Positions 1 through 64,000 of a stretch of 64,000 nucleotides of DNA are shown piece by piece. Made by a program: the position numbers and the translations under genes. The notes under the pieces are model-generated. The model did no database searches. It saw only the letters and a program-made list of their open reading frames with translations, and was not told the origin of the DNA. Position 1 is the stretch's first letter, and every line of letters starts with the position of its first letter. The DNA comes from Methylohalomonas lacus (GTDB lineage Bacteria; Pseudomonadota; Gammaproteobacteria; Methylohalomonadales; Methylohalomonadaceae), in assembly GCF_024808875.1 (NCBI RefSeq), contig NZ_JANUCT010000007.1:1-64000 (forward strand), read 5' to 3'.

Positions 1-1
1 G

Positions 2-105
2 GACCGGGTCGAGCCCGTCGGCTTCAACCCGTTCGCATCAAAAGTGTTACCCATGTCCTCGGAATAAAGTGTTACCGATGTGTCCGGTAAGCACCGGAGA
101 AATAA
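2..105 (+). mobile_element. Possible insertion-sequence end with paired direct repeats
   Basis: Two direct repeats, AAAGTGTTACCCATGTCCTCGG at 41-62 shortened here to its core AAAGTGTTACC-ATGT, recur at 66-87 with a 25-base period. Such paired terminal repeats are typical of transposase binding sites at the ends of some DDE-transposase insertion sequences. A plus-strand frame open from the window edge to TAA at 65-67 (about 21 residues) could be the last codons of a transposase. Only the edge is visible, so family and completeness cannot be judged; it could equally be a non-mobile repeat. Confidence 0.3.
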
Positions 106-182
106 TGGTGCGCCCGGCAGGATTCGAACCTGCGACCTACGGCTTCGGAAACCGTCACTCTATCCAACTGAGCTACGGGCGC
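106..182 (-). tRNA. tRNA-Arg (anticodon CCG)
   Basis: Read on the minus strand this gives a 77-base cloverleaf: acceptor stem GCGCCCG pairing with CGGGCGC, D-arm AGCTC..GAG.., anticodon loop TTCCGAA (anticodon CCG, arginine codon CGG), T-arm with GGTTCGAATCC, discriminator A and an encoded CCA at 106-108. A weak minus-strand promoter may lie just upstream (TATCAT at 199-194). The gene directly abuts the repeat pair at 41-87, a common place for mobile elements to insert. Confidence 0.96.
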
Positions 183-293
183 AATTACGTCTCATGATAG
201 CGTAATCTAGGTTGCCTTTAAATCGGGCAGGAATTGAAGCGGACCGAACAATGGCATCACAATCCGGCATACTGGATTGATATTGCGGCCAGT

Positions 294-321
294 TTGCCCG
301 GCGCGCGCCAGCAGGTATACT
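294..321 (+). promoter_or_regulatory. Candidate sigma-70 promoter for the cytochrome c gene
   Basis: TTGCCC at 294-299 and TATACT at 316-321 are separated by 16 bases, about 57 bases before the cytochrome c start at 379. Visual match only. Confidence 0.4.
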
Positions 322-378
322 TGCCCCACCCAAAACAAACGGCCCAAATACCGGCCAAGAGCCCGTCGGGGAGAGCAC

Positions 379-885
379 ATGAGCCTAGAAAAAGACCAGG
401 TATTTTTTAAGAATTTTTCCATCGTCGTCGGCCTGCTGGGGCTGATGATGGTCATATTCCTGATAGCCGCCATGATCATCGGCGATATCGACTACGCCGG
501 CGATGCCAGGGACGACAAGGTTGCCGAGCGAACCGCACCCGTCGGTGAGGTTCGCGCCGACGGCGAGGCCATGCCGGAGCAGAAGACGGCCGCCGCAGAC
601 ACCGGCGAGGCCGGTGCCAGCGACGAGCCGCGCTCCGGCAAGGCGGTTTACGAAAGCGTGTGCATGTCCTGCCACAGCGGTGCGCTGCCCGGGGCACCGG
701 CGATCGGCAAGGCCGGCGACTGGGCACCGCGTATCGACAAGGGTATGGACACCCTGTATGACAACGCCATCAACGGCTACCAGGGTGACGGCGGCATGAT
801 GCCAGCCCGCGGCGGCGATTCATCGCTCAGCGACGACGAGGTCAAGGCCGCCGTCGACTACATGATCGAACAGAGCGAATCCTGA
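379..885 (+). CDS. Membrane-anchored class I cytochrome c (c5-like)
   Basis: A 168-residue protein starting at ATG 379, preceded by GGGGAGAG. Residues 13-34 form one uncleaved membrane helix, followed by a charged, Ala/Glu-rich linker (about 40-85) and a cytochrome c domain. The haem c site is CMSCH at 95-99, and Met in GGMMPARGG (about 129-131) is the likely axial ligand, as in c5-type cytochromes. It would sit on the periplasmic side of the inner membrane and carry electrons between respiratory complexes. The partner oxidase or reductase is not visible locally. Monocistronic: a terminator follows at 914-939. Confidence 0.85.
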   Translation: MSLEKDQVFFKNFSIVVGLLGLMMVIFLIAAMIIGDIDYAGDARDDKVAERTAPVGEVRADGEAMPEQKTAAADTGEAGASDEPRSGKAVYESVCMSCHSGALPGAPAIGKAGDWAPRIDKGMDTLYDNAINGYQGDGGMMPARGGDSSLSDDEVKAAVDYMIEQSES

Positions 886-913
886 CAAGCCACAGATCAG
901 AAACAGGCAGGAA

Positions 914-939
914 CGCGGCGGCCGGTGAGCCGCTTTTTT
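914..939 (+). terminator. Rho-independent terminator after cytochrome c gene
   Basis: GCGGC at 915-919 pairs with GCCGC at 929-933 and is followed by six T residues (934-939). It lies between the convergent cytochrome c and uvrD genes. Confidence 0.7.
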
Positions 940-999
940 GATCCCGGCTTTATATCCCCGCCTCTTGAACTGGTTATCTCCCCACCAAGGTCGTCGAGA

Positions 1000-3900
1000 T
1001 CAGACCGTCTCCAACGGCGCATAGGCCGCCACCAGCCACTTGGAACCGCCGTGCTCGAAGTTGACCTGCAGCCGTGTCTGGCTGCCGCTGCCTTCCAGGT
1101 TCAGCACCGTACCCTCGCCGAATTTCGCATGGCGAACGCGCTGGCCCAGCGTGAAGCCGGTCTCCTCACGGATACTGGCCGTCGGCCGTGTCGTTTTATT
1201 CGCTCCCGAACTGCCGCGTGAGGCTAAGGGCTGGGCGGCAAAGCCGCCGAGGCGTACCGGCTCCAGCAGCTCTTCCGGCAGCTCGCGCAAGAAACGTGAC
1301 GCCGGCGCGTAGAAATCCGAACCGTGCAGGCGCCGGTGCTCGGCATGACACAGGGTCAATTGCTCCTGGGCGCGGGTGATGCCGACGTAGCACAGTCGCC
1401 GCTCCTCCTCGAGCTGAGTGGCGTCGCCGCTGGAGCGCTGGTGCGGGAACAGGCCTTCCTCCATGCCGATCATGAACACGAGCGGAAACTCCAGGCCCTT
1501 GGCAGCATGCAGCGTCATCAGCTGTACGCAATCGCTGTTGGCGTCACCCTGCGCCTCGCCGGCCTCGAGCGCGGCGTTGGCGAGGAACTGCTGCAACGGC
1601 GTCATCTCGTCCTCGCTGTCCTCCGGCATGCGGAATTCGCGCGCCGCGCGGACCAGCTCGTCGAGGTTCTCCAGCCGCGCGATGCCGCGCTCGCCCTTTT
1701 CCTTCTTGAAGTGCGGGATGAGGCCGCTGCGGTTGATCGCCGCCTCGACGGCGTCGGCCAGGTCGAGCTGCTCGATTTCCTCGCCCAGGTCGTGGATGAG
1801 GCGCAGAAAGCTTTCCAGCGACGACAGCGCCCGCGCGGCGAGCAGTTTATGCTCGCGCATATACAGTGCCGCACGCCACAGGCTGATCTGCTGCTGGCGG
1901 GCGGTGTCGCGCAGTTCCTGGATTGTGCGCTGGCCGATGCCGCGCGTCGGCACGTTGACGATGCGCTCGAACGAGCCGTCGTCGTCCTTGTTCAGTGCCA
2001 GCCGCAGATAGGCGAGCGCATCCTTGATCTCGGCGCGCTCGTAGAACTTCATGCCACCGTAGATGCGGTAGGGGATCGAGGACTGCACCAGGCCTTCCTC
2101 AATCACGCGCGACTGTGCACTGACGCGATAGAGAATGGCGAGATCACGGTAGGCACGGCCGCGCGATTTGGCATTGGCGATCTCGTCGACGATGTAACGC
2201 GCCTCGTCCTGCTCGTTGTAGGCGGTGTAGAGCTTGATGCGCTCACCCTCGTCGCCATCGGTCCACAGCTGCTTGCCGAGCCTGCCGGTGTTGTTGTCGA
2301 TCAAGTGGTTTGCCGCCTTCAGGATCGTCGCCGTCGAGCGGTAATTCTGCTCCAGCCGCAGCATCTGCGTGTCGGCGAAGTCGCGCTGGAAGCGCTGCAT
2401 GTTCTCGACCAGTGCCCCGCGCCAACTGTATATGGAGTTGTGCGTGACCACACCCGAGGCGACAAAATTATGCGTGCGATCGACGTTGAGATCGTAAACC
2501 GCGACCTCGTCCTGCTCGTATTCCAGACGCTCCACCACGCTGAACTGACCGGCGGCTGTCGCCATGACCATGCCCGGACGGATTGCCGAGGCAGTGATGA
2601 AAGGCAGTGAGCGATCCAGGATATGGCCCTGCAATACATAACGCGCGTTATCGAGTCGCTCGCGTATGCGCCGGGCGATCCGCATAAGTTCACCGAAATC
2701 ACGCCGCACTGTTTCGAAACGCCAGCTGCTGGTATCTGCCTTGGCGGGACGTATGCTCAAACCCAGCGCCTCCAGTTCACCACGATCCCGTTCGTTTACG
2801 CCAGCAATCGATATCCGGTGCATGGGACTGGCACCGCGGCGATCAGCACACAACGTGATAACGATATTCCGGCGGTTGGAATTGCGCGCCTGTGGTACGT
2901 GATGCGGACGCTCAGGGTCGAGCCCCACTGACTCCAGCAACTGTTCTGCGCTTTCCTTGGTATTCAGCGACTTATAAAGCCGGCCAATGATTTCCGCATC
3001 ATGGACCAGACCGTTTTTTGCCTTGCCCTTGCGCGGCACGAACGGCAGTGTCGGCAATCCGTAACGCAACGAGGTCTGCATTTCATCCAGCCGGGCGTCG
3101 TTTTCAGTACCATGCGTGCGAACGATCCACAGGGCATCGGCATGTTCATGCAGTGCACGCTGTTTGAAACCGACAACCGGTTTTACCTGCCCCCTCGTAT
3201 ACACCTGCGAAGTACCTAGCCTGTAGCCCATCCCCTCCTTATACATCAAATAAAGGAAATAGGTCTGCGGCGCTTCGCCGAGTACGTAGCCGGCAAAATG
3301 CGTATGTTCCGGCGTGCTACGGATGACTTCACCCGAGTTCAGATGAATATTCACAACGGGTCGCCGGCGCCGGTGCTTAAAGCGCTCAGTAACAGTAGCC
3401 GACCGGAACTCGCCGCGACCATAGCTCGACAGCACCTGCTCACCAGCCTGGATCGACTCGATAGCTTTGCTGGAACCATCCGCCATGGCGACTTCGGTAC
3501 CCGCCGCCAGGCACTGATCATCGTCACCAACAGCGAACAGTGATCCCGTATCACCGGCGAGCAGCTTCAGCCAGGCATACTGCAGGGCGTTGGTATCCTG
3601 GAACTCGTCGACCAGGATGTGCCGGAAGCGCTGGCGATAATGATCCAGCAACGAGGCATTGTCGCGGAACAGCTCGAAGGCGCGCAGCAGCAGTTCGGCG
3701 AAATCCACCAGCCCGCCGCGATCGCAGGTCTGCTGGTAGGCCTGGTAGATGCGCACCATCTGCATCTGGTTCGGGTCGCCGTGGTCGTTGATGTGACTCG
3801 GCCTCAGGCCCTCTTCCTTGCGCGCGTTGATGAACCACTGCGCTTCGCGCGGCGGCCACTGGGACTCGTCGAGGTTCAGGCCGCGCAACACTCTTTTGAT

Positions 3901-4266
3901 GGCACGCAACTGATCGTCGCTGTCGAGGATCTGAAAGTCTTGCGGCAGGTTCGCGTCCTGGTAGTGCGCGCGCAGCAGGCGATGGGCGATGCCATGAAAA
4001 GTGCCGACCCACATGCCGCCGGCCGGAATGCCGAGCAGCTGTTCGGTGCGTGCGCGCATCTCGCCGGCAGCCTTGTTGGTAAAGGTCACCGCCAGGATGC
4101 CATGCGGCGTGGTCTCGCCGGTACGCACATACCAGGCAATGCGATGCACCAGCACGCGCGTCTTGCCGCTGCCGGCGCCGGCCAGAACCAGGATATTGCC
4201 GGTGGGTGCGGCGACGGCTTCGCGCTGGGCGGCGTTGAGGGGATCAATAATGTCGGATACGTCCAT
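1000..4266 (-). CDS. uvrD: DNA helicase II UvrD interrupted by an in-frame intein
   Basis: A 1088-residue product; the ATG at 4266 is preferred over the upstream GTG at 4290 because it restores the family N-terminus MDVS.. seen in E. coli UvrD. Superfamily 1 helicase, 3'-5', acting in nucleotide excision and mismatch repair. Visible motifs: Walker A GAGSGKT (about residue 30), VTFTNKAA (Ia), LVDEFQDTN (II), GDDDQ/SIYSWRGA (III, split by the intein), LMTLHAAKGLEFP (V) and VGITRAQ (VI). Removing the 359-residue intein leaves 729 residues, the normal UvrD length (E. coli 720). The C-terminus has the small tudor-like UvrD tail. Function would depend on protein splicing because the insert breaks an ATP-hydrolysis motif. 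Confidence 0.96.
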   Translation of the reverse strand: MDVSDIIDPLNAAQREAVAAPTGNILVLAGAGSGKTRVLVHRIAWYVRTGETTPHGILAVTFTNKAAGEMRARTEQLLGIPAGGMWVGTFHGIAHRLLRAHYQDANLPQDFQILDSDDQLRAIKRVLRGLNLDESQWPPREAQWFINARKEEGLRPSHINDHGDPNQMQMVRIYQAYQQTCDRGGLVDFAELLLRAFELFRDNASLLDHYRQRFRHILVDEFQDTNALQYAWLKLLAGDTGSLFAVGDDDQCLAAGTEVAMADGSSKAIESIQAGEQVLSSYGRGEFRSATVTERFKHRRRRPVVNIHLNSGEVIRSTPEHTHFAGYVLGEAPQTYFLYLMYKEGMGYRLGTSQVYTRGQVKPVVGFKQRALHEHADALWIVRTHGTENDARLDEMQTSLRYGLPTLPFVPRKGKAKNGLVHDAEIIGRLYKSLNTKESAEQLLESVGLDPERPHHVPQARNSNRRNIVITLCADRRGASPMHRISIAGVNERDRGELEALGLSIRPAKADTSSWRFETVRRDFGELMRIARRIRERLDNARYVLQGHILDRSLPFITASAIRPGMVMATAAGQFSVVERLEYEQDEVAVYDLNVDRTHNFVASGVVTHNSIYSWRGALVENMQRFQRDFADTQMLRLEQNYRSTATILKAANHLIDNNTGRLGKQLWTDGDEGERIKLYTAYNEQDEARYIVDEIANAKSRGRAYRDLAILYRVSAQSRVIEEGLVQSSIPYRIYGGMKFYERAEIKDALAYLRLALNKDDDGSFERIVNVPTRGIGQRTIQELRDTARQQQISLWRAALYMREHKLLAARALSSLESFLRLIHDLGEEIEQLDLADAVEAAINRSGLIPHFKKEKGERGIARLENLDELVRAAREFRMPEDSEDEMTPLQQFLANAALEAGEAQGDANSDCVQLMTLHAAKGLEFPLVFMIGMEEGLFPHQRSSGDATQLEEERRLCYVGITRAQEQLTLCHAEHRRLHGSDFYAPASRFLRELPEELLEPVRLGGFAAQPLASRGSSGANKTTRPTASIREETGFTLGQRVRHAKFGEGTVLNLEGSGSQTRLQVNFEHGGSKWLVAAYAPLETV
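2437..3513 (-). other. Intein in UvrD motif III (359 residues)
   Basis: The insert begins with Cys1 (codon 3513-3511) directly after GDDDQ and ends with VVTHN (Asn codon 2439-2437) directly before SIYSWRGA, so the +1 residue is Ser. All splicing residues are visible: block A CLAAGTEVAMADG, block B STPEHTHF with TxxH, block F VYDLNVDRTHNFVASG and block G with His-Asn. At 359 residues it is far larger than a mini-intein, so about 200 residues are inserted between blocks B and F. That insert shows no LAGLIDADG motif; it contains FLYLMY and YRLGT segments about ten residues apart, loosely like a GIY-YIG core (inference). Base composition is visibly less GC-rich than the flanking exteins. Confidence 0.93.
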
Positions 4267-4320
4267 GGGCGGCGATTGTAACCTCGGCACCGGTTTTTTT
4301 CACGACGCAAAAATCAACAC

Positions 4321-4461
4321 CGCCAATGCACGCGAATAAACGCTAATACATTTTCAATTATAATCCGTGTTAGTGCTGTAAGCTGATCGCCTCGTTCTCA
4401 AGAACCAGCGCGGCATTCCTTAATCTTCTTTATATTTGCGTGTATTTGCGTTCATTTGCGG
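4321..4461. repeat. Inverted pair of about 30-base repeats
   Basis: The segment at 4321-4350 (CGCCAATGCACGCGAATAAA and onward) reappears as its reverse complement at about 4432-4461 (ATTTGCGTTCATTTGCGG), with roughly five mismatches over 30 bases. The two arms flank about 80 bases between uvrD and pmbA. It resembles degenerate dispersed CGCAAATNAACGC repeats known from several gammaproteobacterial genomes. Confidence 0.6.
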
Positions 4462-4510
4462 ATTCTTCAATCTGTTACAATTGACTATAACGCTTATAAG
4501 TCCAACTCTG

Positions 4511-5887
4511 ATGCAAACCATGTCCGCAACCGCCAGCAATCTCGTACCGCTGCGCGATCAACCCGACGCGCTGCTGGAACTCATCGACTTCGTCATCAAG
4601 GAAGCACTGCGCCAGGGCGCCGACGCCGCCGAGGCCGACATCAGCGTCGGCGACGGCCTGACCGCGACCGCGCGCATGGGTGAGGTCGAGACCCTGGAAC
4701 ACCAGCGCGACAAGGGTCTGAGCCTGGCCGTCTATGTCGGCGAACCGGGTAACCAGCGCAAGGGTCAGGCCAGCAGCAGCGATCTGAACAAACCGGCGCT
4801 GATCGAGACCGTGCGCGCGGCGCTGAGCATCGCCCGCCACACGAAAGCCGACGCCTGCAGCGGCCTCGCCGATGCCGGGCTCATGGCCGCCAATGTGCCC
4901 GATCTGGACCTGTACCATCCCTGGAACATCGATCCGCAGGCGGCATTGGAACGGGCACTGGCCTGCGAGCAGGCGGCGCGCGACTTCGACGGCCGCATCG
5001 AGAATTCCGACGGTGCCAGCGTCAATACCATGGCCGGCGCCGGCTACTACGGCAACAGTCACGGCTTTCGCGGTGGCTGGCCGTTCTCCCGGCACAGCCT
5101 CGACTGCGCGGTCATCGCCCGCGACGCGCACGGCATGCAGCGCGACGGCTGGTACAGCGTGGCGCGCGCGGCGGCGGATCTGGATACGGCCGAAAACGTC
5201 GGCCGGCGCGCCGGCGAACGTACCATCCAGCGGCTGAACGCCCGGCGCCTGGCAACTTCAAGCGCGTCGGTCATTTTCGAGGCCGAGGCGGCGCGCAGCC
5301 TGTTCGGCCATCTCGTCGCCGCGGTCTCGGGTGGCAATCTTTACCGGCGCTCGTCGTTCCTGCTCGACCGGCTCGGCGAACGGATATTCCCGGAGTTCGT
5401 GCACATCCACGAGCAGCCCCACCTGCCGAAGGCGATGGGCAGCGCCGCCTTCGACGACGAGGGTGTCGCCACCCGGGCGCGCGATCTGGTCAGCGACGGC
5501 GTGCTGCAGGGCTATGTCCTCGGCAGCTATTCGGCGCGCAAGCTGGGGCTGCAGACCACCGCCAACGCCGGCGGCGTGCATAACCTGACCATAGAATCCG
5601 GCCACCAGAGCCTGACCGATCTCATGCAGGCCATGGGCAGCGGCCTGCTGGTCACCGATTTGATGGGCTTCGGCGTCAACCTGATTACCGGCGACTACTC
5701 GCGTGGCGTGGCCGGTTTCTGGATCGAGGACGGCGCCATCGCCTACCCGGTCGAGGAAATCACCATCGCCGGCAACCTGGCGGACATGTTCCGCAGCATT
5801 GTCGCCGTCGGCAACGACGTCGATACCCGCCACAATATCCGCACCGGCTCGGTATGGCTCGAGCGTATGACCATTGCCGGTGAATAG
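4511..5887 (+). CDS. pmbA: PmbA/TldE metalloprotease subunit
   Basis: A 458-residue protein (E. coli PmbA 450). It aligns by eye along its whole length with PmbA: ARMGEVETLEHQRDKGL, FGHLVAAVSGGNLYR, SYSARKLGLQTTANAGGVHNL and NLITGDYSRGVAGFWIEDG. TldD/PmbA form a heterodimeric cytoplasmic peptidase involved in microcin maturation and degradation of the CcdA antitoxin in E. coli; PmbA is the subunit lacking the HExxxH zinc site. ATG 4511 is chosen; ATG 4520 is equally possible, and the long upstream frame to 4436 lies in repeat sequence. tldD is not in the window. Confidence 0.93.
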   Translation: MQTMSATASNLVPLRDQPDALLELIDFVIKEALRQGADAAEADISVGDGLTATARMGEVETLEHQRDKGLSLAVYVGEPGNQRKGQASSSDLNKPALIETVRAALSIARHTKADACSGLADAGLMAANVPDLDLYHPWNIDPQAALERALACEQAARDFDGRIENSDGASVNTMAGAGYYGNSHGFRGGWPFSRHSLDCAVIARDAHGMQRDGWYSVARAAADLDTAENVGRRAGERTIQRLNARRLATSSASVIFEAEAARSLFGHLVAAVSGGNLYRRSSFLLDRLGERIFPEFVHIHEQPHLPKAMGSAAFDDEGVATRARDLVSDGVLQGYVLGSYSARKLGLQTTANAGGVHNLTIESGHQSLTDLMQAMGSGLLVTDLMGFGVNLITGDYSRGVAGFWIEDGAIAYPVEEITIAGNLADMFRSIVAVGNDVDTRHNIRTGSVWLERMTIAGE

Positions 5888-5997
5888 CCGGTGACTAAAC
5901 GCCCCCGGTACTTGGCGCGCTGCGGCGGCAGGGGTAGGATTAGTGTCAGAGAAAGCGTCTCGTCCAAATATAAAAAAACCGCCAAGAGACTGTCACC

Positions 5998-6948
5998 ATG
6001 AGCGTACCGCAGCAGGCATTCGCTCGTTCCGTGCGGGACGAGTTGCAGGGCGTTATCAGTGAAGCCAATGGGATTATCCTGGGTAAGGAACATGTCATCC
6101 GGCTGGCACTGACCTGCCTCATTGCCCGTGGCCACCTGCTGATCGAGGACCAGCCCGGCGTCGGCAAGACGACCATGGCACACATGCTGGCCAAGACCCT
6201 GGGGCTGAGCTTCCAGCGCATCCAGTTCACCAGTGACCTGCTGCCGGCCGACATCCTCGGCGTGTCGATCTACAACCGCGAATCATCGGCGTTCGACTTC
6301 CACCCCGGTCCCATCTTCTCGCAGGTAATCCTGGCCGACGAGGTCAACCGCGCCACGCCGCGTACGCAAAGCGCGCTGCTCGAGGCGATGGAGGAATACC
6401 AGGTCACCACCGAGGGCGAAACACGCCCGCTACCGAAACCGTTTTTCGTCATTGCCACGCAGAACCCGGCCAACCAGATCGGCACCTTCCCGCTGCCGGA
6501 ATCGCAGCTGGACCGTTTCATGATGCGTATCGAGCTCGGTTACCCGGATGCTCGCGCCGAGCGCGAACTGCTGGCCGGCCGCAGCCGGCGTGAACTGCTC
6601 GAGGACATGCAATCGGTGCTGCAACCGGAACGCCTGCTGCACATGCAGCAGGAAGCCACCAATATCCACGTTGCCCCGGCGCTGCTCGACTACCTGCAGG
6701 ACCTGCTCGAATTCAGCCGCGAATCACGTCACTACGTCAGCGGGCTGTCGCCACGCGCCGGCCTGGCCATACTGCGTTGCGCCCAGGCCTGGGCCTTGCT
6801 GCACGGCCACGCCGAGGTGCTGCCCGACGATATCCAGGCGGTGCTGCCCAGCGTGATCGGCCACCGTCTGCAATCCAGCCTGGAACAGAACGATCCCGGT
6901 GCCGGCGCCCTGGCACGCAATCTGATCGAGCAGGTGCCTATTCCCTGA
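5998..6948 (+). CDS. MoxR-family AAA+ ATPase
   Basis: A 316-residue AAA+ ATPase. Walker A GVGKTT at 54-59, Walker B VILADEVNRA at 109-118, sensor-1 IATQNP and the MoxR segment GTFPLPESQLDRFMMRI. MoxR ATPases act as chaperones for assembly of metal- or cofactor-containing complexes, normally with a VWA or DUF58 partner encoded beside them. Here the DUF58 and transglutaminase genes follow, but 489 bases of repeats separate them from moxR. The start ATG at 5998 follows the purine-rich GCCAAGAG stretch. Confidence 0.92.
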   Translation: MSVPQQAFARSVRDELQGVISEANGIILGKEHVIRLALTCLIARGHLLIEDQPGVGKTTMAHMLAKTLGLSFQRIQFTSDLLPADILGVSIYNRESSAFDFHPGPIFSQVILADEVNRATPRTQSALLEAMEEYQVTTEGETRPLPKPFFVIATQNPANQIGTFPLPESQLDRFMMRIELGYPDARAERELLAGRSRRELLEDMQSVLQPERLLHMQQEATNIHVAPALLDYLQDLLEFSRESRHYVSGLSPRAGLAILRCAQAWALLHGHAEVLPDDIQAVLPSVIGHRLQSSLEQNDPGAGALARNLIEQVPIP

Positions 6949-7437
6949 TGGTGACTGGCTTGATTGGTAACTGGTGATTCGTGATTGGCGATACTTGCTC
7001 TTTGTGGGAGCGCATTAACCAAGAGCGCGCAGCGTACTTCTGGTCCCTTCCCCCTTGACGGGGGAAGGTTAGGATGGGGGTAAATTAAACATCCTCGATA
7101 ATTCAATCACCCCCACCCCGACCCTCCCCCGTCAAGGGGGAGGGAATGGAATGTGACTGGTGATTAGTGATTGGTGGGGTTTAACTCTTGTGGGAGTGAA
7201 TTGACCAATAGCGCAAAGTGCACTTCTGGTCCCTTCCCCCTTTGATGGGGGAAGGCAAGGATGGAGGTGAATGAAACAGCCTCGACAATTCAACCACCCC
7301 CACCCTGACCCTCCCCCGTCGAGGGGGAGGGAATGAAAGTAGGAGCGGCGACCGCGCCGCGAAGAAATACTGATTCAATGCAATCCAATACCATGCCCCT
7401 GAAACCCGACAGCCCTGCCAGGGCAGATTAATTTACG
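6949..7437. repeat. Intergenic repeat block: two 148-base hairpin copies plus REP-like palindrome
   Basis: No gene is seen in these 489 bases. Two tandem, same-orientation copies (about 7001-7150 and 7188-7336, roughly 80-85% alike by eye) each fold into a long imperfect hairpin: CCCTTCCCCCTTGACGGGGG at one end and CCCTCCCCCGTCAAGGGGGA at the other. They start with TGTGGGAG. Degenerate TGGTGAC-type heptamers precede each copy (6951-7000, 7153-7178). A separate palindrome, GTAGGAGCGGC..GCCGCGAAG, lies at 7339-7364. These look like nonautonomous dispersed repeats that have inserted inside the moxR operon. Confidence 0.8.
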
Positions 7438-8397
7438 ATGGCGGCATCCACATTGTCTGCCGGCTACGCTTCACTCAGACAGCGTTTTGGTCTGAACCGG
7501 CGCCGCATCTTCATCCTGCCGACCACCGCTGGCCTGCTGTTTGCCGCCACTCTGACGGTCATGCTGCTTGGCGCGATCAACTACGACAACAGCCTGGCCT
7601 ATGGCCTGACCTTTCTGATCGCCAGCCTGATGCCGGTCGCGATCCTGCACACCTATCGCAACCTGGCCGGGCTGGAACTGAGCAGTGCCGCGCCACAGCC
7701 GGTGTTTGCCGGCGAACCGCTGCACCTGCCGGTGGTGCTCGACAATCGCGGTCTGCCGGCGCGGGCCGCCATCGAGTTGCATCACCTCGCGGGCAGGCGC
7801 CCCTGGCAGCGCGCCCGCTCCGGCGCACGGACACTGTCACTGGAAGCCGACAGCCTGCGGACGGTCGAGCTGCCGGTGCAGCATCTCGACCGCGGCATAC
7901 ACACGCTCGGCCGCGTCCGTATCGGCAGCCGTTTCCCGCTCGGCCTGTTTTATACCTGGTCGGATTTTGCCTGCAACTGCACAGCCGTGGTCTACCCGAA
8001 ACCGGCCGGCAATCTGCCCCTGCCGGCGAGCACCCACGACCAGGGCGAGGATCTGATCGGCGAGTTGAGTGGTAGCGATGATTTCGTCGGCTTTCGCGGC
8101 TACCGGCCCGGCGACTCCATGCGCAGCATCGACTGGAAGGCCGTCGCCCGCGGCCAGGAACTGCTGGTCAAGCGCTTCAGCGGCAGCGGTACGCGCCAGA
8201 TCGATCTCGACTGGGACACGACCCGCGCGCTGGGCAATACCGAGGCGCGGCTCAGCCAGCTGTGCCGCTGGGTACTGGATGCCGAGCGCCAGGGTCTGCG
8301 CTACCGTCTGCGGTTGCCGGGCGTCGAACTGTCGCTGGACAACGGCCCGCAGCACCGCCACGCCTGCCTGCTGGCGCTAAGTCGTTATGGTCACTGA
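7438..8397 (+). CDS. DUF58 (VWA-like) membrane protein
   Basis: A 319-residue protein with two N-terminal membrane helices (about 28-48 and 52-75) and a cytoplasmic DUF58 domain. Its hallmark FRGYRPGDSMRSIDWKAVAR is split as FRGYRPGDS and IDWKAVAR around residues 222-240. DUF58 proteins partner with MoxR ATPases and are proposed to act in assembly or folding of large complexes. The gene overlaps the following transglutaminase gene by 11 bases, so the two are co-translated. Confidence 0.9.
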   Translation: MAASTLSAGYASLRQRFGLNRRRIFILPTTAGLLFAATLTVMLLGAINYDNSLAYGLTFLIASLMPVAILHTYRNLAGLELSSAAPQPVFAGEPLHLPVVLDNRGLPARAAIELHHLAGRRPWQRARSGARTLSLEADSLRTVELPVQHLDRGIHTLGRVRIGSRFPLGLFYTWSDFACNCTAVVYPKPAGNLPLPASTHDQGEDLIGELSGSDDFVGFRGYRPGDSMRSIDWKAVARGQELLVKRFSGSGTRQIDLDWDTTRALGNTEARLSQLCRWVLDAERQGLRYRLRLPGVELSLDNGPQHRHACLLALSRYGH

Positions 8398-10429
8398 AGC
8401 GGACAACACCGTTGCCGCCAGCGGCCGGACCGGCAAGCGTGTCGGGGCATACCTGCGTGGTCTGCACCTGCCGGCCAACAGCTACTGGCTGTGGCTGGCA
8501 CTGGCAACACTGCTGGCGGTGCTGCCACACAGCCGCCACGCGCCGATCTGGATCCCGGTCAGCTGCATCGTCCTGGTACTGAGCAAACTCGTACTGGTCT
8601 ACACCAACCGGCCACGACACAGCGGCTGGGCGCTGGCGATCATCCGCAATCTGCTGGCGCTGGGACTGGTCATGGGCGTCTACCTGAACTACGGCAGTCT
8701 GCTCGGCCGTGATGCCGGCGTCGGCCTGCTGATTGTGCTCAGCGGTTTCAAGTTTCTCGAGGCACGCCGCGACCGGGATCTGTACGTCAGCACCGCGCTC
8801 GGCTTCTTCCTGATCGTTACCAATTTCTTTTATTCGCAGACCATCGGCACCGCCGCCTACATGGCGCCGGTCGTGATCCTGCTGCTGGCGGCGCTGCTGG
8901 ATCTGAACGATCCGCAACAGGCCCTGTCGACGCCGCGCAAGCTACAACGCGCCGGCGCCATGCTGCTGCAAGCCGCGCCGCTGATGCTGATCCTGTTTTT
9001 CCTGTTTCCGCGCGTATCCGGGCCGCTGTGGGGGATCCCGGACGACGCCTTCTCCGGCCAGACCGGACTCGATGACATCATGGCACCGGGCAGCATCAGC
9101 CAACTCAGCGACTCCAACGAGGTTGCCTTCCGGGTCGAATTCGCAGGCGACCCGCCGCCGACCAACCAGCTTTACTGGCGCGGCCCGGTGCTCTGGGAGA
9201 CCGATGGCCGCGTCTGGCTGCAGGGCAAGCAACGCGACCGCGGTGACGTCAAGGCGACCGATTACAGTGACGGCATCGACTACACGCTGATGCTGGAGCC
9301 GCACAATCGCAAGTGGATCTATGCCCTGGAAATGCCGACCGAGGCGCCCGACGATACCGGCTTCAATCGCGACTACCAGCTGCTCGCCGAGGACAAAATC
9401 CGCAAGCGACGGCAATTCGAACTGACCGCCCATACCGACTACCGGCTGACCGGTGCCGACTCGATCGATTTCGAACGCGCGCTGGCATTGCCACCGGCCC
9501 AGCATCCGCGCACGGTGAAACTCGCCCAGGAATGGCGCGACCAGGGCCTGGAGTCGCGCGAAATCATCGACAAGGCACTGGCGATGTTCCACAACCAGAC
9601 GTTCTATTACACGGTAACCCCGCCGCTGCTCAGCGGTGACCCGGTGGATGAGTTTCTGTTCGAGACCCAGGAAGGTTTCTGCGAGCACTATGCCGCCGCG
9701 TTCACCGTACTGATGCGTGCCGCCGGCATCCCGACACGGATCGTTACCGGTTACCAGGGCGGCCGCCTGAATCCGGTCGGCGGCTATTATGCCGTCTATC
9801 AGCGCGATGCCCACGCCTGGACCGAGGTCTGGCTGAATGGCAGCTGGCAGCGCGTCGATCCGACCGCGGCCGTCTCGCCGGCACGTATTCGTGACGGCCT
9901 GGATGGCGCCCTGCCGGAGAGCGCCGATTCTGCCCTGGGCGTCAATCGCGATTCATGGATCGGGCAAACCCTGCAAAGCATTCGCGACAACTGGGACGCG
10001 CTGAACACGCAGTGGAATCAGTGGGTACTGGGCTACACGCAGTCGCGACAGCGCGATTTGCTGAACCGCATGGGCATCGATTACCGCAACTGGCAGGAAC
10101 TGGCGATATGGCTCGCGGCCATTGTCACAATCGCGATCACGACCATGGGACTGTGGCTGCTCGCCCGCCGACGCGACAACACCGACACGGCCCGGCGCCT
10201 GTACAACCGTTTCTGTCGCAAGCTGGCCCGTGCCGGTTTACCGCGCCGCAGCTATGAAGGACCGCGCGATTTTGCCGGCCGCGCTGCGCAACGCTTTGGC
10301 GCCCAGGCAAATGCCATCCACGCCATTACCGAACGTTATGTTGATATTCGCTATGCCAACAAGAGCACGGATGTCACCGGTCTGCGCCAGGCCATCCAGC
10401 GTTTCCGGCCGGGAAACGCTGGCCGTTAG
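8387..10429 (+). CDS. TgpA-like transmembrane transglutaminase
   Basis: A 680-residue protein: N-terminal DUF3488 region with five or six membrane helices (about 30-210), a periplasmic transglutaminase-like domain, a further helix near 575-595 and a DUF4129-like C-terminal tail. The Cys-His-Asp triad is visible as C432 in EGFCEHYAAAF, H476 in RDAHAWTEVW and D491 in RVDPTAAV. Pseudomonas TgpA, of the same architecture, is essential and thought to act in the envelope. It completes the usual moxR-DUF58-tgpA cluster. Confidence 0.92.
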   Translation: MVTEADNTVAASGRTGKRVGAYLRGLHLPANSYWLWLALATLLAVLPHSRHAPIWIPVSCIVLVLSKLVLVYTNRPRHSGWALAIIRNLLALGLVMGVYLNYGSLLGRDAGVGLLIVLSGFKFLEARRDRDLYVSTALGFFLIVTNFFYSQTIGTAAYMAPVVILLLAALLDLNDPQQALSTPRKLQRAGAMLLQAAPLMLILFFLFPRVSGPLWGIPDDAFSGQTGLDDIMAPGSISQLSDSNEVAFRVEFAGDPPPTNQLYWRGPVLWETDGRVWLQGKQRDRGDVKATDYSDGIDYTLMLEPHNRKWIYALEMPTEAPDDTGFNRDYQLLAEDKIRKRRQFELTAHTDYRLTGADSIDFERALALPPAQHPRTVKLAQEWRDQGLESREIIDKALAMFHNQTFYYTVTPPLLSGDPVDEFLFETQEGFCEHYAAAFTVLMRAAGIPTRIVTGYQGGRLNPVGGYYAVYQRDAHAWTEVWLNGSWQRVDPTAAVSPARIRDGLDGALPESADSALGVNRDSWIGQTLQSIRDNWDALNTQWNQWVLGYTQSRQRDLLNRMGIDYRNWQELAIWLAAIVTIAITTMGLWLLARRRDNTDTARRLYNRFCRKLARAGLPRRSYEGPRDFAGRAAQRFGAQANAIHAITERYVDIRYANKSTDVTGLRQAIQRFRPGNAGR

Positions 10430-10492
10430 TGCACTACTGTAAAACCCGCGGGCCCGTTCCTGTCACCCAGTAAAACCGGTCCTACACGGTAT

Positions 10493-10804
10493 TCAGTCGC
10501 GCCAGTAGTTGTTCGCTTCGGCAATCGTGCGAAAGTTGACCGCAACGACATGCGTAGCCGCGATGAGGCTGTCCGGATCATGGGCATAGGCCGGGCGCAG
10601 TTTCTTCAACACTTCGACATCCGGCTGGATGGTCTTGACGCTGGTCCGCGACATCTTCACGGCCAGCTCGAAGCCTTCTTCCGGCGTGGCCGTGATCAGG
10701 CTCGGCAACCAAGATGCTTCATCATCTGTGCCTGCTTCCTGGGCCTGCAGCACTGGTGCGAACAGCAACGTCACTATCAATAGCAGACTGCTTTTATACT
10801 TCAT
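10493..10804 (-). CDS. Small secreted protein of unknown function
   Basis: 103 residues with a clear signal peptide (MKYKSSLLLIVTLLFAPVLQAQ, cleavage after AQA/Q around residue 22). The mature part is about 80 residues, acidic at first, without cysteines or recognised motifs. It lies between tgpA (convergent) and hmp, whose stop codon is 62 bases upstream, so it might be cotranscribed with hmp. I do not recognise the family. Confidence 0.7.
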   Translation of the reverse strand: MKYKSSLLLIVTLLFAPVLQAQEAGTDDEASWLPSLITATPEEGFELAVKMSRTSVKTIQPDVEVLKKLRPAYAHDPDSLIAATHVVAVNFRTIAEANNYWRD

Positions 10805-10866
10805 AACAATACCCTCTTTCCGTGCCTGTTTGCTTTACAGAGTCGTGCCTGTGATCACCGGTTAAC

Positions 10867-12093
10867 TCAGGCTTCCAGCGCCTCGGCCGGGCCAAAGAAT
10901 TCGTAATGAATATCGTCGGCCGGCACCTGTTTGCCCCTGAGCAGCTTGTTGACGTGCTGGAGCATGGGCTTGGGACCGCAGAAGTAATATTTCGCCGACG
11001 CCCCCGCCTGCAGGTCGTCGAGCAGCTCGCCGTCGACAACACCTTCGCTGTCGAAGCGGCCCGCCGCGCGATCCTCGGGACGCGGATCACTGTAGCGTAC
11101 GTGCAGTTGCAGGTTGCTGTACTGCTCTTTCAGCAGGCGCAGTTCCTCGGCAAAAGCATGCACCGTCCCGTTGAGCGCGCCCTGGATGAAGACGATCGGC
11201 CGTGCTTTCGACGAGCGTTCCAGCGCCGAATGCAGCATCGACAGGATCGGCGTGATCCCCACACCACCGGCGATGAACACCAGCGGCCGGTTTTCCTCGC
11301 TTGGCAGATCCAGTCTGAACTCGCCGCACGGCGGTCCCAGTTCCAGGCTGTCGCCGGTCTGCAGATGATCGTGCAGATGATTCGAAACCGCCCCGGCCGG
11401 AGCGTCCGGTGCCGGCGCCGGCTCGCGCTTGACGCTGATGCGGTAGTACGGCGTGCCCGGTGCATTGGACAGACTGTAGTTGCGCATTGCGACCTGGCCG
11501 TCGGCAAGCGGCACCTTCACGGTAATGTACTGACCGGGTTCGTGCGCGGCCAACGGCTGGCCGTCGGCCGGCTCCAGATAGAACGAAACGATGTTGTCGC
11601 TGGCCGGTTCGCGCCGGGCAACCGTAAATTGCTTGAACCCCTGCCAGCCATAGCTTTTTTCCTGGGCGTCATAAATCTGCTGCTCGCGCTGGATGAAGAT
11701 ATCCGCCAGTACGCCATAGGCCTCGGCCCAGGCGTCGATGACCTCGTCGGTCGCGGCCTCGCCCATGACTTCACGAATGGCCGCCAGCAGGTTCTCGCCG
11801 ACGATCGGGTAATGTTCCGGCTTGATTTGCAGTGAGACGTGCTTTTGCGCGATGAGCTCCACCGCGTCGGCCAGCGCGGCCGGATTGTCGATGTTCTGGG
11901 CATAGGCACAGATCGCCCCGGCCAGGGCCCGCTGCTGGGTGCCGGCCTGCTGATGCGCCGGATTGAAGTACGGCTTCACCTCCGGGTTCTCGCGAAACAT
12001 GCGCGCGTAGAAATGGCGCGTCAGGGTCTCGCCGTTCGCCTGCAGGGCGGGGATGGTCTGTTTAACAACGGCAATGGTTTCCGGCTTGAGCAT
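10867..12093 (-). CDS. hmp: Flavohemoglobin, nitric oxide dioxygenase
   Basis: 408 residues (E. coli Hmp 396). Globin domain 1-140 with distal Tyr29 and proximal His85 at the same positions as in E. coli Hmp, then an FAD domain with RNYSLSN and an NAD(P)H domain with FIAGGVGITPI and FCGPKPM. It converts NO and O2 to nitrate in the cytoplasm using NAD(P)H. Strong Shine-Dalgarno CAGGAGAA. It is divergent from nsrR; a minus-strand promoter (TTGACT at 12179-12174, 17-base spacer, TAATAT at 12156-12151) is overlapped by a candidate NsrR operator. Confidence 0.96.
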   Translation of the reverse strand: MLKPETIAVVKQTIPALQANGETLTRHFYARMFRENPEVKPYFNPAHQQAGTQQRALAGAICAYAQNIDNPAALADAVELIAQKHVSLQIKPEHYPIVGENLLAAIREVMGEAATDEVIDAWAEAYGVLADIFIQREQQIYDAQEKSYGWQGFKQFTVARREPASDNIVSFYLEPADGQPLAAHEPGQYITVKVPLADGQVAMRNYSLSNAPGTPYYRISVKREPAPAPDAPAGAVSNHLHDHLQTGDSLELGPPCGEFRLDLPSEENRPLVFIAGGVGITPILSMLHSALERSSKARPIVFIQGALNGTVHAFAEELRLLKEQYSNLQLHVRYSDPRPEDRAAGRFDSEGVVDGELLDDLQAGASAKYYFCGPKPMLQHVNKLLRGKQVPADDIHYEFFGPAEALEA

Positions 12094-12122
12094 GCGTGTT
12101 CTCCTGTCTCCATGTTTAAATT

Positions 12123-12137
12123 GGTATCTTGCATACC
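12123..12137. promoter_or_regulatory. Candidate NsrR operator 1
   Basis: GGTAT-CTTGC-ATACC, a perfect 5-base dyad in the hmp/nsrR intergenic region. It shares the pattern RGTAT-N5-WTACC with three other sites in the window, all beside nitric-oxide genes. Confidence 0.5.
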
Positions 12138-12157
12138 TATTTTATTCGGTATATTAT
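12129..12157 (+). promoter_or_regulatory. Candidate nsrR promoter
   Basis: TTGCAT at 12129-12134, 17-base spacer, TATTAT at 12152-12157, reading toward nsrR. Both elements overlap the two dyad sites, consistent with autoregulation (inference). Confidence 0.5.
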
Positions 12158-12162
12158 TTACC
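12148..12162. promoter_or_regulatory. Candidate NsrR operator 2
   Basis: GGTAT-ATTAT-TTACC, 25 bases centre to centre from operator 1. It covers the -10 elements of both the hmp (TAATAT, minus strand) and nsrR (TATTAT, plus strand) promoters. Confidence 0.55.
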
Positions 12163-12185
12163 TGTTTCCTTGGAGTCAAGTTCTT

Positions 12186-12617
12186 ATGCAGCTGACCACG
12201 CACACCGACTACTCGCTGCGCCTGCTGATCTATCTGGGGATCCATACCGGCGACGGGCCGGCGACGGTGCATGATGCGGCGACCCGCTACCGCATCTCCG
12301 CCAACCACCTCGCCAAGGTGGCACAGACACTGGTGCAACTCGGCTATATTCACAGCCACCGTGGCCGCGGTGGCGGCCTGGAACTGGCATGGCCGGCAGA
12401 CAAGATCAATATCGGCGCGGTGGTCCGGCAAACGGAGAACCTGCAGCTGCTGGAGTGCTTCGGCCCGAACTCGACCTGCCCCATCGACCCGGCGTGTCAT
12501 CTCAAGGGCGTACTCGGCAAAGCGCAACAGGCCTTCCTCGAGGTGCTCGATGGCTACTGCCTGAGCGACCTGATCACCAACAAGGGCAAGCTGCGCAAAC
12601 TGCTCGACGTCGCCTGA
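12186..12617 (+). CDS. nsrR: Rrf2-family NO-sensing repressor NsrR
   Basis: 143 residues from ATG 12186 (Shine-Dalgarno TTGGAG ten bases upstream). N-terminal winged helix (about 5-60) and three cysteines C91, C98 and C104 in ECFGPNSTC..PAC, the spacing expected for the [Fe-S] cluster of NsrR (one residue longer in the first gap than E. coli). The cluster is destroyed by NO, releasing repression. Divergence from hmp supports NsrR rather than IscR, RirA or a nitrite sensor. It heads a probable operon with the yeaO-like and panE-like genes. Confidence 0.88.
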   Translation: MQLTTHTDYSLRLLIYLGIHTGDGPATVHDAATRYRISANHLAKVAQTLVQLGYIHSHRGRGGGLELAWPADKINIGAVVRQTENLQLLECFGPNSTCPIDPACHLKGVLGKAQQAFLEVLDGYCLSDLITNKGKLRKLLDVA

Positions 12618-12632
12618 CGGGGATTGCCGCTG

Positions 12633-13001
12633 TTGAGTACCCGCATCGCCAGCAAGCGCATCTATGCACCGAGCGAGCCCGGCGATGGCTGCCGCGTACT
12701 GGTGGATCGGATTTGGCCGCGTGGCGTGCGCAAGGCCGACGCCGCCATCGATCACTGGCTCAAGGACGTCGCACCGAGCAAAACGCTGCGCCAGTGGTTC
12801 GGCCACGACCCGGAACGCTTTGCCGAATTCCGGCGCCGCTATCAAACCGAACTCGACAACAACCGTGACGCGGTCGATGAACTGATCGATCTGGCTCGCC
12901 AGAACAGCGCGCTGACGCTGATCTACGCCGCCAGAGACAGCGAACACAATCACGCGGTCGTGCTGGCCGACTACCTGCAGCAACAACTGGAATCATCGTG
13001 A
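12633..13001 (+). CDS. DUF488 family protein (YeaO-like)
   Basis: About 122 residues. TTG 12633 is chosen because ACGGGGA lies nine bases before it; TTG 12624 is in frame but too close to that sequence. The protein matches E. coli YeaO by eye: KRIYAPSEPGDGCRVLVDRIWPRG, split as KRIYAPSE and VLVDRIWPRGVRKAD, and LTLIYAARDSEHNHAVVLADYL. The family has no firmly assigned biochemical function. It follows nsrR by 15 bases and shares one base with the next gene. Confidence 0.82.
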   Translation: MSTRIASKRIYAPSEPGDGCRVLVDRIWPRGVRKADAAIDHWLKDVAPSKTLRQWFGHDPERFAEFRRRYQTELDNNRDAVDELIDLARQNSALTLIYAARDSEHNHAVVLADYLQQQLESS

Positions 13002-14005
13002 TGTCCGTGAATGAACCCAGCTCGCCCGTCTGCTACGCCGCTGAAACGGATTGGCAGACGACACCGGAAAACCTGCGCATTCTGGTACTCGGTATGGGCG
13101 CCATCGGCGGCTATGTCGGTGGCCGACTCGCCGAAGCCGGCGCCGACGTGACCTTCCTGGTCCGCGAACGGCGCCTGCACGCGGCGGCGAAGCAATGGCT
13201 GATCGCGCGCAGTCCACTGGGCGACCTGTGTCTGCAACCGCGCCGGGTCGGCGCCGGCGATCCGGGCAGCGGCTACGATCTGGTGATACTGGCATGCAAG
13301 GCCTACGACCTGGACAGTGCCATCGACGCCATAGCACCAGTTGTCGATGACGACACGACGATCCTGCCGTTGCTGAACGGACTCGTGCATCTGGACGCGC
13401 TCGATGCACGCTTCAGCCGACGCCAGGTCATGGCCGGATTTGCCCACATGGCACTGGAGCAGCGCAGCGATGGCGTCATTCATCACCTGAACGATTTTCA
13501 TCGTGTCGTGTACGGCACCCGCCATGCCTCACAGAAAGCCCACGCGCGGCGCCTCGCGGCGTTGGGTGACAAGGCAAACCTGGATAGCCGCTGGGCCGAG
13601 CCGATTGAACAGCCGCTGTGGGACAAGTTCGTCTTCCTGGCGACACTGGCCGGCGCCACCTGCCTGTTTCGCGCCACGCTGGGCGAGATACTGCACACCC
13701 GGTCCGGCGAACGCTTCATACTGGACCTGCTGCAGGAATGCACGGCGGTGGCCAGCGCCAGCGGCCAGCCACCGACGGCGGAGACACTGGCAGATTACCG
13801 CGAGCTTCTTACCGATCACACGGCGGCCTATACGGCCTCGATGTTGCGCCACATGCAACGCGATGCGCCCACCGAGGCCGAGCACATCCTCGGTGACATG
13901 CTCCGGCGTGCAGACGCCCAGGGCATCGAGGCCAGCGCACTGGCGCTCGCCTATTCCAACCTGCAGGCCTACGAGCACCGGCTCCAGGGCAAAGCCGTCG
14001 GCTAA
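13001..14005 (+). CDS. Ketopantoate reductase family (PanE/ApbA-like)
   Basis: 334 residues; the ATG at 13001 overlaps the preceding stop codon by one base. After a 25-residue extension the Rossmann motif LGMGAIGGYVGG binds NADP. The C-terminal ketopantoate reductase domain carries LWDKFVFLATLAG, where classical PanE has a Lys followed by conserved Asn residues; the Asn residues are absent, so this may be a paralogue acting on another 2-oxo acid rather than the pantothenate enzyme. The gene is coupled to nsrR and yeaO. Confidence 0.78.
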   Translation: MSVNEPSSPVCYAAETDWQTTPENLRILVLGMGAIGGYVGGRLAEAGADVTFLVRERRLHAAAKQWLIARSPLGDLCLQPRRVGAGDPGSGYDLVILACKAYDLDSAIDAIAPVVDDDTTILPLLNGLVHLDALDARFSRRQVMAGFAHMALEQRSDGVIHHLNDFHRVVYGTRHASQKAHARRLAALGDKANLDSRWAEPIEQPLWDKFVFLATLAGATCLFRATLGEILHTRSGERFILDLLQECTAVASASGQPPTAETLADYRELLTDHTAAYTASMLRHMQRDAPTEAEHILGDMLRRADAQGIEASALALAYSNLQAYEHRLQGKAVG

Positions 14006-14367
14006 ACCGAAAGCGCTGTGAAACGTGACGGGGACAGCTGTCGGTTCTGCAACCTGTAACCCGCCATGCAGCAGCCTGTCCTGACGGCAATTCGCAAGGC
14101 CGGATGGCTATATCTTATAGTTATAAAGTCTATTTAAAATACTTTTAAGTCAAAAAAAGAATTAATATTCTTTAGTCCAATAAACTGTCTCACACTCTAT
14201 TAATCTGGAACACGCTCAAGCCCCATCTGTGTATCACCCGTCAGCCCGATTAGCGGGCATCGCCGGCAGTGCCGGCGCCGCGCCCCGGGCCATATTGGTT
14301 CGGGGCGCGGCGCTATGCATCATTCACATTGCACGATGGAGCAGCCAGACAACCTGTTTTGAATACC
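14006..14367 (+). promoter_or_regulatory. cysJ upstream region with three consecutive hairpins
   Basis: No gene is recognised in these 362 bases. An AT-rich section (14105-14215) could hold the promoter and CysB sites. It is followed by three GC hairpins: GCCCG-ATTAG-CGGGC at 14244-14258, GCCGGC-AGT-GCCGGC at 14262-14276, and a perfect 13-base-pair stem GCGCCGCGCCCCG (14275-14287) with CGGGGCGCGGCGC (14301-14313). No T-run follows, so it is not a simple terminator. The coding start is 55 bases downstream. Confidence 0.5.
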
Positions 14368-16158
14368 ATGAACGGAGCCAAACTCGAACCCGGAACCAGC
14401 CCGCTGACGGCAGAGCAGCTGCAGCAGCTCAACCACCTGGTGCAGACGCTGTCGCCGCAACAGGCGGCCTGGGTCAGCGGCTATCTTGCCGGCCTGCAGC
14501 AGTCCGGCAGCGGCGCCGCGGATACAGCGGCGGCAAACGCGCCGACGTTGACCGTGCTGTATGGCTCCGAAACCGGCAATAGCGAAGAGGTCGCCCGGCA
14601 GCTCGGCGAGCGCGCCACCGCCCAGGGCTTCGCGGTACAAATTGCGGACATGGCCGAATACAAGCACAACCGCCTGCGCCAGGAAAAGCACCTGCTGGCC
14701 ATCGTCAGCACTCACGGCGAGGGCGATCCGCCGGAACCGGCGCAGGAGTTCTTCGAATTCCTGTCCAGCAAGAAGGCACCCCGGCTCGACGGCCTGCAGT
14801 TTTCCGTTCTCGCGCTGGGCGACGCCAGCTACGAACATTACTGCCAGGCCGGCAAGGATCTCGACAGCCGCCTTGAGGCGCTCGGCGGCCAGCGGCTGCA
14901 GCCGCGGGTCGATTGCGATGTCGACTACGACGATCCGGCCGAAAACTGGATAAACGGTGCGCTGGAGACGCTGGGCGAGGTCAGCGGCGAGCCGGCGCCG
15001 GCCGCCACCGAGGCCGCCGGCACGCCATCGGTGCTGTACACGCGCAAGAATCCCTACCCGGCTGCGGTGCTGGAGAACATCGTGCTCAGCGGCCGCGGTT
15101 CCGCCAAGGAGGTGCGCCACGTCGAACTGTCGCTGGCCGACTCCGGCCTGAAGTGGGAGCCGGGCGATGCCCTCGGCATTGTGCCGGTCAATGATCCTGA
15201 ACTGGTCGACGCGTTACTGGCCGCGCTGGCGTTCGACGCCGAAACCCCGGTAACAAGTCCCCGCGACGAACAGGTGCCGCTGCGCCAGGCATTGCTGAAC
15301 GACTGTGAACTGACCACGCTGACGCGCCCGCTGATCGAGCAGCACGCCGAACTGGCGGCGACCGACGAACTGAAGACGCTGCTCGGCGACGACCAGCGCG
15401 AGGCACTGAAGCAGTACATGTATGGCCACCAGCTGATCGACCTGGTGCGCGACTATCCGCCGGCGAAGGCCAGTGCCCAGGACTTCGTCAGCATCCTGCG
15501 GCGCCTGCCGCCGCGGCTGTATTCCATCGCCTCGAGCTGGCGCGCCAATCCCGACGAGGTACACCTGACCGTGGATACGGTGCGCTTTGAGGTCAACGGC
15601 GAGTACCGCCACGGCGTGACCTCGACCCTGCTCGCCGATCGCCTGGCCGAGGACGATACGGTCAGCGTCTATATCGATCACAACAAGAACTTCAAGCTGC
15701 CCACCGATCCCGACACCCCGATCATCATGATTGGACCGGGGACCGGCGTCGCGCCGTTTCGTGCCTTCCTGCAGGAGCGTGAGGAAGCAGGCGCGAGCGG
15801 CAGGAACTGGCTGTTTTTCGGCGACCAGCACTTCCGCTGCGATTTCCTCTACCAGACCGAATGGCTGCGCTGGCGGCGCGCCGGCCTGCTGAACCGCATC
15901 GATGTCGCCTTTTCCCGCGATCAGGCGGACAAGATCTACGTCCAGCATCGGCTGCGCGAACAGGCGCGCGACGTGTATGACTGGATCGAGGCCGGTGCAC
16001 ACGTCTATGTTTGCGGCGACGCCGAGCGCATGGCGCCCGACGTTCACCAGGCGCTTGTCGATATTATCAGTGAGCAGGGCGGTCTCGAGTCGACCCAGGC
16101 CGAAGGCTATCTCAAGCAACTGCAAAAGAATCGCCGCTACCAGCGCGATGTCTACTGA
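14368..16158 (+). CDS. cysJ: Sulfite reductase (NADPH) flavoprotein alpha subunit
   Basis: 596 residues from ATG 14368 (E. coli CysJ 599); the upstream GTG at 14269 lies inside a hairpin and is rejected. N-terminal segment PLTAEQLQQLNHLVQTLSPQ.. resembles CysJ. Flavodoxin domain with LYGSETGNSEEVA (about 68-80), FAD domain with PPRLYSIASS, and NADPH domain with MIGPGTGVAPFRAFLQER. It passes electrons from NADPH through FAD and FMN to CysI for assimilatory reduction of sulfite to sulfide in the cytoplasm. cysI follows after eight bases. Confidence 0.95.
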   Translation: MNGAKLEPGTSPLTAEQLQQLNHLVQTLSPQQAAWVSGYLAGLQQSGSGAADTAAANAPTLTVLYGSETGNSEEVARQLGERATAQGFAVQIADMAEYKHNRLRQEKHLLAIVSTHGEGDPPEPAQEFFEFLSSKKAPRLDGLQFSVLALGDASYEHYCQAGKDLDSRLEALGGQRLQPRVDCDVDYDDPAENWINGALETLGEVSGEPAPAATEAAGTPSVLYTRKNPYPAAVLENIVLSGRGSAKEVRHVELSLADSGLKWEPGDALGIVPVNDPELVDALLAALAFDAETPVTSPRDEQVPLRQALLNDCELTTLTRPLIEQHAELAATDELKTLLGDDQREALKQYMYGHQLIDLVRDYPPAKASAQDFVSILRRLPPRLYSIASSWRANPDEVHLTVDTVRFEVNGEYRHGVTSTLLADRLAEDDTVSVYIDHNKNFKLPTDPDTPIIMIGPGTGVAPFRAFLQEREEAGASGRNWLFFGDQHFRCDFLYQTEWLRWRRAGLLNRIDVAFSRDQADKIYVQHRLREQARDVYDWIEAGAHVYVCGDAERMAPDVHQALVDIISEQGGLESTQAEGYLKQLQKNRRYQRDVY

Positions 16159-16166
16159 GGTGCAAC

Positions 16167-17882
16167 ATGGTTGAACTGAAACCCGAACATTCCCCCGTCG
16201 AGCACATCAAGGCGAACAGCAACCGCCTGCGCGGCAGCATCGCCGAAGGTTTGCTGGACAAGGCCAGCGGCGCGATCGCCGATGACGACACCCAGCTGAC
16301 CAAGTTCCACGGCATCTACCAGCAGGATGACCGGCGCCTGCGCGATGAGCGCCGGCACCAGAAACTGGAACCCTATTACCAGTTCATGATTCGCCTGCGG
16401 TTGCCCGGCGGCGTGCTCAGCCCGCAGGAGTGGCTGGCACTCGACGATCTGGCGCACCGCCACGGCAACGCCACGCTGCGCCTGACCACGCGCCAGACCT
16501 TCCAGTTTCACGGTGTCCTGAAGGAACACCTGAAGCCGCTCATGCAGGGTATCAACGCCGCCGGCCTGGACACGCGCGGCGGCTGCGGCGACGTCAACCG
16601 CAATGTCATCGCCAACACCAACCCGCACCGCTCGGCGCTGCACGCCGAGGTTCACGATTACACCCGTTCGCTCAGCGAGCGGCTGTTGTGGCACTCGCGC
16701 GCCTACGAGGAACTGTGGCTGGACGCCGCGCCGAACGAGGCACCCGAGTACGAGCCGCTGTACGGCGAAACCTACATGCCGCGCAAGTTCAAGATCGCGA
16801 TCGCGGTGCCGCCGGAAAACGACTGCGACGTGTTCGCCAACGACATCGGCCTGATCGGCATCGCTGACGATGACGGCGGCCTGGCCGGTTTCAACGTCGC
16901 CGTCGGCGGCGGTTTCGGCATGACCTACGGCGAGCCGGAAACCTACCCGCGACTGGGTTCGGTCATCGGCTACATCGACAAGCAATACGTCGTCGACGTG
17001 GCTGAGCAGATCGTCGCCATCCAGCGTGACTTCGGCGATCGCGTCGAGCGCAAACATGCGCGGCTCAAGTACACCATCGACGATCGCGGCCTCGACTGGT
17101 TCCGCGACACCCTTGCCGAACGCCTCGGCTACCCGCTGGCAGCGGCGCAGCCTTACGAATTCAAGCACAATGGCGATCGGTACGGCTGGATTGAGGGAAC
17201 GGACGGCCATTACCACCTGACGCTGTTCATCGCCGCCGGCCGTATTGCCGACTTCGACGACTACGCGCTGATGAGCGGCGTGCGTGAACTCGCGTCGATC
17301 CATCACGGCGAAATCCGCCTGACCGGCAATCAGAACCTGATCTTCGCCAACGTGCCGGCTACTGAACGCGAGCGTTTTGACGCCGTCATCGAACGCTACG
17401 GTCTCGATGCCGGCCAGCGCAGCAGTGCATTGCGGCGCGCCTCCATGGCCTGCGTCGCCTTTCCCACTTGCGGCCTGGCCATGGCCGAGGCGGAACGCTA
17501 TATACCGGCATTCATCGACAAACTGGAAGCAATCATGAAAGCGGCCGGGCTGGGCGACGACGAACGCATTACCGTGCGCATGACCGGCTGTCCGAACGGC
17601 TGCGCGCGGCCGTACCTGGCCGAGATCGCACTGACCGGGCGGGCGCTGGGCAAGTACAACGTCTACCTCGGCGGCAACCCCAGCGGCGAACGCCTCAACA
17701 AGCTGTACCGGGAAAATATCGGTGAAGAGGAAATCCTGGAGACGCTAGAGCCGCTGATCCAGCGTTATGCCAGCGAACGCAACGCCGGTGAAGCGTTTGG
17801 CGACTTCGTAATCCGCGCCGGTATCATCGCCGCGACGCGTGAAGGCCGCGACTTTCACGAGCAGACGCCGAGCCACACCTGA
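16167..17882 (+). CDS. cysI: Sulfite reductase haemoprotein beta subunit
   Basis: 571 residues (E. coli CysI 570), Shine-Dalgarno GAGGTG. The sirohaem/[4Fe-4S] cysteines are visible in ACVAFPTCGLAMAEAER and TGCPNGCARPYLAE, and the substrate-site arginines lie in LRLTTRQTFQFHG. It performs the six-electron reduction of sulfite. The pair cysJI without cysH here is common; cysI ends 21 bases from the convergent membrane-protein gene. Confidence 0.96.
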   Translation: MVELKPEHSPVEHIKANSNRLRGSIAEGLLDKASGAIADDDTQLTKFHGIYQQDDRRLRDERRHQKLEPYYQFMIRLRLPGGVLSPQEWLALDDLAHRHGNATLRLTTRQTFQFHGVLKEHLKPLMQGINAAGLDTRGGCGDVNRNVIANTNPHRSALHAEVHDYTRSLSERLLWHSRAYEELWLDAAPNEAPEYEPLYGETYMPRKFKIAIAVPPENDCDVFANDIGLIGIADDDGGLAGFNVAVGGGFGMTYGEPETYPRLGSVIGYIDKQYVVDVAEQIVAIQRDFGDRVERKHARLKYTIDDRGLDWFRDTLAERLGYPLAAAQPYEFKHNGDRYGWIEGTDGHYHLTLFIAAGRIADFDDYALMSGVRELASIHHGEIRLTGNQNLIFANVPATERERFDAVIERYGLDAGQRSSALRRASMACVAFPTCGLAMAEAERYIPAFIDKLEAIMKAAGLGDDERITVRMTGCPNGCARPYLAEIALTGRALGKYNVYLGGNPSGERLNKLYRENIGEEEILETLEPLIQRYASERNAGEAFGDFVIRAGIIAATREGRDFHEQTPSHT

Positions 17883-17903
17883 AGCGACTGATGGCACTGC
17901 GGT

Positions 17904-18383
17904 TCAGGCATTGAGGTAACCGTGCGCCCCCAGCACGGCCGCGGCCACTGTCACCATACTGAGCGTCAGCAACAGCCCGTGCAGTCGCTGAATCAGCTGC
18001 AGCCGGGCACCAGCTTGCGGCGCCGTCAGCGCCTGCCGATGGCGCCGCTGGTGCAGCGGCTCGATAACGAACAGCACCAGCGTAAACAGCAGCCAGATCG
18101 CGGCCATGGCATGCATCCACCAGTAGCTGATATCCAGCAGTCGCTCCCACGCCGCAAGCCGGTGCGTGAGGTAGAAACCGGTCAGTCCGGCAACCGTAAC
18201 CGAAAGCTTCGCCTGTCGGGAAAACCCCGCCTCCAGGTCGGCGAACTGCGCCAGCGCCATGACCGCGTCTGCCTGGCGCCGCAAAGCCGGCAGCAGGACC
18301 AGTGTCACCAGGCTGACCCCGCCAATCCAGTGCACGACGGCGAGCACATGCATAGCCCGCGCCAGAGTAATGTCCGTTGGCAC
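17904..18383 (-). CDS. Four-helix membrane protein, CopD-like
   Basis: About 159 residues from GTG 18383, which has GGGGA eight bases upstream and begins five bases after the DUF454 stop. Four predicted helices with membrane-facing histidines (MHVLAVVHWIGG near the N-terminus, YWWMHAMAAIWLLF, LIQRLHGLLL), a pattern that recalls CopD/cytochrome b561-like haem or copper membrane proteins. It is the last gene of the nnrS operon, suggesting a role in NO or metal stress, but function is not established. Confidence 0.65.
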   Translation of the reverse strand: MPTDITLARAMHVLAVVHWIGGVSLVTLVLLPALRRQADAVMALAQFADLEAGFSRQAKLSVTVAGLTGFYLTHRLAAWERLLDISYWWMHAMAAIWLLFTLVLFVIEPLHQRRHRQALTAPQAGARLQLIQRLHGLLLTLSMVTVAAAVLGAHGYLNA

Positions 18384-18387
18384 GCCA

Positions 18388-18762
18388 CTATCCCCGATCG
18401 GAGACAGCGTCCGGCCGCGTGACCAGAAACACGCCCACCGCGGTGAAGATCGCCAGCTGCAGCAGTACAACCCAGGCCGGCACACTTAACCAGAGACTGC
18501 ACAGCAGGCCTGCAGCCATGACAATGAATGCTGCCCACTTGGCGCTGCGATTGACGGCGCCGTAACGACGCCAGTCCGCGAGCACCCGGCCGAGCGTCGG
18601 ATGCTGCAGCAGCCAGTCGTGCAGGGTGGGCGAACTGCGCGCAAAGGCAAACGCCGCCAGCAGCAGAAACGGCGTGGTCGGCAGCAGCGGCAACACGATC
18701 CCGGCGATACCGGTACCCGTCGCGGTCAACCCTACCAGCACCCATAGCGGCCGCATCAGCAT
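18388..18762 (-). CDS. DUF454 (YbaN-like) inner-membrane protein
   Basis: 124 residues. Matches the DUF454 signature: GIAGIVLPLLPTTPFLLLAAFAFARSSP is seen here as GIVLPLLPTTPFLLLA and FARSSPTLHDWL, then two more helices. ATG 18762 overlaps the end of the nnrS gene, indicating translational coupling. YbaN homologues often accompany haem or NO-stress genes; their biochemical role is unknown. Confidence 0.85.
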   Translation of the reverse strand: MLMRPLWVLVGLTATGTGIAGIVLPLLPTTPFLLLAAFAFARSSPTLHDWLLQHPTLGRVLADWRRYGAVNRSAKWAAFIVMAAGLLCSLWLSVPAWVVLLQLAIFTAVGVFLVTRPDAVSDRG

Positions 18763-19886
18763 GCTATTTCCCCACGCCGCTTCAGGCCCCTGCCTGGCGT
18801 CAGTGCGCCGAGCAATAGTGCCAGCAATAACAGGTAGGCCAGCGACCAGGCGCCACTCGCCAGCCACAGGCTCGTCATGGTGTAACCCGGCAGATGGACG
18901 GCCAGTAGCCGCAGCAACGTGGCCAGCGCGATCAATACTGCCGTCGCGTAAAAAAACGGTCCGGCGGCCGCGGCCTGCTGCAGATTGATCAGATGCACGC
19001 GCGCGGCAATCGTGATCGACAACGTCCCCAAAGCACCGATGGTAATAACATGCATGGCGCCGCTGTAACCATTGCCAAGCAGCAGTGTCGCGCCCAGCGC
19101 GAGCAGGCCGATCGCCAGCCAGAAATAACCGGCGCCAAGCGCAAACAGATCCGCTCGCCGGCACTGCCAGAGCCGCCAGCGAATCAGGCGCAGTCCCGCG
19201 ATCAGACCGGCTGTCAGCAGGACCAGCCCCGTTGCCATCCGCCAGCCCGGCACCACACTCAGTACGGCAGCGAGCACCAGTAGTATGATAAGCGCCGCTT
19301 CCAGTGACGGCTGCACGCGGGCAGTCAGACGGCCGCCGCGGCGCTGAACCTCACCGGCAGCAGCGGCGGCAATAATCCGCCCGCCCATGAACAGCATCAA
19401 CAGGCTCAGCAGGATAATGCCGAACAGTAGCAGTGGCGCCGGCGCGAACCACTGCAGGTCGACAAGGACCTGGTAGCCTATGGGTAGCAGAAACAGCACC
19501 AGAACCAGCGGCGCGATGCTGCGGTTGCGCCACTTTTTCGCTGCCAGCAGCTTGGGCACGACAAACCAGGCGGTCACCAGCACGAAGGCCGGGGACAGAA
19601 ATCCCGTAACCACGCTGGCGGGCGCGACCAGGGCCGCGATCCGGGCAGCCAGCCACAACGCGAATATGCCATACAACCGTGGCCGCGGTTGCGGCCCCAG
19701 CAGGTAGCCGGCGATCAGCGCCAGGACAAACCCGAACAGCATCTCGCGGCCGTGGCCGGCGGCCAGGCCGGCCGGCCAGGACCAGCCGGCCAACAGATTG
19801 GCCATGGACAGGGGAATGAGTACGGCCGCATGCAACGCCGCCGCCGGAAAGAACAGCCTCTGGGCTGGCAGTTTCGATCGGGCCAT
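18756..19886 (-). CDS. nnrS: NnrS family haem/copper membrane protein (second copy)
   Basis: 376 residues from ATG 19886 with about twelve helices. NnrS landmarks: FFPAAALHAAVLIPL, GREMLFGFVLALIAGYLLG, MGGRII and HVITIGALGTLSITIAARV, including conserved histidines. NnrS proteins protect cells against NO stress and iron-nitrosyl formation and are usually regulated with denitrification genes. This copy is more divergent from the one at 20987-22132 and lies downstream of it in the same minus-strand operon. Confidence 0.87.
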   Translation of the reverse strand: MARSKLPAQRLFFPAAALHAAVLIPLSMANLLAGWSWPAGLAAGHGREMLFGFVLALIAGYLLGPQPRPRLYGIFALWLAARIAALVAPASVVTGFLSPAFVLVTAWFVVPKLLAAKKWRNRSIAPLVLVLFLLPIGYQVLVDLQWFAPAPLLLFGIILLSLLMLFMGGRIIAAAAAGEVQRRGGRLTARVQPSLEAALIILLVLAAVLSVVPGWRMATGLVLLTAGLIAGLRLIRWRLWQCRRADLFALGAGYFWLAIGLLALGATLLLGNGYSGAMHVITIGALGTLSITIAARVHLINLQQAAAAGPFFYATAVLIALATLLRLLAVHLPGYTMTSLWLASGAWSLAYLLLLALLLGALTPGRGLKRRGEIAC

Positions 19887-19932
19887 GCCGGATCGGTTTA
19901 CTGACACGCCGGATGTCACCTGGCTGTATCCC

Positions 19933-20256
19933 TCACCGCTCCAGCAATTTGAGCTTGTCGGGCACACCGTCCCATTCGTCGGCATCCGCCGGCGGATCCT
20001 TCTGCTCGCTCAGCACCGGCCACTCGCGACCCAGTTCCGCATTGACCTCCAGGAATTGATACTGGTCATCGGGCACGTCATCTTCGGAATAGATGGCGTT
20101 GACCGGGCATTCGGGCTCACACAGGCTGCAGTCGATGCATTCATCCGGGTCGATGACCAGCATGTTCGGGCCTTCGTGAAAACAGTCCACCGGACAGACC
20201 TCGACGCAGTCGGTGTACTTACACTTGATACAATTTTCGGTCACGACGTAGGTCAT
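19933..20256 (-). CDS. fdxA: Seven-iron ferredoxin
   Basis: 107 residues. Two cluster motifs, [16 protein letters not shown] (the [3Fe-4S] type) and [13 protein letters not shown] (the [4Fe-4S] type), followed by the long C-terminal tail typical of Azotobacter-type FdxA. It is a low-potential cytoplasmic electron carrier. Located between hemerythrin and nnrS genes, 18 bases after hemerythrin, so it may supply electrons during nitrosative stress. Confidence 0.93.
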
Positions 20257-20273
20257 GTGTCAGCTCTCATTCA

Positions 20274-20918
20274 TCAATCCGTTACACCGCCCCGCGGCAT
20301 TAGTCGCCGTCCGTCTCCGGAACAGGCGGGACAGGTTGACTCGTACTGCTCCTGCAGTAGCGTCGGATCGGCGCCCATGGCCTGCAACGTCTCTACCAGC
20401 AGATCGTATTCCCGATCAGCCTGGGCGGCGAACAGCGGATCGGCGCGCCATTCGAAGCGGGTCAGCAGGGTCATCCAGTCGGACTGCATCAGGCTGTCGA
20501 TCAGGGCCGGGAATACGTCTGTCTCCTCGCATTCGAGATGCTGCCGGTAGGCGGTCAGATAGGCATCCCCCTGGCGAACCAGGTCAGGACGCGCCACCGG
20601 CAAGTCATTAAGCACCGACTCGAGCAATGAACGCAACTGCACTCCCTGGTTCGTCATAGTCTCGTGCTGACCGGCGAGCGTGTCGATCACCGGTTTCAGG
20701 TCCGTTCGCCGGCTTACCAGGCGCTCGAACAGCAGGTCCTCGAAGACGTGATGATAGCGATCCGGATAGTAAGTCAGGTAATGCATGACCTGATACATCA
20801 GCGCGTAATCCGGTCGATCGCCGCGATCGACGGCTGCTATCTGGTGTTCAAGTACGTTCAGCAGGGTCTCGATCTGGCGGTGATCCTGCTGCAGACGTTC
20901 TAGGGCTGAATGGGGCAT
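20274..20918 (-). CDS. Hemerythrin-domain (HHE) protein
   Basis: 214 residues. Di-iron ligands of the HHE fold are recognisable: LQQDHRQIETLL (His12 region), HVFEDLLFERL, HETM and HLECEETDVFPAL. The C-terminus adds CPACSGDGR, a CxxC pair not part of the core fold. Hemerythrin-domain proteins such as YtfE bind or release NO or oxygen and are common NsrR targets. A candidate operator lies 45 bases upstream. Not YtfE itself: the N-terminal ScdA segment is absent. Confidence 0.85.
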   Translation of the reverse strand: MPHSALERLQQDHRQIETLLNVLEHQIAAVDRGDRPDYALMYQVMHYLTYYPDRYHHVFEDLLFERLVSRRTDLKPVIDTLAGQHETMTNQGVQLRSLLESVLNDLPVARPDLVRQGDAYLTAYRQHLECEETDVFPALIDSLMQSDWMTLLTRFEWRADPLFAAQADREYDLLVETLQAMGADPTLLQEQYESTCPACSGDGRRLMPRGGVTD

Positions 20919-20962
20919 GGTCCACTACCTCGCAATCCGGTGAAGTCGCTTTACTCTAAATG

Positions 20963-20977
20963 AGTATGTAATATACC
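20963..20977. promoter_or_regulatory. Candidate NsrR operator 3 (upstream of hemerythrin gene)
   Basis: AGTAT-GTAAT-ATACC in the 68-base gap between nnrS and the hemerythrin gene. On the minus strand it follows TTGACT (20990-20985), a plausible -35 element, and covers the -10 region. Confidence 0.5.
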
Positions 20978-20986
20978 AGTTTAAAG

Positions 20987-22132
20987 TCAAGTCACCGCCT
21001 GGCGTTTTTCCATCAGGAGGGGTGTGTATACCAGCGCATACAGCAAAAGCGCCAGGCTCCAGAGCAGGCCCGCCCCGACAAGCAGCGTATTGATGCCAGG
21101 ATAGACGCCCGCCAGAACCCGCAGAACGGCGGCCAGCGACATCAGCACGAAGGCAACGGTGACCGCCGGATGCGCGGCCAGCGGCCGACCGCTGTGGCCG
21201 AGCGCCACCCGCGCCATCATGCCGAGCGTCAGGCTGCCCATCGCACCGACCATGAGGGCGTGAATACCCACGGACCAGACCAGCTCCGTCGTACTGTGCA
21301 GCGCGAGCAACAGCAGACCCGCCGGCACCCAGGCATAGCCCAGATGCAGCACCCAGAGCAGCGGCTCCGCCAGCGTGTGCCAGGGTTTCCAGGCCAGCCA
21401 GCGCAACAGCACCAGTACGGCGGCAATGACCAGTAACGCGGCCAGCGCTGGCGTACGCCCCAGCCACAGATAGGCGGGAATCAATGCCAGACAGGCGAGG
21501 GTTGCCGCCCAGTTCAGCCAGGGCCACTGCAGCGGCGCGGCCACGGGCAGGCGCCGTTCGGTAAAGAACGGAATGACGCGCCCGCCCATGAACACCAGCA
21601 GCGTCACTACCAGCAGCACGGTCACATCCTGCACCGCAGCAGTGACACCAGCGACGATGCCGTGCCACTCCAGATGCAGCAGCAGATTGCAGCTCCAGAA
21701 AGCCAGCAATAACAACAGTAAGCTGTAATTGCGCCGATTGCCGGCCGCGATCAGCGTGTGGCCGGCGATACCGGCCAGCAGTGGCAGAAAGGCCAGGTCG
21801 ATGATACTGACCACCCCCAGCGGCAGTCCGCCGGGCATGACAAAGGCCAGACGTCCGGCCAGCCACACGCCGAACAGCAGCGCCAGCTGGCGGCGCGTGA
21901 CGAGCCGCAGGCCGGTCCAGTTCTGCATTGCCGTCAGCAGAAAACCGGCCAGCACCGCCATGACGTAGCCGAACAGCATCTCGTGTGCGTGCCATTGCAG
22001 CGCCGGGATCGCCCTGTCAATGGCCAGCCCGAACTGCAATAGCAGCAGCCAGAGCAGCATCCAGGCGACACCCAGCCAGGCTGCCCCCAGGAAAAACGGC
22101 CGGAAGCCGTCCGCAAGCCAGTCATTATTCAT
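20987..22132 (-). CDS. nnrS: NnrS family haem/copper membrane protein (first copy)
   Basis: 381 residues, about twelve helices. Conserved NnrS features: DGFRPFFLGAAWLGV, WHAHEMLFGYVMAVLAGFLLTA, FMGGRVIPFFTERRL and GIHALMVGAMGSLTLGMMARVALGHSGR seen as HALMVGAMGSL and MMARVALGHSGR. It is the first gene of the minus-strand NO-stress operon and is divergent from narK1, sharing a control region with operator 4. Function as for the second copy: protection against nitric oxide. Confidence 0.93.
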   Translation of the reverse strand: MNNDWLADGFRPFFLGAAWLGVAWMLLWLLLLQFGLAIDRAIPALQWHAHEMLFGYVMAVLAGFLLTAMQNWTGLRLVTRRQLALLFGVWLAGRLAFVMPGGLPLGVVSIIDLAFLPLLAGIAGHTLIAAGNRRNYSLLLLLLAFWSCNLLLHLEWHGIVAGVTAAVQDVTVLLVVTLLVFMGGRVIPFFTERRLPVAAPLQWPWLNWAATLACLALIPAYLWLGRTPALAALLVIAAVLVLLRWLAWKPWHTLAEPLLWVLHLGYAWVPAGLLLLALHSTTELVWSVGIHALMVGAMGSLTLGMMARVALGHSGRPLAAHPAVTVAFVLMSLAAVLRVLAGVYPGINTLLVGAGLLWSLALLLYALVYTPLLMEKRQAVT

Positions 22133-22290
22133 GCGCAGAAAACATCTCCACCAATAAAGCCCTCAGTCAGGGGCCGGCGATGCAAACGCTGCGGAATATT
22201 TCGCAGCCCGCGTCATTGCCGTGCCAGCCAAGTCAACTACAGTTGTCATTATCGTTCGTTCGAATTCTGCTTGACGTACCGCCTTAAATC

Positions 22291-22305
22291 AGTATCTAAT
22301 TTACC
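22291..22305. promoter_or_regulatory. Candidate NsrR operator 4 (nnrS/narK1)
   Basis: AGTAT-CTAAT-TTACC. Flanking bases are also shared with site 2 (TTTACCTGTTT), so conservation extends beyond the 15-base core. Confidence 0.55.
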
Positions 22306-22396
22306 TGTTTAAATTCGCGGGTCAACCGCTGCCCGCCGGTAAGGCAAAACCAGCGCCCGCGATAACCGGAACAATCCGCATCAGGGGTTTTTGAAG

Positions 22397-22528
22397 ATGG
22401 CGCCAGGCAATTCAGAAACGCAACCGGCATTTCGCGGCAGTCCCGTCCAGGCACTGGTCGACGCAACCATCGGCTTTGGCGCCGGATTAATGGCTCCTAC
22501 GACTGCAAGCGACGACCGGAGGAAGTGA
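22397..22528 (+). CDS. Possible 43-residue leader ORF before narK1
   Basis: ATG 22397 to TGA 22526-22528 encodes about 43 residues, Ala/Gly-rich, with no recognisable motif. Its stop codon lies four bases before the narK1 ATG and the narK1 Shine-Dalgarno (GGAGGAAG) overlaps its last codons, so it could couple translation. A purine-poor region precedes it. It may be chance. Confidence 0.3.
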   Translation: MAPGNSETQPAFRGSPVQALVDATIGFGAGLMAPTTASDDRRK

Positions 22529-22532
22529 AAAA

Positions 22533-23894
22533 ATGCAGCCGTTGGATGGGGTGACACCGCGGGACCAGTACCAGGCACTCGGCATGAGCACACTGGCGTT
22601 CACGGTGTGTTTCGCAGTCTGGACGATTTTCTCCGTCATTGGTGTGCGGATTCAGCAGGATCTCGGCCTTTCGGATACCCAGTTCGGTCTCCTGGTGGCG
22701 ACACCGATATTGACCGGTTCCATCAGTCGGGTTTTCCTCGGCATCTGGACAGAGCAGTTTGGTGGCCGGCTGGTATTCACCCTGCAGATGCTGCTCACCG
22801 CTATCTGCACCTGGCTGCTGGCCAGTGTTACCACCTATGAAATGTTCCTGGTAGCAGCGCTCGGTGTCGGCCTGGCCGGTGGCTCGTTCATCGTCGGCGT
22901 AACCTATACCTCGCACTGGTTCAGCAAGGAAAGACAGGGCACCGCACTGGGGATTTTCGGTGCCGGCAATGTTGGCGCGGCGGTCACCAATTTCGGCGCA
23001 CCGTTTCTGGTCGTCGCCTTCGGCTGGGAAGACACAGCCCGGGTCTATGCCGTCGTTCTCGCGGTAATGGCAATCACGTACTTCCTGTTTACGCGTGAAG
23101 ATCCCATGACGATCGCCCGCCGCCGCGGCGAACGGCAGACGGCCTCGGTCCTGATGCAGCTCGAGCCACTGAAGTACCTGCAGGTCTGGCGTTTCGCGAC
23201 GTATTACTTCTTTGTCTTTGGCGGCTTCGTGGCGCTGGCTTCGTGGCTGCCCAAATATTATGTCGGCACCTACGGACTGGAGCTTCAGGCGGCCGGCATG
23301 CTGGCCGCCGCCTACTCACTGCCCGGTTCGGTATTCCGGGCATTGGGTGGATGGATGTCGGACAGGTGGGGGGCGCGGTTCGTCATGTATCTGACGTTCA
23401 TCGTTTCACTCATCTGTCTGTTCATTCTCAGTTACCCGGAAACCCGCTATGTAGTCAGTGGCATCGAAGGGCCGATTGAATTCTCGTTCGGCGTGAATGT
23501 TGCGCTATTTGCCTTTCTCACGATCATACTGGGCTTTGTCATGTCACTGGGCAAGGCCGCCGTCTACAAGCACATCCCGGTTTACTACCCGGAACATGTC
23601 GGCTCGGTCGGTGGCCTGGTCGGCATGATCGGCGGACTCGGCGGTTTCTTCCTGCCTATCGCCTTCGGCGCCATGAATGACCTGACCGGTGTCTGGACCA
23701 GCTGTTTCATGCTGTTGTTCGTAATCGTCCTGATTAACACCATCTGGATGCACCTGGCCATACGGGCGATGGAAAAACGCAAGTATCCGGCACTCGCCAG
23801 GGCACAGGAACTCAGCGATTTGCCGGATCAACCTTATGTCATGAGTGATTCGCCCAGAACCGGCATGCATAACCATCGCAATACCCACACATAA
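22533..23894 (+). CDS. narK: Nitrate/nitrite transporter NarK (type I-like)
   Basis: 453 residues, major facilitator superfamily with twelve helices. Nitrate-signature glycine-rich segments are visible: GVGLAGGSFIVGVTYTSHWF and VGGLVGMIGGLGGFFLPIAFG, as are substrate-binding arginines near helices 2 and 8. Strong Shine-Dalgarno GGAGGAAG. First of two tandem narK genes leading into narGHJI; in such pairs one is usually a nitrate/proton symporter and the other a nitrate/nitrite antiporter. It is the shorter, NarK1-like member. Confidence 0.92.
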   Translation: MQPLDGVTPRDQYQALGMSTLAFTVCFAVWTIFSVIGVRIQQDLGLSDTQFGLLVATPILTGSISRVFLGIWTEQFGGRLVFTLQMLLTAICTWLLASVTTYEMFLVAALGVGLAGGSFIVGVTYTSHWFSKERQGTALGIFGAGNVGAAVTNFGAPFLVVAFGWEDTARVYAVVLAVMAITYFLFTREDPMTIARRRGERQTASVLMQLEPLKYLQVWRFATYYFFVFGGFVALASWLPKYYVGTYGLELQAAGMLAAAYSLPGSVFRALGGWMSDRWGARFVMYLTFIVSLICLFILSYPETRYVVSGIEGPIEFSFGVNVALFAFLTIILGFVMSLGKAAVYKHIPVYYPEHVGSVGGLVGMIGGLGGFFLPIAFGAMNDLTGVWTSCFMLLFVIVLINTIWMHLAIRAMEKRKYPALARAQELSDLPDQPYVMSDSPRTGMHNHRNTHT

Positions 23895-23909
23895 AGAGAA
23901 AAAACACTC

Positions 23910-25304
23910 ATGTCGAATCGCATTAACTTGTTGACCCCCAAAGGCGCCGTGTTGAACGACTGGCGTCCGCAGGACGAACAGTTCTGGGAACAGGAAGGGC
24001 AGCGGATCGCACGGCGCAATCTCTGGATCTCGATCCCGGCCCTCCTGCTGGCCTTCTCGGTCTGGATGGTCTGGAGTGTGGTGATCGCCAAGCTGCCGGC
24101 GATCGGTTTCGATTTCAGCACCAATCAGCTGTTCTGGCTGGCCGCACTGCCGGGGCTGTCCGGCGCCACGCTGCGTATCTTCTACAGCTTCATGGTGCCC
24201 ATCTTCGGCGGCCGCCGGTGGACCGCGCTATCGACTGCTTCCCTGCTGTTACCGGCAATCGGCATAGGCTTTGCGGTACAGAATCCGGACACGAGTTATG
24301 TCACATTCCTGCTTCTGGCACTGCTGTGCGGCCTGGGTGGCGGCAACTTTGCTTCGTCCATGGCCAACATCTCGTTTTTCTTTCCGAAAAAGGCCAAGGG
24401 TAACGCCCTGGCGCTCAATGCCGGCCTGGGCAATCTCGGTGTCAGTGTCATGCAATTTGTCGTGCCGCTGGTCATTACTGCGGGCGTATTCGGAGCCATC
24501 GGTGGCGAACCGCAAACCCTGAGCGATGGCGAAAAAATCTGGCTGCAGAACGCCGGCTTCATCTGGGTTCCGTTTCTGGTTCTGGCCACTGTCGCCGCCT
24601 GGTTCGGCATGAACGACATTGCCTCCGCGCGCGCTTCCTTCAGCGAACAGGCGATCATCTTCAAACGCCGGCACAACTGGATCATGTGCGTGCTGTATAC
24701 CGGCACCTTCGGCTCGTTTATCGGTTATTCGGCGGGCTTCCCGCTGCTGGCAACCAATCAGTTCCCGGATGCCGGCGCACTGCGATTCGTCTTCCTCGGC
24801 CCGTTGATCGGCGCCCTGTCGCGTGCGGCCACGGGCTGGATTTCCGATCGTTATGGTGGTGGCCGCGTCACCCTGGCGGTATTCATCACCATGATTCTGG
24901 CGGTATTCGGTGTGTTGTTTTTCCTCGGGATCAAGGAGCAGCCGGGCACCTTCTGGGGCTTCTTTGCCATGTTCATGCTGCTGTTTTTTGCTACCGGTGT
25001 GGGTAATGCCTCGACCTTCCAGATGATACCGGTGATCTTCCGCAAGGAGGTCGCGCGCCTGATGCCGGAACTCAATGAACAGCAGCAGATTCGCCAGGGC
25101 GACAAGGAATCTGCTGCCACAATCGGTTTCACTTCGGCGATTGCCGCCTACGGCGCCTTCTTCATCCCCAAGTCCTATGGCACTTCCATCGATGTTACCG
25201 GCGGGGCAGAAGCCGCGCTTTACGCATTTATCGGTTTTTACGTGCTGTGCCTGTTTCTGACCTGGTGGTACTACACCCGACGTAACGCCGAAATCCGATG
25301 CTGA
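23910..25304 (+). CDS. narK: Nitrate/nitrite antiporter NarK (type II-like)
   Basis: 464 residues, twelve helices, MFS. Features: RNLWISIPALLLAFSVWMVWS at the first helix, LPGLSGATLRIFYSF, LCGLGGGNFASSMANISFFFP and GPLIGALSRAATGWISDRYGG. These match E. coli NarK better than the preceding gene does, suggesting the nitrate/nitrite antiporter. It begins 15 bases after narK1 and narG starts 55 bases after it, with no terminator between. Confidence 0.93.
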   Translation: MSNRINLLTPKGAVLNDWRPQDEQFWEQEGQRIARRNLWISIPALLLAFSVWMVWSVVIAKLPAIGFDFSTNQLFWLAALPGLSGATLRIFYSFMVPIFGGRRWTALSTASLLLPAIGIGFAVQNPDTSYVTFLLLALLCGLGGGNFASSMANISFFFPKKAKGNALALNAGLGNLGVSVMQFVVPLVITAGVFGAIGGEPQTLSDGEKIWLQNAGFIWVPFLVLATVAAWFGMNDIASARASFSEQAIIFKRRHNWIMCVLYTGTFGSFIGYSAGFPLLATNQFPDAGALRFVFLGPLIGALSRAATGWISDRYGGGRVTLAVFITMILAVFGVLFFLGIKEQPGTFWGFFAMFMLLFFATGVGNASTFQMIPVIFRKEVARLMPELNEQQQIRQGDKESAATIGFTSAIAAYGAFFIPKSYGTSIDVTGGAEAALYAFIGFYVLCLFLTWWYYTRRNAEIRC

Positions 25305-25359
25305 TATTTCATTTTTTCAAAAAGTTATTGCTGAATGCTGACCAAGCGGAGTATATGCG

Positions 25360-28300
25360 ATGAGCCATTTCCTCGATCGACTGACCTTCTTCCGTCACAT
25401 CACCGGCGAATTCGCCGATGGTCACGGCCGCACCACCCGCGAAGATCGCGCCTGGGAAAAAGCCTATCGCCAGCGCTGGCAGCATGACAAGGTCGTGCGT
25501 TCCACCCACGGCGTGAACTGTACCGGCGCCTGTTCCTGGAAAATCTACGTCAAGGACGGCCTGGTCACCTGGGAAACCCAGCAGACCGACTACCCGCGCA
25601 CGCGCCCCGACCTGCCCAATCATGAACCGCGTGGCTGCCCGCGCGGCGCCAGCTATTCCTGGTACATCTACAGTGCCGCACGGCTGAAATACCCGATGGT
25701 GCGCGGCGTCCTGCTCAAACTCTGGCGCCAGGCCCGCACCGAGCACAGCGATCCGGTCGACGCCTGGGCCGCCATCGTCGGCGACGACCACAAGCGCCGC
25801 AGCTACCAGCAGCGCCGCGGTCTCGGCGGCCTGGTGCGCTCAAGCTGGGACGAGGTCAACGAAATGATCGCCGCGGCCAACGTCTACACGGCGCGGCAGT
25901 GGGGACCGGATCGCATTCTCGGCTTCTCGCCGATTCCGGCCATGTCGATGGTCTCCTACGCCGCCGGCAGCCGTTACCTGTCATTGATCGGCGGCGTCTG
26001 CCTGTCCTTCTACGACTGGTACTGCGACCTGCCGCCGGCCTCACCCATGACCTGGGGCGAGCAGACCGACGTGCCCGAGTCGGCCGACTGGTACAACGCC
26101 AAGTTCATCATGATGTGGGGCTCGAACGTGCCGCAGACGCGCACGCCGGATGCCCATTTCATGACCGAGGCACGCTACAACGGCACCCAGATCGTGACCG
26201 TGTCGCCGGACTACGCCGAGGCAACCAAGTTCGCCGATCTGTGGCTGTCACCGAAACAGGGCACCGACGCGGCGCTGGGCATGGCACTGGGTCACGTGAT
26301 TCTCAAGGAATTCCACGTCGATAACCCGACGCCCTATTTCCAGGACTACTGCCGCCGCTATACCGACTGGCCGATGCTGGTCGAGCTCGAGGAGACCGGC
26401 AAAGGCCTGGCGCCGGGGCGCTTCCTGCGCGCCAGCGACCTCGACGACAGCGCCGGCCAGCAGCATGCCGACTGGAAGACGCTGGCCTTCGACGAACTGT
26501 CCGGCAACCCGGTCTGCCCGCAGGGCGCGATCGGCTTTCGCTGGGACGAGAGCGGTCGCTGGAACCTGGAGGAAAAAGAAGCCAGCGACGGTCACGACGT
26601 GCGCCTGCAGCTGTCGTTCATCGACACGCACGACGAGGCCGCCACGGTCAGCTTCCCCTACTTCGGCGGCGTCGAGCATGAACACTTCAGCGCCAATACC
26701 CAGGAAGCAATCCTGCAGCGCCGGGTCCCGGTGCGGCGCCTGCAGCTCGCCGACGGCCGTAGTGCCCGGGTTGCCACCGTCTTCGATCTCATGGCCGCGC
26801 ACTACGGCGTCGATCGCGGCCTCGATGACCCGGCAACGGCCAAATCCTACGACGACGACACGCCCTATACCCCGGCCTGGCAGGAAAGCATCACCAGCGT
26901 GCCGGCCGAACAGGTCATCCGCGTCGCCCGCGCCTTTGCCGACAACGCCGCGAAGACCGGCGGCAAGTCCATGGTCATTCTCGGCGCCGGCCTCAACCAC
27001 TGGTATCACATGGACATGAACTACCGCGGCATCATCAATCTGCTGATGATGTGCGGCTGTGTCGGCGTGTCCGGCGGCGGCTGGGCGCACTACGTTGGCC
27101 AGGAGAAACTGCGGCCGCAGACCGGCTGGCTGCCGGTGGCCTTCGCGCTGGACTGGGCACGGCCGCCGCGGCACATGAACGGCACCTCGTTCTGGTACGC
27201 CCACTCCGATCAGTGGCACTACGAAAAACTCGACGTCAGCGAAATCCTGTCGCCGCTGGCCAACCCGGCCGACTGGGGCGGCAGCCTGATCGACTATAAC
27301 GTCCGCGCCGAGCGCATGGGCTGGCTGCCGTCGGCACCGCAGCTGAATCGCAATCCGCTGACTATCGCACGTGAGGCTGCTGCAGCCGGCAAGGACCCGA
27401 AGGACTACGTTGTCGAACAGTTAAGAACCGGCAAGTTGCGACTGGCCTGCGAGGATCCGGATGCACCGGAGAATTTTCCGCGCAACCTGTTCATCTGGCG
27501 TTCGAACCTGCTGGGTTCGTCCGGCAAGGGCCACGAATACCTGCTGAAACACCTGCTCGGCACCAACGACGGTATACAGGGCAAGGAGCTGGGCGAGCCG
27601 GATCAGAAGCGCCCCGAGGAAGTCGAATGGCGCGGTCAGGCACCGGAAGGCAAGCTGGATCTGCTGGTCACGCTGGACTTTCGCATGTCGACGACCTGCC
27701 TGTATTCCGACATCGTGCTGCCGACGGCGACCTGGTACGAAAAGAACGATCTCAATACCTCCGACATGCATCCTTTCATCCACCCGCTATCGGAAGCGGT
27801 GAACCCGGCCTGGGAGTCACGCTCGGACTGGGACATCTTCAAGGGCATCGCCGAGAAGTTCTCCAGCCTCAGCGCGGGTCATCTGGGCGTGGAGAAAGAT
27901 ATCGTCACAGTACCGCTGCTGCATGACACTCCCGGCGAACTCGGCCAGCCGTTCGACGTTGCCGAATGGAAAAAGGGCGACTGCGAACCGCTGCCCGGCA
28001 AGACCATGCCCAACTTGGTCGTCGTCGAGCGCGACTACCCGAACACCCATGCCCGCTTCACCTCGATCGGGCCGCTGCTGGAGCAGCAGGGCAACGGCGG
28101 CAAGGGCATCAGCTGGAATACCGATCACGAGGTCGAGTATCTCGGCCGGCTCAACGGCACGCATGTGCCGCAGGGCGCCAACCAGGGCCGGCCGCGGATG
28201 GAAACCGCGATCGACGCCGCCGAGACAATTCTCTCGCTGGCACCGGAAACCAACGGCCAGGTCGCGGTCAAGGCGTGGCAGGCGCTGTCGAAATTCACCG

Positions 28301-29109
28301 GCCGCGAACACGCGCACCTGGCGATTCACAAGCAGGACGAACACATCAGCTTCCGCGACATCCAGGCGCAGCCGCGCAAGATCATCTCGTCGCCGACCTG
28401 GTCCGGCATCGAGTCGGAAAAAGTCTGCTACAACGCCGGCTGGACCAACGTGAACGAACTCATTCCCTGGCGCACACTGACCGGACGCCAGCAGTTCTAC
28501 CAGGATCACAAGTGGATGCGCGCCTTCGGCGAGGGCTTCGTGCTCTACCGGCCGCCGGTCAACACCAAGACCTGGCACCAGATTCACAACACCCGTTCGA
28601 ACGGCAATCCCGAGATCGTGCTGAACTGGATCACGCCGCATCAGAAGTGGGGCATTCACAGTACCTACAGTGACAACCTGCTGATGCTGACGCTGTCGCG
28701 CGGCGGCCCGATCGTCTGGATATCGGAAACCGACGCGCGCAAGGTTGGTATCGAGGACAACGACTGGATCGAGGTCTTCAACGTCAACGGCGCGGTCGTC
28801 GCCCGGGCAGTCGTTTCGCAACGGGTGCGCGAGGGCATGGCGATGATGTACCACGCCCAGGAACGCATCGTGAACACGCCCGGCTCCGAGATCACCGGCG
28901 CCCGCGGCGGCATTCACAACTCCGTCACCCGCACCGTGGTCAAGCCCACGCACATGATCGGCGGCTACGCCCAGCAGAGCTACGGCTTCAATTACTACGG
29001 CACCGTCGGTTCCAACCGCGACGAGTTCGTCATCCTGCGCAAGATGCAGAATGTCGACTGGCTGGAAGGTGACGATGAAAGCATTCTCCAGCAGGAGTAC
29101 GTACGATGA
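25360..29109 (+). CDS. narG: Respiratory nitrate reductase alpha subunit
   Basis: 1249 residues (E. coli NarG 1247). The FS0 [4Fe-4S] ligands His50, Cys54, Cys58 and Cys93 occur at the same positions as in E. coli (STHGVNCTGACSWK; RGCPRGASYS). The rest is a Mo-bisMGD catalytic subunit that reduces nitrate to nitrite at the cytoplasmic face of the inner membrane. There is no twin-arginine signal peptide, as expected for NarG. It overlaps narH by four bases. Confidence 0.97.
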   Translation: MSHFLDRLTFFRHITGEFADGHGRTTREDRAWEKAYRQRWQHDKVVRSTHGVNCTGACSWKIYVKDGLVTWETQQTDYPRTRPDLPNHEPRGCPRGASYSWYIYSAARLKYPMVRGVLLKLWRQARTEHSDPVDAWAAIVGDDHKRRSYQQRRGLGGLVRSSWDEVNEMIAAANVYTARQWGPDRILGFSPIPAMSMVSYAAGSRYLSLIGGVCLSFYDWYCDLPPASPMTWGEQTDVPESADWYNAKFIMMWGSNVPQTRTPDAHFMTEARYNGTQIVTVSPDYAEATKFADLWLSPKQGTDAALGMALGHVILKEFHVDNPTPYFQDYCRRYTDWPMLVELEETGKGLAPGRFLRASDLDDSAGQQHADWKTLAFDELSGNPVCPQGAIGFRWDESGRWNLEEKEASDGHDVRLQLSFIDTHDEAATVSFPYFGGVEHEHFSANTQEAILQRRVPVRRLQLADGRSARVATVFDLMAAHYGVDRGLDDPATAKSYDDDTPYTPAWQESITSVPAEQVIRVARAFADNAAKTGGKSMVILGAGLNHWYHMDMNYRGIINLLMMCGCVGVSGGGWAHYVGQEKLRPQTGWLPVAFALDWARPPRHMNGTSFWYAHSDQWHYEKLDVSEILSPLANPADWGGSLIDYNVRAERMGWLPSAPQLNRNPLTIAREAAAAGKDPKDYVVEQLRTGKLRLACEDPDAPENFPRNLFIWRSNLLGSSGKGHEYLLKHLLGTNDGIQGKELGEPDQKRPEEVEWRGQAPEGKLDLLVTLDFRMSTTCLYSDIVLPTATWYEKNDLNTSDMHPFIHPLSEAVNPAWESRSDWDIFKGIAEKFSSLSAGHLGVEKDIVTVPLLHDTPGELGQPFDVAEWKKGDCEPLPGKTMPNLVVVERDYPNTHARFTSIGPLLEQQGNGGKGISWNTDHEVEYLGRLNGTHVPQGANQGRPRMETAIDAAETILSLAPETNGQVAVKAWQALSKFTGREHAHLAIHKQDEHISFRDIQAQPRKIISSPTWSGIESEKVCYNAGWTNVNELIPWRTLTGRQQFYQDHKWMRAFGEGFVLYRPPVNTKTWHQIHNTRSNGNPEIVLNWITPHQKWGIHSTYSDNLLMLTLSRGGPIVWISETDARKVGIEDNDWIEVFNVNGAVVARAVVSQRVREGMAMMYHAQERIVNTPGSEITGARGGIHNSVTRTVVKPTHMIGGYAQQSYGFNYYGTVGSNRDEFVILRKMQNVDWLEGDDESILQQEYVR

Positions 29110-30677
29110 AAGTAAGAGCGCAAATCGCCAAGGTCCTCAACCTGGACAAGTGCATCGGCTGTCACACCTGCTCGGTCACCTGCAAGAACGTGTGGACGTC
29201 GCGCGAAGGCATGGAGTACGCCTGGTTCAACAATGTCGAGACCAAGCCCGGCATCGGTTATCCCAAGGACTGGGAAAACCAGGACCGCTGGCAGGGCGGC
29301 TGGGTGCGCCGTGACAGCGGTGACATCGTGCCGAAACAGGGTGGCAAGTGGCGCCTGCTGGCGAAGATATTCGCCAACCCGCATCTGCCCGAGATCGACG
29401 ACTACTACGAACCGTTCAACTTCGACTACCAGCGCCTGCACAACGCGCCCGACTCCAAGGCACAGCCGACAGCGAAACCCTATTCGGCCATCACCGGCAA
29501 GCCGATGGAAAAGATCGAATGGGGACCGAACTGGGAGGAGATCCTCGGCGGCGAGTTCGCCAAGCGCTCGCGGGATTACAACTTTGAGGGCGTACAGAAG
29601 GAAATGTACGGCGAGTTCGAAAACACCTTCATGATGTACCTGCCACGCCTGTGCGAACACTGTCTGAACCCGAGCTGCGTGTCGAGCTGCCCGTCCGGGG
29701 CGATCTACAAGCGCGAGGAGGACGGCATCGTACTCATCGATCAGGACAAGTGCCGCGGCTGGCGCATGTGCATTTCCGGCTGCCCGTACAAGAAGATCTA
29801 TTTCAACTGGCAATCCGGCAAATCGGAAAAATGCACCTTCTGCTACCCGCGCATCGAGGACGGCCAGCCGACCGTGTGTTCGGAAACCTGCGTCGGCCGC
29901 ATCCGCTACCTGGGCGTGGTGCTCTATGACGCCGACCGCATCGAGGAAGCCGCCAGCGTCGCCAACGAAAAGGATCTCTACCAGGCCCAGCTCGACATAT
30001 TCCTCGACCCCAACGACCCGGAAGTCCAGAAACAGGCGCGTGCCGACGGCGTACCCGACTCGTGGCTGGAGTCGGCCAAACACTCGCCGGTCTACAAGAT
30101 GGCCATCGACTGGCAGGTGGCGTTCCCGTTGCACCCGGAATACCGCACCCTGCCGATGGTCTGGTACGTACCGCCACTGTCACCGATCCAGTCGGCCGCC
30201 GACGCCGGCAAAATCGGTTTCGACGGCCTGATCCCGGAAGTCGAATCACTGCGCATACCGGTGCGTTACCTCTCCAACATGCTGACCGCCGGCAACGACC
30301 GTCCGATCATCGACGCGCTGCGCCGGCTGCTGGCCATGCGCATCTATAAGCGCGGCCAGACGGTCGACGGCAACGCCGATCCGGCCGTGCTGGAACAGGT
30401 GGGGCTGGACGAGGCACGGCTGGAAGACATGTACCAGACCATGGCGATCGCCAATTACGAGGATCGTTTCGTCATCCCGACCAATCACCGTGAGCTCAGC
30501 ACTGAAGATGCCTACGGCGAACGCAGCGGCTGCGGTTTCAGTTTCGGCGACGGCTGCCATACGTCCGGCATCAGCCGGACCAACCTGTTCGGTAGCAAGA
30601 GCCCGCGCCAGCGCGAGCACAGCCAGCCCGTGTCGGTCTGGTCGCCGCGGTCGAAATCCACGGAGCACGACTCATGA
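29106..30677 (+). CDS. narH: Respiratory nitrate reductase beta subunit
   Basis: 523 residues (E. coli 512). Four cysteine groups: KCIGCHTCSVTCKN near residue 15, LCEHCLNPSCVSSCPSG, KCRGWRMCISGCPYKK (Trp in place of one Cys, giving the [3Fe-4S] cluster) and CTFCYPRIEDG..CSETC. It wires electrons from NarI haems to NarG. The C-terminal tail, rich in Ser/Arg/Gln, is a little longer than usual. Overlaps narG and narJ by four bases each. Confidence 0.97.
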   Translation: MKVRAQIAKVLNLDKCIGCHTCSVTCKNVWTSREGMEYAWFNNVETKPGIGYPKDWENQDRWQGGWVRRDSGDIVPKQGGKWRLLAKIFANPHLPEIDDYYEPFNFDYQRLHNAPDSKAQPTAKPYSAITGKPMEKIEWGPNWEEILGGEFAKRSRDYNFEGVQKEMYGEFENTFMMYLPRLCEHCLNPSCVSSCPSGAIYKREEDGIVLIDQDKCRGWRMCISGCPYKKIYFNWQSGKSEKCTFCYPRIEDGQPTVCSETCVGRIRYLGVVLYDADRIEEAASVANEKDLYQAQLDIFLDPNDPEVQKQARADGVPDSWLESAKHSPVYKMAIDWQVAFPLHPEYRTLPMVWYVPPLSPIQSAADAGKIGFDGLIPEVESLRIPVRYLSNMLTAGNDRPIIDALRRLLAMRIYKRGQTVDGNADPAVLEQVGLDEARLEDMYQTMAIANYEDRFVIPTNHRELSTEDAYGERSGCGFSFGDGCHTSGISRTNLFGSKSPRQREHSQPVSVWSPRSKSTEHDS

Positions 30678-31405
30678 GCCACAACGATGACGCCACGCTG
30701 CAGCGTGCATTGAAGGCCATAGCCTTGCTGCTGCACTATCCTGACAGCACTCTGCAGGCAGCGATTGATGAAATCGACCGGGTTCTTGAAGCGCGGCCGG
30801 AGCTGAACCATGACGACCGTGATCGGTTGCGGCAGCTCATCGCCCGCCTGCGCGACAATGACATTCTGGATCTGCAGGCGGAATACGTCGCCACCTTCGA
30901 TCACAGCAAGAAGGTCTCGCTGTACCTGTTCGAGCATGTCTACGGCGAGTCGCGCGATCGCGGCCCGGCGATGGTGGAGCTCAACAATGCCTACCGTGAG
31001 AAAGGCCTGGCGATTGATGCGCAACTGCTGCCGGACTACCTGCCACTGTTTCTGGAATTCTGTGCCGGCCTGGACGAGCACGAGGCGCAGGACTGGCTGG
31101 CCGACACCGATCACGTCCTGCAGCAGATCCACGTACGCCTCAGCAATCGCGACAGCCCGTATGCGCTGCCGCTGCACCTGCTGCTGCGGCTGCTGCAGCG
31201 CGAGTCGGCACCGGCGGAACTGGTCGCTGAGCTGAGCGACGAGGCGCGCGACGATACCCGCGCGGCCTATGACCAGGGCTGGATGGAGGCACCGGTCACC
31301 TTCGGCCCGGATCAGCCGGCCAGCGGCTGCGGTCAGACTGCCGGCGGCCGGGCGCAGCCGGTGACCTGGAAACAACAACCTGCCGGCAAGAGCGGACCGG
31401 CCTGA
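30674..31405 (+). CDS. narJ: Nitrate reductase assembly chaperone
   Basis: 243 residues of all-helical NarJ/TorD type: LKAIALLLHYPD, YVATFDHSKKVSLYLFEHVYGESRDRG seen as TFDHSKKVSLYLFEHVYGES, and LPDYLPLFLEF. NarJ binds apo-NarG so that the molybdenum cofactor and FS0 are inserted before membrane docking; it is not part of the mature enzyme. The gene overlaps narH by four bases. Confidence 0.95.
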   Translation: MSHNDDATLQRALKAIALLLHYPDSTLQAAIDEIDRVLEARPELNHDDRDRLRQLIARLRDNDILDLQAEYVATFDHSKKVSLYLFEHVYGESRDRGPAMVELNNAYREKGLAIDAQLLPDYLPLFLEFCAGLDEHEAQDWLADTDHVLQQIHVRLSNRDSPYALPLHLLLRLLQRESAPAELVAELSDEARDDTRAAYDQGWMEAPVTFGPDQPASGCGQTAGGRAQPVTWKQQPAGKSGPA

Positions 31406-31420
31406 TTCGAGGACAGGATC

Positions 31421-32104
31421 ATGGATTATCTGAACAATCTATTCTTCGGCTATTTTCCCTACATCGCCGGGACGGTATTCCTGTTCGGCAGCCTGGTGCG
31501 GTTCGACATGAGCCAGTACACCTGGAAGACGAATTCCAGCCAGCTGCTCGACAACTCCGCCACTTTCCGCATCAGCAACAACCTGTTCCACATCGGCATG
31601 ATCTTTCTGTTCTTCGGCCACTTCTTCGGCCTGCTCATGCCGCACAGCTGGTATCCCTATCTGGGCCTGACCGCCGGCAGCAAGCAGATTATGGCGATGG
31701 TCTCGGGCGGCGCCTTCGGCCTGCTGGCGCTGGTCGGCGGCAGCTACCTGCTGTACCGGCGGCTGTATCACCCGCGCGTGCGTGCCCAGTCGACGCGCAT
31801 GGACATATTCATTCTCGCGTTGTTGTACGTGCAGCTGATCCTGGGTCTCGCCACCATCGGCGTATCGAAAGATCACCTCGACGGCGCGGTCATGATCCAG
31901 TTGTCCAACTGGGCGCAGGCGATCGTGACCTTCAGTCCGGCGGCTGCCTACATGGCCGACGCGCACTGGATTTACAAGGCACATGTCTTCCTCGGTCTGG
32001 TTGTGTTCTTCGTTTTTCCGTTCACGCGCCTGGTACACATCTGGAGCGCACCGCTGGCTTATATCACCCGCCAGTACCAGATCGTGCGCCAGCGCCAGGC
32101 CTGA
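31421..32104 (+). CDS. narI: Respiratory nitrate reductase gamma subunit, cytochrome b
   Basis: 227 residues, five helices (E. coli NarI 225). The two b haems are held by histidines visible in NNLFHIGMIFLFFGHFFGLL, and in KAHVFLGLVVFFVFPFTRLVHIWSAPL shown here as KAHVFLGLVVFFV and TRLVHIWSAP. NarI oxidises quinol at the periplasmic side. Preceded by GAGGACAGGATC. Confidence 0.96.
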   Translation: MDYLNNLFFGYFPYIAGTVFLFGSLVRFDMSQYTWKTNSSQLLDNSATFRISNNLFHIGMIFLFFGHFFGLLMPHSWYPYLGLTAGSKQIMAMVSGGAFGLLALVGGSYLLYRRLYHPRVRAQSTRMDIFILALLYVQLILGLATIGVSKDHLDGAVMIQLSNWAQAIVTFSPAAAYMADAHWIYKAHVFLGLVVFFVFPFTRLVHIWSAPLAYITRQYQIVRQRQA

Positions 32105-32119
32105 GGGAGGGAGGTAGCC

Positions 32120-32878
32120 ATGCCCGTCGTCATCAACCGCACCCTGATCACCGACGCCGAGATCATCGAGGAGTCGGCCCGTGTCGAGGCCGAGGGGATC
32201 AGCGCACGGCGCGAGGAAGCTGCCCGTCAGTTGGCCGTCCGCGAACTGCTACAGCAACAGGCACGCGCACTCGGCCTGGACACGAAAACCGACCTGGACC
32301 AGGCCATCGAACAGCTGCTGGCGCAGGAGGTATCGCTGCCCGAGGTCGACGAGGCCGCCTGCCGGCGTTACTACGACTCGAATCCGGAACGTTTCTGCAC
32401 GCCGGTGACGCTGGAGTTGCGGCATATCCTGCTCAAGGCCGCACCGGACGACCCGGAAGAACGGGCGACCGCCGAGCAGCAGGCGGAGCGGCTGGTCGCC
32501 GAGCTGCAGGCCGATCCGTCATGCTTTGCCGCGCTGGCCGCACAGCATTCCGCCTGCCCTTCGGCCAGCGACGGCGGTCACCTGGGGTTCATCAACCGCG
32601 GCCAGACGGTCCCCGAGTTCGAACAGGTCGTCACCCGACTGGCGTCGGGACTGGCCGCAAGACCGGTGGAAAGCCGCTACGGGTTCCATGTCGTCGAGGT
32701 CCTCAGCCGCACGGGTGGCGAGCCGCTGGCTTTTGCGGACGTCCAGCACCTGATCGCGGATTATCTGCAGGAAGCCAGCTGGCGCCGTGCGGTGCATCAG
32801 TATATCCAGGTGCTGATCGATAGTGCCGAGATCAAGGGCGTCGATTTCCCGGAGAACAGTTCACCGCTGATTCAATAA
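32120..32878 (+). CDS. Parvulin-type peptidyl-prolyl isomerase in the nar operon (NifM-like)
   Basis: 252 residues, no signal peptide, so cytoplasmic. The C-terminal parvulin domain (about 95-205) shows ELRHILLKA, FAALAAQHSACPSASDGGHLGFINRGQ seen as AQHSACPSASDGGHLGF, and SRYGFHVVEV. The helical N-terminal part resembles NifM/SurA-like chaperone regions. It follows narI by 15 bases behind GAGGGAGGTAG; nar-linked parvulins occur in several proteobacteria and presumably help NarG folding (inference). Confidence 0.88.
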   Translation: MPVVINRTLITDAEIIEESARVEAEGISARREEAARQLAVRELLQQQARALGLDTKTDLDQAIEQLLAQEVSLPEVDEAACRRYYDSNPERFCTPVTLELRHILLKAAPDDPEERATAEQQAERLVAELQADPSCFAALAAQHSACPSASDGGHLGFINRGQTVPEFEQVVTRLASGLAARPVESRYGFHVVEVLSRTGGEPLAFADVQHLIADYLQEASWRRAVHQYIQVLIDSAEIKGVDFPENSSPLIQ

Positions 32879-34315
<1,437 letters not shown>

Positions 34316-34326
34316 AAAATTGATCG

Positions 34327-36090
34327 CTACTCTATCGAAGTAAACTGCAGGCTGTGCAACCGGGCGTAGGCGCCGCCCTGCTGCATCAGTTCGGCGTGGC
34401 TGCCGCTTTCGACGATACGGCCGTGGTCGAGAACGATCAGGCGATCGACCTGCTGTACGGTCGACAGGCGATGCGCGATGATGATGCAGGTTCGGCCTTT
34501 CATCACCGCTTCCATGGCGCGCTGGAACTGTTGTTCGGATTCCGAATCCAGCGCCGAGGTGGCCTCGTCGAGGATCAGGATCGGCGCGTCCTTGAGCAGG
34601 GCGCGGGCGATGGCCAGGCGCTGGCGCTGACCGCCGGACAGACTCGTACCACGGCTGCCGATCTCGGTATCCAGACCCTGTGGCAAACTGTCGATGAATC
34701 CCATCGCCTGCGCCGCCTCTGCCGCCGCCTTCACCGCTTCCCGGTCGGCAGTCGGTTTCAGTGCGCCGTAGGCGATGTTGTTGCGCACGGTGTCGTTCAG
34801 CAGAACGACGTCCTGGCGCACCATGGCAATATTGTCACGCAGTGATTCTAGGGTGATGTCGCGGATGTTGTGGCCGTCGATCAGAATGCGACCATCGTTG
34901 ACGTCGTAAAAACGCGGCAGCAGGCTCACCAGCGTACTCTTGCCACTGCCTGAAGCGCCGACCAGTGCGACCGACTCACCCGGCTCGATGGTCAGGCTGA
35001 TGCCGTCCAGCGCGTTGCCACGCTCGCCGGTGTAGCTGAAACTGACGTGGTCGAATTCGATCGCGCCGCGGGCACGGCCCAGCTCCTTGTCACCGCTATC
35101 CGGCTCCGGCGCCTGGTCGATCAGCCCGAACACGGTTTCGGCCGCCGCCAATCCACGTTGCAGGTGTTCGTTGACCGTGGCCAGATGTTTCAGCGGTGTC
35201 AGCAACAGCGCCATGGCAGTGAAAAAGGAAATGAATTCACCGGTGGTGATATTACCGGCAGCCGCCTGCCGGGCGCCGAGATAGACAATGGCGGCCAGCG
35301 CGATCGCCGCCACCAGCTGCACCGCCGGGCTGCTGGCCGCCGCGGCAATGCCAAACTTGATGTTGTAACGGCGGTTCTTGTCCGCGGCGCCGACAAAGGA
35401 TTCGCTCGCCTGGTCGTAGGCGCTGTACAGGCGCATCTCGCGGGTCGCCTGAATCGATTCGTCCAGGGCATGATGGATATCGCCCATGGTGTCCTGCACC
35501 GCCCGGCTCATGCGCCGCAGGCGCTTGCGGATCAGGGCCATGATGCCGACGATCAGCGGTGCTGCCAGCAATACCGCCAGCGACAGCTGCCAGTTGAGGT
35601 AAAACATCCAGGCGAGCAGGCCGACGACGGTCAGCGCATCGCGTAGCAGCACTGTCAGGGCGTAGGTGCTGGCGTCCTTGAGCTGGGTGACGTCGTAGGT
35701 AAACCGTGACATCAGGCTGCCGGCGGTGTGCTGATCGAAGTACGGCAACGGCAGGCGCATCAACTGCTGGAACATCACCCGGCGCAGGTCGCGGATCACC
35801 TTGTTGGCGACAACATGCAGCGCGGCGGTGCTGGCAAACGTGCTGACGGCGCGGACGAAAAAGATACCGACCAGCAGCAGCGGCACCATCGCCATGGTCT
35901 GCGGGTCTTTCTGGATGAAGGCGCCGTCGAACATAGGCTCCATCAGCGAGGCCAGCGCCGGGCTGGTGATGGCGACGACGATCATGGCCAGCACCGCCAG
36001 TAGAAACACCGGCCGGTACGGGAAAACATAGCCGAGCAGGCGCCGGTAAAGCCGAAAATCGGACGTGTCGGGGGAGCTGGAAGCGGACAT
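34327..36090 (-). CDS. msbA: Lipid A export ABC transporter MsbA
   Basis: 587 residues from ATG 36090 (E. coli 582); the upstream frame to 36177 is not supported. Six-helix half-transporter domain (about 25-320), then an ATPase domain with Walker A GASGSGKST, signature LSGGQRQRLAIARAL and Walker B ILILDEATSALD. It flips lipid A-core across the inner membrane. Not followed by lpxK here, unlike in E. coli. Homodimeric in the family. Confidence 0.9.
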   Translation of the reverse strand: MSASSSPDTSDFRLYRRLLGYVFPYRPVFLLAVLAMIVVAITSPALASLMEPMFDGAFIQKDPQTMAMVPLLLVGIFFVRAVSTFASTAALHVVANKVIRDLRRVMFQQLMRLPLPYFDQHTAGSLMSRFTYDVTQLKDASTYALTVLLRDALTVVGLLAWMFYLNWQLSLAVLLAAPLIVGIMALIRKRLRRMSRAVQDTMGDIHHALDESIQATREMRLYSAYDQASESFVGAADKNRRYNIKFGIAAAASSPAVQLVAAIALAAIVYLGARQAAAGNITTGEFISFFTAMALLLTPLKHLATVNEHLQRGLAAAETVFGLIDQAPEPDSGDKELGRARGAIEFDHVSFSYTGERGNALDGISLTIEPGESVALVGASGSGKSTLVSLLPRFYDVNDGRILIDGHNIRDITLESLRDNIAMVRQDVVLLNDTVRNNIAYGALKPTADREAVKAAAEAAQAMGFIDSLPQGLDTEIGSRGTSLSGGQRQRLAIARALLKDAPILILDEATSALDSESEQQFQRAMEAVMKGRTCIIIAHRLSTVQQVDRLIVLDHGRIVESGSHAELMQQGGAYARLHSLQFTSIE

Positions 36091-36221
36091 AGGCCCGGGA
36101 TTATAACGTAGTGATGCCGCTGACTGGTGCCGGGAAAACGAATTCACCAGCCCGGGGCGGCTATCGGCGCCGGTCAAAACCGGCTACGCTGGGATTCCGG
36201 TCCAAGCGCTAAAACCAGAGC

Positions 36222-37097
36222 ATGTCGAAAAAACATCCCATCGTCGCCGTCACGGGTTCTTCCGGCGCCGGCACTTCCAGCGTCAAGCGCGCATTCGAGG
36301 AAGTCTTTCGCAGCCAGGGCCTGCATCCGGCAATAATCGAGGGCGACGGTTTCCATCGCTACGATCGTGCGCAGATGGATGAGGAAGTGGAAAAGGCCGA
36401 GACCGCGGGCCGTCAGCTGACCCACTTCGGCCCGGAAGGCAACCTGTTCGAGGAGCTGGAAGCGCTCTTCCGGGAGTACGGCCACCACGGTACGGGCCGG
36501 CGCCGCTATTATATCCATGACGATGCCGAGGCGGCCCGCCATGGCTACCCGCCCGGCTCGCTGACACCCTGGGAGGCGCTGCCGGAAGGCACCGATCTCC
36601 TGTTCTACGAGGGCCTGCACGGCGGTATCGTCACCGACAGCGCCGACATCTATCAGCACGTCGACCTGCTCATCGGCGTCGCGCCAATCGTCAACCTCGA
36701 GTGGATCCAGAAAATCTACCGCGACCAGGCCGTGCGCGGCTACAGCACCCAGGACGCCACGGCGCTGATTCTCAGCCGCATGCATGACTACGTGCACTAC
36801 GTGGTACCGCAGTTCTCGCGCACCGACATCAATTTCCAGCGCATACCGACAGTCGACACCGCCAACCCGTTCGCCGCCAGCCACATCCCGACCGACGATC
36901 AGAGTTACTGCGTGATCCACATCCGCAACCAGAAAAAGCTGCCGGTCGACTTTCGCTATCTTCTGGAGATGCTCGAGGGCTCGTTCATGTCGGCACCGGA
37001 CACCATCGTCATCCCGGCCGGCAAGAAGGCATTCGCCACGCAGCTCATCATCAACCCGGTGATCTACCAGATGATCGCCGAACGCGACGACAACTGA
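36222..37097 (+). CDS. prkB: Phosphoribulokinase
   Basis: 291 residues, the class I bacterial length. P-loop GSSGAGTSS near residue 13, then GDGFHRYDRAQMD, LTHFGPEGN, and FYEGLHGGIV, matching bacterial Calvin-cycle phosphoribulokinase, which makes ribulose 1,5-bisphosphate from ribulose 5-phosphate and ATP. No RuBisCO gene is present nearby, and some heterotrophs carry an orphan prkB, so autotrophy is only suggested. It is divergent from msbA with 131 bases between. Confidence 0.9.
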   Translation: MSKKHPIVAVTGSSGAGTSSVKRAFEEVFRSQGLHPAIIEGDGFHRYDRAQMDEEVEKAETAGRQLTHFGPEGNLFEELEALFREYGHHGTGRRRYYIHDDAEAARHGYPPGSLTPWEALPEGTDLLFYEGLHGGIVTDSADIYQHVDLLIGVAPIVNLEWIQKIYRDQAVRGYSTQDATALILSRMHDYVHYVVPQFSRTDINFQRIPTVDTANPFAASHIPTDDQSYCVIHIRNQKKLPVDFRYLLEMLEGSFMSAPDTIVIPAGKKAFATQLIINPVIYQMIAERDDN

Positions 37098-37237
37098 CCG
37101 GCCACACTCGGCAAGCCGGGCAAAAGGGCGTTATACTTTCCGGCATTGTGCCGTTTGCGGGTCATGCCAGCGGCATGACTACAAGCAGGGATTTCAACAG
37201 GGTAGCCGTATTTCCCGACCGAACGTAGGGGAGAAAA

Positions 37238-37894
37238 ATGCGCTCGATACTGGTACTCAATCCCAAGGGGGGCTGCGGCAAAAGCACCCTGGCCATGAAT
37301 ATCGCCGGCTGGTTCGCCGCTGAACAGGGCGCCAGGGTCGCCCTGGCCGACTGCGACCCGCAGGGCTCCAGCAAGGACTGGCTGGCCATCCGCCCGGAAC
37401 ACCGGCCACCCATCGACAGCGCCACGGTGACCGCCAACAAGACCGAAACGCCGCGCGGCACCGACGTACTCGTCATTGACTCGCCGGCCGCCAGTCACGG
37501 CGCACGGCTGGCCAACCTGATGAAACAGGCGCAGACCGTGGTCATCCCGGTACTGCCTTCGGCCATCGACATGCGTGCCGCCGAGCACTTTCTCGCCGAG
37601 CTCATCGACATCCGCAAGGTCACGCAGAAGAAGGTCAAACTGGCCACCGTCGCCAACCGCGTACGCGAGGACACCCTGGCCGCAGCCAGCCTCGACGACT
37701 ACCTGGATCACCTGAAACTGCCCAACGGCACCAAACTCAAGTACCTCACCCTGCTGCGCGCCAGCCAGAACTACGTCCATGCCGCCGAGCAGGGCCTGAG
37801 CATCTTTGAACTGCCGCCGTCACGCACCTACTACGACATGGAGCAGTGGGAACCGCTGGTCAAGTGGTTGAACAGCGCCCGCAGCGTGCCGTGA
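37238..37894 (+). CDS. Orphan ParA/MinD-family ATPase
   Basis: 218 residues, Shine-Dalgarno TAGGGGAGA. Deviant Walker A KGGCGKST at about 10-17, ADCDPQGSSKDW (Walker A') and VLVIDSPAA (Walker B). No ParB gene is adjacent, so it belongs to the orphan ParA class that positions cellular cargo or regulates division. A perfect 8-base hairpin GTCATGCC-AGC-GGCATGAC lies upstream (37158-37176). It ends just before the heptamer array. Confidence 0.85.
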   Translation: MRSILVLNPKGGCGKSTLAMNIAGWFAAEQGARVALADCDPQGSSKDWLAIRPEHRPPIDSATVTANKTETPRGTDVLVIDSPAASHGARLANLMKQAQTVVIPVLPSAIDMRAAEHFLAELIDIRKVTQKKVKLATVANRVREDTLAAASLDDYLDHLKLPNGTKLKYLTLLRASQNYVHAAEQGLSIFELPPSRTYYDMEQWEPLVKWLNSARSVP

Positions 37895-38224
37895 TGTGGT
37901 GACTGGTGACTGGTGACTGGTGACTGGTGACTGGTGACTGGTGACTGGTGACTGGTGACTGGTGACTGGTGACTAAAAAAGCATGATAGACACTGTTTTG
38001 GTGTCAAGGAAAAATCAAAATTCAATGACCAATTAACCGGTTAACGAATTAACCAGTGAACCAGAAATCTTCGCGGCGGGGGCGCCGCTCCTACGTCATA
38101 AAATCAATCATTGTGGGAGCCGATTAAAATCGGCGACACATGCATTGGAAGGGTCACGGATTGTGATCCGCTCCCACAATGGCAGGCCTTGCCAATCACT
38201 AATCACCGGTCACCAATCAACCAA
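37895..38224. repeat. Heptamer tandem array and REP-like palindromes
   Basis: These 330 bases hold no gene. TGGTGAC is repeated exactly 11 times at 37897-37973, starting three bases after the ParA stop. Downstream are GGTTAAC/GAATTAACC-type degenerate repeats (38030-38060), the palindrome CTTCGCGGCG..CGCCGCTCCTAC (38069-38094, the inverse of the one at 7339-7364), a TGTGGGAG..CTCCCACA inverted pair (38113-38179), and reversed degenerate heptamers (38190-38224). Confidence 0.85.
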
Positions 38225-39466
38225 TTAAACCCGCTGGCCCTCAATCTGTAACGGCCCATCCTGGCGCGCACCGCCGGTCGCAGCGATCAGTCCCTGCTGG
38301 TAATAGCGCGAGGCTTCGGCATGCTCACCCTGCTGGCGCAGCAGATCCGCCAGTTCGCGGTAGGTCTCGGGTTCCGCCCGGGCATCGATGCTCTGTATCA
38401 GATAGGCCTTGGCCTTGCCCCAGAGCCCGCAGCGCAGGCTGAGACGGCCCACGGCCAACAGCAGCGGCGCGTTCTGTGGATGCGCGTCGAGAAACTTCTC
38501 GGCGAAATCGAGCTGCTTGATCGGATCGGCGCTCTCGATCTGGCTGTAGAGCTCCATCAGCTGCGCCGACCATTGCTTTTTCAGCGCCGATTTCAGCAGC
38601 GCCTCGCAACCGTCGGTATGACCGACGCGGATACACTCGGTGACGTAGGCGGCAAGTAACTGTGGATTGTCACGCAGCTTGCGCGGCGTATCGCGCCAGA
38701 CGGCATCGATCGATTCGCGCTGGCGACGGCTGCCGGCACGCTGCAACAGACCGATATAGGCCTTGAGTTCCAGGTCGCGGCGCTGTTCGGTCGAGATGAG
38801 CCGGTTTTTTGCCAGCTGCGGCAGCAACTGCAATACCGATTCCCAGTCACCCACCTGGCTATAGGTCTGCACCAGCATCTGCTGGATATGGCCCTGGTCG
38901 GGCTTGCGATCGTAGAGGTGCTTGAGTGTCGCCAGCGCCTGCTCGGTCTGCTGCTGGTTCATCTGCAACTCGGCCTGGGCGATACCGATGATGATGTCGG
39001 CGTTGGGGCTGTGCTGGTGCGCCAGCCGCAGGTAGTTGTCGCGGCGTTCCAGGTCACCCTGCTCCTGGGCGGCGCGGGCTGCCGCCAGATAGTTGATCAA
39101 TGGCGCCCGGCTGTCACCGGCCCCCTTCTGCAACATCTTCTCGGCACGCTTCCAGTCGCCCTCGATCAAGGCCAGCAGGCCGCGGCGCATGTAGCCCTCG
39201 CCACGCAGACGCCGGCGATCGGCGCGCCAGCGCAGCGCCCGACCCGGCAGCCGCCACAGCCCCGTGACCAGACGCAACAGTACAACCACGACAATGATCG
39301 TCACCAGCAGCGCAACAACGAAAAAGCTGAACGACGTTTCGATACGCCAGCCCGGCAGGCGCAGGACCATGTGACCGGGATAGTCGTGTGCGAACAGGCC
39401 AATCGCCACCGCTACGGCCAGCGCCAGCAGGATCAGGAACAGGATTTTGATACCGGGCAAACGCAT
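38225..39466 (-). CDS. hemY: HemY, TPR protein linked to haem biosynthesis
   Basis: 413 residues. Two N-terminal helices (LFLILLALAVAVAIGLFAHDYPG and a second near 45-65), then the HemY_N region and several TPR-like helical repeats. The motif GHMVLRLPGWRIETS is typical. Proteobacterial HemY (not the Gram-positive oxidase of the same name) has an unclear role in late haem synthesis. It follows hemX by two bases and ends the hemC-D-X-Y operon. Confidence 0.9.
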   Translation of the reverse strand: MRLPGIKILFLILLALAVAVAIGLFAHDYPGHMVLRLPGWRIETSFSFFVVALLVTIIVVVVLLRLVTGLWRLPGRALRWRADRRRLRGEGYMRRGLLALIEGDWKRAEKMLQKGAGDSRAPLINYLAAARAAQEQGDLERRDNYLRLAHQHSPNADIIIGIAQAELQMNQQQTEQALATLKHLYDRKPDQGHIQQMLVQTYSQVGDWESVLQLLPQLAKNRLISTEQRRDLELKAYIGLLQRAGSRRQRESIDAVWRDTPRKLRDNPQLLAAYVTECIRVGHTDGCEALLKSALKKQWSAQLMELYSQIESADPIKQLDFAEKFLDAHPQNAPLLLAVGRLSLRCGLWGKAKAYLIQSIDARAEPETYRELADLLRQQGEHAEASRYYQQGLIAATGGARQDGPLQIEGQRV

Positions 39467-39468
39467 GG

Positions 39469-40572
39469 CTATTCACCCGCACCGTTGGCTTCGGAGCGCT
39501 GCCGCTGCCAGGCGCGGACCGATTCCATCGAACCGCTGATGTCGGGCAGCTCGGGATCCAGTTCCAGCGTCGCCATCTGGCTCAGACTGTCCTGGATGTT
39601 GGCCACCGCCTCGGCGTCGGTATTGAAATAGCGCTCGAGCCAGTCCTGGATCAGTTCAATGGACGCCTGGAGATTGCGGCTGTCACGCTGCAGCACTGCG
39701 GCCCGGGCATTGGCCAGTTCGATACGCAGGTTCTGGTACAGGAAATAACGCTCCTCCGGTGCCAGCAGTTCGGTGGGCGGATCATCCGCGCGCTGGATGA
39801 CAACCAGCTGGCGAATTTCAGCCCAGATGGCCTGCAGCATGCCGCGCCAGCCCTCGACCGGTTCTTCGCCGGCATCGGTGTCTGCCGGCAGGGGCCGGCT
39901 GGTCGAATCGTCGGCCAGTGGCAGCTGCTCGGCACGCTCGACCAAGTCCGCCAGATACAGCGCCATGCCCTCGATATCGGTCTCCGGCACCGCACGCAAC
40001 GCATTGATATCCTTGGTGAACTGCTCACGCACCGGGATCAGGGCGGGATTGTCGATGTCCTTGACCCGGCGTGCCGCCGCCTCCAGCGCCGCCAAGGCGG
40101 TATCAACGTCCTGCGCCAGGTTCAGGCGCTGCATGGCAATGATGGTGAGGTACTCGACTTCGGCCATGGCCCAGTCGAAGTTGTCCATGCGCTCGCGCTC
40201 GGCGAGTCGATCCAGAGCTGCCTGGGTGGATTCCTGCACCTGCTCGAGGCCGGCCAGCGCATCGCGTGTCTGGCGCTGCTCCCTGCTGATCTCCGTCAGG
40301 TCATCGGCCAGCGCCTGCTGACGGGTCGCGGTCTCGGCCTGCGATGCCTGCAACTGGTAACTGAGGTAGAAGGCATAGCCGCTGAGCGCCACCGCGACCA
40401 GCGCCAGCAGGGCGAGCATGGCGATCACCAACCCGCGGCCGCCACCACTGTTTGCCGTAGCGCCGGTCGCTGCTGCCGGTTCTGTCCTGGCGGACGTCTG
40501 TGAATCCGTGGATTCGGTCACTGCCGACTGTTCGGTACTGTCGCCTGCATCCTGTGCTTTTTCGTCAGTCAT
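39469..40572 (-). CDS. hemX: HemX, membrane-anchored partner in haem operon
   Basis: 367 residues. A cytoplasmic acidic/Thr-rich head (1-45), one helix VIAMLALLALVAVALSGYAFYLS, a coiled-coil segment, and the conserved HemX region with NFDWAMAEVEYLTIIAMQRL shown here as WAMAEVEYLTIIA. Often misnamed uroporphyrin-III methyltransferase, but it lacks that catalytic domain. Located between hemD and hemY; function in the pathway unproven. Confidence 0.88.
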   Translation of the reverse strand: MTDEKAQDAGDSTEQSAVTESTDSQTSARTEPAAATGATANSGGGRGLVIAMLALLALVAVALSGYAFYLSYQLQASQAETATRQQALADDLTEISREQRQTRDALAGLEQVQESTQAALDRLAERERMDNFDWAMAEVEYLTIIAMQRLNLAQDVDTALAALEAAARRVKDIDNPALIPVREQFTKDINALRAVPETDIEGMALYLADLVERAEQLPLADDSTSRPLPADTDAGEEPVEGWRGMLQAIWAEIRQLVVIQRADDPPTELLAPEERYFLYQNLRIELANARAAVLQRDSRNLQASIELIQDWLERYFNTDAEAVANIQDSLSQMATLELDPELPDISGSMESVRAWQRQRSEANGAGE

Positions 40573-40613
40573 AGCTCTCTCTCGCTTGAATCAGATCATG
40601 CGGGCGCTGGCGT

Positions 40614-41393
40614 CTATTCGTGGCCGACCGCCAGACTTTGCCGCAGTGCCGCCACGATGCCGGCATCGCCACCGCCGGCGGCTACCGCCTGACAATGACG
40701 AAACCCCAGCGCCGCTGTCGTTGCGGCCAGGCGCTCACCCAGACAGATGAGCGGCGTGGCCCGCAGACGCGGCTGCCATTCGGCCGGCGTCATCGCCCGC
40801 AAGGCGTCGAGCCCGGCGCGGCTGCTGACAACAATCGCCGCCGGCGGCTGCTCGCGCCACAGTTGCGGCAGGCGCGCCTGCGTCGTTTCGTCATGCTGGC
40901 GCACGTAGACTTCCAGATAGTCGACCTGCGCACCGCGTTCGCGCAGCGTTGTCGCCAGCTTCTCGCGGCCGCCGCGGCCGCGCACAATCACGATATTCTC
41001 GCCGGCCGGTGTCGCCAGTTCCGACCGTGCCAGCAAGGCCTCGCTATCGGCGCCGGCATCAGGCATTACCACATCATTAAATCCGCGTTCGCGCAACGTC
41101 GCCGCCGTGCCCGGCCCCACGGCCAGGAGCCGTTTGCCGGCCAGCAGCGCGGCGGCGTCATCGCCAAGAACCCGCCACAGCCAGTCTACCGCATTCCGGC
41201 TTATAAACACGGCCGCATTGGCCGCCGCCAATTGCCCGCGCGCCTGGCGTTGCAGCGCGTCGCTGTCTGCCGCGGCAACGATCGCCAGTGTCGGCACCGC
41301 CACGGCCGACCAGCCTGCCGCTTCCAGCGCCGCGAGCAGGTTGGTTGCCTGCGCTGCCGGCCGCGTGACCCAGATGTCAGCGCGCGACGTCAT
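40614..41393 (-). CDS. hemD: Uroporphyrinogen-III synthase
   Basis: 259 residues from ATG 41393, which overlaps the end of hemC by 17 bases; the longer frame is a shadow of hemC. Sequence divergence is usual for HemD, but IWVTRPAAQATNL at the start, FISRNAV, LAVGPGTAATLRERGF and VVSSRAGLDAL match the family. It cyclises hydroxymethylbilane with D-ring inversion to uroporphyrinogen III for haem and sirohaem; sirohaem would feed CysI. Confidence 0.9.
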   Translation of the reverse strand: MTSRADIWVTRPAAQATNLLAALEAAGWSAVAVPTLAIVAAADSDALQRQARGQLAAANAAVFISRNAVDWLWRVLGDDAAALLAGKRLLAVGPGTAATLRERGFNDVVMPDAGADSEALLARSELATPAGENIVIVRGRGGREKLATTLRERGAQVDYLEVYVRQHDETTQARLPQLWREQPPAAIVVSSRAGLDALRAMTPAEWQPRLRATPLICLGERLAATTAALGFRHCQAVAAGGGDAGIVAALRQSLAVGHE

Positions 41394-42315
41394 CAACCAG
41401 TTCGGCGAGTATGCGATCGGCACCCTGAGCCAGCAGGTCGTCGGCCACCGCCAGGCCGACGGGTTCGGCGTCGGCCGCCGGACCACTGTGGCTGGCGCGC
41501 AGTATCTCGCTGCCATCAACCCGCGCGACCAGCCCCTGGACATGGATTTGATCGGCGTCGAGTACAGCATGACCGGCGATCGGCAGCATGCAACCGCCGT
41601 ACAGCCGCCGGCTGATGGCGCGCTCGGCCGCCAGGCAGATCTCGGCGCCGGGATCGTTGAGCGATTCGATCAACGACGTGACAACCGGATCATTGCGCCG
41701 CGTTTCGACCCCGATCACGCCCTGGCCCACCGCCGGCAGCATGGTATCGGCGGCGATGTACTCGCTGACGCGATCGCTCAGCTCGAGGCGCTTGACGCCG
41801 GCAGCCGCCAGCATGATGGCGTCGTATTCACCGCGATCGAGCTTGGCAAGGCGGGTACCGACGTTACCGCGCAGATCGGTAACCTCGATATCCGGCCGCA
41901 GGCCGCGCAGCTGCGACTGCCGGCGCAGGCTCGAGGTGCCGACGCGGGCACCGGCCGGCAAGCCCGCCAGCGTCGTTCCGGGCGGCGCAACCAATGCATC
42001 GCGCGGGTCCTCGCGCCGCAGCAGTACACTGATGGCCAGGCCATCCGGCAGATCGATGGTGACGTCCTTCATCGAGTGCACTGCCATATCGGCGCGGCCG
42101 TCGATCAGACTCTGTTCCAGTTCCTTGATGAACAGTCCCTTGCCACCGGCTGCCGACAGCGGTCCATCAAGAAAGCGATCGCCGGCCGTGGTCATCTCCA
42201 GCAGACTGACCTTGAGACCGGGGTGCTGACGCCTGAGCTGATCGGCGACATGGTTGGCCTGCCACAACGCCAGCGGGCTTTTGCGGGTGGCGATGCGTAA
42301 ATGCTGATCTTTCAT
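41377..42315 (-). CDS. hemC: Porphobilinogen deaminase
   Basis: 312 residues (E. coli 313). RIATRKSPLALWQANHVAD at the N-terminus, VGTSSLRRQSQL in the active site, and the dipyrromethane-bearing cysteine in LYGGCMLPIAGHA. It joins four porphobilinogens into hydroxymethylbilane. First gene of the hemC-D-X-Y operon; divergent from gshB with 155 bases between. Confidence 0.96.
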   Translation of the reverse strand: MKDQHLRIATRKSPLALWQANHVADQLRRQHPGLKVSLLEMTTAGDRFLDGPLSAAGGKGLFIKELEQSLIDGRADMAVHSMKDVTIDLPDGLAISVLLRREDPRDALVAPPGTTLAGLPAGARVGTSSLRRQSQLRGLRPDIEVTDLRGNVGTRLAKLDRGEYDAIMLAAAGVKRLELSDRVSEYIAADTMLPAVGQGVIGVETRRNDPVVTSLIESLNDPGAEICLAAERAISRRLYGGCMLPIAGHAVLDADQIHVQGLVARVDGSEILRASHSGPAADAEPVGLAVADDLLAQGADRILAELVDDVAR

Positions 42316-42470
42316 GGCAACGACTTCGGTAATTCAACGTGCGTTTCATGATACACGCCTGCCGGACTGATTGAACGCACCGGCAAAACCCTGAGTGGCA
42401 CGCCAAGCTGCTAGAATGCGCAGACTGCATTCGTCATAAATGACCCACGGAACAGCCCCAGGGAATAGTT

Positions 42471-43415
42471 ATGAAACTCGGCATCGTCATGGACCCGATA
42501 GGCGGCATCAAGCCGGCCAAGGACAGCAGCTTCGCCATGCTGCTCGCGGCACAGGCGCGCGGCTGGGAAATTCATTACATGGAGCTGGCCGATCTGTACC
42601 TGCTCGACGGTACCGCCTGCGCAAGCAGTCGCCCGGTGCGCGTCGACGATAATACGCATGACTGGTATCAACTCGGCGCTGCGCAAACCATCGAACTGCG
42701 CGCACTCGACATCCTATTGATGCGCAAGGATCCGCCGTTCGACAGCCAGTACCAGCTGGCCAGCTACATTCTCGAGCAGGCCGAGCGCGATGGCCTGCTG
42801 GTGGTGAACCGGCCGCGCGGTCTGCGCGATGCCAACGAGAAACTGTTTACTCTGCATGTACCGCAGTGTGTACCGCCAACGCTGGTCACCCAGGATGCGC
42901 AACGGATTCGCGCGTTTCTCGACCAGCACCGTGACATCATCGTCAAACCGCCGGACGGCATGGGTGGCCACGCGGTGTTCCGGCTGCAAAGCGGCGATGC
43001 CAACACCGGTGTGATCATCGAAACCGTTACCGCACGCGGCACGCGTTACGCCATCGCCCAGACTTACCTGCCGGCGATACGGGAAGGCGACAAGCGCATT
43101 CTGGTGATCGACGGCGAACCGGTACCGTACGCGCTGGCGCGCCTGGCCAGTGGTGGCGAGGCACGCGCCAACCTCGCCGCCGGTGGCAGCAGCCGCGGCG
43201 TCGAACTGAGCACCAGCGATCGCTGGATCTGTGACCAGGTACGTCCGTTATTAAAGGAACACGGCATCTATTTTGCCGGTCTCGATGTCATCGGAGATCG
43301 TCTGACCGAGATCAACGTCACGAGTCCGACCTGTATTCGCGAACTGGATCAATACTATGATCTCGACATCGCCGGCCAGTTGCTGGATCGCCTCCAGGCA
43401 CTGCGCAACAGCTGA
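42471..43415 (+). CDS. gshB: Glutathione synthetase
   Basis: 314 residues (E. coli 316). N-terminal MKLGIVMDPIGGIKPAKDSS, then DSFLIRKDPPFD-type LLMRKDPPFD, the ATP-grasp segments VKPPDGMGGHAVFR and ASGGEARANLAAGG, and FAGLDVIGDRLTEINVTSPTC seen as GLDVIGDRLTEINVTSPT. It ligates glycine to gamma-glutamylcysteine. Shine-Dalgarno AGGGAAT. Confidence 0.96.
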   Translation: MKLGIVMDPIGGIKPAKDSSFAMLLAAQARGWEIHYMELADLYLLDGTACASSRPVRVDDNTHDWYQLGAAQTIELRALDILLMRKDPPFDSQYQLASYILEQAERDGLLVVNRPRGLRDANEKLFTLHVPQCVPPTLVTQDAQRIRAFLDQHRDIIVKPPDGMGGHAVFRLQSGDANTGVIIETVTARGTRYAIAQTYLPAIREGDKRILVIDGEPVPYALARLASGGEARANLAAGGSSRGVELSTSDRWICDQVRPLLKEHGIYFAGLDVIGDRLTEINVTSPTCIRELDQYYDLDIAGQLLDRLQALRNS

Positions 43416-43496
43416 TAGCACCCGGCTATCCGCGATCTGTCCCGCAGCATGCCAGCGCGGGCCACTCGGCGCCCTGATCTCGGCCTGTGTCGACGG

Positions 43497-43502
43497 TATA
43501 AT
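43497..43502 (+). promoter_or_regulatory. Candidate -10 element for tonB
   Basis: A consensus TATAAT at 43497-43502. Transcription would begin near 43509, so the frame upstream of that point cannot be translated from this promoter; this supports the GTG start at 43536. No clear -35 hexamer is seen. Confidence 0.4.
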
Positions 43503-43535
43503 CCTTCACCAGATGCTGTATCACCTGCCAAACCC

Positions 43536-44561
43536 GTGACGCCGACCAACCAACCGACACCGCCACCGGTCACGCCGACCGATCGGCTCGCGTTGACGCT
43601 GTGCCTGGCGATCATCGTTCATGCGGTGGTCATCCTCGGCGTGACCTTCGCGCCGCAGGACAAGTCCTCGCCGCAGTTCGATCCCATGGACGTTATCCTG
43701 GTGCAAAAGGAAAGCGAGGCGCCGGACGAGGCGCAAATGCTGGCCCAGGCCAACCTCGAGGGCGGCGGCGAAAGCGAGGAAAGCGAGCGCCCGGCGACGC
43801 CGATACCGGCGCCGTTTCCGGAACCGATCGCCCGGGTGACGCCACCGCCGCCGGCGCAGGTCGAGCCACTGCCCGAGCCGGAGGTGCCACCGGCGCCCGA
43901 AAAAGTGCCCGAACCGGCGCCGGCACCCGAACCGCCCGAACCCGTCGAGCAGGTGGCGGTAGAGACTGAAGCCCCCGCCGAGATCAAGCAACCACCGGAG
44001 CCGCAGCAGACCGATCCCGAGCCGGAACCGCAGCAACCGACGGAGTCGGAACAGCCGCCGGAACCGAGCAAACCGGAAGCGGAAGTCGCCGAGGTGCCCG
44101 ACGAACCGGAACAACCGACACCGAGCGCCTCCGAACTGGTCAACAAGAGCCTGGAGATGGCGTCGCTGAACGCCGAGATCCAGCGCAAGATGAAAGCGCG
44201 CGCCGAACGGCCGAAGCGCACGTTCATTTCCGCCAGCACCAAGGAATACAAGTACGCCTCGTACATGGAAGCCTGGCGCACCAAGGTCGAGCGCATCGGC
44301 AACCTGAATTACCCGGAAGAAGCACGCAAGCGCGGCCTGACCGGCAGCCTGATCCTGGATGTCGCCCTGAAACCGGACGGCTCGGTCGACGAGATCACCA
44401 TCCGCCGGTCGTCCGGCACCAAGCTGCTTGACGATGCCGCCATCCGCATCGTCGAGCTGGCAGCGCCGTTCGCACCGTTTCCGGACAACATCCGCAAAGA
44501 CACCGACATTCTGCACATCACGCGGACGTGGCAGTTCATGCAGGGCAATCGCTTCCGTTGA
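43536..44561 (+). CDS. tonB: Energy transducer TonB
   Basis: About 341 residues from GTG 43536; the frame is open back to 43449 but that part precedes the TATAAT. One helix LTLCLAIIVHAVVILGVTF, then a long Pro/Glu-rich spacer (about 80-220) that spans the periplasm, and a TonB C-terminal domain with YASYMEAWRTKVERIGNLNYPEEARKRG seen as WRTKVERIGNLNYPEEAR and LILDVALKPDGSVDEITI. It drives outer-membrane receptors such as the one at 50408-52510. No exbB/exbD adjoin it. Confidence 0.88.
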   Translation: MTPTNQPTPPPVTPTDRLALTLCLAIIVHAVVILGVTFAPQDKSSPQFDPMDVILVQKESEAPDEAQMLAQANLEGGGESEESERPATPIPAPFPEPIARVTPPPPAQVEPLPEPEVPPAPEKVPEPAPAPEPPEPVEQVAVETEAPAEIKQPPEPQQTDPEPEPQQPTESEQPPEPSKPEAEVAEVPDEPEQPTPSASELVNKSLEMASLNAEIQRKMKARAERPKRTFISASTKEYKYASYMEAWRTKVERIGNLNYPEEARKRGLTGSLILDVALKPDGSVDEITIRRSSGTKLLDDAAIRIVELAAPFAPFPDNIRKDTDILHITRTWQFMQGNRFR

Positions 44562-44609
44562 CCGCGGTATACCTTGTAGTTTGTCGGCCAAGCCCCGATA
44601 CTGGATAGC

Positions 44610-45170
44610 ATGCAGTCAACGAATCTCACCAGCCATTTTCTCATCGCCATGCCGAGCCTGGCGGACCCGAATTTCCAGCACACGGTGACCTTTATCTGCG
44701 CGCACAATGACGATGGCGCCATGGGCATCGTCATCAACCGGCCGCTGGATTTCAGCCTCAACGAGGTGCTGTCACAGATGGATCTGACCCCGGCCAGCGC
44801 AGCGATCGGGCAGACCACCGTCTACCAGGGCGGGCCGGTCCAGACCGATCGCGGTTTTATCCTGCACACGCCGGACAAGCACTGGGAGTCATCGATCCAG
44901 ATCAGCGAGCAAATCAGCGTGACCACGTCGCGCGACATACTCGAGGCCATCGCCCATGGTGAAGGGCCGCGTTCGGCGCTGATCACGCTCGGCTACGCCG
45001 GCTGGGCCGCCGGTCAGCTGGAAAAGGAGATCGCCGACAACGCCTGGCTCAGTGGCCCGGCCGAAACCGACATCATCTTCACCACCGCCTGCGAGGAACG
45101 CTGGGCTGCGGCGGCGAAAATGCTTGGCGTCGACATCCAGATGCTGTCGTCGGACGTCGGCCACGCCTGA
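44610..45170 (+). CDS. algH: UPF0301 protein (AlgH/YqgE)
   Basis: 186 residues. N-terminal LTSHFLIAMPSLADPNFQHTV is written here as HFLIAMPSLADPNFQ; GAMGIVINRPL, YQGGPVQTDRGFILH and LGYAGWAAGQLEKEI follow. The UPF0301 fold is conserved across proteobacteria; AlgH has been tied to alginate regulation in Pseudomonas, but the biochemical role is unknown. The neighbouring ruvX and pyrR genes give the standard order for this lineage. Confidence 0.93.
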   Translation: MQSTNLTSHFLIAMPSLADPNFQHTVTFICAHNDDGAMGIVINRPLDFSLNEVLSQMDLTPASAAIGQTTVYQGGPVQTDRGFILHTPDKHWESSIQISEQISVTTSRDILEAIAHGEGPRSALITLGYAGWAAGQLEKEIADNAWLSGPAETDIIFTTACEERWAAAAKMLGVDIQMLSSDVGHA

Positions 45171-45173
45171 ACC

Positions 45174-45653
45174 GTGCCGGCCGACCGCGCGCAACCCGAC
45201 GCCCGGACCTTGCTCGGCTTCGATTTTGGCGACAAGCGCATCGGTGTCGCCGTCGGCCAGACGCTGACCGGCAGCGCCAATGCCCTGACCACGGTGCGGA
45301 TGACGCAACAGAAACCCGACTGGGCGGCGATCAGCCGGCTCATCGATGAATGGCAGCCACAGGCGCTGATCGTCGGCATCCCGCTGACCATGACCGGTGA
45401 CACACAACCGCTGACCGATCGCGCCCGCGCCTTCGCCCGCAAGCTCGAGGGTCGTTATCATCTGCCGGTTCACGGCGTCGACGAACGCCTGACCACGCGC
45501 GCCGCGCGCGATCACCTGCAAAGCAGTTATGATGTCGATCCGGAAGCAGCCCGGATCATTCTCGAAACCTGGCTGCAGGAAAACGCCGATGGTACGGCGG
45601 CGCAGACCGCGGTATCGCACCAGCGCAGCCACGCCAACACCGACAAGAGCTAA
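45174..45653 (+). CDS. ruvX: Holliday junction resolvase-like RNase H fold protein
   Basis: 159 residues from GTG 45174, three bases after the algH stop. LLGFDFGDKRIGVAVGQ carries the first catalytic Asp of the RNase H-like fold; VGIPLTMTGD and VDERLTTRAARDHL are family signatures. YqgF/RuvX is involved in 16S rRNA 5' end maturation in E. coli. It is longer than the usual 138-145 residues because of a C-terminal tail. Confidence 0.92.
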   Translation: MPADRAQPDARTLLGFDFGDKRIGVAVGQTLTGSANALTTVRMTQQKPDWAAISRLIDEWQPQALIVGIPLTMTGDTQPLTDRARAFARKLEGRYHLPVHGVDERLTTRAARDHLQSSYDVDPEAARIILETWLQENADGTAAQTAVSHQRSHANTDKS

Positions 45654-45656
45654 GGC

Positions 45657-46169
45657 ATGACCGACAGCGCAATCGACATTGAGGCCACCCTCGATGACAT
45701 GACGCAGCGCCTGCGCGCGCTCCTGACCGCCAGCGGCCGTGACGATGTCGCTCTGATCGGCATCCACAGCGGCGGCGTCTGGATCGCGCAGGCATTGCAT
45801 GAACGACTGGGCACAACAACACCGCTCGGCGAGATCAACATCACCTTCTACCGCGACGATTTCAGCCGCATCGGCATGCATCCGCGGGTGAAGCCGTCGA
45901 ACCTGCCGTTTCCGGTGGAAGACCGGCACATTGTTCTGGTCGACGACGTGCTCTACACCGGCCGCACGATACGCGCCGCCCTGAACGAGATATTCGACTA
46001 CGGTCGCCCGGCCAGTGTCACGCTCGCGGTGCTGGTCGAGCGCGGCGGTCGCGAGCTGCCGATCCAGGCGGACATCATCGGCCAGACCATCACCCCGGCC
46101 CAGGGCGAACATGTTAAACTCCTTGGCCCGGAGCCCCTGGTCCTGGTTACAAAAGGCACTGGTCAATAA
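45657..46169 (+). CDS. pyrR: PyrR, uracil phosphoribosyltransferase/regulator
   Basis: 170 residues. The PRPP motif is VLVDDVLYTGRTIRAAL. In Bacillus PyrR binds pyr mRNA; in pseudomonads and relatives PyrR sits before pyrB and its RNA-binding role is less certain. No obvious attenuator is seen upstream, because ruvX ends three bases before. It begins the pyrR-pyrB-pyrX-pyrK operon. Confidence 0.93.
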   Translation: MTDSAIDIEATLDDMTQRLRALLTASGRDDVALIGIHSGGVWIAQALHERLGTTTPLGEINITFYRDDFSRIGMHPRVKPSNLPFPVEDRHIVLVDDVLYTGRTIRAALNEIFDYGRPASVTLAVLVERGGRELPIQADIIGQTITPAQGEHVKLLGPEPLVLVTKGTGQ

Positions 46170-46178
46170 ACAGACTGC

Positions 46179-47189
46179 ATGACGACGCCGCAACAACACG
46201 ACCCCGACAACAACAGCCAGCTCGATGCCCAGGGTCGCCTCCGTCATTTCCTGACCACCGAAGGCCTGAGCCGCGATCAGCTCACCCAGATCCTCGACTA
46301 CGCCGAGACATTCGCGGGCGTCGGCGAGCGGCCGGTGAAAAAGGTGCCGCTGCTGCGCGGCAAGACCATCATGAACCTGTTCTTCGAGCCGAGTACGCGC
46401 ACGCGCACGACCTTCGAACTGGCCGCCAAACGCCTGTCAGCCGACGTGCTGAATCTGAACATCGAAGCCTCGGCGACCAAGAAGGGCGAGACGCTGGCCG
46501 ATACGCTGCACACGCTCGAGGCCATGCACTGTGACATGTTCGTCGTGCGTCACGCGCAAAGCGGCGCCGCGCATTACATTGCCCGCCAGGTTGCGCCGCA
46601 CGTCAGCGTCATCAATGCCGGCGACGGCAGCCACGCGCATCCGACCCAGGCGATGCTGGATGTATTCACCATCCGCCAGCACAAGCCGGATTTCAGCCAG
46701 CTGACCGTGGCCATTGTCGGTGACATCGCCCACTCGCGCGTTGCCCGCTCCGAGATCCACGCCCTCAAGGCGTTAGGCGTGAAAACCCTGCGCGTAGTCG
46801 GTCCGCGGACGCTCATCCCGGCCGGCGTGGAGCAACTCGGCGTCGAGGTCTTTCATGACCTCGACCAGGGCCTGCGCGACGTCGACGTGGTGATGATGCT
46901 GCGCCTGCAGCGCGAGCGCATGGCCGGCGCCTACATTCCCAGCGAACACGAGTACTTCCGCCGCTACGGCCTGACCGAGGCGCGACTGGCGGTGGCAAAA
47001 CCCGACGCCATCGTCATGCACCCGGGGCCCATCAACCGCGGGGTCGAAATCGACTCGCAGATCGCCGACGGTCGCCACTCGGTGATCCTGCAGCAGGTCA
47101 GCCACGGCATCGCCATCCGCATGGCCGTCATGGCGATGACACTCGGCCGCCAGGGCGGCGAGAATACCGCCGACGAGGACGCTGGCTGA
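46179..47189 (+). CDS. pyrB: Aspartate carbamoyltransferase catalytic subunit
   Basis: 336 residues, about 25 longer than E. coli PyrB but like the Pseudomonas enzyme (334). The carbamoyl phosphate site [13 protein letters not shown] is intact, as are [12 protein letters not shown] and [12 protein letters not shown]. Class A pseudomonad-type transcarbamoylases assemble with an inactive dihydroorotase, encoded here immediately downstream. It catalyses the first committed step of pyrimidine synthesis. Its stop shares a base with the next start. Confidence 0.95.
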
Positions 47190-48475
47190 TGCGCATTCTG
47201 ATCCGCAATGGCCGCGTCATCGACCCGGCCAACGACATCGATAAAACCGCCGACGTTTACATCAGTGACGGTCGCATCGCCGCCGTCGGCTCCATGAACG
47301 ACTTCCAGCCGGACCGCACCATCGACGCCGATGGCTGCCTGGTCGTGCCGGGACTGGTCGACCTGAGCACGCGGTTGCGCGAACCCGGCGCCGAACACAA
47401 GGCAACCATCGGCAGCGAGCTGCGTGCCGCCGCCGCCGGCGGCGTAACCACGCTGTGCATGCCGCCGGACACCGACCCGGTGATCGACACGCCGGCGGTG
47501 GTCGACATGATCCAGCGCCGCAGCCGCCAGCTTGGCCTGGTCGGCGTCTACACCCTCGGCGCACTGACCAAAGGCCTGGCCGGGGAAACGCTGGCGGAAA
47601 TGGACACTCTCAAGGCCGCCGGCTGCGTCGGCGTCGGCAACGCGCTGCGACCGATCGCGAACAGCCAGGTGCTGCGCCGCGCGTTCGAATACGCCGCCAG
47701 CTGCGAACTGAAAGTCTTTTACGACGCCGAGGACGCCGCGCTGCGCGCCGGCGGCGTCGCCCACGAGGGCGCGGTCAGTACGCGCCTGGGTCTGCCCGGC
47801 ATCCCGGAAACCGCGGAAACGGTGGCCATCAGCCGCGCGCTGCTGCTGGCCGAGCAGACCGGCGTCAGTCTGCACATCTGCCGTGTCACCACGGCGCGCG
47901 GCCTGGAACTGATCCAGGCGGCACGCGAACGCGGCCTGGCCGTAACCGCCGACGTCGGTATCTGCTACCTGCACCTGACCGCCGACAACCTGCTGGACGC
48001 CAATCCCGACTGTCATCTGCTGCCGCCGCTGCGCGATGCCGCCAACCGCGACGCGCTGCGCGCGGGTCTGGCCGACGGCGGCGTGACTGCCATCTGTTCG
48101 GATCACCAGCCGCACGATGCCGACGCCAAGGCCGGCCCGTTCGTCGCCACCGAACCGGGCGCGGCGACGCTGGAGCAATGGCTGCCGCTGACGCTACAGC
48201 TCGCCGGCCACGCCGGGCTCGAACTGCCGCGCCTAATCGCGGCCGTAACTAGCCAGCCGGCGCGCATCCTCGATCTGGCCGCCGGCACGCTGACGGTCGG
48301 CCGCAGCGCCGATATCTGCGTCGTCGATCCGCTGGCCCCGGTTGAAGTCACGGCGGACCAGGGTCTGAGCGCCGGTCGCAACACGCCGTTCGCCGGCCAC
48401 ACCCTCAAGGGCCGGGTTCGGTATACAATGCGCCGCGGCAAATTCACCCACGCTGACGAATCGCACTCCGCATGA
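47189..48475 (+). CDS. pyrX: Inactive dihydroorotase homologue (pyrC'-type)
   Basis: 428 residues of the amidohydrolase fold. Active dihydroorotases have DxHVHLREPG; here it is DLSTRLREPG, so the two metal-binding histidines are lost. The later metal histidines also differ: HICRVTTARG, ADVGICYLHLT and SDHQPHDADAK, only the last retaining an intact-looking DHQPH. It therefore probably cannot catalyse and serves as scaffold for PyrB, as proposed for Pseudomonas pyrC'. A separate active pyrC must lie elsewhere. Confidence 0.85.
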   Translation: MRILIRNGRVIDPANDIDKTADVYISDGRIAAVGSMNDFQPDRTIDADGCLVVPGLVDLSTRLREPGAEHKATIGSELRAAAAGGVTTLCMPPDTDPVIDTPAVVDMIQRRSRQLGLVGVYTLGALTKGLAGETLAEMDTLKAAGCVGVGNALRPIANSQVLRRAFEYAASCELKVFYDAEDAALRAGGVAHEGAVSTRLGLPGIPETAETVAISRALLLAEQTGVSLHICRVTTARGLELIQAARERGLAVTADVGICYLHLTADNLLDANPDCHLLPPLRDAANRDALRAGLADGGVTAICSDHQPHDADAKAGPFVATEPGAATLEQWLPLTLQLAGHAGLELPRLIAAVTSQPARILDLAAGTLTVGRSADICVVDPLAPVEVTADQGLSAGRNTPFAGHTLKGRVRYTMRRGKFTHADESHSA

Positions 48476-49383
48476 ACGAACATTCCCGGCACGCCGCCGC
48501 GCATCCGGCAACGCGCGATACCATTTTCCCGGAGCAGGCGCCGATCCTGCTGCACGAGGCCTTCGCCGGTGACCAGCACATCATTCGCCTGCAGGCACCG
48601 GAAATCGCCGCCCACGCGCAGCCCGGCTCGTTCGTGCACATGCAGGTACATCCGACCCTGCTCATGCGCCGGCCGATGTCGATCATGCGCGCCAACCCGA
48701 AAGCCGGCTGGATCGAGATCCTCTACAAGGCGCACGGCGAGGGCACGCGCCTGCTGAGCGAGCGCCGCATCGACGAGCTGGTTGATCTCATCGGCCCGAT
48801 CGGTACCCCGTTCAAGCTCGACGGCTATCGCCGCCGGCCGCTGCTGATCGGCGGCGGCGTCGGCATGCCACCGATGATCTTTCTCGCCGAACATATCCGC
48901 CGCCAGGCAACGGATAACCAGCCGCTGGTCATCCTCGGTTCGGAAGTGCCGTTCCCGTTCAAGGCACGACCGTCGCAGATCCTGGTGCCCGGTCTGCCGG
49001 CCGAGGTGATCGCCGGCATGCCACTGCTGGAAGACTGGCACATACCCAGCCGCCTGTGCAGCCAGCAGGATTTTCCCGGCTGCCACCAGGGCTTCGTCAC
49101 CGATCTGGCACGGCTGTGGCTGGACAGTATGGAGCCGCGCCAGCATGGCGAGGTCGAGGTCTTCGCCTGCGGCCCGACGCCGATGCTGAAGGCGGTCGCG
49201 CAGCTGACGGCGGAATACGATCTGCCCTGCCAGGTGTCGCTGGAAGAACACATGGCCTGCGCGGTCGGCGGTTGCGCCGGCTGCAACGTGCGCGTGGAAA
49301 CCGAGACCGGCCCGGCGATGAAGCGCATCTGCGTCGACGGCCCGGTGTTTGACGCCCGCCAGGTGTTTCCGCAAGCCGGCTGA
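48472..49383 (+). CDS. pyrK: PyrK-like iron-sulfur flavoprotein (dihydroorotate dehydrogenase electron transfer subunit)
   Basis: 303 residues. FAD site LMRRPMSIMR, NAD-type loop LIGGGVGMPPMIFLAE, and a C-terminal [2Fe-2S] site with cysteines in EEHMACAVGGCAGCNVRV and ICVDGPVFD. PyrK normally passes electrons between NAD and PyrDB of class 1B dihydroorotate dehydrogenases; no pyrD is adjacent. It overlaps pyrX by four bases. The family is usual in Gram-positive bacteria, less so here. Confidence 0.85.
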   Translation: MNEHSRHAAAHPATRDTIFPEQAPILLHEAFAGDQHIIRLQAPEIAAHAQPGSFVHMQVHPTLLMRRPMSIMRANPKAGWIEILYKAHGEGTRLLSERRIDELVDLIGPIGTPFKLDGYRRRPLLIGGGVGMPPMIFLAEHIRRQATDNQPLVILGSEVPFPFKARPSQILVPGLPAEVIAGMPLLEDWHIPSRLCSQQDFPGCHQGFVTDLARLWLDSMEPRQHGEVEVFACGPTPMLKAVAQLTAEYDLPCQVSLEEHMACAVGGCAGCNVRVETETGPAMKRICVDGPVFDARQVFPQAG

Positions 49384-49523
49384 ACCCGGCCGGGGTAAAT
49401 GGCTGGCTACAACCAGACTGCTGGTTTCCAGTAACCATGTGGTCGTAACCAGCCCACCATGGCAGCTCGCTAATTAAAATATAACTTACTGAATATAAAG
49501 GTAATTAATGCATGGTGCCGACA

Positions 49524-49539
49524 TGGCACGGGAACTGCA
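49524..49539 (+). promoter_or_regulatory. Sigma-54 (-24/-12) promoter for pqqA
   Basis: TGGCACG-GGAA-CTGCA fits the consensus TGGCACG-N4-TTGCW in all but one core base. The GG (49525-49526) and GC (49537-49538) dinucleotides are exactly ten bases apart. Transcription would start near 49550, giving a leader of about 50 bases before the pqqA ATG. An inverted repeat GGTGCC-GACAT-GGCAC overlaps it at 49514-49529. Confidence 0.75.
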
Positions 49540-49601
49540 TTATTCAAGACAGACGCTGATTAAAGCGTAGACATACAAATCTCAGAACAGGAGTGATTAT
49601 C

Positions 49602-49676
49602 ATGAAATGGGCAACCCCGTCTTATAACGACATCCGCTTTGGTTTCGAAGTGACGATGTACATCAACAACAAGTAA
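49602..49676 (+). CDS. pqqA: PqqA, precursor peptide of pyrroloquinoline quinone
   Basis: A 24-residue peptide from ATG 49602 (Shine-Dalgarno CAGGAG nine bases upstream) to TAA 49674-49676. It reads MKWATPSYNDIRFG followed by FEVTMYINNK. PqqA peptides have W near position 3, P, R-G/F-G and the invariant Glu-Val-Thr-x-Tyr, whose Glu and Tyr are fused by PqqE to make PQQ; here Glu16 and Tyr20 occur with the right spacing. No pqqBCDE genes follow: a terminator at 49697-49723 and a lipoprotein gene come next, so this is a stand-alone copy. Confidence 0.9.
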   Translation: MKWATPSYNDIRFGFEVTMYINNK

Positions 49677-49696
49677 GTCTCTTGCTTGGTTGTGAT

Positions 49697-49723
49697 AAAA
49701 ACCCCGCCCCGGCGGGGTTTTTT
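49697..49723 (+). terminator. Rho-independent terminator after pqqA
   Basis: AAAACCCCGCC at 49698-49708 pairs perfectly with GGCGGGGTTTT, loop CC, followed by a T-run to 49723. It isolates the short pqqA transcript. Confidence 0.92.
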
Positions 49724-49874
49724 AATGGCCACTCGATCGCGCCGCCCGCCGACAGCCACAATCCTTGCGCGTTATTTCCATCCTCCGTGCAAGGTTGGCG
49801 CCTATAAATAACAGTAACAGCCGGGTTCTCCCGGCGCTTCACGGTATCGAACCGTTGTTACATAGGAGGCTGTC

Positions 49875-50342
49875 ATGCAGATTCACAAGACAATCCGCCA
49901 CGCGCTGATCGCCGCGGCACTGGTAACGCTGGCCGGTTGTGCCGGCCACGGCATGAACAAGGAAGGCATTGGCACGCTCGCCGGCGCCGGTCTCGGCGGC
50001 TGGGCCGGTTCCACCGTCGGCAGTGGTAGCGGCCAACTGGTCGGCGTCGCCGTCGGCACACTGGCCGGCGCCATGATCGGCGGCTCGGTCGGCCGTAGCA
50101 TGGACGAAGTCGACCGCATGAAGATCAGCCGGGCACTGGAAACCAGCCCGTCCTATTCCGAAACCCGCTGGCGCAATCCGGATTCGGGTGCCGCCTACAG
50201 CGTGACCCCGCAACCGGCCTACGAGACCGCATCCGGCCCATGCCGGCCCTACGTGGTCGACGCCTATATCGATGGCCGGCCAACCGAGGTCGAGGGCACC
50301 GCCTGCCGCCAGCCGGACGGCGCCTGGGTGACCCGTTCGTAA
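49875..50342 (+). CDS. Glycine-zipper outer-membrane lipoprotein
   Basis: 155 residues with a lipoprotein signal (LVTLAGC, Cys near residue 22) and strong Shine-Dalgarno TAGGAGG. Residues 32-75 form the 17-kDa surface antigen/glycine zipper 2TM motif (GTLAGAGLGGWAGSTVGSG seen in part, GTLAGAMIGGSVG), followed by a soluble region with two Cys (CRPYVVD, ACRQPDG) that may be disulfide-linked. Related proteins are SlyB/Rickettsia 17-kDa type envelope lipoproteins. Confidence 0.85.
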   Translation: MQIHKTIRHALIAAALVTLAGCAGHGMNKEGIGTLAGAGLGGWAGSTVGSGSGQLVGVAVGTLAGAMIGGSVGRSMDEVDRMKISRALETSPSYSETRWRNPDSGAAYSVTPQPAYETASGPCRPYVVDAYIDGRPTEVEGTACRQPDGAWVTRS

Positions 50343-50362
50343 AACCCGGTAATCCGAAATAA

Positions 50363-50390
50363 AAAGGCCCGCGAATGCGGGCCTTTGGTT
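50363..50390. terminator. Bidirectional terminator between lipoprotein and TonB receptor genes
   Basis: AAAGGCCCGC-GAAT-GCGGGCCTTT at 50364-50387, flanked by A-rich sequence on the left and TGGTTTT on the right. It can serve both convergent genes. Confidence 0.9.
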
Positions 50391-50407
50391 TTGCCGGTTA
50401 ATACTTG

Positions 50408-52510
50408 TTACAGGAAATCATGCCGGATGCTGATACCCGCGTAGGCGTTGATTTCCGGGGCCGGTTCGTAGAAACGACTCGACGTATCGTTGATTCGAAT
50501 ATTAGAGAAATATTCCTTATCGAAGATATTGTTGATACCTATGAAGGGCTCAATCTGCGTGTCTCCCACACGGGTCGAATAACCGGCGCGCAGGTTGGAA
50601 ACGCCGTAGCCGGCAACTTCCGTGTTATTGGTATCGTCCGTAAATAATTCGCCAACCAGCAGCGTATCCCAGACTCCATAAAAGCCTGACGGATGTTCAT
50701 AAGCCAGTTCAATCTGGCCAAAGTGCTTGGGGATCCCGGGCAAACGATTACCATCAAAATTGGCCTGCACGGGCGGCGTAGTGAACCCGGTTGATATTTC
50801 CGGCCTGAAAGTATCGTACTTGAAATCGGAGTATGTATAGGCAAGTGAAGCCGTCAGATTGGCCGTGGGCTGCACGCTTAACGCCAATTCAAAGCCTTCC
50901 CGGGTGGTCTCGCCAGCATTATTGAACAGGTTCTGATCGACGTCGTCGACAACCAGCTCATCCTCACCATCGATACGGAATACAGCAGCATTATAGGTAA
51001 AGCCATGCCACTGCGGCACTGCCCCCTTGATGCCGATTTCATAATTGGTGGCCGTCTGTGCATTCAGACTGGTATTAAAACCACCCGAACCGGCAACGTT
51101 ACTGAACTCGGTGGTGGACGGCGTTTCAAACGAGCGTGAGACGTTACCGTAGATGTTGAAATTACGAATCGGCGACCAGAGCAGTCCAACCAGCGGACTG
51201 ACCTCCTCGTAGTCAACCTTGCCGGAATCATCGCCATCAGACAGAAACTTGTCATCGACATCGAATTCGACCTTGTCGTAGCGGATGCCGGTCGTCAGCG
51301 TGATGGTGTCGGTCAGATACTGTTCGTTCTGTGCAAATAGACCGATACTGCTGACATCTTCCTCCTGGTCCAACACCAGGGCGCCACGTTGACCGCCCAA
51401 CAGATTGTTGAAGTTCTGACGATCATCTTGCTGGGACTCGATATCAAAACCGGTTGTGAAACGATTGTTCGCGCCCTTGAAAGTATACTGCGCACCACCC
51501 CCAACAAAGAAACGATCGAATGCAACCTGCCCTCCCGTGCCTGCGCCGACACCCGGACCGAACGGCAGGCTGTTATCGAAGTCCGTGAACACGTAGTAGT
51601 TGCGCAGCTTTATTTCATGCTGTGGCGCCAGATCCTTGCGATAGACAAAACCAAGGCGCTGCTCTTCCTTACTCTCACCGGTATTCAACAGATCCGCACG
51701 ATCCCTGGCTTGCTTGCGATCCTCGCGCACTTCTTCAATCGTCAGTCCGCCCGGATCATTGGCGCGGGGCGAGTCAGAGAAGTTGATGATCGTGGTCAGA
51801 TCAGATGTCTCATCTATGTCGTACACAAGTTTGGCGTTGCCGATGATGCTTTCGGTCTCGGAATGATCGCGGTAACCGTCAATCTCGTAGCGGCCGATAT
51901 TGAACAGGTAATTGAGATCACCCTTCTGACCGCCCGTTTTCAGGTTGTACTTGTGAAAACCATAGCTGCCATAGGAATAGCGACCTTCGACAAACGGATC
52001 CGCTGGTCCCTCCTCCGATATGATATTGATGACACCGCCCGAGGAGGCGCCGTACAGCGATGATGACGGACCGCGTATTACCTCGATGCGCTCAGCCGAG
52101 GCCAAGTCGATGGTATCGATATTACCTTGCCCGTCCGGCAGGGTCTGCGGTATGCCATCGACAATGATCTTGATACCACGAATACCGAAATCCGCGCGTG
52201 CCCCGAAACCGCGAATGGCGATGCGCAGATCCTGGGCGAAGTTGTAGCGATTCAGCATGAACACACCCGGGATCTTGGTAAGGGATTCGTCCAGGCCGAG
52301 TTGCTGGGTGCCGCGCTGGATATCGTCCTTGCCGACCAGGTCGATGGCGTAGGGCACCTTGTTGATGGGTGTCTCGACGCGCGGCGATGTAACGGTAACC
52401 TCGTCGAGTTGCTCGGTCTCGCTATCGGTCTGGGCCGACAGTGCCAGTGGCAGGCCGCTCATTACCAGCGCCACCCCGGCACCGGTTAAACCATGACGGT
52501 GAATTTTCAT
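50408..52510 (-). CDS. TonB-dependent outer-membrane receptor, YncD/PqqU-like
   Basis: 700 residues with signal peptide (to about 26, ..LALSAQT), TonB box region LDEVTVTS, plug domain and a 22-strand barrel ending in Phe-Leu. By eye it follows E. coli YncD closely: AQDLRIAIRGFGAR, GIRGIKIIVDGIPQTLPDGQG, DGYRDHS, DPGGLT, SFETPSTTEFS, GNRLPGIPKH and FDKEYFSN..YEP. E. coli YncD has been assigned as the PQQ receptor PqqU, and pqqA lies 730 bases away. PQQ as ligand is therefore plausible but not proven; an iron chelate is the alternative. Shine-Dalgarno GAGAGGGG. Confidence 0.85.
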   Translation of the reverse strand: MKIHRHGLTGAGVALVMSGLPLALSAQTDSETEQLDEVTVTSPRVETPINKVPYAIDLVGKDDIQRGTQQLGLDESLTKIPGVFMLNRYNFAQDLRIAIRGFGARADFGIRGIKIIVDGIPQTLPDGQGNIDTIDLASAERIEVIRGPSSSLYGASSGGVINIISEEGPADPFVEGRYSYGSYGFHKYNLKTGGQKGDLNYLFNIGRYEIDGYRDHSETESIIGNAKLVYDIDETSDLTTIINFSDSPRANDPGGLTIEEVREDRKQARDRADLLNTGESKEEQRLGFVYRKDLAPQHEIKLRNYYVFTDFDNSLPFGPGVGAGTGGQVAFDRFFVGGGAQYTFKGANNRFTTGFDIESQQDDRQNFNNLLGGQRGALVLDQEEDVSSIGLFAQNEQYLTDTITLTTGIRYDKVEFDVDDKFLSDGDDSGKVDYEEVSPLVGLLWSPIRNFNIYGNVSRSFETPSTTEFSNVAGSGGFNTSLNAQTATNYEIGIKGAVPQWHGFTYNAAVFRIDGEDELVVDDVDQNLFNNAGETTREGFELALSVQPTANLTASLAYTYSDFKYDTFRPEISTGFTTPPVQANFDGNRLPGIPKHFGQIELAYEHPSGFYGVWDTLLVGELFTDDTNNTEVAGYGVSNLRAGYSTRVGDTQIEPFIGINNIFDKEYFSNIRINDTSSRFYEPAPEINAYAGISIRHDFL

Positions 52511-52756
52511 CTTTACCCCTCTCTTGCAAATGTTTTTACGAACAGCCCCATCACGCGACGGTGTGTGACCTCAGGTTTTATCGTTGTTATATCTTTAATT
52601 GACAGAAAAACAAGCAGGAAATGTACCGCTTTGATGCGAACCGCCCAATACGCCTTTATTTCAGGCGCATTCTGGCAATAGGCCTGCTGCGACCGGCCGA
52701 TATACTGTCGCCGTACTGGTTGTTATGCTGCATGGTACTGGTTATAGACGAGCAAT

Positions 52757-53500
52757 TCAGCGTCGACGCCGGGATTGTCTGCGCCGCTGCTCGGCAAGAT
52801 GGGCCGGCTTGTGCATGGGGCCGATTAATACGAGGCCAGCGACGAAACCGCCGACGTGCGCCCAGAACGCCACGCCACCGGCTGAATCACCCAGGCTCGG
52901 CAGCCCGCTGAGGATCTGCAGGCCAAACCAGTAGCCGAGCATGAGCCAGGCCGGTACGGCAATCGTCGTAATGTAGAATCCAAGAAAGATAAGCGTGTTG
53001 ATTCGCGCCAACGGGTAGAGCCGGGCGTAGGCCCCCATGACACCGCCAATGGCACCGGAAGCACCGACCATCGGAATGCTACTGGCCGGATTGGTAAAAA
53101 CCTGGGCGGCAGCAGCAGCAAGGCCGCACAGCAGGTAGAAGATGAAGAACCGCACGGCGCCCATGGCATCCTCGACGTTATCGCCGAATACCCACAGGAA
53201 CCACATGTTGCCTATGATGTGCAGCCAGCTGCCGTGCATAAACATTGACGTAAACAAGGTCACCCCACCACCATCGCCGAGCGTGCAGCCGGCCTGCTGA
53301 CCCAGTGGCACGACAGTGCCCGGCGCCTGCTGGCCCATCAGCTCGGCCGGGATAAGGCCATACTGACAAATCGAGCGCAGCAGAAAGGCCTCGTGTCCCC
53401 AGCCCTGCAGGAATATCCAGGCCAGGGTATTGAGCGTGATCAAACTGACCGTCACGATTGGTGGCCGGACGACCGGGTTTTCATCACTCAGCGGAAACAT
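52757..53500 (-). CDS. Rhomboid family intramembrane serine protease
   Basis: 247 residues, six or more helices. The catalytic serine is in MVGASGAIGGVMGAY and the catalytic histidine in WAHVGGFVAGLVL; WHLIGNMWFLWVFGDNVED-type segment appears as IIGNMWFLWVFGDNVED, with the family's oxyanion His/Asn. It cleaves membrane proteins within their helices. No substrate is known; the C-terminal helix proteins at 53708 or others could be candidates but this is speculative. Confidence 0.92.
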   Translation of the reverse strand: MFPLSDENPVVRPPIVTVSLITLNTLAWIFLQGWGHEAFLLRSICQYGLIPAELMGQQAPGTVVPLGQQAGCTLGDGGGVTLFTSMFMHGSWLHIIGNMWFLWVFGDNVEDAMGAVRFFIFYLLCGLAAAAAQVFTNPASSIPMVGASGAIGGVMGAYARLYPLARINTLIFLGFYITTIAVPAWLMLGYWFGLQILSGLPSLGDSAGGVAFWAHVGGFVAGLVLIGPMHKPAHLAEQRRRQSRRRR

Positions 53501-53707
53501 GGATATGCGCGGCCTTGATCGGTAGAAACTTGCGCCAAAAGACTGATTTCAGGGTGGAACTCATATTCTGGATTTAAAATCTGAGTAGTAGCGCACATAT
53601 CAGAACAAGTCTGAAAAGTATGATCTCCGATGATACCCGCCCGCTGGTATAGTGAGCGAATTGCCGGGGCGGGTTTCTCTCACCATAACAACCATCGAGG
53701 GAATAAC

Positions 53708-54118
53708 ATGAGCCTAATCAGAAAACTACAGAAAATTCTGGCAATGCCGCTAGCGGTCCTGATGCTGTTCAGCATGTTTTCGGCCAGTGTTGCTCAGGCC
53801 AAGATGGTCGGCACGGATGAAATCATCGCCGAGCAGAACATCAACGCCGATCGCGAAAAGATCATCAACTTTATCGAACGCGATGAGGTCCAGGCCGAGA
53901 TGCAGTCACTGGGCGTGGATCCGGACGAGGCCAAGAGCCGTGTCGCCGTCATGTCCGACAGCGAAGTCCAGCAGATGGCTGGCAAACTCGATCAGCTCCC
54001 CGCCGGTGAAGGCTTTGGCTCGGTCGTCGGTGCCATCGTGCTGGTCTTTCTGGTTCTGTTGCTGACCGACATTCTGTGCCTGACCAACGTCTTTGACTTC
54101 ACGCGTTGTGCCCGCTAG
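53708..54118 (+). CDS. PA2779 family protein
   Basis: 136 residues from ATG 53708 (Shine-Dalgarno GAGGGAA). Signal peptide-like N-terminus (about 1-32, ..ASVAQA), a charged helical middle part (about 35-105) and a C-terminal helix VVGAIVLVFLVLLLTDILCL followed by a short basic tail ending FTRCAR. This architecture with the adjacent lipoprotein cysteine peptidase (PA2778 type) matches the conserved Pseudomonas pair PA2779/PA2778. Function unknown; it may be processed by its neighbour. Confidence 0.85.
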   Translation: MSLIRKLQKILAMPLAVLMLFSMFSASVAQAKMVGTDEIIAEQNINADREKIINFIERDEVQAEMQSLGVDPDEAKSRVAVMSDSEVQQMAGKLDQLPAGEGFGSVVGAIVLVFLVLLLTDILCLTNVFDFTRCAR

Positions 54119-54138
54119 CACTGCGTTATAATCCGCTC

Positions 54139-55098
54139 ATGCGGCTCAAGGTAACCGGCGGCAGAGCGACGTTGCGCGCCGCGTCTGCCGCCGGTTTACT
54201 GTTATTACTGGCGGCCTGTGCCACGCCGCAATACCGCGCTATTGAACAGCAACCCGGTGATTTGCCGCCCCGGGCCAGCGTCGATGATGTCCCCTTCATT
54301 GCCCAGGAGGTCCTTTATTGCGGTCCCGCGGCGCTCGCCATGACCCTGAACTGGGCCGGCGTCGACACGAGTCAGGCCGAAGTCGCCGACCAGGTCTATA
54401 CCCCGGGCCGCGACGGCACCCTGCCCAGCGATCTGCTATCCGGCGCCCGGCGCAACGGTGTACTGGCGGTAAAGGTCGCCTCGCTGCGGGACTTGCTGGC
54501 AGAGATTGAGGCCGGCCATCCGGTGCTGGTGTTCCAGAACCTGGGCCTGTCGTTCTGGCCGCAATGGCATTTCGCCGTGGCCACCGGCTACGACCTCGAG
54601 CAGGACACGCTGACACTGCACTCGGGCACTCAAGCCGATCACGTCACCGATCTGAACAGCTTCAGCCGCACCTGGCAGCGGGCCGACAACTGGGCCATCA
54701 CGGTCACGCCGCCCGACCGCTTGCCGCAACGCGCCGATGCAGCGGCCATACTCAGCGGCGCCGCCGGACTCGAGCGTGCCGGCCATTCGTCGGCCGCCCG
54801 CCAGGCCTACCAGGCGCTCAGCGAGCGCTGGCCGGAGAACGTCACCGCCTGGATGGGACTTGGTAATACCAGCTATCAGCTTGAACAGCATGATCGCGCC
54901 ATCGAAAGCTTTCGCGCCGCACTGGACATCAAACCGGAATACGCCCCGGCCTGGAATAACCTGGCCTACAGCCTGCTGCAGGTCGGTCAACATGAGGCCG
55001 CGGTAGCAGCGGCCCGGCGGGCGGTTGAATTTGCCGGCGACGAAGCTGAACGTTACCGGCAGACACTGGCAGAGATCGAAACCGGCACGGGCAATTAA
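54139..55098 (+). CDS. PA2778 family cysteine peptidase lipoprotein with TPRs
   Basis: 319 residues from ATG 54139, a lipoprotein (LLLLAAC near residue 26). A C39-like papain-fold peptidase domain shows the catalytic Cys in EVLYCGPAALAMTLNWAG and His in WHFAVATGY. Two or three TPR repeats fill the C-terminal third (AWMGLGNTSYQLEQHDRAI; AWNNLAYSLLQVGQHEAA). TATAAT lies only seven bases before the ATG (54127-54132), so a leaderless transcript is possible. It is paired with the preceding gene. Confidence 0.87.
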   Translation: MRLKVTGGRATLRAASAAGLLLLLAACATPQYRAIEQQPGDLPPRASVDDVPFIAQEVLYCGPAALAMTLNWAGVDTSQAEVADQVYTPGRDGTLPSDLLSGARRNGVLAVKVASLRDLLAEIEAGHPVLVFQNLGLSFWPQWHFAVATGYDLEQDTLTLHSGTQADHVTDLNSFSRTWQRADNWAITVTPPDRLPQRADAAAILSGAAGLERAGHSSAARQAYQALSERWPENVTAWMGLGNTSYQLEQHDRAIESFRAALDIKPEYAPAWNNLAYSLLQVGQHEAAVAAARRAVEFAGDEAERYRQTLAEIETGTGN

Positions 55099-55102
55099 TA
55101 AC

Positions 55103-55462
55103 TCAGGTCGGCCGCTTGCGTTCCTTCACATCGACCTGAATGCGGGCCAGCTTCTTGAAACTGTCGGCGGGCAGGGTAATGCGGCGGCGGGCATCCTGGC
55201 TGGCGCGCTGCTCCAGGATCACAACTTCCAGCGCCTCGTGCAGTACTTCCCCTTCCTCATCCACAAACTTGACCGTCAGCGTGCCGTCATAGGCGGCATC
55301 GCAGCTGTTATCGATATGGGCGGTCCATTCTGCCGTCGTCATGCCGTATTCGGTATTCAATTCCTCGACATTGTTCTCCGAGACATCGAGACAGGAGCTG
55401 GCGTCTTCCGCCTGCACCGCCGAGGCTGACCACAATAAGGCGAGGGTCAGTAACCAACGCAT
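55103..55462 (-). CDS. Small secreted protein of unknown function
   Basis: About 119 residues from ATG 55462, chosen because GGAAGAAG lies five bases before it. Signal peptide MRWLLTLALLWSASAVQA, then an acidic mature domain with two cysteines (SSCLDVSENN, DNSCDAAYDG) about 36 residues apart that may form a disulfide, and a basic C-terminus. Convergent with the PA2778 gene. Not recognised. Confidence 0.68.
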   Translation of the reverse strand: MRWLLTLALLWSASAVQAEDASSCLDVSENNVEELNTEYGMTTAEWTAHIDNSCDAAYDGTLTVKFVDEEGEVLHEALEVVILEQRASQDARRRITLPADSFKKLARIQVDVKERKRPT

Positions 55463-55698
55463 AAACTTCTTCCGGACGAATATTTGCATACAGTTTAACA
55501 AAGCCTCCAGGGCATTACGGTAGTACTGCGTAAAGGCAATCAATAAACATGCCATTTTTACAGACAAAATCAGCACTTAACGATCAGTACCTTAGCGCCG
55601 GAACTCGCCGGTGGCGGCGTCGTCATATGTGTAATTATGGCACATGTATCACTTTTTCAAGATTTAATGCTACCAACCTGACCTGACGGAAACCCGTT

Positions 55699-57192
55699 TT
55701 GCGACCACCTGCCCTGCTACAACGCTATACGCTGCGCACCGCGCTACTGTTATTCGTCCTCATCCCGTTCGTGCTGCTGATGGGGGTCGGCGGTTATTAC
55801 AGCCTGCAGCAACTGGAGCAGCAGGTCGAAAAACGCATGCAGGAAGACATCGAGCTGATTGCCCGTGCCATCCGCCTGCCGCTGAGTCATGCTCTCGAGC
55901 GCGGTCGCATTGGCGGCATCGAGCAGGCACTGGCCTCGGCGTTTCACATCGACCGCGTCTACGGCGTTTATGTTTATGACGAAAACGGCAAGCAGATCGC
56001 GGCCAGCGGCACGCGCGATGCGCAGGTACCGAGCGATCGCGCCGCCGAAATCGCTTCCACCGGCGGCCTGCAAAGCGAGTACGACGAGGCCGGCGGCCAG
56101 CAGATCTTCTCGTACTTCCTGCCGCTTACCGACAGCGGCGGCCGTATCAGCGGGCTGCTCCAGGTCACCCGTCGCGGCAGTGATTTCCAGACCTACGTCA
56201 ACGAAGTACGCATGGAGGTCCTCATGGGGCTGGGCATTACCGCCCTGGTGCTGACACTCATCGTGTTCTTCGGTCATTACGGTGCCATCGGTCGCTACCT
56301 GCGCAGCATGGAAAACAGCATGGCGCGTATTGGTGCCGGCGAAAGCGAATTACGCGTCCCCGAGGAAGGGCCGGCAGAACTCAGCACCCTGAGCCACGGT
56401 ATCAACAAGATGCTCGATCGCATTCATGCCTCGCAGCAGCAGATCGAGCAGCAGCGTGAACGCGAGCTCGAATTGCGCCTGCGCCTGCAGCAATCGGAAA
56501 AGCTGGCGGCCATCGGCCGGCTGGCCTCCGGCGTCGCTCACGAACTGGGCACGCCCCTGAGCACCATCGATGGCAATGCGCAGCGGCTACTGCGGCGCGA
56601 CGATCTGCATGAGCGCCAGCGCCAGGCCATCGAGCAAATGCGCGGCGAGGTACAGCGCATGGAAAAAATCATCCACCAGCTGATGGACTTCGGCCGGCGC
56701 AATCCGCTCCAGCAACGACCGGTACGGGCCGCCACACTGGTCCACTCGGTACGCGATCAGTGTCAGCGCGATATTGAATCCGGTGCCGTCGACATCGAGT
56801 TACTCGGCGACAACCCGGGTCCGCAGGTCGCCGTGGATTCAATGCGCATTGAACAGGCGCTTGGCAACCTGCTGCGCAACGCCATCCAGGCGGCGAGCAG
56901 CAGGGTCAGGGTGCAATGGACAAGTACCGATGAGACGGTTGTTTTCACCGTCGAGGATGACGGCCCGGGTATCGACAGTGAACACATGTCACGACTGTTC
57001 GAGCCGTTTTATACGACCAAGCCCGTGGGCGAGGGTACCGGCCTCGGTCTGGCCGTGGTGCATGCAGCAGTCAATGATCACAACGGTCGTATCGAAGTGG
57101 ACACCAGCCCCGATCTTGGCGGGGCACGCTTTTGCATCTATCTGAACGAATATATCGGCAGCGAGAATGCTGCGGAACACGAGGTGGTATGA
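55699..57192 (+). CDS. Membrane sensor histidine kinase
   Basis: 497 residues from TTG 55699. Helix 1 (about 13-33), a periplasmic sensor region of roughly 140 residues, helix 2 (about 173-193), HAMP linker, HisKA with phosphoacceptor His281 in SGVAHELGTPLST, and an ATPase domain with EQALGNLLRNAIQA, EDDGPGI and GTGLGLAVVH. Orthodox kinase for the next gene, three bases downstream. The signal is unknown. Confidence 0.92.
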   Translation: MRPPALLQRYTLRTALLLFVLIPFVLLMGVGGYYSLQQLEQQVEKRMQEDIELIARAIRLPLSHALERGRIGGIEQALASAFHIDRVYGVYVYDENGKQIAASGTRDAQVPSDRAAEIASTGGLQSEYDEAGGQQIFSYFLPLTDSGGRISGLLQVTRRGSDFQTYVNEVRMEVLMGLGITALVLTLIVFFGHYGAIGRYLRSMENSMARIGAGESELRVPEEGPAELSTLSHGINKMLDRIHASQQQIEQQRERELELRLRLQQSEKLAAIGRLASGVAHELGTPLSTIDGNAQRLLRRDDLHERQRQAIEQMRGEVQRMEKIIHQLMDFGRRNPLQQRPVRAATLVHSVRDQCQRDIESGAVDIELLGDNPGPQVAVDSMRIEQALGNLLRNAIQAASSRVRVQWTSTDETVVFTVEDDGPGIDSEHMSRLFEPFYTTKPVGEGTGLGLAVVHAAVNDHNGRIEVDTSPDLGGARFCIYLNEYIGSENAAEHEVV

Positions 57193-57195
57193 GTC

Positions 57196-58617
57196 ATGTC
57201 AGACGACGGCGATAAACAGACCGCGAACATACTAATCGTCGAGGACGACGAAGCCTTGCGGAGCCTGCTTGAAGAGGAACTCGGCGACGCCGGCTACCAG
57301 GTTAGCAGCGTCATGGATGCCGAAAGCGCCTGGTCACATCTGCAGCAACACCCGGTCACGCTGGTCTTGAGTGACTTGCGACTGCCCGGCGCGGATGGCA
57401 TCGAACTGCTGCTCAAGAGCAAGCAGCTGGCCTCACCGCCCGGCTTCATCATCATCACCGCCTTTGGCACTGTCGAGCAGGCCGTCGATGCATTGAAACA
57501 GGGGGCAGACGACTTTCTTACCAAGCCGTTGAAACTCGATCATCTGCGCCTCAGTGCCGAGCGTGTGATCCAGACCAAGCGCCTGCAGGATGAAGTCCGC
57601 CACTACCGCAAGTTATTGGCCGAGGAAGGCTTTCACGGCATGGTCGGGCGCAGCGAACCGATACACAAACTGGTCGACAATATCCGCCAGATCGCCCGTG
57701 CGGCCGGACCGGTCCTGATCATCGGCGAAAGCGGTACCGGCAAGGAGCTGGTTGCGCAGGCGGTACACAAGGAAAGCGAGCGTGCCGACAAACCCTTTGT
57801 CGCCGTCAACTGTGCCGGTATACCGCCGGAACTGCTGGAAAGCGAATTGTTCGGCCACGTCGCCGGGGCCTTCACCGGCGCGCAAAAGGCCCGCAAGGGC
57901 CTGTTCGCCGAGGCCGACGGCGGCACCCTGCTGCTCGACGAAATCGGCGAGATGCCCCTGGAGATGCAGTCGAAACTGCTGCGTATCCTGCAGGACGGTC
58001 AGATACGGCCGGTCGGCGCGAACCGCGAGGTCGCCGTTGACGTGCGCATCATTGCGGCAACCAACCGCTCGCTGGAACAGGAAGTCAGTGAAAAGCGCTT
58101 TCGCGAGGACCTCTATTACCGCCTCGAAACCTTTACGCTCAAGGTGCCCGCACTGCGCGATCGCGGCGACGATATCGAACTGCTGACCGCGCACTTCATT
58201 AACCGCTTCAACGCGCACCTGCGCAAACAGATACACGGCATTCGCCCGGCGGCACTCGAGCGCCTGAAAGGCTACAGCTTTCCCGGCAACGTGCGCGAAC
58301 TTTCAAACGCCATCGAACGTGCGGTCACCTTCTGTCAGAAAGAGGAAATCGATGTCGACGATCTGCCGGAACGTCTGCGTGCCAGCCAGGCCGGCCAGGC
58401 CCGCAACCAGTCACTGGAGGATAATGTCGGCGACGGCGGCCACCAGCTGCTGAAGGGTAACGAGTTGCCGACGCTGGAAGAACTGGAACAGCGCTACATC
58501 CAGTATGTGCTGGATCAGCTCGACGGCAACAAGCGCCGGGCAGCGGAATTGCTCGGTATCGGCCGGCGCACGCTATACCGGCGGCTGGAAAACGAGTCTG
58601 TGCCGGAATACGACTGA
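57196..58617 (+). CDS. Sigma-54 dependent response regulator (NtrC family)
   Basis: 473 residues. Receiver domain with phosphoacceptor Asp60 (LVLSDLRLPG), AAA+ domain with Walker A GESGTGKE at 177-184, the sigma-54 contact loop GAFTGA at 224-229 and Walker B LLLDEIGEMP, and a Fis-type HTH at the C-terminus (NKRRAAELLGIGRRTLYRRL). It would activate -24/-12 promoters; one such promoter lies 116 bases after its stop codon, and another precedes pqqA. Confidence 0.95.
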   Translation: MSDDGDKQTANILIVEDDEALRSLLEEELGDAGYQVSSVMDAESAWSHLQQHPVTLVLSDLRLPGADGIELLLKSKQLASPPGFIIITAFGTVEQAVDALKQGADDFLTKPLKLDHLRLSAERVIQTKRLQDEVRHYRKLLAEEGFHGMVGRSEPIHKLVDNIRQIARAAGPVLIIGESGTGKELVAQAVHKESERADKPFVAVNCAGIPPELLESELFGHVAGAFTGAQKARKGLFAEADGGTLLLDEIGEMPLEMQSKLLRILQDGQIRPVGANREVAVDVRIIAATNRSLEQEVSEKRFREDLYYRLETFTLKVPALRDRGDDIELLTAHFINRFNAHLRKQIHGIRPAALERLKGYSFPGNVRELSNAIERAVTFCQKEEIDVDDLPERLRASQAGQARNQSLEDNVGDGGHQLLKGNELPTLEELEQRYIQYVLDQLDGNKRRAAELLGIGRRTLYRRLENESVPEYD

Positions 58618-58631
58618 TGGCGTGCCCGGGC

Positions 58632-58641
58632 GCACATGTGC
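58632..58641. promoter_or_regulatory. Candidate upstream activator site
   Basis: Perfect palindrome GCACATGTGC, about 95 bases upstream of the sigma-54 promoter at 58732-58747, a typical enhancer distance. A similar GGCACATGT occurs at about 55638-55646 before the kinase gene. Inferred only. Confidence 0.3.
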
Positions 58642-58731
58642 CTGTATGACACAGCCATGGATGCTTCGTGACCCGCCATGATTTATTGATATTAATATTG
58701 TTTTCAATAGCTTATAAATATATCTGGCTGT

Positions 58732-58747
58732 TGGCATAGTGGTTGCT
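58732..58747 (+). promoter_or_regulatory. Sigma-54 (-24/-12) promoter for DUF4168 gene
   Basis: TGGCATAGTGGTTGCT matches TGGCACG-N4-TTGCW, with GG at 58733-58734 and GC at 58745-58746 exactly ten bases apart. It lies about 47 bases before the DUF4168 start and downstream of the sigma-54 activator gene. Confidence 0.72.
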
Positions 58748-58793
58748 TCTATTTAAGCGAACATCTCAATGACGCCAACAAGAGGAGCAAGTC

Positions 58794-59255
58794 ATGAAAG
58801 ATATGATGCTGAACTACTACAAACATCTGGCCCTGCCGGCTTGCCTGGCACTGGTTTTCGGTATGCCGCTTAGCGCCCAGGCGCAGGGTGCCGGTGCCCA
58901 GCCGTCCGATCAGGGCCCGCCGACGGAAGGCGCCCCGGCCGAGAACGCCCCCGCCGAGGGTGGCGCAGGTCAGCCCGGTGGCGGCGTCGACCTGGATGAT
59001 CAGACCAAGGAAAAATTCGTCGGTGCCTATGTTGAAATCAAGGATGTTCAGCAGAAGTACACCAAGAAGCTGGAAGACGTGAGCAACGAGGACAAGGCTC
59101 GCGAACTGCAGAAGGAAGCGCAGGCCGAAATGGTCGAGATCGTGGAAAGCAATGACATGAGCGTGAACGAGTACAACGAAGTTGTTGGCGCCATCAGCAG
59201 CGATCCGGAACTGCGTATGGAAATCGAGGAAATGGCCCAGGCTCGCAGCAACTGA
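58794..59255 (+). CDS. Secreted DUF4168 protein
   Basis: 153 residues, strong Shine-Dalgarno AGAGGAG. Signal peptide to about residue 30 (..PLSAQAQ), a low-complexity Gly/Ala/Pro linker (31-65), then a DUF4168-like helical domain: QTKEKFVGAYVEIKDVQQKY, ARELQKEAQAEMVEIVE and MSVNEYNEVVGAISSDPELR. Function unknown in this family. Controlled by its own sigma-54 promoter and followed by a terminator. Confidence 0.85.
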   Translation: MKDMMLNYYKHLALPACLALVFGMPLSAQAQGAGAQPSDQGPPTEGAPAENAPAEGGAGQPGGGVDLDDQTKEKFVGAYVEIKDVQQKYTKKLEDVSNEDKARELQKEAQAEMVEIVESNDMSVNEYNEVVGAISSDPELRMEIEEMAQARSN

Positions 59256-59659
59256 GTCTGAGCCGGCTATGCACTTAGCAGTATTGAGGTACTCCTAGTA
59301 AATAGAGTCTATCTCTCCCACGGGACACACCCCCATGTCCCGTACAGCCCCCTTGGCCCCGTCCACCCCGCGGGGCCTTTTTTTTATCCGAATATCGGCC
59401 CGATGGGCCCGGTCATGGGCCATCAGGCCGATGCTGTAGAGCACAAACCGCCAGGTCAGGCTCTACCATATCCTGAACGCACGTAGCCAGGTGACTTCCA
59501 AGTTAATCCCTCTTTATCACCTTATATGACCTGCAGCCGCACTCCCGCCTGACCATTGCTTATTCTCCGGCCATCGCCCGGGCCAGGACTTCATCTCGGC
59601 CGGCTGTCGTGAAATACTTGGCCGACAACAATAAACAAAATGCCGCGGGAGTGGACGTA
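59256..59659. other. Intergenic region between DUF4168 and DUF485 genes
   Basis: No gene is recognised in these 404 bases. It holds the terminator at 59355-59386; the remainder shows a frame extending the DUF485 gene upstream to 59609, judged not to be translated. Confidence 0.5.
59355..59386 (+). terminator. Rho-independent terminator after DUF4168 gene
   Basis: GGCCCCG (59355-59361) pairs with CGGGGCC (59371-59377), followed by nine T residues. Confidence 0.88.
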
Positions 59660-59995
59660 ATGCAGGATCTTTACCGTGCCATCCACAATCATCCGGAATT
59701 CAAGCGCCTCGAGGCCGAACGCGCCAGGCTCGGCTGGTCGCTGACCGGTGTCGTGCTGGCCATTTACTTCAGTTTCATTCTGGTCATCGCTTTCGCGCCC
59801 GAACTGTTTGCGCAACCGATTCATGCTGGCAGCGTCATCAGCTGGGGCATCCCGCTGGGCATCCTGGTCATCCTGATCAGCTTTCTGCTGACCGGTTACT
59901 ATGTCTATCGCGCCAATACCCGGTTCGATCCGGCACGCGAGGCACTGATACGGGACATCCGCGCGAGCAATCCCGATTTCCGGGAGCCGTCATGA
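59660..59995 (+). CDS. DUF485 membrane protein (YjcH-like)
   Basis: 111 residues from ATG 59660, the start that matches the family N-terminus ([17 protein letters not shown]). Two helices (about 26-48 and 60-82), with [15 protein letters not shown] and [24 protein letters not shown], the latter split as [17 protein letters not shown] and [10 protein letters not shown]. YjcH is always encoded with acetate permease ActP and probably assists it. It overlaps actP by four bases. Confidence 0.9.
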
Positions 59996-61644
59996 TACGC
60001 GCGTCCCATCTGCTCTTGCCCCTGCTGTTACTGGTGCCGGCGGGTAGCGGCCTGGCCGCCGAACTGGAAGGTGCGCGGCCGGTTAACTATACCGCCATCG
60101 CCATGTTTGCACTGTTCGTGTTCGCTACCCTGGGTATCACCTGGTGGGCAGCCCGGCGCACGCGCACGACCAAGGATTTTTATGCCGCCGGCGGCAGCAT
60201 TACCGGGCTGCAGAACGGCCTGGCGATATCCGGCGATTTCATGTCGGCGGCGTCGTTTCTCGGTATTTCCGGGCTGGTTTTTGCCAGCGGCTTCGACGGC
60301 CTGATCTACTCGATCGGCTTCCTCGTTGGCTGGCCGATCATTCTGTTTCTGCTGGCCGAACGCCTGCGTAACCTGGGCAAATACACGTTCGCCGACGCTG
60401 TCTCATATCGGCTGCAGGCACTGCCGATCCGCAGTCTCGCCGCCTGCGGTACGCTCGCCGTCGTCCTGTTGTATCTGATCGCGCAAATGGTCGGTGCCGG
60501 CCAGCTTATCCAGGTGTTGTTCGGCCTGCCGTATCCGGTCGCCGTGATCCTGGTTGGCCTGCTCATGATCCTGTACGTGACTTTCGGCGGCATGATCGCC
60601 ACCACCTGGGTCCAGCTCATCAAGGCCGTATTGCTGCTCTCCGGAGCAACCTTCATGGCCTTCATGGTTCTTCTACACTATGGCTTCTCACCCGAGGCGT
60701 TGTTTGCCGACGCGGTACGCGTGCATGACAGTGGCCGCGACATCATGGCACCGGGCGGTCTTGTTTCGGATCCAATTTCGGCCATCTCACTGGGACTGGC
60801 ACTGATGTTTGGTACCGCCGGCCTGCCGCATATCCTCATGCGCTTCTTTACCGTCGGCGACGCCCGCGAGGCACGCCGTTCGGTGTTCTTCGCCACCGGC
60901 TTTATCGGCTATTTCTACATCCTGACCTTCATCATTGGCTTTGGCGCCATCGTTCTGGTTGGCACCAACCCGGAATTCCGCGACGCCGCAGGTGATCTGC
61001 TGGGTGGCAACAACATGGCCGCCGTGCACCTGGGCGAGGCGGTCGGTGGCGACATTTTCCTCGGTTTCATCTCGGCTGTTGCCTTCGCCACAATTCTGGC
61101 CGTGGTTTCCGGCCTGACCCTGTCGGGGGCCTCGGCGCTGTCACACGATCTTTATGCCAGTGTCTTCCGGCATGGTCGCGTCAGTGAACGTGACGAGGTG
61201 CGGGTCTCGCGCATCGCAACCATTATTCTAGGCATACTTGCCATCGGTTTGGGTATCGTCTTCCAGGAACAGAACGTCGCCTACATGGTTGGGCTGGCAT
61301 TCGCCATCGCCGCCAGCGTCAACTTCCCGATCCTGTTTCTGTCGATGTACTGGCGCCGCCTGTCGACACGGGGTGCCGCTGTCGGCGGCTTTATCGGTCT
61401 GGCCACAGCGGTGCTGTGCATGTTGCTCGGACCAACCATCTGGGTAGATATCCTTGGCAATGACGAGGCCATATTCCCCTACAAGCACCCGGCCCTGTTT
61501 TCCATGAGTGCCGCATTCATCAGCATTGCCCTGTTTTCGCTACTCGATCGCAGCCGCCGTGCGCAGGACGAACAGCAGGCCTTTGACTGGCAATATGTGC
61601 GCTCGCAGACCGGTATTGGCGCTGAAGGGGCCAGCAAGCATTAA
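59992..61644 (+). CDS. actP: Cation/acetate symporter ActP
   Basis: 550 residues (E. coli 549). A signal-like first segment [20 protein letters not shown], then about thirteen helices of the sodium:solute symporter family: [36 protein letters not shown] and [16 protein letters not shown]. It takes up acetate and related short monocarboxylates. Convergent with tag; stops directly abut. Confidence 0.93.
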
Positions 61645-62229
61645 TCAGTTATCAGGATCGAGCTGGCTGTAGCGGAAACAGCTGGTCAGATGATCGTTCA
61701 CCATCCCGACCGCCTGCATGAAGGCGTAGCAGATGGTTGAGCCGACGAAACGAAATCCCTGCTGTTTCAAATCACGGCTCATCTGGTCGGATACAGCGGT
61801 CTTCGCCGGCACCTGACGCAGATATTTGCAGCGGTTTCGAATCGGTCGGCCGTCGACAAAGCGCCACAGGTACCTATCAAGACTGTCGTGAGTCTCGATA
61901 ATCCGTAACGCGGCACGAGCGTTATCTATAGTTGACTCGATCTTCAAACGATTACGCACGATGCCGGTATCCGCCATCAGTCGCTGCACGCTTCTGCTGT
62001 TGTAGCGCGCTATTGTTTCCATATCGAACTGATAAAATGCCCGGCGATACGCCGGACGCTTCCTGAGAATGGTCAGCCAGCTCAAACCTGCTTGCGCCCC
62101 TTCCAGTATCAAGATTTCGAACAACCGTCGATCATTATGTACCGGCACACCCCATTCATGATCGTGATAAGCCACATAGTCAGCATCCTGACCACACCAG
62201 GGGCAACGCTTGACCGCGGCTGGAACCAT
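61645..62229 (-). CDS. tag: DNA-3-methyladenine glycosylase I
   Basis: 194 residues. The zinc site is formed by Cys and His residues at both ends (RCPWCGQDADYVAYHDHEWGVP at the start, with CYAFMQAVGMVNDH near the end). GLSWLTILRKRPAYRRAF is the catalytic HhH-like region. It removes 3-methyladenine from alkylated DNA. Its stop abuts that of actP. Confidence 0.95.
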   Translation of the reverse strand: MVPAAVKRCPWCGQDADYVAYHDHEWGVPVHNDRRLFEILILEGAQAGLSWLTILRKRPAYRRAFYQFDMETIARYNSRSVQRLMADTGIVRNRLKIESTIDNARAALRIIETHDSLDRYLWRFVDGRPIRNRCKYLRQVPAKTAVSDQMSRDLKQQGFRFVGSTICYAFMQAVGMVNDHLTSCFRYSQLDPDN

Positions 62230-62231
62230 CT

Positions 62232-62636
62232 CTAGCTGCGCTGCTTGAGCAAGTCACGTATTTCCTTGAGCAATACTTCCTGAGGCGGCGGCACGGCTGC
62301 AGCTTCAGTGACCTGCTCTTCCTTGCGCTTGAGTTCATTCATGAATTTGATGGCGATGAATATTGCTGCGGCCACTATCATAAAATCAATGCAAGTCTGA
62401 ATGAAGGCACCATACTTGATTGCCACGGCCGGGATATCACCGCTGGCGGCCTTCAAGATGATGGCCAGATCACCAAAATCCACACCACCTATCAGAATGC
62501 CAATCGGCGGCATGACCAGGTCATTCACAAAGGATGAAACAACCTTGCCGAAAGCAGCGCCAATGATAATACCCACAGCCATATCAATAACATTACCCCG
62601 TACCGCAAATGCCTTGAACTCCGTCAATAAGGACAT
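62232..62636 (-). CDS. mscL: Large-conductance mechanosensitive channel
   Basis: 134 residues (E. coli 136). N-terminal [21 protein letters not shown], pore helix with [22 protein letters not shown] shown as [15 protein letters not shown], second helix near 75-98, and the C-terminal amphipathic LLKEIRDLL. Opens under high membrane tension to release solutes during hypo-osmotic shock. Three bases upstream of tag, so probably cotranscribed. Confidence 0.96.
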
Positions 62637-62684
62637 GAGACTCTCCTCTTGCTACCCGATAGTACCCCGGTGGTTTAAAACACT

Positions 62685-63413
62685 TTAATCACTCAGATAG
62701 TAATCAACTGTTGAAACAACGCGCACGGTCTTGTCAATCTGGCTGGATTCATCAATGCCCGGCGCGCGATCGCGGGGCTGAATCACAAACACGCCCTGAT
62801 TCGCTCTGCGAATGCCGCCGAGCCGGCTGCCGGAGCCCTCGGCAAACTGTTCTGCCGCAGTACGCGCATTGGCTGTCGCTTCAGCTATCATGTCCGGCTT
62901 AAGATCACTCAGTTGTGTAAACAGATAGGTAGGCCCACCCTGCATGGCACCTTCATAGCTCAGTATCACGCCTGATTCGACCAGATCACTCACATTCTGG
63001 CTGGCCGCTGCAATCAGCGCGGGTTTATTAGTGCGTACCATCAGTGTCTGCGCAATAATGAACCGGTTTTGATAATCACCACTACGCCAGGCATTGGCCG
63101 TCACATCGGTCACCTCGAGGCGGTCCAGTTGAATTGATTCCTTTGGAACACCTTGCAGCGTTAGGAATGCTATTACCGTTTCACGACTTTTATTGATCGT
63201 CGCCTGGGCCTGAGCCAGATCGTTATCAGCGGCCACGTAACGCAACGGCCACAAGCCTACATCTGCCTGCACATCGCGCTCGGCAATACCCTTGACGGTC
63301 ACATATCGGTCGGTGGCCCGTCCCTCCTTGAAACCATTACCGATGAACCAGCCGGCGAGCGCTATGGCCAGTGCCAGCAAACCTGTCATGAGTATATAAT
63401 CGCGCTGCATCAA
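62685..63413 (-). CDS. SIMPL domain (DUF541) protein
   Basis: 242 residues. One N-terminal helix (about 8-27) as membrane anchor or signal, then a SIMPL/OSP domain: RYVTVKGIAERDVQADVGLWPL shown as YVTVKGIAERDVQADV, QLDRLEVTDVTAN, and a C-terminal ARTAAEQFAEGSGSRLGGI segment. The family is periplasmic and its function is mostly unknown, with a proposed role in oxidative or stress responses. Confidence 0.88.
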   Translation of the reverse strand: MMQRDYILMTGLLALAIALAGWFIGNGFKEGRATDRYVTVKGIAERDVQADVGLWPLRYVAADNDLAQAQATINKSRETVIAFLTLQGVPKESIQLDRLEVTDVTANAWRSGDYQNRFIIAQTLMVRTNKPALIAAASQNVSDLVESGVILSYEGAMQGGPTYLFTQLSDLKPDMIAEATANARTAAEQFAEGSGSRLGGIRRANQGVFVIQPRDRAPGIDESSQIDKTVRVVSTVDYYLSD

Positions 63414-63526
63414 TCATCTCCTGACAATACTTGAGGCAAAGAGTAAGCTAAATGGTTAATAATCGGAAGAGTCCATGTTCATGACAACTGCCGACTCATG
63501 ACAGTATAGACGGCTTGTAAAAAACG

Positions 63527-64000
63527 ATGATCCGTTTTGATCGCATTGTAGATCGGGGAACCGATGCTGAACGTGAACGCCTGGGGCAGGTGCTGGAGCT
63601 GTTTCGTCGGGTATTCCCTCGTGAAGCCGAGTATGCCGAAGAGTTGGTCCACGAGATCAATGATGTACGGCAGAGTGGTTGCGAACCGGTTTTGCTGACC
63701 GCAGCCGATAGCCACGGGCACGTCATCGGCTTTGCCCATTTCTACTACTTCACCGCCGTACGCTGTGGTTATCTGAATTATATTGGCAGCGATCCGGATC
63801 GCCCGCGGCGCGGTATAGGGCGGGCGCTTTACGAGAGTGTTCGCGAATACCTTAACCATCGCGGTGCTGTCGGATTATTACTCGAATTTCCGCCGGACGA
63901 TCCCGACGCGGTCAGCGAGCCGGCGCGACTAAAGGCGAATCGCGATCGTGCGCGTTTCTACGAATCCTTCGGCGTACGACCGATACTCGGCACCTACTGG
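63527..64000 (+). CDS. GNAT family N-acetyltransferase, 3' end outside window
   Basis: 158 codons from ATG 63527, open to the last base. Protein begins MIRFDRIVDRGTDAERERLG. Gcn5 motif A is clear: NYIGSDPDRPRRGIGRALYESV, of which RRGIGRAL is the acetyl-CoA pyrophosphate loop, and a later RFYESFGVRPI segment matches motif B. It would transfer acetyl from acetyl-CoA to an unknown amine substrate. There is no clear Shine-Dalgarno. Not yet complete in the window. Confidence 0.8.
   Translation, partial: MIRFDRIVDRGTDAERERLGQVLELFRRVFPREAEYAEELVHEINDVRQSGCEPVLLTAADSHGHVIGFAHFYYFTAVRCGYLNYIGSDPDRPRRGIGRALYESVREYLNHRGAVGLLLEFPPDDPDAVSEPARLKANRDRARFYESFGVRPILGTYW

Follow-up and report, generated by a model that had tools for sequence, protein, structure and literature searches.

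A stand-alone pqqA gene with a σ54-type promoter and paired dyads, and a two-component system that probably activates pqqA genes in gammaproteobacteria

The window (the whole 64,000-nucleotide stretch analyzed here, from contig C7) carries a stand-alone pqqA gene preceded by a σ54-type promoter and two copies of a dyad symmetry. We consider it very likely that this element is a functional pqqA, forming a one-gene transcription unit in a small σ54 regulon, that a kinase-regulator pair encoded on contig C3 is the activator of this regulon, and that the several pqqA copies serve precursor dose. The bacterial setting of PQQ supply is poorly understood, and because one particular combination of regulator, DNA site, and sigma factor recurs across many gammaproteobacterial families, the question is directly testable; the pqqA switch could also be put to use in PQQ production and in work on methanol and lanthanide biology.

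The window pqqA and the other PQQ genes of the genome

The gene (positions 49602 to 49676, plus strand; 75 nt) encodes a 24-amino-acid peptide, MKWATPSYNDIRFGFEVTMYINNK, which scored 45.6 bits against TIGR02107 (cutoff, 20) and 42 bits against PF08042 (cutoff, 21.1). The residues of its Glu-x3-Tyr motif are E16 and Y20, the cross-link pair, and the identification as PqqA, proposed in an earlier note from the letters alone, is thereby confirmed. A ribosome-binding site, AGGAG (49589 to 49593, plus strand), lies 8 nt 5' of the ATG, and the unit is predicted from folding to end at an intrinsic terminator (49697 to 49722, plus strand), a G+C-rich hairpin followed by T's (folding z, -4.7), in agreement with the strong terminator that the note had described. 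Its further claim that this pqqA is transcribed separately probably holds as well.

On its 5' side, the gene is flanked by pyrK (dihydroorotate dehydrogenase electron-transfer type) and, on its 3' side, by a gene for a small glycine-zipper lipoprotein (49875 to 50342), followed by a TonB receptor gene on the minus strand. Since none of 80 retrieved loci containing a pyrK relative had a PqqA match, we rejected a conserved position of pqqA behind pyrK and take this position to be private to the lineage.

The genome (2.76 Mb, 99% complete) contains four pqqA genes in three units: the window gene, a tandem pair on contig C12 (32.8 to 33.0 kb), and a copy on contig C3 (142.4 kb) that heads pqqC, pqqD, and pqqE. 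With pqqB also on C3, 8.5 kb from this pqqA-pqqC-D-E cluster, PqqB, C, D, and E are all encoded in the genome, and none of the four genes is found within the window; for PqqF (TIGR02110), only weak M16-type matches below the cutoff were obtained. The earlier note had suggested a genome-wide search for further pqq genes and had named a lack of both PQQ genes and PQQ-dependent dehydrogenases as speaking against its reading; besides the genes listed above, three PQQ alcohol dehydrogenases scored over the family cutoff, so that the genome provides for PQQ synthesis as well as PQQ use and the refuting case does not arise. One of the dehydrogenase genes sits within what looks, on visual inspection, like a xox/mxa (xoxF/mxa-type) methanol oxidation cluster.

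Two further observations concern the C3 cluster. The gap between its pqqA and pqqC (locus L006, pqqA at 6472, pqqC at 6200) contains a G+C-rich inverted repeat, which could end most transcripts after pqqA and so yield more precursor than enzymes. Genes that read by eye as a tetrahydromethanopterin-type C1 pathway (L332, 2830 to 5683) adjoin the operon and suggest a methylotroph-like lifestyle.

Promoter and dyads at pqqA units

Judged against the consensus TGGCAC-N5-TTGC, the site TGGCACGGGAACTGCA (49524 to 49539, plus strand) has its GG (-24) and GC (-12) elements at the fixed spacing of a σ54-dependent promoter. Upstream, on the same strand, lie dyad 1 (TGGCT-GGCTAC-AACCA; 49400 to 49415), which matches 9 of the 10 defined positions of TGGTT-N6-AACCA and is a likely activator site, and, 22 bp after it, the exact dyad 2 (TGGTT-TCCAGT-AACCA; 49422 to 49437). 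Both promoter and dyads had escaped the earlier note. The other units carry σ54-type promoters too (TGGCATGCGTTCTGCA on C12 and TGGCACGGTTCTGGCA on C3), and at all three, dyads of the form TGGTT-N6-AACCA stand 95 to 157 bp further upstream.

Genome-wide, there are four exact dyads: one at each of the three pqqA units and a fourth at C19:6168, inside an RND transporter gene, which we took for chance and rejected as a regulon site. Dyads with one mismatch (74 in the genome) are too common to define a regulon and were left out of its definition. A scan of 309 kb of sequence from this genome, including the dehydrogenase and regulator loci, found a dyad combined with a σ54 promoter (the composite) at the three pqqA units only; its absence from all three dehydrogenase loci led us to reject the PQQ dehydrogenase genes as coregulated targets. 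The pqqA heading pqqC-D-E, by comparison, has the same promoter and upstream dyad as the stand-alone copies, which bears on the earlier proposal that a separate pqqA lets the cell set precursor supply without changing the enzymes. That proposal was half right: extra copies would add dose, but, with the operon copy on the same switch, they would do so within one regulon rather than under separate control, and precursor and part of the enzymes would rise together.

The arrangement recurs in other gammaproteobacteria. Among 369 gammaproteobacterial genomes, 50 carry pqqA, many in several copies, and 81 pqqA units with sufficient upstream sequence were scored over 350 bp each. Of these units, 50 have a σ54 site scoring at least 14 within 55 to 165 nt ahead of the start, compared with 1.5 units in dinucleotide shuffles and 1 on the reverse strand, where sites anywhere in the 350 bp were counted. 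When the palindromes upstream of these σ54 promoters were counted without supervision, TGGTT-N6-AACCA ranked first, occurring in 13 genomes. The dyad-plus-promoter composite is present at 37/81 units, in 25 genomes, often with two dyads exactly 22 bp apart; this spacing, equal to two helical turns, was seen in 26 of 40 dyad pairs lying within 60 bp of each other, and 20 rounds of shuffling produced no such pairs.

The kinase-regulator pair and competing explanations

Several σ54 activators of the genome were considered as the partner of these dyads. The one that tracks them is the NtrC-type response regulator of a pair on C3 (about 98.2 to 101.2 kb; regulator, C3:99761-101194; L274, 4227 to 5753 and 5762 to 7198), with receiver (PF00072), σ54-activation (PF00158), and Fis-type helix-turn-helix (PF02954) domains all over their cutoffs and with the gene for a membrane histidine kinase (HAMP/HisKA/HATPase) just upstream. 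Orthologues of the regulator (49 to 67% identity; next best matches after them, 44%) occur in 30 of the 50 pqqA genomes but in just 1 of the 319 others, and that one (G311, 78% complete) has pqqB and pqqC on the same contig. Every genome with both dyad and promoter at pqqA (25/25) has the regulator orthologue and kinase, and the dyad was found in 0/19 analyzed pqqA genomes without the regulator. Counted by unit, dyads with at least 9/10 matches precede 41/58 units in regulator-bearing genomes versus 0/23 in regulator-free ones (shuffles, 1.2/81); the Fisher p value of the association (about 2.5e-8 per unit) is uncorrected for ancestry, and the shared ancestry of the genomes means that such values overstate independence.

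Gene order points the same way. The pair adjoins pqqA, divergently, in G085, G119, G163, G173, G208, G070, G234, G028, and G170; in G131 it is located immediately upstream of pqqA. In the genome studied here, it is beside no pqqA but about 41 kb from the operon copy on the same contig. Its surroundings match the order seen in G163 (ABC transporter, pqqA, kinase, regulator, SRPBCC protein, NADH dehydrogenase) minus the central pqqA, which suggests that pqqA was moved or lost there and now stands elsewhere with its switch; as each copy would bring its own switch, extra copies could sit anywhere in the genome. The ABC genes beside the pair look like transporter genes from PQQ-dependent alcohol systems (TIGR03864 and TIGR03861, both below cutoff). 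The regulator orthologues share a conserved recognition helix (LGITRMALRYRM-type), and every one read has GAFTSA or GAFTNA in place of GAFTGA as its σ54-contact loop (L274, 5762 to 7198, and orthologues).

Against the pair as activator count this loop variant and, in the genome studied here, its distance from any pqqA; in addition, by the thresholds used, five regulator-bearing genomes (G008, G028, G121, G159, and G170) lack the composite. G008 has a dyad with a 7-base spacer. G159 (2.6 Mb; L141, L168 to L172, and L195) carries nine pqqA copies and a regulator of 54% identity, with the composite at none of the copies.

Most likely, then, as far as sequence comparison can tell, the C3 two-component system acts via σ54 to turn on pqqA expression. 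The membrane kinase would sense a signal and phosphorylate the regulator, which would bind the paired dyads, located about 100 to 160 bp ahead of the -24 element, and activate σ54 RNA polymerase to open each pqqA promoter, so that one switch would drive all three units. As for the signal, alcohol, lanthanide, and quinoprotein demand are guesses. PqqA is consumed at one molecule per PQQ, and extra stand-alone copies would therefore increase the dose of precursor compared with that of the enzymes, whose genes are single copy. A wider proposal, which may hold but on which we would not count, is that this is a dedicated two-component system with a regulon of essentially pqqA genes alone, that σ54 switches the disposable precursor in many gammaproteobacteria, and that demand (for instance, PQQ, alcohol, lanthanide, or empty quinoproteins) is sensed at the membrane.

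Promoter and dyads could be real and yet answer to another σ54 activator, for which the genome offers two AcoR-like proteins (C6:59151-61151 and C1:20370-22337) and the NtrC-type regulator of the window (57196 to 58617). The latter, part of a second kinase-regulator pair (55699 to 58617), is merely 7.5 kb from the window pqqA but just 40% identical to the C3 regulator. Alcohol sensing by an AcoR-like activator would fit, and one-component activators of this type do stand directly upstream of pqqA in G025 (L224, 1441 to 3498) and G302 (L157, 3 to 1364); these two genomes, however, lack both the two-component regulator and the dyad. Moreover, full-length orthologues of the C6 type (at least 45% identity) occur in few of the dyad-bearing genomes, compared with 25/25 for the C3 pair, and were too rare for us to retain C6:59151 as the pqqA regulator. 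We regard control by one of these other activators as unlikely. The AcoR-like neighbors in G025 and G302 possibly represent a second σ54 route to pqqA; σ54-like sites also occur in the regulator-free genomes G025, G107, G283, G302, and G342.

Other readings concern the stand-alone gene itself. That its product has a role outside PQQ synthesis, such as lanthanide handling, is very unlikely in our view: the xoxF/mxa-type cluster would suit such a role, and two orphan pqqA genes of Methylorubrum extorquens are lanthanide responsive, with a suggested role in uptake (PMC11317620), but the window peptide retains the full PqqE substrate pattern, and the gene has its switch in common with the operon copy. 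Least probable of all is a functionless leftover duplicate. The fourfold presence of pqqA, two changes in the leader half of the window peptide (E4A and A7S), and the lineage-private position (0/80 pyrK-relative loci) could be read in this way; against it, the unit is intact from its two dyads and promoter through the ribosome site and E16/Y20 to the terminator, and most codons that differ between this and the other copies do so silently (2 to 7 silent versus 2 to 3 changing). The reading that we prefer remains a working pqqA under the C3 pair.

Known systems and the neighboring receptor

A stand-alone pqqA is by itself ordinary, since multicopy and orphan pqqA genes are already known from methylotrophs, namely, Methylophilaceae and Methylorubrum (PMC4109929; PMC11317620; Ge et al. 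2015, cited there). As in the present genome, several pqqA copies are described there, some apart from a single pqqB-E set; the copies respond differently to conditions (PMC4109929; PMC11317620), and PqqA supply is reported to be rate limiting in Methylovorus, with PqqA also named as the step that limits a producer strain (cited in PMC11317620). As far as consulted, these papers describe neither a σ54 promoter nor an activator, unlike what we find at pqqA here. In Azospirillum brasilense, exaA is under σ54 and LuxR-type control (Singh et al. 2017, cited in PMC12826043), a likeness in that σ54 controls a gene of PQQ-dependent alcohol oxidation; as cited there, however, the target is a dehydrogenase and the partner is of the LuxR type, and pqqA of that species depends on the ECF factor RpoE6 (PMC12826043). 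The Pseudomonas pqqFABCDE operon is controlled by AgmR/ErbR, likewise a response regulator over PQQ synthesis genes but one that controls a whole operon and is not described as a σ54 activator in that paper (PMC12997753). In domain content, the C3 pair resembles AtoSC and the NtrC family (HAMP/HisKA/HATPase kinase; receiver, σ54-activation, and Fis-type regulator) but differs from AtoC in its score (394 bits against the AtoC cutoff of 714), its GAFTSA/GAFTNA loop, and its tie to pqqA. The open-access literature searched on pqqA copies or on σ54 and pqq yielded no description of pqqA under σ54 control, and two σ54 regulon surveys do not name pqq in their main text. The shared σ54 switch and its link to one kinase-regulator pair thus appear to be undescribed in the open-access literature searched.

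Finally, the earlier note had seen no pqq neighbors of the window gene. This stands for pqqB to pqqE, all of which are on C3, but may need qualification for the TonB-dependent receptor of the YncD/PqqU family (50408 to 52510, minus strand) encoded 0.7 kb away. PqqU (YncD) is a TonB-dependent PQQ importer (PMC12124388), of which this receptor, assigned from profiles and structure-sequence homologues, is a full-length homologue (E values of 3e-113 to 6v81 and 9e-113 to 9c4o); it nevertheless scored 458 bits where the PqqU NCBIfam equivalog cutoff is 1200, and most of the PQQ-binding residues are changed. Among K274, R304, R365, and R536, only R365 is kept (K274 is Glu, R304 falls at a gap, and R536 is Gln); Q84 is kept as well. 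Uptake of PQQ or a related compound is a plausible function on these grounds. In G131, a receptor 49.6% identical to this one is encoded near the kinase-regulator pair (L327, 1359 to 3338).
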